Assembly (NCBI GenBank): GCA_020848455.1
Contig: JADLAB010000064.1
Span: 1 to 35,002, forward strand
DNA length: 35,002 nt
Source of the DNA: Polyangiaceae bacterium
Lineage (GTDB): Bacteria; Myxococcota_A; Polyangia; Polyangiales; Polyangiaceae
Reading direction: 5' to 3'
Notes under the pieces: model-generated
What the model saw: only the letters and a program-made list of their open reading frames with translations
Told to the model about the DNA's origin: nothing
Database searches by the model: none
Made by a program: the position numbers and the translations under genes
Shown: positions 1-35,002 of the stretch, one piece after another
Layout: each line of letters begins with the position of its first letter
Numbering within the stretch: position 1 is the first letter of the stretch

Positions 1-197
1 CGCTCGGCGCCAGCCCCGAGACGGATCTCTGGGCGCACTTCTACGGCCTGCTCGCGGGGCTCGTCCTCGGGCTCGCGGCCGGGCTCGTCGAACGGCGCCG
101 CCACGCGCTCGAGAGCTCGCGCACCGGCCAGTGGATCCTCTTCGGGGTCGCCCTCGCGATCATCGGCGTCGCGTGGCAGATCGCGCTCCGCGCCTGA
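1..197 (+). CDS. Rhomboid-family intramembrane protease, C-terminal fragment
   Basis: Only the last 64 residues are inside the window; the gene begins upstream. The visible part contains the stretch WAHFYGLLAGLVLG at about bases 30-71. It matches the rhomboid helix that carries the catalytic histidine in an AHxxGxxxG pattern. A short basic loop (ERRRHA) and one more hydrophobic helix follow, ending at a TGA. In active rhomboids this His pairs with a Ser in a GxSG motif, which would lie outside the window and cannot be checked. Rhomboids are polytopic inner-membrane serine proteases that cut substrates within the bilayer. The call rests on one motif and the helix pattern, so another polytopic protein remains possible. 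Confidence 0.55.
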   Translation, partial: LGASPETDLWAHFYGLLAGLVLGLAAGLVERRRHALESSRTGQWILFGVALAIIGVAWQIALRA

Positions 198-222
198 GCG
201 CCGGGGCGCGCCCGCACGGCGC
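198..222. terminator. GC hairpin between convergent genes
   Basis: GCGCCG (198-203) pairs with CGGCGC (217-222). The loop region itself contains the palindrome GGGCGCGCCC (204-213). It starts directly after the rhomboid stop codon and lies before the end of the convergent kinase gene. There is no T-tract, so it could act as a bidirectional stall or mRNA-protecting hairpin rather than a classical intrinsic terminator. Confidence 0.35.
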
Positions 223-253
223 GGCGCCGCCCCCCTACGACGCGGCCGCTCGC

Positions 254-2959
254 TCAGCGCCGCTCCGGTGGCGGCACGAGCGAGCGACACACGCGGAACG
301 TGGTCCCGGTACCGCGAAACAGCGCGGGCTGGTGGCTGCGCGAAGCGGAGCGCGACCACTCGCGCGTGACGTTCCAGGCCCCGGAGCGCACGATCCGCGG
401 GCTCGAAGCACCGCGCTCGGTGCCCGGGTCGGGCTCGGGCTCGCCCTCGAGCGCGGCGCAGTCGTGCTCGCCGAACAGATCGCCCACCCACTCGCGCATG
501 CCGCCGGCGAGATCGCGCACGCCGTAGGGCGACTCGTCGCAAGGGAAGGTGCCGATGGGCTCCGGCTGGTGCAGGAAGGGACGGCTGTGGCGCGTGAGGC
601 AGAAGGTCGCGTCGAAGTGGTCGCCCCACGGGAAGAAGCGCCCGTCGACACCCCGCGCCGCCTTCTCCCACTCCGCCTCGCCGGGCAGGCGCACCTGGAC
701 GCCCTCGCGCGCGGCCAGCCAGCGGCAGTAGGCCCGCGCGTCGAACCAGGTGACGAGGTGCACCGGCACGCGCCACAGGTGCCCGGCCTCGGGCGGGAAC
801 AGGACGCGCGCCTCGCCCTCGATCATGAGGTCGTGCGGCTCCCAGCGCCCGTCCGGCCCGCGCTGCACCGAGGCGGCGACCGTCTCGCGCAGCTGGAAGG
901 GCGCGCGGCGCTCGACCGCGGCCGGATCGTGCGCTCCGAGATCGTCGAGGAAGGCGCAGTACTCGCGCATCGTGACCGGGTGCACGGCGATGGCGAAGTC
1001 GCCCACGGCGCAGTGCTGCCGCGGCAGGGGATCGACGGCGTCGGGATCACCACCGAGCAGCACCTCGCTCGCCGGGACGTAGCGGTAGCCCTCGCCGATC
1101 TCGGCCGGCGTGTAGAGGTTGACGCTGGCCTCGTGCCGTCCGCCACGCTCGAGCATCACCGGGTAGCGCACCGCGGTGAAGCCGGGGGCCTCGAGGGTGA
1201 CGAGGTAGCTGCCCGGCTCGAGCTCGACCTCGCCGACGGGCGTCGTGCCGAGCACGCGCTCGTCGTGCGGCACGAGGCGGCGCTCGTGCTCCTCGTAGCG
1301 CGCGACCTTCACGAGCGCCCCGCCCGGCCGCGAGGCGACCGCGAGCGTGGCGCGGGCCGAGAGCAGCTCGACGTAGCGACCGTCGTCGTGCTCGATGACC
1401 AGCGTCTCGTAGTGCACGCGCATGGCGTGCCGGCGCTCGGCCTCGGCCTGGCGGGCGCGCGACCAGTACAGATCGGCGAGCCCTTCGTGCGCGTGGCGGC
1501 ACTCGGCGTCGTAGCCGAGCGCCTTGGTGTAGAGGTCGATGGCCTCGGCCAGCCGGCGGGCACTCTCGCGCTCGCTCTGCGCGGCGCGCTCCTCGAGGTG
1601 CCAGGCCGGGAGCTTGTCCGAGACGGGGCGCCAGTCCTCGACGTGCTTCAGCAGCTCGCGCGCGCGCGCCCGCAAGAGCTCCGCGTGGCGCTCGAGCGCG
1701 AGGCACTGGTCCGCGGGGCCGCGCGCCACCTCGGAGAGCCGGCGCGCCTCGCCGCGCCGCCGTTCGCGCTCCTTGGCTCCCTCGAGGTAGGCCTCGATCT
1801 GCTGCGCGACCGCGTCGGCCGACGACAAGCGGCGCTCCGGGTCCTTCTCGAGCATCGTGAGGCACAGGTCCTCGAGCAGCAGCGGGCAGCTCGGCTCGAG
1901 CTCGCGCGGCGGGGTCGGTGCCTGCTTCACGGTGGCGAACAGGGTGGCGCGCGCGTCCCGCCCACGGAAGGGCATGCGCCCGGTCAGCATCTCGTAGAGC
2001 ACGACACCGAGGGAGAAGATGTCGGAGCGATGATCGACACGCGCCCAGTCCCCGCGCGCGAGCTCCGGGGCGAGAAAGCCCGGCGTGCCGCCGGGCGGCG
2101 AGTGCTGGGGCGGCACGGCGGTGAGCGTGTCGAGCGGCGCCTCCTCGGGCGCGAGGTCCTCGAGGTCGGGCGGCGGAGGCAGGGTGCTCGTGCTGGTGCG
2201 CACCAGGCTGTGGGGCTGCACCCGCGTCAGGCCCCAGTCCGCGAGGTACACCTCGCCGAAGTCACCGAGCAGGATGTTCTCGGGCTTGATGTCGCCGTGC
2301 AGCACGCCGCGCGAGTGCGCGTAGGCGAGCGCGCGCGAGACCTGCAAGAGCGCCCCGAGGAGGCGCACGAGAGACCAGCGCTCGTCGACCGGCAGGCCCA
2401 TCACGTCCGCGAGCGAGTGCCGCTGGACGATGCGCATCGTGTAGTAGGGCTGGCCGCTCGGCAGCATCCCGAGGTCGTAGACGGGCACGATGTTGGGGTG
2501 CTCGAGCTGCGCCGTGACGCGCGCCTCGACCAGGAACTTTCGCGCCAGGCGTGGATCGTTCGGGTCCTTGAGCGTCTTCAGGGCCACGTCGCGGCCGATC
2601 TCGCGGTCGCGGCTCCTGACCACCTTGCCGACCCCACCGGCGCCGAGCGCCTGCAAGGTGCGGTAGCGCGCCCCCGCGATGCGCCCCGGTAGCTCGCCCG
2701 CGTCGATCGACGACGGCAAGGAGTCGCGCTCGGGAATCGTGCGGCCGAGCGCGGCCCGCCCCGACGTGGGTGCCTCGTCGAGGGTTCGCTCGAGCGACGC
2801 GAGCTGCTCGGCGCTGAGCGAGGTGCCGAGCACCCCCGCGACGCTCTCGTCGCTCGCGCTGCGCAGCGCGGCCTCCCACAGCACATCGGCGCCGATCCAG
2901 CCGCGCACGGCAGCCTCGACGGCGAGGCGGCGGGCTCGGTCGCGTGGGTCCGCCATCAC
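254..2959 (-). CDS. Ser/Thr protein kinase fused to PEGA and SUMF1/FGE-like domains
   Basis: A 901-residue protein. After about 95 N-terminal residues comes a Hanks-type kinase domain (about 99-394): glycine-rich loop GAGGVG, ATP lysine K128 (VALK), catalytic loop HGDIKPEN (221-228) and metal-binding DWG (241-243). The usual HRD and DFG are HGD and DWG, but the essential Lys and both Asp are kept, so activity is plausible. A charged helical, TPR-like linker (395-530) follows. A PEGA-like segment comes next (about 540-615; [20 protein letters not shown]). A C-terminal formylglycine-generating-enzyme-like fold (about 630-897) includes [14 protein letters not shown] and [12 protein letters not shown]. 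The paired catalytic cysteines of true FGE are absent, so this domain is probably structural or ligand-binding. No transmembrane helix is evident. Start: GTG at 2959 or the adjacent ATG at 2956. There is no Shine-Dalgarno, but a TACCGT box lies 9 bases upstream. Such fusions are common in Polyangia; the target is unknown. Confidence 0.9.
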
Positions 2960-2968
2960 ACTTGGGGC

Positions 2969-2974
2969 ACGGTA
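2969..2974 (-). promoter_or_regulatory. Possible -10 element for the kinase/SUMF1 gene
   Basis: On the minus strand this reads TACCGT, fitting TAnnnT. Nine bases separate it from the GTG at 2959, and no Shine-Dalgarno-like stretch intervenes, as expected for a leaderless or nearly leaderless mRNA. No convincing -35 was identified. Confidence 0.3.
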
Positions 2975-3011
2975 GGGTGCGCCGCGTCGCGGCGCACACG
3001 CACCGGCGGCG

Positions 3012-3452
3012 TCAGTGCGACACGACCGGCGCGATCTTCAGGGCCTTGGCACCGCTCGTGGCCGTCGCGGCGAACTCGCCGAGCAGGCGGCAGTCCTGCA
3101 TCTTGACGAGCAGCTTCGTCAGCTGCATGCGCTTGACGTCGCCAGGCCGGCGCGAGTCGAGGGTCCGATTCCACTGCTTCGCGAGGTTGATGCACCGGCC
3201 TGGATCGGGCGGGTAGCCGGGGTCGGGCGGGTACGTGATGACGGGCTCGAACTCGGTGAGGCGGTCGATGATCCAGACCTCCTGCGTGCCGAGGCGCTGC
3301 ACGATGCCCTCGTTCGCCGACACGTCGAAGACCTGGAGCCTGCCGACGCGCTCCTCGTTGCCGTTGGCGAGCTGGACGGTGTCGGACGCGACCAGCGAGC
3401 CGGCTGTGACCAGACCGGCAATCCCCGCGAGCACAGCGACCAATCGCCTCAT
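3012..3452 (-). CDS. Small secreted hypothetical protein
   Basis: A 146-residue protein with a typical Sec signal peptide ([18 protein letters not shown], cleavage probably after VASD or nearby). There is no lipobox cysteine, so it is probably periplasmic or secreted. The middle contains the direct peptide duplication [12 protein letters not shown]. The C-terminal half is helical and basic ([20 protein letters not shown]) with two cysteines (in PGRC and MQDC) that could form a disulfide. I do not recognise a family. It lies 52 bases upstream of the kinase/SUMF1 gene on the same strand, so the two may be co-transcribed, but the kinase gene also has its own promoter-like box. Confidence 0.7.
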
Positions 3453-3461
3453 GATGGCTCG

Positions 3462-3490
3462 ATCGTCACTGATTCGATGGCATCCGTCAA
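3462..3490 (-). promoter_or_regulatory. Putative sigma-70 type promoter for the small secreted protein
   Basis: On the minus strand, TTGACG (complement of 3485-3490), a 17-base spacer, and GACGAT (complement of 3462-3467). The -35 matches TTGACA at five of six positions and the -10 keeps A2, A5 and T6. Only nine bases separate the -10 from the ATG at 3452, so the transcript would start at or next to the start codon. Confidence 0.45.
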
Positions 3491-3560
3491 GCAGACCCGC
3501 AGCCCCCCCCGCTCGGGCGAGGCTGACATGACGCCGGTCAACTCGCGGTCGCCCGGCTGG

Positions 3561-4778
3561 CTAGCCGTTCTCGCCCGGCCACATGGCGAGGGTTCCGCCC
3601 GTCCAGGGCAAGTCCTTGTTGTGATCGACGCCGATCATCTTGCCGCGCGAGAGGCGTGCGAGGTTGAGGGCGAGCGTCGGCGCGGTGGCCTCGGGCGGAC
3701 GCAGGAACATGAGCCGCACCTCCACCTTGATGCCGTGGCCCTCGACGTCGCGCAGGGCGGGTGCGTACTCGACCTTCTGCTGCAGCATCCAGTTCGAGCG
3801 CTCCGCGGCGGGGACCGCCTCGACGTCGGCCCGCGTGGGCGTCACGTTGACGCCCATGCCCGCGAACGAGAACAGCGGCTTGAGCACGTAGTTGCCGAGA
3901 TCGTCGGGGAGCGCGGCCACATCCGACAAGAAGCTCGCCCGCGGCACGGCGGGGTGGTGCAGGAACGGCAGGCTGTACTTCGACCAGCGGAAGTACCAGC
4001 TCGGGTGCGTGCAGAACGAGACCTCGAGGTCGTCGCGGAAGTCGAAGGCCATCTGCGGCTTCACGCGCTCGAGCTCCTCGCAGACCATGCGGTTGTAGAT
4101 GCGCCGGATCGGCACGCGCTTGCCGTCGCGCCGGTAGTAGAGCTCGCGGCCCTCGCGCTCGATCTCGGTGACGCACACGGTGCGCACGCCGATGAGCTTC
4201 TCGGTGGCCGCGAAGTCCGGCCAGGTCTTCTGGCTGCGCGGCTTGATGTCGACGAGCACCACGTTCTCGACGGCCTCGCCCGCGAGGACGGTGCGACCGA
4301 GCAGGTCGACGTAGCGCGCGCGGTCGAGGCCGCCGAAGAGGTTCGTCCACCGGCCCGCGAGCTGCGGGATGCTCTGAAAGCGCCGCTCGAGGATCTCGCA
4401 CCAGAGCACCATGAGGCCGTAGAGCGACGGGAAGCCCTGCAGCTCGATGACGCGCGCGTCGAGCTCGCCGTCGGCGTCGCGGCACACCGCGAAGTCGACC
4501 GCCACCATCTCGGGCGTGGTCTCGGCCTCCGCACCGCGGTAGCGCTCGGGGATCGCCGGCCGCATCTTGTCGAGGAAGCTCGGCACGCTGAGCTCGCCCA
4601 CGATCTCCTGGGCGGCGCGCGCCATCTTGTCGCGCAGCTGCGTCGGCAAGAAGACCGGCGTCTCGGCCACGCGGAAGGGGATCTCGCCGCCGACCGCCGC
4701 CTCCAGATCGGCGCGCATGGCCGCGAAGAAGCTCTCGCCGAAGGCGGCGTTGTAGGCCCCACGGAATACCTCGTCCAT
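3561..4778 (-). CDS. ATP-grasp-like protein of unknown substrate
   Basis: A 405-residue soluble protein with no signal peptide. The C-terminal half has features of an ATP-grasp fold: a nucleotide lysine and glycine loop in NYVLKPLFSFAGMGVNV (K300), a hinge-like strand LQQKVEY (333-339), an acidic/arginine strand KVEVRLMFL (351-359), and an Asn/Arg pair in LALNLARLSRGKMIGV (about 370-385) that would ligate magnesium. The N-terminal half includes IELQGFPSLYG and DIKPRSQKTWPDF and could be the pre-ATP-grasp substrate domain. ATP-grasp enzymes typically join a carboxylate to an amine through an acyl phosphate. The gene is divergent from a tiny secreted protein and an N-formylglutamate amidohydrolase family gene, suggesting peptide or amino-acid amide chemistry. 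The fold is inferred from motifs only; the substrate is unknown. Confidence 0.6.
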   Translation of the reverse strand: MDEVFRGAYNAAFGESFFAAMRADLEAAVGGEIPFRVAETPVFLPTQLRDKMARAAQEIVGELSVPSFLDKMRPAIPERYRGAEAETTPEMVAVDFAVCRDADGELDARVIELQGFPSLYGLMVLWCEILERRFQSIPQLAGRWTNLFGGLDRARYVDLLGRTVLAGEAVENVVLVDIKPRSQKTWPDFAATEKLIGVRTVCVTEIEREGRELYYRRDGKRVPIRRIYNRMVCEELERVKPQMAFDFRDDLEVSFCTHPSWYFRWSKYSLPFLHHPAVPRASFLSDVAALPDDLGNYVLKPLFSFAGMGVNVTPTRADVEAVPAAERSNWMLQQKVEYAPALRDVEGHGIKVEVRLMFLRPPEATAPTLALNLARLSRGKMIGVDHNKDLPWTGGTLAMWPGENG

Positions 4779-4837
4779 GTGGCCTCGCTACCACAGCCCG
4801 CCCGGAGCCGCGATCGGCAGCGTGCGCCGGGGTGTGC

Positions 4838-4843
4838 TAGGCT
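4838..4843 (+). promoter_or_regulatory. -10 like box TAGGCT, leaderless-type
   Basis: TAGGCT lies eight bases before the ATG at 4852. A weak -35 (TCGGCA, 4814-4819) is 18 bases upstream. There is no Shine-Dalgarno between box and start. The same TAGGnT arrangement precedes the genes at 8961 and 13131. Confidence 0.4.
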
Positions 4844-4851
4844 CCGCCGAG

Positions 4852-5079
4852 ATGCGTACGTCCTCCACCGCGCTCGCCATCTTCGCCGCCGCTCTCCTCG
4901 GCTCTCTCGGCACCGCCTGCACGAGCCTCGCCCAGCCGGACGAGATCGTGGTCACGAAGGAGCCCCTCGGAGCGCCCCGCCCCGCCGACGTCCCCGCCCC
5001 GGGTGCGGCGGCCGGCAACGCCGACGCGCGGCCCGCGCAGAACGCGGCGCGCGCGGCCCAGCCGTCCTGCGGCAACTGA
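4852..5079 (+). CDS. Tiny secreted or lipoprotein-like peptide
   Basis: A 75-residue protein: a signal sequence (MRTSSTALAIFAAALLGSLG) followed by TAC at a position where a lipobox cysteine could sit. The -3 residue is Gly, not the usual Leu, so lipidation is uncertain. The mature part is short, Ala/Pro-rich and low in secondary structure (GAPRPADVPAPGAAAG), ending SCGN with a second cysteine. The start was chosen at the internal ATG because the longer upstream frame has no signal sequence and a -10-like box sits eight bases upstream of this ATG. It lies between the ATP-grasp-like gene and the formylglutamate-hydrolase gene. Function unknown. Confidence 0.6.
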   Translation: MRTSSTALAIFAAALLGSLGTACTSLAQPDEIVVTKEPLGAPRPADVPAPGAAAGNADARPAQNAARAAQPSCGN

Positions 5080-5196
5080 CCGCTCGCCCGTCGGCCGGCT
5101 CCCCCTCGGCGTTTCCGGCGTGGCTCACCGGGCCGGCGCCGGGCGCGCTCGCTTTCGACTTTGCGCGGCGCAGGGAATTGCGTACGGGTCCAAGCG

Positions 5197-6063
5197 ATGG
5201 GCCTGGGGCCGTTCACCATCGTCGAGCCGACGCACGACACGCCCGTGCTCGTCGAGGTGCCACATGCCGGACTGCGCCTCGACGGCGAGGCGCTCGGCTG
5301 CATGATCGCGCCGTGCCGCAACCTCGCGCGTGACGCCGACCTCTACGTGGACGAGATCTTCGGCGACGCACCGAGCCTCGGGGCGTCGCTGCTCATCGCC
5401 GACGTGAGCCGCTACGTCGTCGACCTCAACCGCGCCGAGGACGACTTCGACGGCGCGGCGGTCGCGGGCGGTCCCGAAGCGCACCGCCCGCGCGGCGTCA
5501 TCTGGAGCGTCAGCTCCGACGGCCAGCCGGTGCTGAGCCAGCCGTTGCCGGCCGCCGAGTACGAGCGCCGGATGACGCTGTACCACCGCCCCTACCACCG
5601 GGCCCTGGCGGAGCTGCTCGAGCGCAAGCGCGCTCGCTTCGGCTTCGCACTCGCGCTCTGCGCCCACTCGATGCCCACGCCCCGACGGCGCGAGCGGGGC
5701 CGCCGCGCGCCCGAGTCCGGCCTCGCCGACCTCGTCCCGGGGAGCCGCGGGCGCACGAGCGCGGCGGGCCGCTTCATCGACCTCGTCGAGCAAGTCGGCC
5801 GGCGACACGGCTTCACGGTCGTGCACGACGACCCGTACAAGGGCGGCTACACGACGACCCACTACGGGCGGCCGGACGCCGGCTGCCACGTCGTCCAGCT
5901 CGAGATCGCGCGCGCGCTCTACATGGACGAGCTGCGGCTCTGCCGCGTGCGCGACGGCCTCGAGCGCCTGCGCCAATTCGCGGGCACTCTGGTCAGCGAA
6001 CTCGTGGTCGAGGCCGAGCGGGTGTATCGTGGCGCCCGAGAGGATGACCGAATCAGGCGATGA
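5197..6063 (+). CDS. N-formylglutamate amidohydrolase family protein
   Basis: A 288-residue protein carrying most signatures of the family (PF05013): PHAG near the N-terminus, a metal-site segment RNLARDADLYVDEIF, VSRYVVDLNR, the CAHSMPT histidine motif, DDPYKGGYTTTHYGRP, and the C-terminal VVQLEIARALYMDE. Family members are zinc-dependent amidases that release formate or another acyl group from N-acyl glutamate or related amides. No hut genes for histidine breakdown are nearby, so HutG is not assigned. The ATG at 5197 is preferred over an upstream TTG because the homologous region begins right after it. The 3' end overlaps the next gene by 20 bases, so translation of the two is probably coupled. 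The divergent ATP-grasp-like gene hints at making and breaking an amide bond. Confidence 0.85.
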   Translation: MGLGPFTIVEPTHDTPVLVEVPHAGLRLDGEALGCMIAPCRNLARDADLYVDEIFGDAPSLGASLLIADVSRYVVDLNRAEDDFDGAAVAGGPEAHRPRGVIWSVSSDGQPVLSQPLPAAEYERRMTLYHRPYHRALAELLERKRARFGFALALCAHSMPTPRRRERGRRAPESGLADLVPGSRGRTSAAGRFIDLVEQVGRRHGFTVVHDDPYKGGYTTTHYGRPDAGCHVVQLEIARALYMDELRLCRVRDGLERLRQFAGTLVSELVVEAERVYRGAREDDRIRR

Positions 6064-6967
6064 GTCCGAGCCCGCGGCGCCGAGCTCCCCGCACAAGCCG
6101 CTGCTCGCGTCACAGGCGCTCATCGAGGATCTCGCTCCCGAGGAGCCCCTCAAGCGCGGCGCCCGGTGGTGGTGCCTGGGGGTGGGCGCGGCCGTAGCGC
6201 CACTCGGGGCGCAGCCCTTCGTGGAGGACGGGACGCCGTCCGCGAGCGGCATCGTGACCTTGTGCTACGGGGCGACCGCGCTGCTCGCGGGCGCCCTGCC
6301 CCTCGGCTACCGGCTGCGCGCGGCCGTCATGCTCGGGCTCGCGGTGCTGGGCGCGCTGCTCGGCACGCTGCGGCTCGGTCCGGCACAGGCCCTCGGTGAT
6401 GCGGCGGCCGGGTGGGGCGTGCTGCACGCCATCGCGGGCGTCGCGCTCCCGGGGGCGCTGTTGTTCCGCGCCCGCTACCGCGCGTACGGACATGCGCGCC
6501 GCATCCTGGCGGTGGGGCTGGCGCTCGCCGGGCCCTTCGCGGTCTACATGGCGGTCACGATCGCCAAGGCCGACGACTCCGCGACGCGCATCGCCGCGGT
6601 CGTCGCCCTGCTCGCCGTGGGGGTCAGTCTGCTCGGGTTCATGGGCTCCGAGACCACCGGGGCCGGAAGCTACCTTGCCGCGGCGGTCATCGCCGCCATC
6701 ACGGCGACGCTCACCGCCCCGCTCGCCGTGGCGCTCTTGACGAAGGCGAGCGAGCTCGAGGCCGAGGCTCCGCCCACGGCGGATCTCTGGCCGCTCTACT
6801 CGACGCTCGCGTTCGGAGCGACCCTGGTGCTCGGCGCGCTCGGCGCGTGCCAGCTGCTCGCGGCACGCCTGTGGCGGGACGCGCGCATCATCGATCTCCA
6901 CGCGGCGACCAAGGGCGATCGCCCCTCGATGGGCTCGCTGCCCGACTGGCCGTCGAGCCGGCGCTGA
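6044..6967 (+). CDS. Multi-pass membrane protein of unknown function
   Basis: A 307-residue protein. About 40 polar N-terminal residues are followed by eight or so hydrophobic stretches: [125 protein letters not shown] and [21 protein letters not shown] cytoplasmic-looking tail ends the protein. I recognise no transporter or enzyme motif. The start is inside the preceding amidohydrolase gene (ATG 6044 behind GAGAGG; a GTG at 6029 is possible), so the two form a coupled pair. An inner-membrane partner of that enzyme is possible but unproven. Confidence 0.75.
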
Positions 6968-7122
6968 GCGCGCGCTGGCCCCGTCGCGCGGGTGGCCCGA
7001 GGCGCGGCGCGCTGCGTGAAAATCGCTGTGCGGAGCGAGCGACGCCTGCTAAGGCTCCGAGGCTACTCGACGGGTGGCGCGACACCTGCGCGCCGCCATG
7101 CCGAGCGAGGGCGAGGGTCCAC
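6968..7122 (+). promoter_or_regulatory. 155-base leader upstream of thiC, no TPP riboswitch seen
   Basis: I looked for the conserved thi-box landmarks (a CTGAGA-type stretch, ACCCTT, and the GAACCTGATCTGG-like block). None is present on this strand. A Shine-Dalgarno-like GAGG occurs a few bases before the ATG at 7123. The segment has the short AT-richer run GTGAAAAT (about 7015-7022), but no hexamer pair convincing enough to call a promoter. Confidence 0.4.
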
Positions 7123-8916
7123 ATGTCCACCGAGAGCAGCCACGACACCTTCGGCCTGCCGCTGCGCGGGGCCGCCAATCCCTCGAGCCGCGGCGAGGGC
7201 ACCACGCCGGGCTCCTTCGCGAACGCGCCCGACGTCGGTGGGCGGCACGCCTTCTCCTCCCCGGACGCGCCTGGCATGCCGCAGCCCAGCGACAAGTCGG
7301 CCTGGGACTTCATGCCGCCCGACTGGACCCTTCGCGACGGGCGCTGGCACCCGCCGGCCGGCTTCGAGCCGGTGACGCAGCTCGAGCATGCGCGCCTCGG
7401 CACGGTCACGCCCGAGATGCGGCGCGTGGCCGAGCGCGAGCCCCACCTCACGCCCGAGGCGGTGCGGGACGAGGTCGCGGCCGGCCGCATGATCATCCCC
7501 GCCAACCGCCGTCACCTCGCGCGGCGGCTCGATCCGCTGTGTATCGGGCGCGCAGCCAGCACCAAGATCAACGCCAACATGGGCGCTTCGCCCGTGGCGA
7601 GCGCCACCGCGGACGAGCTCGAGAAGCTCGAGTGGGCCGTGCGCTGGGGCGCCGACACCGTGATGGACCTCTCGACGGGCGGCGACCTCGACGCGTGCCG
7701 CCAGGCGATCATCGACCACGCCACGGTGCCGATCGGGACGGTGCCGATCTACGCCATGATCGTCGGGCGTCGCATCGAGGATCTCGACGCCGCGACCATC
7801 CTCGGCGAGCTCGAGCATCAGGCCGCACAGGGGGTCGACTACTTCACCATCCACGCCGGCCTGCTCCGCGCGCACCTGCCGCTCATCCGCCACCGGCTCA
7901 TCGGCATCGTGTCGCGCGGTGGCTCGCTGCTCGCCAAGTGGATGCTGACCCACGGGCGCGAGAACCCGATGTACGAGCTGTTCGACGCGATCTGCGACGT
8001 GACGCGCCGCTACGACGTGTCGTTCTCGCTCGGCGACGGCCTGCGGCCGGGCGGGCTCGCCGACGCCACGGACGCCGCGCAGCTCGCCGAGCTCCGGACG
8101 CTCGGCGAGCTCACCGAGCGCGCCTGGCGCAAGGGCTGCCAGGTGATGATCGAGGGGCCGGGGCACGTGCCCTTCGACCAGATCGAGTTCAACATGAAGC
8201 TCGAGCGGCGGCTGTGCCACGGCGCGCCGTTCTACGTGCTCGGGCCGCTCGTGACCGACGTCTTCCCGGGCTACGACCACATCACGAGCGCCATCGGCGC
8301 GACGGCCGCCGCGTACCACGGCGCCAGCATGCTCTGCTACGTGACGCCGAAGGAGCACGTCGGCCTGCCCAAGAAGGACGACGTGAAGCAGGGGTGCGTC
8401 GCTTACAAGATCGCCGCCCACGCGGCCGACGTCGCGCTCGGCATTCCCGGGAGCCGCGACTGGGACGACGCGCTCACGAAGGCCCGCGCCGCGCTCAACT
8501 GGGACCGGCACTTCGAGCTCGCCTTCGACGGCGACCTCGCGCGCGCCATGCACGACGAGGACCTCGCGGTCGACACGGACTTCTGCGCCATGTGCGGCCA
8601 CGACTGGTGCTCGGTGCGCATCTCGAAGGACATCCAGGAGTTCGCCTCGGGCAAGGCGCCGGGCTTCGCGCGCCTGGGCGCCGGGCCGGGCGCGCCGCTC
8701 AACGACGAGCAGCGGCGCATCCTCGAGGCGCGCGGTGTGCTCGCGCCCGAGGAGATCGTGCGCCTGTCGAGCCGCACGCGCCGCGCGGTGGCGGTCGATC
8801 CGGGCAGCAAGGCGGTGTGCCACAGCGACCTCAGCTCGGCGGAAGAGGCCCGTCGAATCCAGGGCGAGCGGCTGGTCGAGCTGCGACACAAGACGCTCGG
8901 CGCGGATCCCGCCTGA
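7123..8916 (+). CDS. thiC: Phosphomethylpyrimidine synthase ThiC
   Basis: A 597-residue cytoplasmic radical-SAM enzyme. It converts 5-aminoimidazole ribotide to 4-amino-5-hydroxymethyl-2-methylpyrimidine phosphate, the pyrimidine half of thiamin. Family blocks seen include [106 protein letters not shown] and [11 protein letters not shown]. The C-terminal cluster motif CAMCGHDWC (CX2CX4C), which binds the 4Fe-4S, is complete. The first 55 residues are low-complexity and variable, as usual. ATG 7123 is chosen because it follows a GAGGG stretch and the N-terminal family domain starts shortly after. No other thiamin gene is nearby. Confidence 0.97.
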
Positions 8917-8948
8917 GCCCGATACTCGTCGCGCGCCCCCGCAGGCGC

Positions 8949-8954
8949 TAGGAT
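8949..8954 (+). promoter_or_regulatory. -10 like box TAGGAT, leaderless-type
   Basis: TAGGAT sits six bases before the ATG of the kinase gene at 8961, with no Shine-Dalgarno in between. The preceding thiC stop is only 33 bases further upstream, so any -35 lies next to the thiC 3' end. No good -35 match was found. Confidence 0.4.
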
Positions 8955-8960
8955 CGAGCG

Positions 8961-10382
<1,422 letters not shown>

Positions 10383-10459
10383 CAGGCTCGGCTCCGGCAG
10401 GCCGGTGGGCGCAACAGGCTTGCGGCTTCAGGCTTCGGGTCGAGGAGCCCGGGCGCGCG

Positions 10460-13027
10460 TCAGCCGAGCAGGGTCTCGCTGAGACCGAGCGCGCGGGCGA
10501 GCGGCGCAGCGGCGCCGAGGCGCTCGGCGGCGGTCGCGCTCACGAGACCGGTCGACGAGGACGGCGGCGGCGGCACGGACGTGTCGTCCTCGGCCGCCGG
10601 CGGGCGGCCGGCGCGCAGGCGCGCCAGCGCGTCGTACACGAGCTCCTGGGCACGCTCGAGATCCGGCTCCACGCGCAGGCGCTCGGTCAGCGCGAGCAGC
10701 TCGAGCGCACGATCGACCGCGACTGAGCGGCCGCCGTCGGCGCGCTCGTGGTCGCCGAGCGCCCAGGCGGCGACGAGCCCGAGCAGGATGGCCTCGAAGT
10801 GGGCGCGCGGCGCCGCGTCGCGTAGCGACACGCCGAGGCGATCGGCCTGCTCGGCGATCGCGAGCGCGTCCTCGTAGCGCGCGGCGTCGAACGGCTCCTT
10901 CAGCGCCTCGAGCTCGCTCAGCAGGCGCCGGTTCAGGGTGAACTCGGCCGCGATGCGCAGCTCGCGCGGCAGCGCCAGGCCCGCCTGCTCCAGCATCGCG
11001 ATGACGCGGCGATTGTCGTCGTAGACGCGCTCGTACTCCTCGCCGTAGGGCACGAGCCACGCGCCGAACAGGGCGCGCACGATGCCGGGCCGCTCGTCGG
11101 CGAGCAGGTGCGCGAGCCCGAAGTGCTCGGGGCCGAACTCGGCCTCGGCCGCGTACAGGAGCTCGGGCAGGCTCGCGGCCTCGAAGCGCCCCCAGAGCCG
11201 CTCGCACGCGCGCGCGAACGCCGCGGGGCCCGGGTAGGGGCGCACGGCGCAGTGAACGTCGATGCCTCCGAGGTACAGGGCGGCGAGCGCGTAGTCGTTC
11301 GAGGTGCGGCGGGCGTCGTGATCGACGGCGACCCGGGCCGTCGCCAGCTTCAGGGTGCCGAGGTGCTCGGCGCGGCAGTCGCTCAGGCGAACGCGCCGGC
11401 CCGCGACCACGCCCGTGACGACCTCGCCACGGCTCCGGGCCGCTGCGTCCCCGCGGCGGCCGTCGCCCACGGTCGCGAGCCGGCTCAGCCCGACGTGCGC
11501 GGCGACCGAGGCGTTGGTGACGCGGCTCTGCTGCACCGCGCGCCGGAAGATGTCGGCACCCGTGCCGTGCTTGTGCACGTTGCTCACCGCCGCGCCGAGC
11601 ACCTCGAGGAAGCGCGCCACCGGCGGGGCGAAGCCGAGCTCCTCGAGCTCGTCGACGAGCAGGCCCGCGTAGCGCAGCACCTGGGTGCTCTCGAGCCCGG
11701 CGATGTCCGAGAAGAACCAGCCGCAGCTCGTGTACATGAGCTGACTCGAGCGCTGCGCCTCGAGCAGGGCGAAGAGCCGCGCGAGGGTAGGCTCGTCGAG
11801 CGGGCGGCGCGCGTGCTCGGCGACGAAGGGCGCGCGGCCGCCGACCGGGTCGAGCAGCACCGACACGTAGGCGTCGCGCGCGGCCCAGGGGTCGTGGCAC
11901 AGGTCCGAGGCGGCATCGACGAAGGCCGCCGCCGCGAAGTCGCGCAGGAGGTCGAGCGCCTGACGCAGGGGCCCCCGCCACGCCTGCGTCCAGCCGGGTC
12001 GCCCGCCCGTGTGGCAACCGCAGTCGCGCTGCCAGCGGCCGACGCCGTGGGCGCAGCTCCAGCTCGTGCCGAGCCCGTCGGGGCCCGGCTTGAGCTCGAC
12101 CTCGAAGCTCGGCGACTTGTGCGCGCAGTGCTCGCCGAAGTTGGTGACGCGAAAGCCGCGGCGGGGAGCCTCCTTCTCGAGCGCGTACGCGAGGCAGCGC
12201 TCGCCGGACTTGAAGTGGTGCCCGTAGCTCTCGCCGTCGGTGGCCACGATCACAGCCTGCCCGGCGCGGGCGCGCGCGAGCTCGAAGCGGTCGACGAAGG
12301 CGCTCGACGAGGCGAGCACGCCCTCGAAGGCGACGGCCCGCGAGATGGGCCCGTCGTAGAAGAAGACGGCGATGGAGCGCCCGGACCCGTCGGGGTGGCG
12401 CCACAGGTAGGGGTGGCGCGGGTCGACGCTGCCGTCGGCGACGTCCTTCCAGACCGTGTCGCCCACGCGCCGCACGCGCAGCGCCTGTTCGGGCGCGAGC
12501 ACCACGAAGCGCAAGCCTTCGGCGACGAGGGCGGCGAGGGTGCGCCCGTCGCACGCCGTCTCCGGCAGCCACAGGGCCTCCGCGTCGCGGTCGAAGCGGT
12601 GCTTGAAGTCGGCCAGGCCCCAGCGGATCTGGGTGCGCATGTCGCGGTCGTTGCACAGCGGCAGGATGCAGTGGTTGTAGGCCTGAGCCAGGCCGTTGCC
12701 GTGACCGCCGCGCTGCCGCACGCTCTCGGCGTCGGCGCGCTGGAGACGGCGGTAGCAGGCCGGGTCGTGGCGCTCGAGCCAGCCGAGCAGCGTCGGCCCG
12801 AAGTTCCAGGACATGTGGCGGTAGTTGTCGACGAGGCGCGCGATGCGCCCGTGGGCGTCCACCACGCGCGCGAAGGAGTTGCGCCGGTAGCACTCGGCGT
12901 GGATGCGCTCGTTCCAGTCGTGGAACGGTGCAGCGCCGGGCTCGCGGTCGACGCTGCCGGTCCACGGGTTCTCGCGCGGTGGCTGGTAGAAGTGACCGTG
13001 GACGATGAGCGCTGGCTCTCGCGTCAT
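10460..13027 (-). CDS. Glycoside hydrolase family 57, DUF3536-type
   Basis: An 855-residue protein without a signal peptide, so probably cytoplasmic. The GH57 barrel opens with HGHFYQPPRENPW (10-22). Further blocks include WLPETACDG, whose E156 sits where the family nucleophile is expected, and ATDGESYGHHFK (262-273), with D264 as candidate acid/base. The C-terminal half is long and helical and fits the DUF3536 region usually found with this GH57 group. GH57 enzymes cleave or transfer alpha-glucans (amylase, glucanotransferase, branching activities), but the substrate of this subgroup cannot be read from sequence. Several Cys/His near 330-340 (GRWQRDCGCHTGG) may bind metal. The start is ATG at 13027, immediately before the conserved first strand. 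It shares a 103-base divergent region with the DUF362 gene. Confidence 0.9.
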   Translation of the reverse strand: MTREPALIVHGHFYQPPRENPWTGSVDREPGAAPFHDWNERIHAECYRRNSFARVVDAHGRIARLVDNYRHMSWNFGPTLLGWLERHDPACYRRLQRADAESVRQRGGHGNGLAQAYNHCILPLCNDRDMRTQIRWGLADFKHRFDRDAEALWLPETACDGRTLAALVAEGLRFVVLAPEQALRVRRVGDTVWKDVADGSVDPRHPYLWRHPDGSGRSIAVFFYDGPISRAVAFEGVLASSSAFVDRFELARARAGQAVIVATDGESYGHHFKSGERCLAYALEKEAPRRGFRVTNFGEHCAHKSPSFEVELKPGPDGLGTSWSCAHGVGRWQRDCGCHTGGRPGWTQAWRGPLRQALDLLRDFAAAAFVDAASDLCHDPWAARDAYVSVLLDPVGGRAPFVAEHARRPLDEPTLARLFALLEAQRSSQLMYTSCGWFFSDIAGLESTQVLRYAGLLVDELEELGFAPPVARFLEVLGAAVSNVHKHGTGADIFRRAVQQSRVTNASVAAHVGLSRLATVGDGRRGDAAARSRGEVVTGVVAGRRVRLSDCRAEHLGTLKLATARVAVDHDARRTSNDYALAALYLGGIDVHCAVRPYPGPAAFARACERLWGRFEAASLPELLYAAEAEFGPEHFGLAHLLADERPGIVRALFGAWLVPYGEEYERVYDDNRRVIAMLEQAGLALPRELRIAAEFTLNRRLLSELEALKEPFDAARYEDALAIAEQADRLGVSLRDAAPRAHFEAILLGLVAAWALGDHERADGGRSVAVDRALELLALTERLRVEPDLERAQELVYDALARLRAGRPPAAEDDTSVPPPPSSSTGLVSATAAERLGAAAPLARALGLSETLLG

Positions 13028-13094
13028 GGCCCCGCATCATGCCTGGCCCTCGCGGCACCGCAACTGCCGTCGCGCGGAGGCTCCGACAAACGCG

Positions 13095-13123
13095 TTGCCG
13101 GTGCCGCGCGCGGCCCCTAGGCT
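13095..13123 (+). promoter_or_regulatory. Putative sigma-70 type promoter, leaderless-type, for the DUF362 gene
   Basis: TTGCCG (13095-13100), a 17-base spacer, then TAGGCT (13118-13123). The ATG at 13131 follows after only seven bases, which leaves no room for an untranslated leader of normal length. This is the best-supported of the TAGGnT boxes in the window because the -35 spacing is canonical. Confidence 0.5.
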
Positions 13124-13130
13124 TCTCCTC

Positions 13131-14645
<1,515 letters not shown>

Positions 14646-14661
14646 GCGGGCGCGGCGCGCG

Positions 14662-15195
14662 TCACACCGCGACGAGGTGCACGTCGAGCGCCACCTCGAC
14701 CGTGTCGTCGACCTTGAAGGCGCCGAGCGGCCCCTTGATCTCGCGCAGGCCGAGCGCACGCATGGACAGTCGCGCGCTGCCCGTGACCGCGAAGCCGCCG
14801 TCCTCGGCGCGCGCCTCGAGCGCGAGCTCGACCTTCTGCTCGCCATTGCCGACCCGCACCGCGGCCGTCCCGCCGCGGTGACTCGTCCCGGTCGCGGTGA
14901 CGCGCACCTCGCTCGAACGGAGCACCTCCTCGCGGATCTTGCGCTCGATCTCGAGCCGATCGTCGTGCGACAGCACGCCCGTCTCGACGCGCCCGCCGCG
15001 CCGCACGCCGAGCACGCGGAGCTCGGGCACGAGGACGCGCAGCTCCGCGCTCCAGCTCGCGTCGTCCACCGTGACGGTGAGCTGCGGCGCTCGCGCCTCG
15101 ATCTCGAGGTCGTGCGCGAAGCGCGCGAGCAGGCCCGTGGCCTTGGTGCGCAAAAGGATCTTGCTGGAATCGGGGTCGATGCGGTGGCTCGTCAC
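14662..15195 (-). CDS. YceI-like family protein, cytoplasmic form
   Basis: A 177-residue protein with the YceI/lipocalin-like pattern: RIDPDSSKILLRTKATGLLARFAHDLEIEA at the start (short stretches RTKATGL and FAHDLEI are diagnostic), then alternating beta strands, RKIREEVLRSSEVRVTATG, and a terminal VDDTVEVALDVHLVAV. YceI proteins form an elongated beta barrel that binds isoprenoid or other amphipathic ligands. Most are secreted, but this one has no signal peptide. The start is a GTG at 15195, because the frame upstream contains only non-homologous sequence. No clear ribosome binding site was seen. It is convergent with the DUF362 gene (16 bases) and lies 143 bases downstream of the ABC-type cassette on the same strand. 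Confidence 0.8.
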   Translation of the reverse strand: MTSHRIDPDSSKILLRTKATGLLARFAHDLEIEARAPQLTVTVDDASWSAELRVLVPELRVLGVRRGGRVETGVLSHDDRLEIERKIREEVLRSSEVRVTATGTSHRGGTAAVRVGNGEQKVELALEARAEDGGFAVTGSARLSMRALGLREIKGPLGAFKVDDTVEVALDVHLVAV

Positions 15196-15338
15196 GGCGG
15201 GAGCTTCGTGCGGCGCGCGGCCCGGCGCAAGGGGGCCGGGACGCCCCGAATCAGGCGGCGAGGTTCTTGCGCTGCGCCGGCGGCGCTTGGCCGCCCCGAC
15301 GCCAAGTCGCTTCTCCCCCGCCCCGCCGGGCGCGGGCG

Positions 15339-16019
15339 TCAGTCGCGCGTGACGACGGTGGCGACGAGCCCCGTCCCGAGCGCCACGGCTCCGAGCACGA
15401 GCGAGCTCTCGGCCTGGGAAAGTCCGTGGGCCGCGGGACCGCCGAGCAGGCTGGCGAGGTGGGCGCGCGGCCAGGGCAGCCCCCAGACGTGGCCGCCGCC
15501 GAGCAAGAGGTCGAGGAGCACGACGACGTAACGACCGCGACCGCGGCGCAGCAGCCGCGCGCCAGCGAGCGCGAGGCTCCCGTACGCGGCCGCGCCGAGG
15601 GCGGCGATCCAGCCGCTCGTGAGCGCGTCGGCGCCGGGCGAGCCGCCGTGCGCCACCGCGAGGGTCACCTCCACGACCACGAGCGCGGCGAGCGCCGTGG
15701 CCGCGACGACCGCGAGGCCGACGCCGAGCAGGCTCGCACGACGCGAGAGGCCGTGGCGTGACAGACACCACACGCTCGCGCCGAGCTCCTCGGCGCCCGT
15801 CGCGAGCGACACCACGCCGAGCGCCACGAGCGGCAGCACGAAGCCGCTGGCGAAGGCGAGGGAGCGGTCCGGTGCGGACGTCGGAGCCGTCGCGCGCTCG
15901 ATCACCGCCACGACGAGCGCGGCGGCGAGCCCGAGCGCGAGGACGAAGAGCCCGCGCGGGCGCAGGCGCGCCCAGGCAAGCCCGAAGCCGGCGCGCGCCG
16001 CCACGAGGCGCGCCCTCAC
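15339..16019 (-). CDS. Membrane protein of a degenerate ABC-type cassette (distal gene)
   Basis: A 226-residue polytopic protein with about six hydrophobic segments: LFVLALGLAAALVVAVI, LAFASGFVLPLVALGVVSLA, LLGVGLAVVAATALAALVVVEVTLAV, WIAALGAAAYGSLALAGA, YVVVLLDLLLGGGHVWGL and SSLVLGAVALGTGLVATVV. Two short basic loops, RRGRGR and RHGLSRRAS, are probably cytoplasmic. The start is GTG at 16019, overlapping the stop of the upstream ATPase-like gene as GTGA, which implies translational coupling. It looks like an ABC-2 type permease or accessory membrane subunit, but no family-specific motif is recognised. Confidence 0.75.
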   Translation of the reverse strand: MRARLVAARAGFGLAWARLRPRGLFVLALGLAAALVVAVIERATAPTSAPDRSLAFASGFVLPLVALGVVSLATGAEELGASVWCLSRHGLSRRASLLGVGLAVVAATALAALVVVEVTLAVAHGGSPGADALTSGWIAALGAAAYGSLALAGARLLRRGRGRYVVVLLDLLLGGGHVWGLPWPRAHLASLLGGPAAHGLSQAESSLVLGAVALGTGLVATVVTRD

Positions 16020-17059
16020 GGTGTGGGCTCCTCGGGCGCTGGCGGCGGCGGGGACGGCGCGCCGGTTGGGGAGACCTGCGCCGTCCGGGGCGGCCGCGGC
16101 GGCGGCGGCGCCCACAGCGCCGCGACGAGGCGGTCGCGCGCCGGCTGACGCTCGGCGAAGCCGACGAGCTCGGCGCCCGAGACCGCGACGGCGCGCGCGA
16201 GGGCCGCGGCCGCGGCGTCGGCGTCGCGCGCGCCGAGCGACACGAGCGCACCACCCGGGGGTCGCTCCGCCCAGGTCAGCGTGTCGACCTCGGCCTCGGC
16301 CGCGAGCGCCGCGACGAGGGCGCGCCCACCCGAGCGCACCCACACCTCGAGCTCGGGCGCCACGAGCCGCTCGAGGGCCGCGTTCGGCTGGCTCGCGACC
16401 AGGCGCCCTCGCTCGAGCACGAGCACGCGATCGGCGAGCCCCGCGGCGTCGCTCCCGCCGCCGCCCACGACGAGCACGCACGCGCCCGCGCGGGCGCGCT
16501 CGCGCGCCACGGACCGCAGGCGCGGCGCGTCGGCGGGCTCGAGGTCGCAGAAGGGCTCCTCGAGCAAGAGCAGCACCGGAGCCGGGTGCGCGAGCGCGAT
16601 CTCGAGCTCGACGCGGCGCCGCTCGGCGCGCGACAGCGCGCGCACCTCGCGGCGCGCGAGGGGCCCGAGCGCCGCGAGACACGCGTCGGGCGCCCCGCCG
16701 GAGACCGACAGCGCGAGCCGGACCGCCGCGCGAACGGTGCCGGGCAGCAGGCACGGCTCGCGCCGCAGCGCGGCGATGCCGCGTCGCGCGCCCGCGCGGC
16801 GCGCCGGCTCCGCACCACCGACGAGCACGCGGCCGTGGCGCGGCGCGACCTCTCCGCAGACGAGCGCCGCGAGCGCCGCCGCACCGTCGCGCGCCGTGCC
16901 GAGCGCGACGTGCACCCCGGCGCCGAGCTCGACCGTGGCGTCGTGAAGCCAGCCGCGGCGCGACCGGTCGAGCCCCGAAACCCGGCGGAGCTCCACGGTC
17001 GGCGGCGCGGTGACCGGGAGCGCTCCGACCCCGACCGCGCTCGGCTGCGGTGCCGTCAT
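16016..17059 (-). CDS. Degenerate ABC-transporter ATPase-like protein
   Basis: A 347-residue protein with ABC ATPase architecture but broken catalytic motifs. The Walker A equivalent is LGTARDGAAALAAL, where GKS/T has become AAA, so the phosphate-binding lysine is missing. The signature region is LSRAERRRVELEIAL. The Walker B region is PVLLLLEEPFCDLEP, in which Asp is replaced by Glu. The H-loop region is VLVVGGGGSDAAGLADRVLVLERGRL, with no switch histidine. The fold is still recognisable from GRVLVGG, LLPGTVRAAVRLAL and the D-loop-like DLEPADAP. The C-terminal 110 residues form an additional regulatory-type domain and a Pro-rich tail. It is flanked by two membrane-protein genes with ATGA and GTGA overlaps. 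ATP hydrolysis seems unlikely, so a structural role in a membrane complex is inferred. The reading frame is intact, which argues against decay. Confidence 0.75.
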   Translation of the reverse strand: MTAPQPSAVGVGALPVTAPPTVELRRVSGLDRSRRGWLHDATVELGAGVHVALGTARDGAAALAALVCGEVAPRHGRVLVGGAEPARRAGARRGIAALRREPCLLPGTVRAAVRLALSVSGGAPDACLAALGPLARREVRALSRAERRRVELEIALAHPAPVLLLLEEPFCDLEPADAPRLRSVARERARAGACVLVVGGGGSDAAGLADRVLVLERGRLVASQPNAALERLVAPELEVWVRSGGRALVAALAAEAEVDTLTWAERPPGGALVSLGARDADAAAAALARAVAVSGAELVGFAERQPARDRLVAALWAPPPPRPPRTAQVSPTGAPSPPPPAPEEPTP

Positions 17060-17712
17060 GCCGCCCCCGTGACGCGCACGAGCGCGTCCAGGCAGGCCCC
17101 GAGCAGCCCCGGGAGCGAGGCGCGCGGCACGGCCCAAAGGTCCGAGAGCATCCAGGGCAGGAGCACGACGGCGGCGAGGAGCCACGGGCCGTAGCGCCCG
17201 GCCGCTCGACCGCAGGCGCTCGCGGCGAGCCCGAGCGTGACGCCGCACACCACGGCGAAAACGACGAGGCCCGGCACGAGCGCCAGGATGGCGGCCGCGT
17301 CGGCGCGCGCGACGAGCGCGAGACCGCCGGCGCAGACGAGCACCCCTGCGCCGAGACGGCGCACGGCGACGCGCACCACGGCGAGGGCGTGTGCCAGCGC
17401 GAGGCGCCGTCCGTCGATGCCGCGGCTCCGCGCCATCCAGTCGAGCCCGTCGCGCCGCTCCGCTGCGCCCGGGTCCCAGGCGGCGGCGAGGCCGAGCGGC
17501 GCGAGGCTCGACCACCCGAGCCAGCGCACCGCGCGCACGACCCAGCCGGACAGCGGAACGGCTGGCCCCTCGCGGGCGATCCAGGCTCCGGCCCCGACGC
17601 ACAGCGCGGCGGCGAGGCATCCGGCCACGAGCCCGACGCGCCCCCCCACGCTGCGCGTGAGGCGGCGCTCGCCCCAGGCGACGAGCGCACCGAGCGACGG
17701 TCGGGAGGCCAC
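17056..17712 (-). CDS. Membrane protein of a degenerate ABC-type cassette (proximal gene)
   Basis: A 218-residue polytopic protein with hydrophobic stretches GLVAGCLAAALCVGAGAWIA, WLGWSSLAPLGLAAAW, LGAGVLVCAGGLALVA, AAILALVPGLVVFAVVCGVTLGLAA and GPWLLAAVVLLPWMLSDLWAV. It may be a permease-type subunit. GTG at 17712 is the start; TAAGGT lies five bases upstream and there is no Shine-Dalgarno. The stop overlaps the ATPase-like gene start (ATGA). This is the first gene of a three-gene set that continues through 15339. No family was recognised beyond general ABC-2 permease resemblance. Confidence 0.75.
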   Translation of the reverse strand: MASRPSLGALVAWGERRLTRSVGGRVGLVAGCLAAALCVGAGAWIAREGPAVPLSGWVVRAVRWLGWSSLAPLGLAAAWDPGAAERRDGLDWMARSRGIDGRRLALAHALAVVRVAVRRLGAGVLVCAGGLALVARADAAAILALVPGLVVFAVVCGVTLGLAASACGRAAGRYGPWLLAAVVLLPWMLSDLWAVPRASLPGLLGACLDALVRVTGAA

Positions 17713-17717
17713 GGCGC

Positions 17718-17723
17718 ACCTTA
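17718..17723 (-). promoter_or_regulatory. Possible -10 element of the ABC-type cassette
   Basis: On the minus strand this reads TAAGGT (TAnnnT), five bases before the GTG at 17712. No good -35 is seen. It fits the leaderless pattern noted at several other genes here. Confidence 0.3.
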
Positions 17724-17770
17724 GACGCTTTTGCGCGGCGCCGGGTGGGCGCGCGCGCCCCGCCCGTCCC

Positions 17771-18382
17771 TCATGGACAGAGCGGGTGCAGGGCGCAGTC
17801 GACGCAGCCGCAGCTCTCGTAGAACGGGCTGCATACGCCGTCGTCTAGACACCCGCAGATGCCGCTGCAGTCGGCGCAGATGCAGTCCTCGTTGGCACCG
17901 CAGTTCCCGTCGTCGACGCAGCCCTCGCACAGGCACGGCAACGGATCGCTGCAGTTGGGGTCGCCCGCATCGTCGCACACGAGGCCGGCGCCACCCGCCC
18001 CGCCGCCCGTGCCCGCGCCACCGGTGCCCGTCCCGCCACCGCCCGTGTCGGTCCCACCCGCGCCACCACCGCCCGAGGCAGCTGCACCCGTGCCGCCGCC
18101 ACCGCCGTGGCCGGCGCCCCCGCACGACGGGAGCTCGACGGTCCAGCGCAGGTCGCTGCCACAGGTGGCCTGGTAGTAGGCCTGGCAGCCCGACAGGTCG
18201 ACGTAGCTGCAGACCATCCCGGCCTCGAGGCACGCCCCACCCGCGACGGCGTAGACGTTCGGGCATGGGGTGAGCACGAGCGGCGCGACCCCGTCCGTGT
18301 TCTTGCACCCTGGGTGGAGCGCGGCACCGACGAGGATGAGGCCGGTGGCGAGCGGGGCGGCGAGGAGGGCGGGACGGGTCAT
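17771..18382 (-). CDS. Cys-rich lipoprotein with glycine-rich linker
   Basis: A 203-residue exported protein. An N-terminal hydrophobic signal (RPALLAAPLATGLILVGAAL) is followed by HPGC, a plausible though imperfect lipobox. Next come a small cysteine-containing domain (CPNVYAVAGGACLEAGMVC ... SCGG) and a Gly/Thr/Ala linker of about 45 residues (pattern GGGGTGAAASGGGGAGG). The C-terminal domain holds about 18 cysteines in some 65 residues (for example CLCEGCVDDGNCGANEDC). Glycine linkers joining Cys-rich modules are a hallmark of surface lipoproteins in Polyangia. Function unknown; disulfide-stabilised adhesion or matrix modules are an inference. ATG 18382 is preferred because the longer frame puts a non-signal peptide in front. 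CATAAT lies nine bases upstream. Confidence 0.78.
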   Translation of the reverse strand: MTRPALLAAPLATGLILVGAALHPGCKNTDGVAPLVLTPCPNVYAVAGGACLEAGMVCSYVDLSGCQAYYQATCGSDLRWTVELPSCGGAGHGGGGGTGAAASGGGGAGGTDTGGGGTGTGGAGTGGGAGGAGLVCDDAGDPNCSDPLPCLCEGCVDDGNCGANEDCICADCSGICGCLDDGVCSPFYESCGCVDCALHPLCP

Positions 18383-18391
18383 CGGTCGGCG

Positions 18392-18397
18392 ATTATG
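18392..18397 (-). promoter_or_regulatory. Possible -10 element CATAAT for the Cys-rich lipoprotein
   Basis: On the minus strand this reads CATAAT (five of six TATAAT positions), nine bases before the ATG at 18382. It is notably AT-rich against the local composition. No -35 match at 16-18 bases. Confidence 0.35.
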
Positions 18398-18455
18398 GCA
18401 CACGGGAGCGCCCCGCCGGCAGCGCGAGCAGGCTTCGGCCGCTGCCGGGCCGCGC

Positions 18456-19874
<1,419 letters not shown>

Positions 19875-19925
19875 GCCCCGCTCCGCAAGCTAGCCCAGAG
19901 CCCGCCGACTGTCCCGTCCCATCGG

Positions 19926-20006
19926 GCTCGCGCGGGCGAGCCCGTCGGGGACGCTCGCGCGGGCGAGCCCGTCGGGGACGCTCGCGCGGGCGAGCCCGTC
20001 GGGGAC
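19926..20006. repeat. Three perfect 27-base tandem repeats, each with a hairpin
   Basis: Three identical copies are at 19926-19952, 19953-19979 and 19980-20006. Each begins GCTCGCGCGGGCGAGC, a 6-bp inverted repeat (GCTCGC/GCGAGC) around GCGG, followed by CCGTCGGGGAC. The array lies in the 231-base region between the divergent NtrC-type regulator (starts at 19874) and the TPR-type gene (starts at 20106). Twenty-seven bases is about 2.6 helical turns. Confidence 0.92.
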
Positions 20007-20035
20007 GCGCGTGCGCGCGCGTCGACCCCACGCAT

Positions 20036-20065
20036 TTGCTAGCCGGCGGGTGCGCGCACTAGTAT
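20036..20065 (+). promoter_or_regulatory. Putative promoter of the TPR/proline-rich gene
   Basis: TTGCTA (20036-20041), an 18-base spacer, then TAGTAT (20060-20065). Each hexamer matches the sigma-70 consensus at four of six positions. The predicted start would give a leader of about 33 bases. It sits about 30 bases downstream of the triple hairpin repeat. Confidence 0.45.
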
Positions 20066-20105
20066 CAACCGAAGCGTTCGCCCGCCTGCGCGGGCCGAGT
20101 CGAAC

Positions 20106-20960
20106 ATGCGCACATCGCTCAGTCGCAGATTCGCCCCGAGGCCCTCCCGCACGCTCGCCGCCGGCATCGCGGCGGCCGTGGTGCTGAGCGTCGGCGCCGC
20201 GCTCGCGGCGAACCCCTACCCGACCTGCACGCGCGAGCCCAAGGACGAGGAGGTCACCGCGGCCCAGGGCCTCCACTCCGCCGCCCGGAGCTACTACGAC
20301 ACGGGCGCGTACCAGAAGGCGATCGATACGTGGATGGACGCGTATCGCTTCGACTGCCGCGCGCACCCGCTGCTCATCAACATCGGCAACGCCTACGAGA
20401 AGCTCGCGGCGCTCAAGCCCGGCTCGGGCATGATCGAGAGCGCCGTCGAGGCGTTCGACACCTACGTGCAGCGCATGGGCAAGGACGCCGACCCGACCAT
20501 CGTCGAGAAGGTGAAGAACCTGAAGGCGGAGCTCGCACCGAAGCCCCCGCCCCCGCCCCCACCCCCGCCCCCGCCGCCGGTACCGGTGCCCGTGCCGGAC
20601 GGGCCCTCGCCGGACGGCGGCCCGAACGTGGGCCCGTGGATCCTCGTCGGAGTGGGCGGCGCCGCCGTGCTCACCGGTGTCATTCTCGCGCCCATCGGTG
20701 CCGCCAAGGTCTCGGACGCCGACGCCGAGTGCCCGGCGCGCGTCAACTGCACCGAGGACACTGCCTCGAAGGGCAACCAGGGCCGGACGATGGTCGCGGC
20801 CGGCGGTGCGCTCATCGGCATCGGCGCCGCGGCCGTCGTCGGCGGCCTCGTGTGGCACTTCGTCGCCGCCCCGAGCTCGGCCGCCGAGCCCCCGAAGACG
20901 CAGCTCGCCCCACTGCTCGGGCCGAGCGTCGCCGGGCTGTCGCTGTCGTCGTCGTTCTGA
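20106..20960 (+). CDS. TPR-like exported protein with poly-proline linker
   Basis: A 284-residue protein. A cleavable signal peptide (TLAAGIAAAVVLSVGAALA, cut near ALAANP) is followed by two or three TPR-like helices (SAARSYYDTGAYQKAIDTWMDAY; LLINIGNAYEKLAAL; VEAFDTYVQRMG). Next come a run of about 12 prolines alternating into PVPVPVPDGP, then two hydrophobic helices (WILVGVGGAAVLTGVILAPIGAA; MVAAGGALIGIGAAAVVGGLVWHF) separated by a loop with two cysteines. The end, LAPLLGPSVAGLSLSSSF, resembles a terminal beta-strand signature. This arrangement is common in Polyangia proteins, but its function is unknown to me. The start is ATG at 20106, 41 bases after the proposed -10 box. It is convergent with the M20 peptidase gene. 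Confidence 0.8.
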   Translation: MRTSLSRRFAPRPSRTLAAGIAAAVVLSVGAALAANPYPTCTREPKDEEVTAAQGLHSAARSYYDTGAYQKAIDTWMDAYRFDCRAHPLLINIGNAYEKLAALKPGSGMIESAVEAFDTYVQRMGKDADPTIVEKVKNLKAELAPKPPPPPPPPPPPPVPVPVPDGPSPDGGPNVGPWILVGVGGAAVLTGVILAPIGAAKVSDADAECPARVNCTEDTASKGNQGRTMVAAGGALIGIGAAAVVGGLVWHFVAAPSSAAEPPKTQLAPLLGPSVAGLSLSSSF

Positions 20961-20975
20961 CGCGCGCGCCGGGCC

Positions 20976-22373
20976 TCAGCGCCTCGGCAGACGGGACAGC
21001 TCGTCGTACAGGTAGACGGCGCTGCGCAGCGCCTTCTGGAAGTCGCTCACGAGCAGCGACTCGTTCTCGCTGTGCGCGTTGCACGCGGGATCCTCGAGGC
21101 CGACGAGCAGCGCCGGGACGCCGCCGAGCACGCGCGCGAACGGCTCGACGAAGGGGATCGAGCCGCCGCAGCCGATGAACGCCACCTTGGAACCGAAGCC
21201 CGCCTCGAGCGCGCGGCGTGCCGCCTCGAAGGCGGGGCCCTCGGGGTCGGTGACCCACCAGCCGGCCGCCGCCTTCACGGTGGCGGTCACCTGGACGCCC
21301 CAGGGTGGGCTCGCCGTCAGGCGCGCGCACAGCAGGCGCGCGACCTCGTCGGGATCCTGGTCGGGCACGATGCGGATGCCGACGCGTGCGCGTGCCGAGG
21401 GGACGATCTGGTTCGATGCGCCCTTGAGCGGTGCCGCCTCGAGCGCGTTCACGTCGAGCGACGGACGGAGCCACAGGAGCTCGTAGGTCGAGTAGCCCGC
21501 CTCGCCCGCCATGCCGACGCCGGCGAGCACGCCGGCGTCGCGCCGGAACTCGGCGGCGTCGAAGGGCAGCGCCGCGAGCCGCGCACGCTCGCGCGGGCCG
21601 AGGGGACGGACCTTGTCGTAGAGCCCGGGGACGTCGATGCGCCCGTCGTCCTCGAGCAAGCCGCCGAGGATCTTGCACAGGGCGAGCGGCGCGTCGGGCG
21701 TGGGCCCGCCCCACATCCCGGAGTGGAGCGGGTGATCGACCGCCGCCACCTCGACATCCACGATGACGATGCCGCGCAGGGCGTAGGTGATGGACGGCAC
21801 GCCGGCCGCGAGGTTCGCCGTGTCGGTCAGCACCATGAGGTCCGCGGCCATGCGCTCGCGCTGCGCCTCGAGCAGCGGACCGAGGTGCTCGGAGCTCACC
21901 TCCTCCTCGCCGTCGATTAGGACCTTGACGTTGATCGGCAGGCCGCCGGAGCGGAGATACGCCTCGATGGCGGCGAAGTGCACGGCGGCGCCCGCCTTGT
22001 CGTCCACGACGCCGCGACCGTAGACGCGCCCGTCGCGCACCTCGGGCTCGAAGGGCGGCGACTTCCACTCGCCGAGCCGCCCCACGGGCTGCACGTCGTG
22101 GTGCGCGTACAGCAACACGGTCGGCGCGCCGGCGGGCGCGCGCAGCCACTCGCCGTACACGTAGGGGTGGGCGCCCGGAACGCGTAGCAGCTCGACACCC
22201 TCGAGCCCGACCCGCCGCATCCACGCGGCCACGGCCTCGGCACTGCGCTCCATGTCGGCATCCGGGGCCGGCGCCGTGGAGACGCTCGGGATGCGGACGA
22301 GGTCCATCAGGTCGCCGAGCGTGCGCTCGAAGTTCTTTTCGAGGTAGACGAGGGCGGGGTCGCGGTGGCTCAT
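20976..22373 (-). CDS. M20-family metallopeptidase (dipeptidase-like)
   Basis: A 465-residue cytoplasmic di-zinc peptidase. Metal and catalytic motifs are intact: YAHHDVQP (H91, D93), GRGVVDDKAG (bridging D124), DGEEEVSSEH (general-base and metal Glu at about 157-158), TDTANLAAGVPSITYALRG (metal D184), DHPLHSGMWGG in the lid domain, and the distal histidine in NAHSENE. The order and spacing fit the CNDP/dipeptidase branch of M20 better than DapE or ArgE. It probably hydrolyses dipeptides or N-acyl amino acids released from scavenged protein. The ATG at 22373 gives the usual helical N-terminus; a much longer upstream frame is not homologous. It is divergent from rpiA across about 100 bases. 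Confidence 0.93.
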   Translation of the reverse strand: MSHRDPALVYLEKNFERTLGDLMDLVRIPSVSTAPAPDADMERSAEAVAAWMRRVGLEGVELLRVPGAHPYVYGEWLRAPAGAPTVLLYAHHDVQPVGRLGEWKSPPFEPEVRDGRVYGRGVVDDKAGAAVHFAAIEAYLRSGGLPINVKVLIDGEEEVSSEHLGPLLEAQRERMAADLMVLTDTANLAAGVPSITYALRGIVIVDVEVAAVDHPLHSGMWGGPTPDAPLALCKILGGLLEDDGRIDVPGLYDKVRPLGPRERARLAALPFDAAEFRRDAGVLAGVGMAGEAGYSTYELLWLRPSLDVNALEAAPLKGASNQIVPSARARVGIRIVPDQDPDEVARLLCARLTASPPWGVQVTATVKAAAGWWVTDPEGPAFEAARRALEAGFGSKVAFIGCGGSIPFVEPFARVLGGVPALLVGLEDPACNAHSENESLLVSDFQKALRSAVYLYDELSRLPRR

Positions 22374-22473
22374 GCTCAGCCGGTCGTACACCGGCCCGCG
22401 CGTCCCTGTCACCCCCGAAGGGCGCCGCGCAAGACCCTTGCCGCCGCGGGCAGGTCCGGTGCATGGGGCCGTC

Positions 22474-23208
22474 ATGAGCGACTCGTCGGTCTCGCAGTCC
22501 CAGGCGGCCGCGCCGAACGGCGCCGATCCCGTGGCGCTCGGACGCGTCGCCGAGCGGGCGCTCGGCTTCGTCGCCGACGGCATGACGCTCGGCCTCGGCA
22601 CCGGCCGGGCCGCCGAGGCGTTCATCCGCAAGCTAGGCGAGCGGGTGGCGGCCGGCCTCGGCGTCCGCGGGGTGCCGACGAGCGTGCGCTCCGAGGCCCT
22701 GGCGCGCGAGCTCGGCATCCCGCTCGCGACGCTCGACGACGTCGCGGAGCTCGACGTCGCCGTCGACGGCGCCGACGAGGTGAGCCCGGCGCTCGACCTC
22801 ACGAAGGGCCTCGGCGGCGCCCTGTTGCGCGAGCGGGTGGTCGCCGCCGCCGCGCGGCGCTTCGTCGTGCTCGTGACGCCCGACAAGCTCGTGCCCTGCC
22901 TCGGCGCACGCACGCCGATCCCGATCGAGATCGTACCGTTCGCGCTCGCGCCCGTGAGCCGGGCCCTGCGGGCGCTCGGTGCCCGCCCCGAGCTCCGCCG
23001 CCGCCCGGACGGCACGCCCTTCCTGAGCGACAACGGCCAGCACATCGTCGACGGGCACTTCGGCCCGATCGGCGACGTGCGCGCGCTCGACGCGGCGCTC
23101 CGCCGCATCCCGGGCGTGCTCGACCACGGCCTCTTTCTCGCGATGGCCTCGGTCGTGCTCGTGAGCGAGGCCGACGGCGTGCGCGCCCTCGAGCCCCCTG
23201 CCCGCTAG
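22474..23208 (+). CDS. rpiA: Ribose-5-phosphate isomerase A
   Basis: A 244-residue cytoplasmic enzyme interconverting ribose-5-phosphate and ribulose-5-phosphate in the non-oxidative pentose phosphate pathway. Conserved blocks: GLGTGRAAEAFI (phosphate loop), PTSVRSEALARELGIPLA, DVAVDGADEV (catalytic Asp/Glu), KGLGGALLRERVVA (catalytic Glu and Lys region), PIPIEIVPFA, SDNGQHIVDGHF and PGVLDHGLFLAMAS. An extension of about 17 Ser/Ala residues precedes the domain. ATG 22474 is preferred over an earlier in-frame ATG that would add non-homologous sequence. It ends 18 bases from the convergent Cys/His-cluster gene. Confidence 0.95.
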   Translation: MSDSSVSQSQAAAPNGADPVALGRVAERALGFVADGMTLGLGTGRAAEAFIRKLGERVAAGLGVRGVPTSVRSEALARELGIPLATLDDVAELDVAVDGADEVSPALDLTKGLGGALLRERVVAAAARRFVVLVTPDKLVPCLGARTPIPIEIVPFALAPVSRALRALGARPELRRRPDGTPFLSDNGQHIVDGHFGPIGDVRALDAALRRIPGVLDHGLFLAMASVVLVSEADGVRALEPPAR

Positions 23209-23226
23209 CCGGGCGCGGGCGCGCGC

Positions 23227-24225
23227 TCAGCCGTCGAGCGACTCGTCCACGAGCGCGCGCAGCTCCGCGAGGCGCTGCTGGCGGGCTGCGTCCGCGGGCG
23301 CGGCCTTCGGCTTCGCCACGCCCCGGCCGCTGCCGAGCGCGAGCTCGCGCTCGAGCGCCGCCAGATCGTCGTCGGTGGGCACCGAGGCGCCGCGCGCCCG
23401 CCCGATGCCGAACACGCGCCCGAGCCAGCTGCGGCCCTCGCAGAGAGCGTAGCTGTCCGCCTCGATGGCCGCGGTGTCGGTGCGCACGAGGCGCACGACG
23501 CCGCGGTTCGCCCGAACCCACGCGACCGCGCCGTCGAAGTTGGTGCGCGGCGTCGGGTCGAGCTCGGCGCGCGCGACCCGCTCGGGCGTGCCGAAGAGCT
23601 CGCACTGGATGGCGGTGGCGACGGCGAGCTCGTCGAGCGGCAGCCGCGTCGCGCGCACCACCTTCACCCCGCCGCAGCCGCGCTGCAGGATGTGCGCGCC
23701 GTTCGCGAGCAGGACGCCGAAGCCGAGCAGCGCGCCGGCGACCTCCACCGCGCCGGCGACCTCGGCCGGCGCGAAGGCCGACAGAACGCCGACCTCGGTG
23801 CAGAACACCGCCGCGACCCCCTGGACGAGCGCGGTCGTGAGCACCGTCGGGTGGCGCGCCTCGGCCGCCTGGACGTTCACGACGTACGCTCCGTCGGAGC
23901 CGCGCTCGACACGCGCGCGCGGCTTGTCGTCGCCGTGCCGGTGGCCGCCGCCCGAGCCGCAGCAGGCGCCGGTGCCGCAGCCCCCGCCGCCCTCCTCGCC
24001 CTCGGGGCTCGCGAGGCCGAGGCGCAGCTCGGTCTCGGGTAGACCCGCGTAGCCCGCGAGCCGCGACAGGAGCTTGCCCACGGCGGCGCCCGTGCCGTCG
24101 AAGGCGTCCGGGAAGAACTCGGCGTTCGGCAGCACGAGGCCGCTCACGGGCTCGGCACCGGCACCGAGGAGGCGCGCGCTCGCGCGCAGCAACCAACGCA
24201 GACGGGGCTCGGCAGGCAGGTCCAT
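23227..24225 (-). CDS. Uncharacterised protein with Cys/His cluster
   Basis: A 332-residue soluble-looking protein that I do not recognise. Residues about 78-100 contain CGTGACCGSGGGHRHG, with three cysteines and two histidines in a glycine-rich loop, a plausible metal-binding site. A central region is rich in Ala/Val with moderately hydrophobic stretches (VLTTALVQGVAAVFC; AGAVEVAGALLGFGVLLANGAHIL) and further cysteines (QRGCGGVKVV; IQCELFG; ALCEGRSW). The C-terminus is a charged helix (LAALERELALGSGRG ... RQQRLAELRALVDESLDG). ATG 24225 has GAGG about six bases upstream. It sits 49 bases downstream of the FHA-GGDEF gene on the same strand and may be co-transcribed with it. Confidence 0.75.
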   Translation of the reverse strand: MDLPAEPRLRWLLRASARLLGAGAEPVSGLVLPNAEFFPDAFDGTGAAVGKLLSRLAGYAGLPETELRLGLASPEGEEGGGGCGTGACCGSGGGHRHGDDKPRARVERGSDGAYVVNVQAAEARHPTVLTTALVQGVAAVFCTEVGVLSAFAPAEVAGAVEVAGALLGFGVLLANGAHILQRGCGGVKVVRATRLPLDELAVATAIQCELFGTPERVARAELDPTPRTNFDGAVAWVRANRGVVRLVRTDTAAIEADSYALCEGRSWLGRVFGIGRARGASVPTDDDLAALERELALGSGRGVAKPKAAPADAARQQRLAELRALVDESLDG

Positions 24226-24274
24226 CGGTACCTCGCGGCGCTCGGAAACTCGGGTCGACGTCGCCCGCCGGCTG

Positions 24275-25216
24275 CTAGGGCGGAGCCGTGCCGGGCGGAT
24301 ACTTGAGCATGACGCGATTCCGGCCCGCGTGCTTCGCCGCGTAGAGGGCTTCGTCCGCGGCGGCGATGAGGCCGCGCGGATCTTCCTGGTGGGGCTCGAA
24401 GCACGCGACGCCGACGCTCACCGTCACCGGCAGGCGCTTGCCGTCCGACACGATCGGCGCCACCTCGACCGCGGCGCGCAGGCGCTCGGCCAGCAGGCCC
24501 GCGTTCGCGAGCGTGATGCCGCGCAGGACCACGACGAACTCCTCGCCCCCGTAGCGGGCGAAGACGTCCTCGGTCCGCAGCATGCCCTGCACCACCGAGG
24601 CAATCTCGATGAGCACCTGATCGCCCGCCGGATGCCCGTAGGTGTCGTTGACGCGCTTGAAGTGGTCGAGGTCGAACATGATGAGCGACAGCGGCGTCTC
24701 GTGGCGCTTGGCGTACGAGACCTCGGTGGCGATCGAGTCGAGGAAGTACTTCTTGTTGTAGGCGCGCGTGAGCGGATCGCGCAGCGCCGCGTTGTACATC
24801 TTCTGCTGGAAGCTCTCGTCCAGCCGGTCGTGGAAGGTGAACTTCAGGATCGTGGTCTCGCCGACGCGGATCTTGTCGCCGTCCTTGAGCGCGTGCTTCG
24901 CGATGCGCTCGCCGTTGACCATCGTGCCGTTCGAGCTCTGCAGATCCTCGACCTCCACGAAGGTGCCGGCGAGCGTCACCTTGACGTGGAGGCGCGAGAT
25001 CGAGTCGTCGTCGAGGCGGATGTCGGCCTTCTGCGAGCGACCGATGGTCGTCTGGCCCTCGCCGAGCTTGAACATCTTGCCGACGTCGACGCCGGCGAGG
25101 ACGATGAGATAGGCACGGTCGCGCTGCGAGCGGCGCGTGAGCTCGGCCCGCAGCTTGTCGAGGTCCGACACGCGCGTCGCCTCGAGATCGTCGTATTTCT
25201 CGTCGTCGTCGCTCAT
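24275..25216 (-). CDS. FHA-GGDEF diguanylate cyclase
   Basis: A 313-residue cytoplasmic protein. An N-terminal FHA domain (about 36-120) has the phosphothreonine-binding residues of TTIGRSQKADIRL, DDDSISRLH and SSNGTMVNG. A C-terminal GGDEF domain (about 143-305) has the active-site GGEEF (223-227), substrate residues in FDLDHFKRVNDTYGHPAGD, and an inhibitory I-site RTED exactly five residues before GGEEF. It should therefore make cyclic-di-GMP with product feedback. The FHA domain links it to a phosphorylated partner, plausibly a Hanks kinase or its target, though no direct pairing is shown. The start is the ATG at 25216 rather than the preceding TTG. It is expressed divergently from the large lipoprotein gene. 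Confidence 0.95.
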   Translation of the reverse strand: MSDDDEKYDDLEATRVSDLDKLRAELTRRSQRDRAYLIVLAGVDVGKMFKLGEGQTTIGRSQKADIRLDDDSISRLHVKVTLAGTFVEVEDLQSSNGTMVNGERIAKHALKDGDKIRVGETTILKFTFHDRLDESFQQKMYNAALRDPLTRAYNKKYFLDSIATEVSYAKRHETPLSLIMFDLDHFKRVNDTYGHPAGDQVLIEIASVVQGMLRTEDVFARYGGEEFVVVLRGITLANAGLLAERLRAAVEVAPIVSDGKRLPVTVSVGVACFEPHQEDPRGLIAAADEALYAAKHAGRNRVMLKYPPGTAPP

Positions 25217-25245
25217 CAAGCCGGCGTCCGGGCGGTCAATGGGTC

Positions 25246-25274
25246 ATGTTACGACAGCGCGCCGCCCTAGACAA
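25246..25274 (-). promoter_or_regulatory. Putative promoter of the FHA-GGDEF gene
   Basis: On the minus strand: TTGTCT (complement of 25269-25274), a 17-base spacer, and TAACAT (complement of 25246-25251). The -10 matches four of six consensus positions with canonical spacing. The leader would be roughly 22-25 bases to the ATG at 25216. Confidence 0.5.
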
Positions 25275-25390
25275 CGACCGCTGCTCGCCGCGCCGCGCTT
25301 CGCGCGCGCGCCCTGCACTTTCGCCGGGGTTGGCCTCGGGCTCGGCGCTTCCCGGCCCGCGCAAAAGCGACCGGGCGACACGGGCCGCCG

Positions 25391-25420
25391 TTGCGCGAAG
25401 CCGGGGCCGGCGCATACCAT
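25391..25420 (+). promoter_or_regulatory. Putative promoter of the large lipoprotein gene
   Basis: TTGCGC (25391-25396), an 18-base spacer, then TACCAT (25415-25420). The leader would be about 50 bases and would include the GGAGG ribosome binding site at about 25467-25472 ahead of the ATG at 25480. Confidence 0.4.
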
Positions 25421-25479
25421 GGCGGCTAGCGCACGCTCGCGTGTCGACTCGCAGGCCGTCGCGCTCGGAGGTGTCCGCC

Positions 25480-28400
25480 ATGCTTCGCTTGTTGAAGCGA
25501 CTCGTCATTGCCCTCGTCCTTCTCGTGTTCGCCGGCTGCGCCGGTGGCGGCTGCTCGAGCGGCTGCGCGTGCGGCGGGCTCGAGCCGCTGCCCGGTGGCT
25601 TCGACGCCAGCAAGCGCATCGAGAACGCCGCCGCGGTGCGACTCACCCAGTCCGGCCTGCAGTTCTTGCAGGACAACGTGGGCACCCTCGCGGCCACGCT
25701 CATCGGCGGCGGCGGCGGCATCATGACCTTCGAGGTGCCGGAGACCTCGGGCAGCCAGCTCGGCATCGACTACGCGGTGTGCCAGGGGGGCGCCGACCCG
25801 AACGCGAATCCGCCCAAGTGCGTCGCGGAGATCGACATCGGCAACGCGCAGCTCGCCATCACGTCCGAGAACCCCCACGACATCCGGATCCAGGGCCCGC
25901 TGCCCATCCGGCTCCAGAGCCTGCCGATCAACATCGTCTACTTCTGCGTGCCGCTGCTCGGCTGCGTCGAGAGCAACATCGTCGGCGTGCTCAACGGCAA
26001 CGGAGCCTGCCCGAACAACGCCCAGACGTTCGCCAACATCCCGCTCAACGTCGACATCTCGATCGAGATCGACGCCGACCCGAACCACTCCCGGTTTGGC
26101 TACTCCAAGGTCAAGGTCAACACCGTCGACATCGACCAGAACACGCTCGAGGGCTCGCTCCACTTCTGCGGCGGCTTCGACGCCTCGATCCTGAACGCCC
26201 TGAAGGGGATCATCCTGCCGATGCTGATCGACCCGCTCATCGGGACGCTCACCGATCAGATCGACGCCCAGCTCTGCCAGCAGGCGAACCCGGCCGTGAC
26301 CCCGCCCTGCCCGACGGGCACCGTGGACGTGAACGGCGTGTGCCGCTACGGCAATGACGCGAACGCCGAGTGCGCCTCGATCATGCTCGGGCTCGACGGC
26401 CACGTGAACGCGGGCGCGTTGCTCTCGAGCTTCTCGCCGGGCACCCGCGGCGCGTTCGACTTCCTGCTCGCCTCGGGCGGGCACAACCTGCGCGACGACG
26501 GCTCGGGCTTCCACTGGGGCGACCTCAACCCGATCGCGAGCGGCGCCACGCTCGGCTTCTACGGCGGCTCCGAGGCGCGGCCGATGTCGAACTGCGTGCC
26601 CATCTCGAGCCTCCCGATGCCGACCGCGATTCCGATCCCGGACGAGCTCCTGGCCAACACCGTCCCGGACTGGCCGCAGGGCGACCCCAACGTCCCGCCG
26701 GCGCCGCACGTGGGCCTGGCCCTCTCGGAGCGCTTCACGAACTACCTCATGGCGCAGGTCTACAACAGCGGCACCCTGTGCCTCGGCATCACCGGCGACC
26801 TCGTGCCGCAGCTCACCTCGAGCCTCGTCGCGATCGGCATCGGTGCGCCGTCGATGAACGAGCTCGGCTGGCAGAAGCAGGCCCAGCAGCTCGCGATCGC
26901 CATCCGGCCCCAGCAGCCCCCCGAGGTGCACTTCGGCAACGGCACCGATCTCGCGACCGACCCGCTCATCCGGGTGACCGCCAAGCAGATGGTGTTCGAC
27001 TTCTACATCTGGTCGCTCGACCGCTTCGTGCGTGCCTTCTCCGCCAGCCTGGACCTCGACGTGCCGGTCAACCTGGTGGTCACCCCCGACGGCCTGCAGC
27101 CCGTCATCGACCAGATCGGCGTCTCGAACGGCGTCGTCACGACGAGCTTGCTGCGCGAGGATCCGACGAAGATCGCCGCGTCGCTCCAGGACCTCTTGGG
27201 GTCGATGGTGGGCCAGTTCATCGGCGGCGCCATCCCGCCCGTCGACCTCAACGGCTCGCTCGCGAGCCTCGGCCTGACGCTCGTGATCCCGGACACCGTG
27301 GACGGCCAGGGCTCGCCCGGCCTGCGCAAGCTTTCCAAGGGCAGCGACAGCTTCCTCGGCATCTTCGCAGCCCTCGGGGTCGTCCAGGCGAAGACCTCGG
27401 TCGACACCACGGTCGGCTTCGTGTCCTTCGACGCCGGCGACCTCGGCTGGAGCGGCGCCGAGCGCCGCCTGCCGGAGGCCGTGCTCGACCTCGGCACGGA
27501 CCTCGCCAGCGCGGGTCAGCGCGTGGAGTGGCAGTACCGCGTCGACAACCTGCCGTGGCACCCGTTCCGCAGCGACCGGCGCCTGGTGGCGCGCGACCCG
27601 TGGCTCTCCACCGAGGGCAAGCACGTCGTGAGCGTGCGGGCGCGCGTCGTCGGCGACCCACTCACCCTCGACCGCGAGCCCGCCACGTTCCAGCTGGACG
27701 TCGACTCGTCGCCGCCCTTCGTCGCCGTGCAGCAGGCCGAGGGAACCGTGCTCGTGACGGCGGACGACGCCGTGTCGGGCGACGCCACGATGGTGCGCGT
27801 ACGCCTCGGGCGCACCGGCCGCGACGGCGCGGTGCGGTGGCACCCGTGGAGCGACTGGACGGCTGCCGCCGCGCTCGAGGCCTTCGACCCGGGCGACAAC
27901 GACCGCATCGAGGTCGAGGCCGAGGACGAGACCGGCCACGTGGGCTCGACCTCGCAGGCCCTGCTCCGCGGCCGCGTCGGCGACAGCGGCGGGGGTGGCT
28001 GCGGTTGCGTGCTGGCGGGCTCGGGCGAGCGCGGCGGCTCGGCCTGGTGGCTCGCGGCGCTCGGCGTCGGCGCCGTGCTCGGACGGCGGGTCCTCGGGCG
28101 GCGCGGACGCGCGCATCGCGCAGGCGTCGCGCGCCGCTGGCGCGAGCTCACCCTCGCCCTCGTGGTCCTGACGGTTCCGGGCATGTTCGCCGGCTGCAAC
28201 TGCGCCGAGGACGAGACCACCGCCGAGACGGGCTGCCGCGCCACCGGGACCTGCGTCGCGCTCAACCCGGGCCTCATCGGCGCCTACACGTCGGCGACCG
28301 TCGACGCCGCCGGCACGGTGTGGATCGCGGGTTACCTCGAGGCCGACTGGGCGGGAGGCTTCACCTGGGGCGATCTCGTCGTGGGCAGCTACACGGGCGG

Positions 28401-29610
28401 GGACGTCGTGTGGACGCTGGTCGACGGCGTGCCGACCGAGCCCCCGGTCAACGCGAACCTCTACGACCCGCAAGGGTTTCGAGGCGGGCAGACCGAGCCC
28501 GGCGACGACGTCGGCCTGTGGACGTCGATCGCGCTCGACGCGAACGGCCAGCCGGCCCTCGCCTACTACGACGCGACGCATCATGCCCTCCGCTACGCGA
28601 GCTTCGCGGGCGGGGGCTGGGCGAGCACGGAGGTCGTCGGCGGTGACAAGGCCGAAAACGGCCGCTACGCCAAGCTCTCGTTCGTCAGCGGGCTGCCGGT
28701 CATCGCCTACCAGTTCGTCGAGGCGGGAGACGCGGGCGCGGTCCGCAGCGGCGTGCGCCTGGCGCTCGGCAGCGCGGTCGGCGCGAGCCAGGCGACGTGG
28801 ACCTTCGAGGAGGTCGCGGCCGACGAGGCCACGCCGTGCCGCGCGCGCTACTGCGCGACGGGGACGACGTGCGTGAAGTCGACGGGCACGTGCCTGGACA
28901 AGAGCAAGGATTGCCCGGCGAGCTGCGCCTCCGGCGAGTCGTGCGTCCTCGTCAACGCCGTGCCGCAATGCGAGGCGGTGTACGGCAACACGCAGACCGA
29001 CAGCTACCCCGATGCCACGGGGCTCTACGTATCGCTCGCGGCGAACCCCGTGGGTGGCCTCGGCGTCGCCTTCTACGACCGCATCCACGGCAACGTGGTC
29101 GTCGCCTCCAAGGCGGGCGCGGCGTGGACGACGGTCATCGCCGACGGCGAGAGCGCGGGCACCGACACCGGCGACAAGGGCATCGGGCTGTCGCTCGCCA
29201 TCGACCTCGATGGCAACTATCACCTGAGCTACGTCGATGGCCTCGAGGAGGCCGTCAACTACGTGAAGGTGACCGCCGGCACCACGCCGGGCACGCCCGA
29301 GGTGGTCGATACGGGCGCCGGCAACAGCGACGGCCAGCACCTGGTCGGCGACGACTCGAACATCCTCGTCACGCAGGGCGGCGAGATCCGCGTGAGCTAC
29401 CAGGACGCCTCGGAGGGCACACTGCGCCTCGCCGTCGGTACCCCGTCGCAGGGCGCCCATGCCTGGACGGTCACGACGCTGCCGCAGGACGGCCACTTCG
29501 CGGGCGCGTTCTCGCGCCAGGTCGAGCTGCCGGGCGGGTCCAGGATCGTCAACTGGTGGCGCGTGGCGACGCCGTCCGCGATCGGCAACGTCAGCGTCGT
29601 CGCGCCGTAG
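25480..29610 (+). CDS. Giant lipoprotein: two surface proteins in one frame, internal MYXO-CTERM-like segment
   Basis: A 1376-residue protein. The N-terminal lipoprotein signal (LVIALVLLVFAGC, lipid cysteine C20) is followed by a Cys/Gly stretch. Domain A (about 35-835) is a large domain with no recognised family and an Ig-like or fibronectin-like region near 680-830. GGGGCGC (cysteines at bases 28000 and 28006) precedes a Trp-containing helix (SAWWLAALGVGAVLG) and an Arg cluster (RRVLGRRGRAHR). This is the tripartite MYXO-CTERM sorting pattern, normally found at the extreme C-terminus. A second hydrophobic helix then ends in a second lipobox, MFAGC (C906). Domain B (about 915-1376) has propeller-like repeats of the type SIALDANGQPALAYYD and a Cys-rich insert (CRARYCATGTTC). 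No stop codon separates the halves. The start is set by GGAGG seven bases before the ATG. Function is unknown; a surface or outer-membrane location is inferred. Confidence 0.85.
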   Translation: MLRLLKRLVIALVLLVFAGCAGGGCSSGCACGGLEPLPGGFDASKRIENAAAVRLTQSGLQFLQDNVGTLAATLIGGGGGIMTFEVPETSGSQLGIDYAVCQGGADPNANPPKCVAEIDIGNAQLAITSENPHDIRIQGPLPIRLQSLPINIVYFCVPLLGCVESNIVGVLNGNGACPNNAQTFANIPLNVDISIEIDADPNHSRFGYSKVKVNTVDIDQNTLEGSLHFCGGFDASILNALKGIILPMLIDPLIGTLTDQIDAQLCQQANPAVTPPCPTGTVDVNGVCRYGNDANAECASIMLGLDGHVNAGALLSSFSPGTRGAFDFLLASGGHNLRDDGSGFHWGDLNPIASGATLGFYGGSEARPMSNCVPISSLPMPTAIPIPDELLANTVPDWPQGDPNVPPAPHVGLALSERFTNYLMAQVYNSGTLCLGITGDLVPQLTSSLVAIGIGAPSMNELGWQKQAQQLAIAIRPQQPPEVHFGNGTDLATDPLIRVTAKQMVFDFYIWSLDRFVRAFSASLDLDVPVNLVVTPDGLQPVIDQIGVSNGVVTTSLLREDPTKIAASLQDLLGSMVGQFIGGAIPPVDLNGSLASLGLTLVIPDTVDGQGSPGLRKLSKGSDSFLGIFAALGVVQAKTSVDTTVGFVSFDAGDLGWSGAERRLPEAVLDLGTDLASAGQRVEWQYRVDNLPWHPFRSDRRLVARDPWLSTEGKHVVSVRARVVGDPLTLDREPATFQLDVDSSPPFVAVQQAEGTVLVTADDAVSGDATMVRVRLGRTGRDGAVRWHPWSDWTAAAALEAFDPGDNDRIEVEAEDETGHVGSTSQALLRGRVGDSGGGGCGCVLAGSGERGGSAWWLAALGVGAVLGRRVLGRRGRAHRAGVARRWRELTLALVVLTVPGMFAGCNCAEDETTAETGCRATGTCVALNPGLIGAYTSATVDAAGTVWIAGYLEADWAGGFTWGDLVVGSYTGGDVVWTLVDGVPTEPPVNANLYDPQGFRGGQTEPGDDVGLWTSIALDANGQPALAYYDATHHALRYASFAGGGWASTEVVGGDKAENGRYAKLSFVSGLPVIAYQFVEAGDAGAVRSGVRLALGSAVGASQATWTFEEVAADEATPCRARYCATGTTCVKSTGTCLDKSKDCPASCASGESCVLVNAVPQCEAVYGNTQTDSYPDATGLYVSLAANPVGGLGVAFYDRIHGNVVVASKAGAAWTTVIADGESAGTDTGDKGIGLSLAIDLDGNYHLSYVDGLEEAVNYVKVTAGTTPGTPEVVDTGAGNSDGQHLVGDDSNILVTQGGEIRVSYQDASEGTLRLAVGTPSQGAHAWTVTTLPQDGHFAGAFSRQVELPGGSRIVNWWRVATPSAIGNVSVVAP

Positions 29611-29614
29611 TCGC

Positions 29615-29668
29615 GGCTCGTCGGGCCGGGGCCCGCGAGCCCGTCCGTACCGGCGCGGTCGGACCGCG
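29615..29668. terminator. Twin hairpins between convergent genes
   Basis: The first hairpin, 29615-29641, is GGCTCG-T-CGGGCC pairing with GGCCCG-CGAGCC (a 12-bp stem with one bulged T). The second, 29654-29668, is CGCGGTC-G-GACCGCG. Both fall in the 63-base gap after the large lipoprotein stop and before the end of the convergent small gene. There are no T-tracts, so bidirectional termination by structure or transcript protection is inferred. Confidence 0.5.
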
Positions 29669-29673
29669 GCGCT

Positions 29674-29931
29674 TCAGGCCGCTGCCTCGGCCGCGTCGTC
29701 GCTCGCGACGGCGCCGACCGCGGGGCCGCTCACGCGCGCCCGCTCCTCGGCCACGACCCCGAGCAGCTCGTGCTTCGTGGTCGCGCCCGTCTCGAGCAGC
29801 GCACGCATGTAGCCGTCGACGTAACCGTGCGCTCGCGCCATCCGCGCGAACTCGGTGCCCGCGGCACGGGCCGCGAACACGTCGTGAAGCATCTTCCTCA
29901 GCTCCGACAGCATCTGCGCTTTCGACTTCAT
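29674..29931 (-). CDS. Small soluble ORFan with a strong ribosome binding site
   Basis: An 85-residue protein, predicted all-helical: KAQMLSELRKMLHDVFAARAAG, EFARMARAHGYVDGYMRALLETG, TTKHELLGVVAEERARV, then an Ala-rich acidic tail. There is no signal peptide, membrane helix or cysteine. The mRNA has GGAGGAG ending two bases before the ATG at 29931, the clearest Shine-Dalgarno in this window, which supports it as a real and well-translated gene. I do not recognise the family; small helical proteins of this kind may be DNA-binding or protein-interaction adaptors, but nothing here proves either. It is convergent with the large lipoprotein gene. Confidence 0.7.
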   Translation of the reverse strand: MKSKAQMLSELRKMLHDVFAARAAGTEFARMARAHGYVDGYMRALLETGATTKHELLGVVAEERARVSGPAVGAVASDDAAEAAA

Positions 29932-30040
29932 CACTCCTCCGCGGGCGCGCCTCTGCACCAGGCGCCGACGACGGGTAGCGAAGTCGATGACCGAGGGCCA
30001 AGAAGTCGGCGCGGCACGGGCGGCGAGCCGCGGAGCGCGC

Positions 30041-31234
30041 TCAGCCCGCGGCGCGCGCGTTGCGCCCGAGCGCCTGGAGTGCGGCGTCGGCCGCGACGAC
30101 GTCGCGCGTGCGGAGCGCGATGCGGCGCCCCCGGCGGGGCACCAGCAGCAACCAGTACTTGCCGCGCCGCCCGGGCCACAGGACTGCCGCGGCGAAGTCG
30201 AGGAGCACGCCGCCGCCGAGGATCGCCGCCCCGATGCCGAGCAGGGACGGCGACGAGGCGCGCAGGCCGTCGGTGACGAGCGTGAGGCCGAAGTAGCTCC
30301 CGACGGTGAGGGCCAGGAGGCCGGCGTACATCGCGAAGCGCGGGTAGCGCACCTCGCGCGCCGCGCGGGCGAGGTTCGCGGTGGGGATGTGGATGTCGCG
30401 CGCGCGCACCACCCGCCCGAGCACCTCCCAGCGCGTGCTCACGGCGATGCCGGTCGCCTGCACGCGCAGCTCGGCGGGGCGACGCACCCGGAGCAACAGC
30501 CCGAGGCCCCGGAACGCGTAGCGCAGGAGCAGCCAGCCCGTCACGGTCGCGAGCACGAGCGCCCCGGAGCCGAGCGGGGCGCTGCCCACCTCACCCGCCA
30601 CGTGAGCCTCCGCGCCGCCCGCCGCCGGGGCCACCGGCGGTCGCGCGAGCGCGAGCAGCGCTGGCTCGACGAGCGAGGGCACGAGGCTCGCCAGGGCGCG
30701 CGACGCCCCGTCGCAGAGGCTCGCGCCGAGCGCCGCGAGGCCGACCAGGGCGGGTGCGAGCTCGGCGCGCTCGCCGGCGTCCACGGCCCGCACGAGCCCC
30801 GCCACCGCGGTCCAGACCGCGCCGGCGCGCGAGCCGAGCGCGGCGTCGAGCACGCCGAGCGCGTCGATGCGCGCCGCGGCGCCGAGCCAGCAGAGCCGCG
30901 CCGCGAGCTCGTCCGGCGTCGCCGCCCCGTCCTTGCCTTCGCGGCCGAGCTCGTCGCCGACCCCGCGCGCGATCCATGCCGCCACGAGTGCCCGGTCGGC
31001 GAGGCCAGGAGCGCCGCTCCCGAGCGCCTCGAGGACGTTGCCGTGTGCGCTCGCCCCGTCCTCGGGCGTGAGCGACGCCGCCTCGAGCTCCGCCTCGAGG
31101 CCGCGCCCGAGGTCGGCGCGACGCTCCTCGCAGGCGCGCCAGGCCAGCCGGCAGACCAGCGCGGCGACGGCGTCGGCCTTGGGATGGCGCGCGAGCTCTT
31201 CGACGCGCTCGGCAGGCGTGGGAGCCGGGGACAT
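30041..31234 (-). CDS. Membrane protein with split PH-like C-terminal region
   Basis: A 397-residue protein. The N-terminal 220 residues are Ala/Leu-rich amphipathic helices with several cysteines (for example VCRLAWRACEERRADLG, LGASLCDGASRALASL). Three hydrophobic helices follow: LGSGALVLATVTGWLLLRYAF, FAMYAGLLALTVGSYFGLTLV and GIGAAILGGGVLLDFAAAVLW. Around and after them lie beta-type segments (AELRVQATGIAVSTRWEVLGRVV; KYWLLLVPRRGRRIALRTRDV) that look like a small PH-type barrel interrupted by membrane helices. That last point is inference. No enzyme motif is seen. ATG 31234 is chosen because upstream in-frame sequence is low-complexity and lies in the intergenic region. It is divergent from the L,D-transpeptidase gene. 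Confidence 0.75.
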   Translation of the reverse strand: MSPAPTPAERVEELARHPKADAVAALVCRLAWRACEERRADLGRGLEAELEAASLTPEDGASAHGNVLEALGSGAPGLADRALVAAWIARGVGDELGREGKDGAATPDELAARLCWLGAAARIDALGVLDAALGSRAGAVWTAVAGLVRAVDAGERAELAPALVGLAALGASLCDGASRALASLVPSLVEPALLALARPPVAPAAGGAEAHVAGEVGSAPLGSGALVLATVTGWLLLRYAFRGLGLLLRVRRPAELRVQATGIAVSTRWEVLGRVVRARDIHIPTANLARAAREVRYPRFAMYAGLLALTVGSYFGLTLVTDGLRASSPSLLGIGAAILGGGVLLDFAAAVLWPGRRGKYWLLLVPRRGRRIALRTRDVVAADAALQALGRNARAAG

Positions 31235-31528
31235 GCGCGCCCTTCTTACCAGCCCCCGCGGCGAGCGCAAACTGCGCTGCGGCGGCCCGAAGCCGGCGGC
31301 AGGTTCTCGCCCCGCTCCGGGGTGCCAGCCTCCCGCTCTGCTCGCCGCGCCAGCGGCGAGCCGCCGCCGCGAATGCCGCCACCGCGTGCGGCGTTCGTGC
31401 TCGTGGTGGAGCACCGGCCGGTGGCGACGGGCGCGGTGACCCTGGACCACGCCAGGACCTCGCGCACACCTCGGCCGCGCGAAATTGGATCGAGCCCGCG
31501 AATCGGGCTAACAACCACCGGAGCCCGC
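31235..31528. promoter_or_regulatory. 294-base divergent intergenic region
   Basis: This is the longest gap in the window. It holds no convincing gene on either strand. Near the right end are TTGGAT (31487-31492) and TAACAA 18 bases later, a weak promoter for the transpeptidase. A perfect inverted repeat AGCCCG-CGAAT-CGGGCT (31493-31509) fills most of the spacer, as an operator would. A second short inverted repeat, CCTGG-ACCACG-CCAGG, lies at 31441-31456. Confidence 0.4.
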
Positions 31529-33466
31529 ATGGCACGCCAAGCCTCTCAGCCTCCCGGCCGCGCCCCGAGCCGGCCCGGCACGCGCCCCGGCCACGAGGCG
31601 GGGCCGCGCCGGCCGCACGCTCACGGCGGCCCTGCCGGGCGGGGCTCGCGACCCGACGCGCCCGAGGGGCGCGCGACGGGCGGCGAGGCGAGCCCGCGCA
31701 ACGCCCGCACGCCCGCGCGCGGCCCTCGGCAGGCGAGCGGCCCGGCGCGTCCCGGCCGCGCCAGTGCACTCGTCGGCGCGGGCGTCGGCGTGCTGCTCGG
31801 GGCCGGCGCCATCGTGGTGGCCAGCCACACGAGCGCCTGCCGCGCCGACCCACCCCCGGGCGCCTCCATCGAGGGAGATCTGGCGGCAGCCGGCGGCGGC
31901 GCCGAGCTCGGCCTGCCCCCACCGCCCGCACCGGCCGGCGACCTCGACAAGCAGCTCGAGCAGGCGGGCGTCAAGGACGACACCCCGCCCGTGGCGAGCG
32001 CCGCGGGCGAGCAGCCCTACGGCGGCCCGTGGCTCGGAGCCCTCGCCGACAAGACCCCCGTCTACGAGACGGCGCGCTTCTCCTCGCAGTGGCAGGGCTA
32101 CCTGCGCAAGGGCGCGAAGGTGGCGGTGATCGACAAGCCGATTCGCACGGCCGCCTGCCGGCAGGGGTTCTACCCGCTGGTCGGCGGCGGCTACGTGTGC
32201 GGCAAGTACGCCACGCTCGACCTCGGCGACGCGCGCGTGCGGCTCGGCATTCGCGCACCCAATCTCGACGCGGCCCTGCCCTACCGCTACGCGTACAACA
32301 ACGCGCACGGCACGCCGCTCTACCAGGTCGTCCCGACCCCCGAGCAGATGTACGCCTACGAGCCGTACCTCAAGAAGCCTGGCGCGAAGGACGACAAGCC
32401 GCCGAAGGAGCCGAGCTCGGCCGAGGTCGTCGCGAGCGCGGCGCCCGACGCGGGCGCCGACCCGCTGCCGGTCGCGAGCGCGCCCGAGCCGGCGACGTCC
32501 CGGGAGGTCGTCCCGGCGGCCGTCGACGCCACCGACGCCGGCCTCGCGGAGGAAGAGCCAGAGAAGCCCTGGTGGCAGAAGCCGAAGGGCGAGCAGGTCA
32601 ACGTCACGCTGAAGGACCTCGACGAGCACGACGGCGTCATCGCCAAGCGCATGGTCAAGGGCTTCTTCATCGCGATCGACCGCACCTTCGGGCTCAACAG
32701 CCGCATCTGGTACAAGAGCACGAGCGGGCTGGTCGCGCCGGCCGACCGCATGATCATCCCGAAGACGCCCGAGACGCGCGGCATCGTGCTCGGCGGCGGC
32801 GTGAAGGCCGCGGGCTTCGTCGTGGCGCAGCGCGCGCACAAGTATGCCGTGGACGCGAAGCGACCCAAGCGGGGCGACAAGCTGCCGCGGCACTTCGCCG
32901 TGGGACTCACGGGACGCACGGAGCTCTACGACAAGACGCGCTACCGCGAGACCGTCGACGGCTACTGGCTCAAGGACGACGAGATCACCTACACCGAGCC
33001 CGGCGAGCGGCCCGGCGGCGTCGGCCCCGCGGAGAAGTGGATCGACGTGAACCTCTCGAAGAAGACGCTGGTCGCCTTCGAGGGCGACACACCCGCCTAC
33101 GCGGCGCTCGTGAGCCCCGGCAAGCGCTCCTCGGACAAGCGCAAGGATCACCGCACGAAGACGGGCTCCTTCCGCATCCGCGAGAAGCACGTCGCGATCA
33201 CGATGGACGGCGACGGCATCGCCGGGGACGCGCCCTACAGCATCGAGGACGTGCCCTACGTCGAGTACTACGACGGCTCGTACGCCCTGCACGCCGCCTT
33301 CTGGCACGACAACTTCGGGCGCGAGCAGAGCCATGGCTGCGTGAACCTCGCGCCGGAGGACGCCAAGCACATCTTCATGTGGACCGATCCCGCGCTGCCG
33401 CCGGGTTGGCACGGGGTGTGGGCCACGGGCGCCCGGCCGGGCTCGATGGTCGTGATCCACGAGTAG
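31529..33466 (+). CDS. L,D-transpeptidase (YkuD), membrane-anchored
   Basis: A 645-residue envelope enzyme. The N-terminus is about 80 residues of disordered Arg/Pro/Gly-rich sequence. A single helix (ASALVGAGVGVLLGAGAIVVA) anchors it, and a Pro-rich spacer follows. An SH3-like segment (about 170-235; KTPVYETARFSSQWQGYLRKGAKVAVI) may bind wall polymer. The C-terminal YkuD domain (about 505-640) has the hallmark LHAAFWH upstream of SHGCVNL, with nucleophile C604. L,D-transpeptidases form 3-3 crosslinks in peptidoglycan or attach lipoproteins to it. The protein is far longer than the roughly 300 residues typical of the family; the middle (about 345-500) has no recognised domain. The ATG at 31529 is chosen because the much longer upstream frame crosses the neighbouring antisense gene. 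Confidence 0.92.
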   Translation: MARQASQPPGRAPSRPGTRPGHEAGPRRPHAHGGPAGRGSRPDAPEGRATGGEASPRNARTPARGPRQASGPARPGRASALVGAGVGVLLGAGAIVVASHTSACRADPPPGASIEGDLAAAGGGAELGLPPPPAPAGDLDKQLEQAGVKDDTPPVASAAGEQPYGGPWLGALADKTPVYETARFSSQWQGYLRKGAKVAVIDKPIRTAACRQGFYPLVGGGYVCGKYATLDLGDARVRLGIRAPNLDAALPYRYAYNNAHGTPLYQVVPTPEQMYAYEPYLKKPGAKDDKPPKEPSSAEVVASAAPDAGADPLPVASAPEPATSREVVPAAVDATDAGLAEEEPEKPWWQKPKGEQVNVTLKDLDEHDGVIAKRMVKGFFIAIDRTFGLNSRIWYKSTSGLVAPADRMIIPKTPETRGIVLGGGVKAAGFVVAQRAHKYAVDAKRPKRGDKLPRHFAVGLTGRTELYDKTRYRETVDGYWLKDDEITYTEPGERPGGVGPAEKWIDVNLSKKTLVAFEGDTPAYAALVSPGKRSSDKRKDHRTKTGSFRIREKHVAITMDGDGIAGDAPYSIEDVPYVEYYDGSYALHAAFWHDNFGREQSHGCVNLAPEDAKHIFMWTDPALPPGWHGVWATGARPGSMVVIHE

Positions 33467-33624
33467 CGCGGCCCTGATCCCACCGAAGCGCGGCGGCTCC
33501 GAGCTGCGGGCCTCGGGCTGCGCCGGCTTTGCGCTCGGCGCGGCGTCTGCTAGGACACGGCGGCCCAAGCGCGGCGGCGAGCGGGCGCCCGCGTACCGCC
33601 CACGACGAGACGCGAGACCGGAAA

Positions 33625-34716
33625 ATGACGCACGACGCAGGCTCCGGCATGGACCAGCTGACCGCGCACCTCGATCGCGGCTGGGACCTGGCGCAGCGCG
33701 GCGACATCCGCGGAGCCGAGAGCTCGGCGCGACGCGCCATCGAGCTCGACCCCGAATCGCCCGAGGCCTACAACCTGCTCGGCTACGCCGCCTCGCTCGA
33801 GGGGGACTCCGACGAGGCGCTCGAGGCCTACCACCAGGCGATCCTGCTCGACGACACCTACGTCGAGGCGATGCTGAACGCCGCCGAGGTCTACACGCAC
33901 GCGCTCGGCGAGTACGACGAGGCCGTGGAGCTGTGCGAGCAGATCCTGGGCGTCACCGACTACGAGGACGAGATCATCGACACCTTGCTGCTCAAGTTCG
34001 AGGCCCTGCTCGGCAAGGGCGACGTGGACGAGGCGCAGAAGACGCTCGCCGCGCTGCCGAGCGGCCCCTACGAGGCCGCGGCCCAGAGCTTCGCGGTCGG
34101 ACGGGCCCACTTCGAGGTCGGCCAGCTCGCGCGCGCGGCCGAGCTGTTCGACGCGGCACTCGCCGCCGAGCCTCGGCACGGCGACGCCCTCTACTACCGC
34201 GGTCTGCTGCGCGAGGAGCGCGGCGATCGGCGCGGCGCCACGAGCGATCTGCTCCAGGCGCTCGCCCTCGAGCGCGAGTCCCCCCGTCCGCCATGGGCAC
34301 CGGACGAGCAGGCCTTCGCCGCGACCGTCGAGGGCGCGCTCCGCGGCCTGCCCCCCGAGCTCGCCAGCCTGGTGGGGAACGCCGAGGTGTACGTCGTCGA
34401 CCTCCCGGGCGCCGAGGTCGTGGTCGACGGGGTCGATCCGCGGGCGCTCGCGCTCGTCGACGCGCCCTCCGAGGACGCGACCGGGCCTCGGAGCGAGGAC
34501 ACCCCCGCCGGGGCGCCTGCGCCGCCCGAGGGCGAGCCGGGCGCGGTGCCCGGCGAGAGCACCGTGCCGCGGGTGTTCGTGTACGCCTTGAACGCGCTGC
34601 GCGCGGCGCCGAGCCTGCACGCCCTCGAGACGGAGCTCCGCGCCGCCCTCGAGCGCGAGGTGGCGAGCGCCTTCGGCATCGAGCTCGAAGAGCCCGAGCC
34701 GGACACGGCGCATTGA
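33625..34716 (+). CDS. TPR protein with inactivated zincin-like domain
   Basis: A 363-residue soluble protein. Residues about 12-220 form five or six TPR-like helix pairs (for example GDIRGAESSARRAIELDPESPEAYNLLGYAASLEGDSDEALEAY is typical, seen in shorter pieces AIELDPESPEAYNLLGY and AAELFDAALAAEPRHGDALYY). Residues about 228-355 follow the PF06262 zincin_1 layout: FAATVEGALRGLPPELASLVGNAEVYVVDLP, then an acidic/Pro insert, then VPRVFVYALNALR and ELRAALEREVASAFGIELEE. In active members the last segment is HExxH followed by hFGi. Here it is REVAS (344-348, bases 34654-34668), so both zinc histidines are lost and only the Glu is kept. Role: probably a scaffold with a pseudoenzyme domain. ATG 33625 is preferred; ATG 33649 is possible. 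Confidence 0.82.
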   Translation: MTHDAGSGMDQLTAHLDRGWDLAQRGDIRGAESSARRAIELDPESPEAYNLLGYAASLEGDSDEALEAYHQAILLDDTYVEAMLNAAEVYTHALGEYDEAVELCEQILGVTDYEDEIIDTLLLKFEALLGKGDVDEAQKTLAALPSGPYEAAAQSFAVGRAHFEVGQLARAAELFDAALAAEPRHGDALYYRGLLREERGDRRGATSDLLQALALERESPRPPWAPDEQAFAATVEGALRGLPPELASLVGNAEVYVVDLPGAEVVVDGVDPRALALVDAPSEDATGPRSEDTPAGAPAPPEGEPGAVPGESTVPRVFVYALNALRAAPSLHALETELRAALEREVASAFGIELEEPEPDTAH

Positions 34717-34755
34717 GGCTCGACTTCGCCCGAGCGCCCGCTGCCTAGAGCTGCT

Positions 34756-34816
34756 CGGTGACTCCGTGGTTCGGCTCGCTCCGCTTCCGGGTGTGCGGCG
34801 CGACATCGAGTCACCG
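34756..34816. repeat. 9-bp inverted repeat with a 43-base loop between convergent genes
   Basis: CGGTGACTC (34756-34764) and GAGTCACCG (34808-34816) are perfect inverted copies. They lie in the 132-base gap between the TPR gene and the convergent fragment at the right edge. Either a terminator-like stem or a binding-site pair is possible. Confidence 0.5.
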
Positions 34817-34848
34817 CGGCGCGACTCGCAGGCCGAGCCGGTGGCGGT

Positions 34849-35002
34849 TCACGCCTCGATGAGCGTCTCGAACAGCCCCAGGCCGCCGAGCGTGAACAGG
34901 AGGCCGAACACGCCCATCAGCGCGAAGTAGTCGCCCACCTCGGCGAGCGTGGCGCCGGCGAACAGCTCGCGCGTGGCCGCCACCGCCGCGAGCAGCGTCG
35001 GC
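34849..35002 (-). CDS. Possible CcmB-like heme exporter subunit, C-terminal fragment
   Basis: The last 51 residues of a gene that starts beyond the right edge. The fragment begins PTLLAAVAATRELFAG and ends with a membrane helix (FALMGVFGLLFTLGGLGLF) and ETLIEA. The pattern (a short helix of the type LLAAVAATREL, a Gly-rich loop, one long helix, and an F-E-x-x-I/L-E-x end) resembles the C-terminus of CcmB-type cytochrome c maturation permeases in deltaproteobacterial lineages. That is recalled similarity, not an alignment. Another integral membrane protein remains quite possible. Confidence 0.4.
   Translation of the reverse strand, partial: PTLLAAVAATRELFAGATLAEVGDYFALMGVFGLLFTLGGLGLFETLIEA

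Follow-up and report, generated by a model that had tools for sequence, protein, structure and literature searches.

One reading frame with two exported halves

The window, i.e., the whole stretch of 35,002 nucleotides of Polyangiaceae DNA analysed here, contains a single open reading frame of 1376 residues whose parts are compiled in Table 1. Reading of this frame confirmed what an earlier note on the same DNA had described, namely two exported domains that flank a cysteine motif, a helix, an arginine-rich loop and another helix terminating in MFAGC. The cysteine of the N-terminal lipobox (Cys20, codon 25537-25539) is preceded by VFAG, and a script recovered an N-terminal lipobox from 80 of the 99 fused homologues. 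Behind this first lipobox lies a stretch rich in Cys and Gly, CAGGGCSSGCACGG (25537-25590), that is conserved in the homologues. The junction between the halves reads GGGGCGCVLAGSGERGGSAWWLAALGVGAVLG-RRVLGRRGRAHRAGVARRWRE-LTLALVVLTVPGMFAG-CNCAEDE, with 8 basic and no acidic residues over a 19-residue loop and with the codon of the internal lipobox cysteine, Cys906, at 28195-28197.

Table 1. Features of the polyprotein gene and their positions in the window.
Feature	Residues	Position	Strand	Basis or remark
Whole polyprotein ORF	1376 aa	25480..29610	+	ATG at 25480 to stop at 29610, stop included
N-terminal lipoprotein signal, MLRLLKRLVIALVLLVFAG-C20		25480..25539	+	Read from sequence
N-half, two-domain BPI/CETP-like (TULIP) region	~47-636	25618..27387	+	AlphaFold2, Foldseek, VIA
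Two fibronectin-III-like domains	~638-832	27391..27975	+	AlphaFold2 model; VIA Z 8-9
CGC (MYXO-CTERM signature), predicted to be lipidated and cut by myxosortase	841-843	28000..28008	+	
First transmembrane helix (out to in)	~854-868	28039..28083	+	Hydropathy; helix in model
Arg-rich loop, predicted cytoplasmic	~869-889	28084..28146	+	Charge; length and sequence variable
Internal lipoprotein signal: helix 2 and lipobox MFAG-Cys906	~890-905 (helix 2)	28147..28197	+	Cys906 kept in 99/99
Membrane hairpin of 62 residues, predicted excised	844-905	28009..28194	+	Two predicted cut sites
C-half beta-propeller	~931-1376	28270..29607	+	AlphaFold2, Foldseek

As GC3 stays at 0.91-1.00 along the entire gene, the frame is unbroken and no frameshift is apparent, and an identical open frame recurs in the nearest genome (G001, 97% identical), in keeping with the earlier remark that the halves are free of disruption. 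Between these two genomes, the MYXO-CTERM/helix 1 segment differs by 4 synonymous and no nonsynonymous codon changes and the helix 2 segment behaves likewise; changes are concentrated in the 21 codons of the linker, with 7 synonymous and 4 nonsynonymous ones. The neighbours, judged by eye, are an FHA-GGDEF-like protein on the minus strand (24275-25219) and an L,D-transpeptidase-like protein on the plus strand (~31800-33466), neither of which gives a hint of an operon with the polyprotein gene.

The AlphaFold2 model of the N-half (pLDDT 91.8) shows the two-domain pseudodimeric TULIP fold, and its best fold matches are human BPI, CETP, and LBP; comparison with 1bp1 gives a Foldseek E of 5e-15 and a VIA Z of 16.4 over 434 residues at 12% identity. 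A profile of the N-half (A1) found no BPI chain among PDB sequences, where the sequence profiles of both halves gave no useful match. Common descent with BPI, CETP, and LBP is likely, though not proven, because support at the level of sequence consists solely of a match to PF02886 that lies under the cut-off (E=0.068). The model leads to the prediction that the N-half is a lipid-binding protein of BPI/CETP type, human BPI being the nearest fold among solved structures; an earlier prediction of a BPI-like pseudodimer in bacteria concerns DUF4403 (PMC6791001). For the C-half, the propeller-like repeats seen by the earlier note correspond to a confident beta-propeller model (pLDDT ~97), in which helix 2 is of low confidence. 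The C-half model is close to PLL-type lectins (8q7u PLL lectin, Foldseek E=1.2e-9) and to sialidase-like folds, a common fold that alone assigns no function.

Conservation, motif identity and natural separation of the halves

Matches to the window protein were found in 71 of 97 relatives and in 72 of the 237 genomes sampled across the phylum. Fetching the loci and reading their ORFs revealed both halves in one frame in 99 ORFs from several classes of Myxococcota. Isolates with the family include Sorangium cellulosum, Polyangium fumosum, and Minicystis rosea, and the fused frame is present in the complete chromosomes of S. cellulosum So ce26 and So0157-2. In one genome (G040; L025/L082) the N-half is split between two frames near residues 152-161, by a frameshift that is either real or due to sequencing.

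The cysteine before helix 1 and the one closing helix 2 are both kept in all 99 fused homologues, 93 of whose junctions were placed by a script that requires both cysteines and 6 of which were positioned or adjusted by eye; the two junction cysteines are present in every fused ORF that was read (n=99). The residue preceding the second lipobox cysteine is G in 78, A in 17, and S in 3 cases (98/99 small), and position -3 is frequently other than L, V, or I. In an alignment of one family (A4, 48% mean column identity), the second cysteine of the MYXO motif, the Gly-Cys of the lipobox and the next cysteine are invariant. The linker varies freely from ~0 to 50 residues among the 99 fused ORFs, and the net charge of the loop between the helices, +5 at the median, fits the positive-inside rule.

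TIGR03901 recognises 59 of the 99 internal segments when these are scanned alone (E<=6e-4, equivalent to about 20 bits, the curated cut-off of that model; best 1.3e-9), and 40 homologous segments lie under this threshold. The search for internal MYXO-CTERM matches proposed in the earlier note succeeded for these homologous segments but not for the window copy, for which neither TIGR03901 nor any other NCBIfam model gave a match; the full window protein yielded nothing above cut-off against NCBIfam and Pfam. Residues 841-871 of the window protein nevertheless show the MYXO-CTERM signature of invariant cysteine, helix and arginine cluster. From the Cys/Trp-helix/Arg pattern noted earlier, the cysteine (99/99), the helix and the arginine cluster stand, but Trp occurs in only 41 of 99 and, not being conserved, was rejected as a motif residue. 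The position of the segment is internal in the 99 fused ORFs and terminal in split genes. All 20 of the other MYXO-CTERM tails read in the window genome are terminal, ending at most 16 residues from the match, so that an internal MYXO-CTERM is exceptional there; not being C-terminal, the window segment is termed an internal variant rather than an ordinary member.

Stand-alone paralogues of the N-half also finish in MYXO-CTERM, that of L073 scoring 31.9 bits. Lone N-half genes or paralogues with such an end were seen in L073, L076, L080, L054, and L079, where no C-half gene was found adjoining; the lipoprotein gene behind the paralogue in L054 was considered as a C-half and proved unrelated to it.

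A separate comparison of the two halves, as suggested in the earlier note, revealed four lineages in which they are separate genes, one closing with MYXO-CTERM and the other opening with a lipoprotein signal, three as adjacent pairs and one as a pair on different contigs. In G027 the N gene stops within TGATG and the ATG of the C gene overlaps by one base, in G009 the GTG start of the C gene overlaps the stop (GTGA), and in G281, which belongs to another class, the C gene begins at the stop of the N gene or about 20 nt downstream. In all three, the N protein ends with helix 1 and the arginine cluster and the C protein opens with a lipoprotein signal; in G082, with its halves on different contigs, the C-half also has its own lipoprotein start. 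The earlier note had named as refuting its reading a homologue set that is always intact and whose internal segment never scores as MYXO-CTERM; instead, the protein is divided in these four lineages and the segment does score in 59 of 99 homologues. In a quick FastTree of both halves, whose root was not inferred and which took in the three adjacent splits only, these stand apart from each other within fused clades and three changes are needed. The simplest reading is that the fused form is old and the split forms are derived. Tight adjacency, retained in three of the four splits, hints that selection maintains a balanced ratio.

Proposed processing and rival explanations

The genome of the window encodes the myxosortase MrtC (279 bits; cut-off 195), as well as two LspA-like and three Lgt-like genes. 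A strong match to the myxosortase core is present in all of the 72 family-bearing genomes except G270, G104, and G156, which may be incomplete; as myxosortase is near-universal in the phylum, this co-occurrence is weak evidence. The C-half displays the features of a lipoprotein, i.e., a basic n-region, a hydrophobic stretch and a lipobox with a small residue before the cysteine, and in the split lineages this signal is the true N-terminus.

In our view, the gene encodes, with a probability of about 0.8, a natural polyprotein of two exported proteins whose back-to-back sorting signals would be cut by myxosortase and signal peptidase II. The chain would begin as a lipoprotein, its N-terminal signal exporting the N-half with its BPI/CETP-like and Fn3-like domains. 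Helix 1 would then halt transfer, the Arg-rich loop would remain in the cytoplasm, and helix 2 would restart export for the propeller of the C-half. Myxosortase, here MrtC, would cut directly after Cys843 of the MYXO-CTERM motif, and Lgt and LspA would lipidate Cys906 and cut before it, such that residues 844-905 are discarded and two separately anchored proteins arise in a 1:1 ratio from one translation. Lipidation of the MYXO-CTERM cysteine in M. xanthus has been proposed, not shown (PMC11980579). The starting points are the signals and their conservation, the split forms, the enzymes encoded in the genome and the other families with the same junction, all of them read in sequences; cleavage, lipidation, surface location and the rationale of a 1:1 ratio are what we infer from them. 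Several observations count against this reading: TIGR03901 misses the window copy and 40 of the 99 homologous segments, position -3 of the internal lipobox is frequently atypical, helix 2 is modelled with low confidence, three family-bearing genomes gave no strong myxosortase match, and the junction profile used for the other families picks out the motifs that it displays.

The main rival is that the protein stays intact, the helix hairpin tethering two exported domains while the cysteines are lipidated or structural and at least one site is uncut. The same topology would be expected without cleavage, and fused loci greatly outnumber separate ones (70 against 1 in named genomes, where contig ends interrupt a further 7). 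However, four lineages have two separate proteins in place of the fused one, unlinked in one case, and these forms speak against an uncut tether. Conservation concerns both processing motifs and not hydrophobicity alone, an uncut tether needs no C-terminal sorting signature, and experiments in M. xanthus demonstrate that MrtX cleaves TraA in a cysteine-dependent manner (PMC11980579). We therefore regard an intact tether as unlikely. Less probable still, indeed very improbable, is that the C-half lipoprotein arises by internal initiation or reinitiation of translation instead of proteolysis. Start and stop do overlap in split forms, and 48 of 61 junctions hold an ATG, GTG, or TTG 14-45 codons before the lipobox. 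Yet the other 13 of these 61 junctions (nearer relatives) have no such codon in that interval, the remaining starts are scattered and nearly all devoid of a Shine-Dalgarno-like sequence, and the window holds a single GTG, located within helix 1. For these reasons internal starts cannot be the general mechanism for the C-half.

The earlier note had also offered a sequencing error that removed a stop and a recent fusion of two neighbouring genes. The window genome is, in fact, in 742 contigs, but the same open frame recurs in the 99 ORFs across the phylum. Since dozens of independent genomes share it, complete isolate chromosomes included, an error is excluded. The fused form is spread over several classes and the tree places the split forms among fused ones, which excludes a recent fusion, and GC3 is continuous; together, we give these two explanations practically no weight. 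Among the three readings offered, the polyprotein is the sole survivor, supported by the split forms and by both cysteines being kept throughout.

Similar junctions and known systems

A profile of the junction alone was searched in 18 genomes and gave ~20 full-length, stop-free matches in ORFs outside the window family. Twenty such ORFs were read (19 full-length and one shorter), and 19 have a cysteine closing helix 2. As the profile selects the very motifs that it displays, they constitute a list of candidates. GC3 is continuous over every junction, and each downstream half is a long coding stretch, with conservation in several groups. An all-against-all comparison sorts the ORFs into about ten unrelated groups, in several of which both halves are conserved between genomes, and their domains comprise NIDO, M23 peptidase with FG-GAP, VanY with Amidase_2, cadherin-like repeats, and GDSL lipase. 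A second large family (L269, L273, L275, L279, L281, and L285; 1840-3162 aa) passes from MYXO-CTERM to a lipobox (GCDVEPYC-like), is conserved on both sides of the junction and, where scanned (L269 and L273), contains metal-binding MopE repeats. In L286 (G055:C3:996500-1001800, ORF 671-4849 on the plus strand), a VanY-like N-half and an Amidase_2 C-half surround the junction. Its C-half ends in a weak JDVT-CTERM-like tail, and both products may carry sorting tails. The shorter match, L287 (G103:C1:44500-48000, ORF 917-2920 on the minus strand), joins a MYXO-CTERM protein of the MXAN_2561 family to an OM barrel of the MXAN_2562 family, families that are named for separate, consecutively numbered M. 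xanthus loci; its second part starts in a signal-peptidase-I-like manner (AVSANAYAE) and has no lipobox. It seems reasonably likely that Myxococcota possess a general class of polyproteins in which MYXO-CTERM and a downstream signal peptide stand back to back in many unrelated pairings, so that two surface proteins would be produced at a constant 1:1 ratio and released from each other by myxosortase and a signal peptidase.

If this is true, lipoprotein biogenesis would gain an added mode of processing, and the family would supply natural two-cut substrates with known sites for the unsolved question of MYXO-CTERM lipidation, while annotation and proteomics would at present count as a single protein what are two at the surface. 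With the N-half, myxobacteria would possess a protein of BPI/CETP type, which is of interest in predators that exchange lipids of the outer membrane.

To our knowledge, bacterial polyproteins are rare, and a search of the literature for examples containing an internal lipoprotein signal returned no relevant one. FbcH of Bradyrhizobium, also a bacterial polyprotein, is cleaved within the chain at a signal sequence, by signal peptidase I, and differs from the window family in this enzyme and in a first part without terminal sorting tag. Abdul Halim, as cited in PMC11980579, reportedly described in 2017 a substrate of the Haloferax volcanii archaeosortase ArtA with an internal tripartite signal; as in the window family, a sorting signal of C-terminal type would act away from the C-terminus, but enzyme and signal are others and the title implies no second exported lipoprotein. 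In M. xanthus, the MYXO-CTERM gene traA directly precedes its partner gene traB with overlapping ORFs, as in the split forms (PMC11980579). From the fused family this pair differs by its separate ORFs. The partner, TraB, is presumably of the OM barrel/OmpA type rather than a lipoprotein. The closest likeness is MXAN_5598 of M. xanthus, in which a MYXO-CTERM also lies mid-ORF and for which processing and surface anchoring of the N-terminal part were proposed (Guo, Haft, Wall 2025, PMC11980579). Its second part, however, is an OM barrel/OmpA in a rare, possibly fused case (PMC11980579), whereas in the window family a lipobox opens the second part and natural split forms occur. As an internal MYXO-CTERM was thus already noted, the window family represents a new, widespread variant: what had been recorded as a rare oddity is here found across a large part of the phylum, paired with an internal lipoprotein signal, in a layout that many families share.
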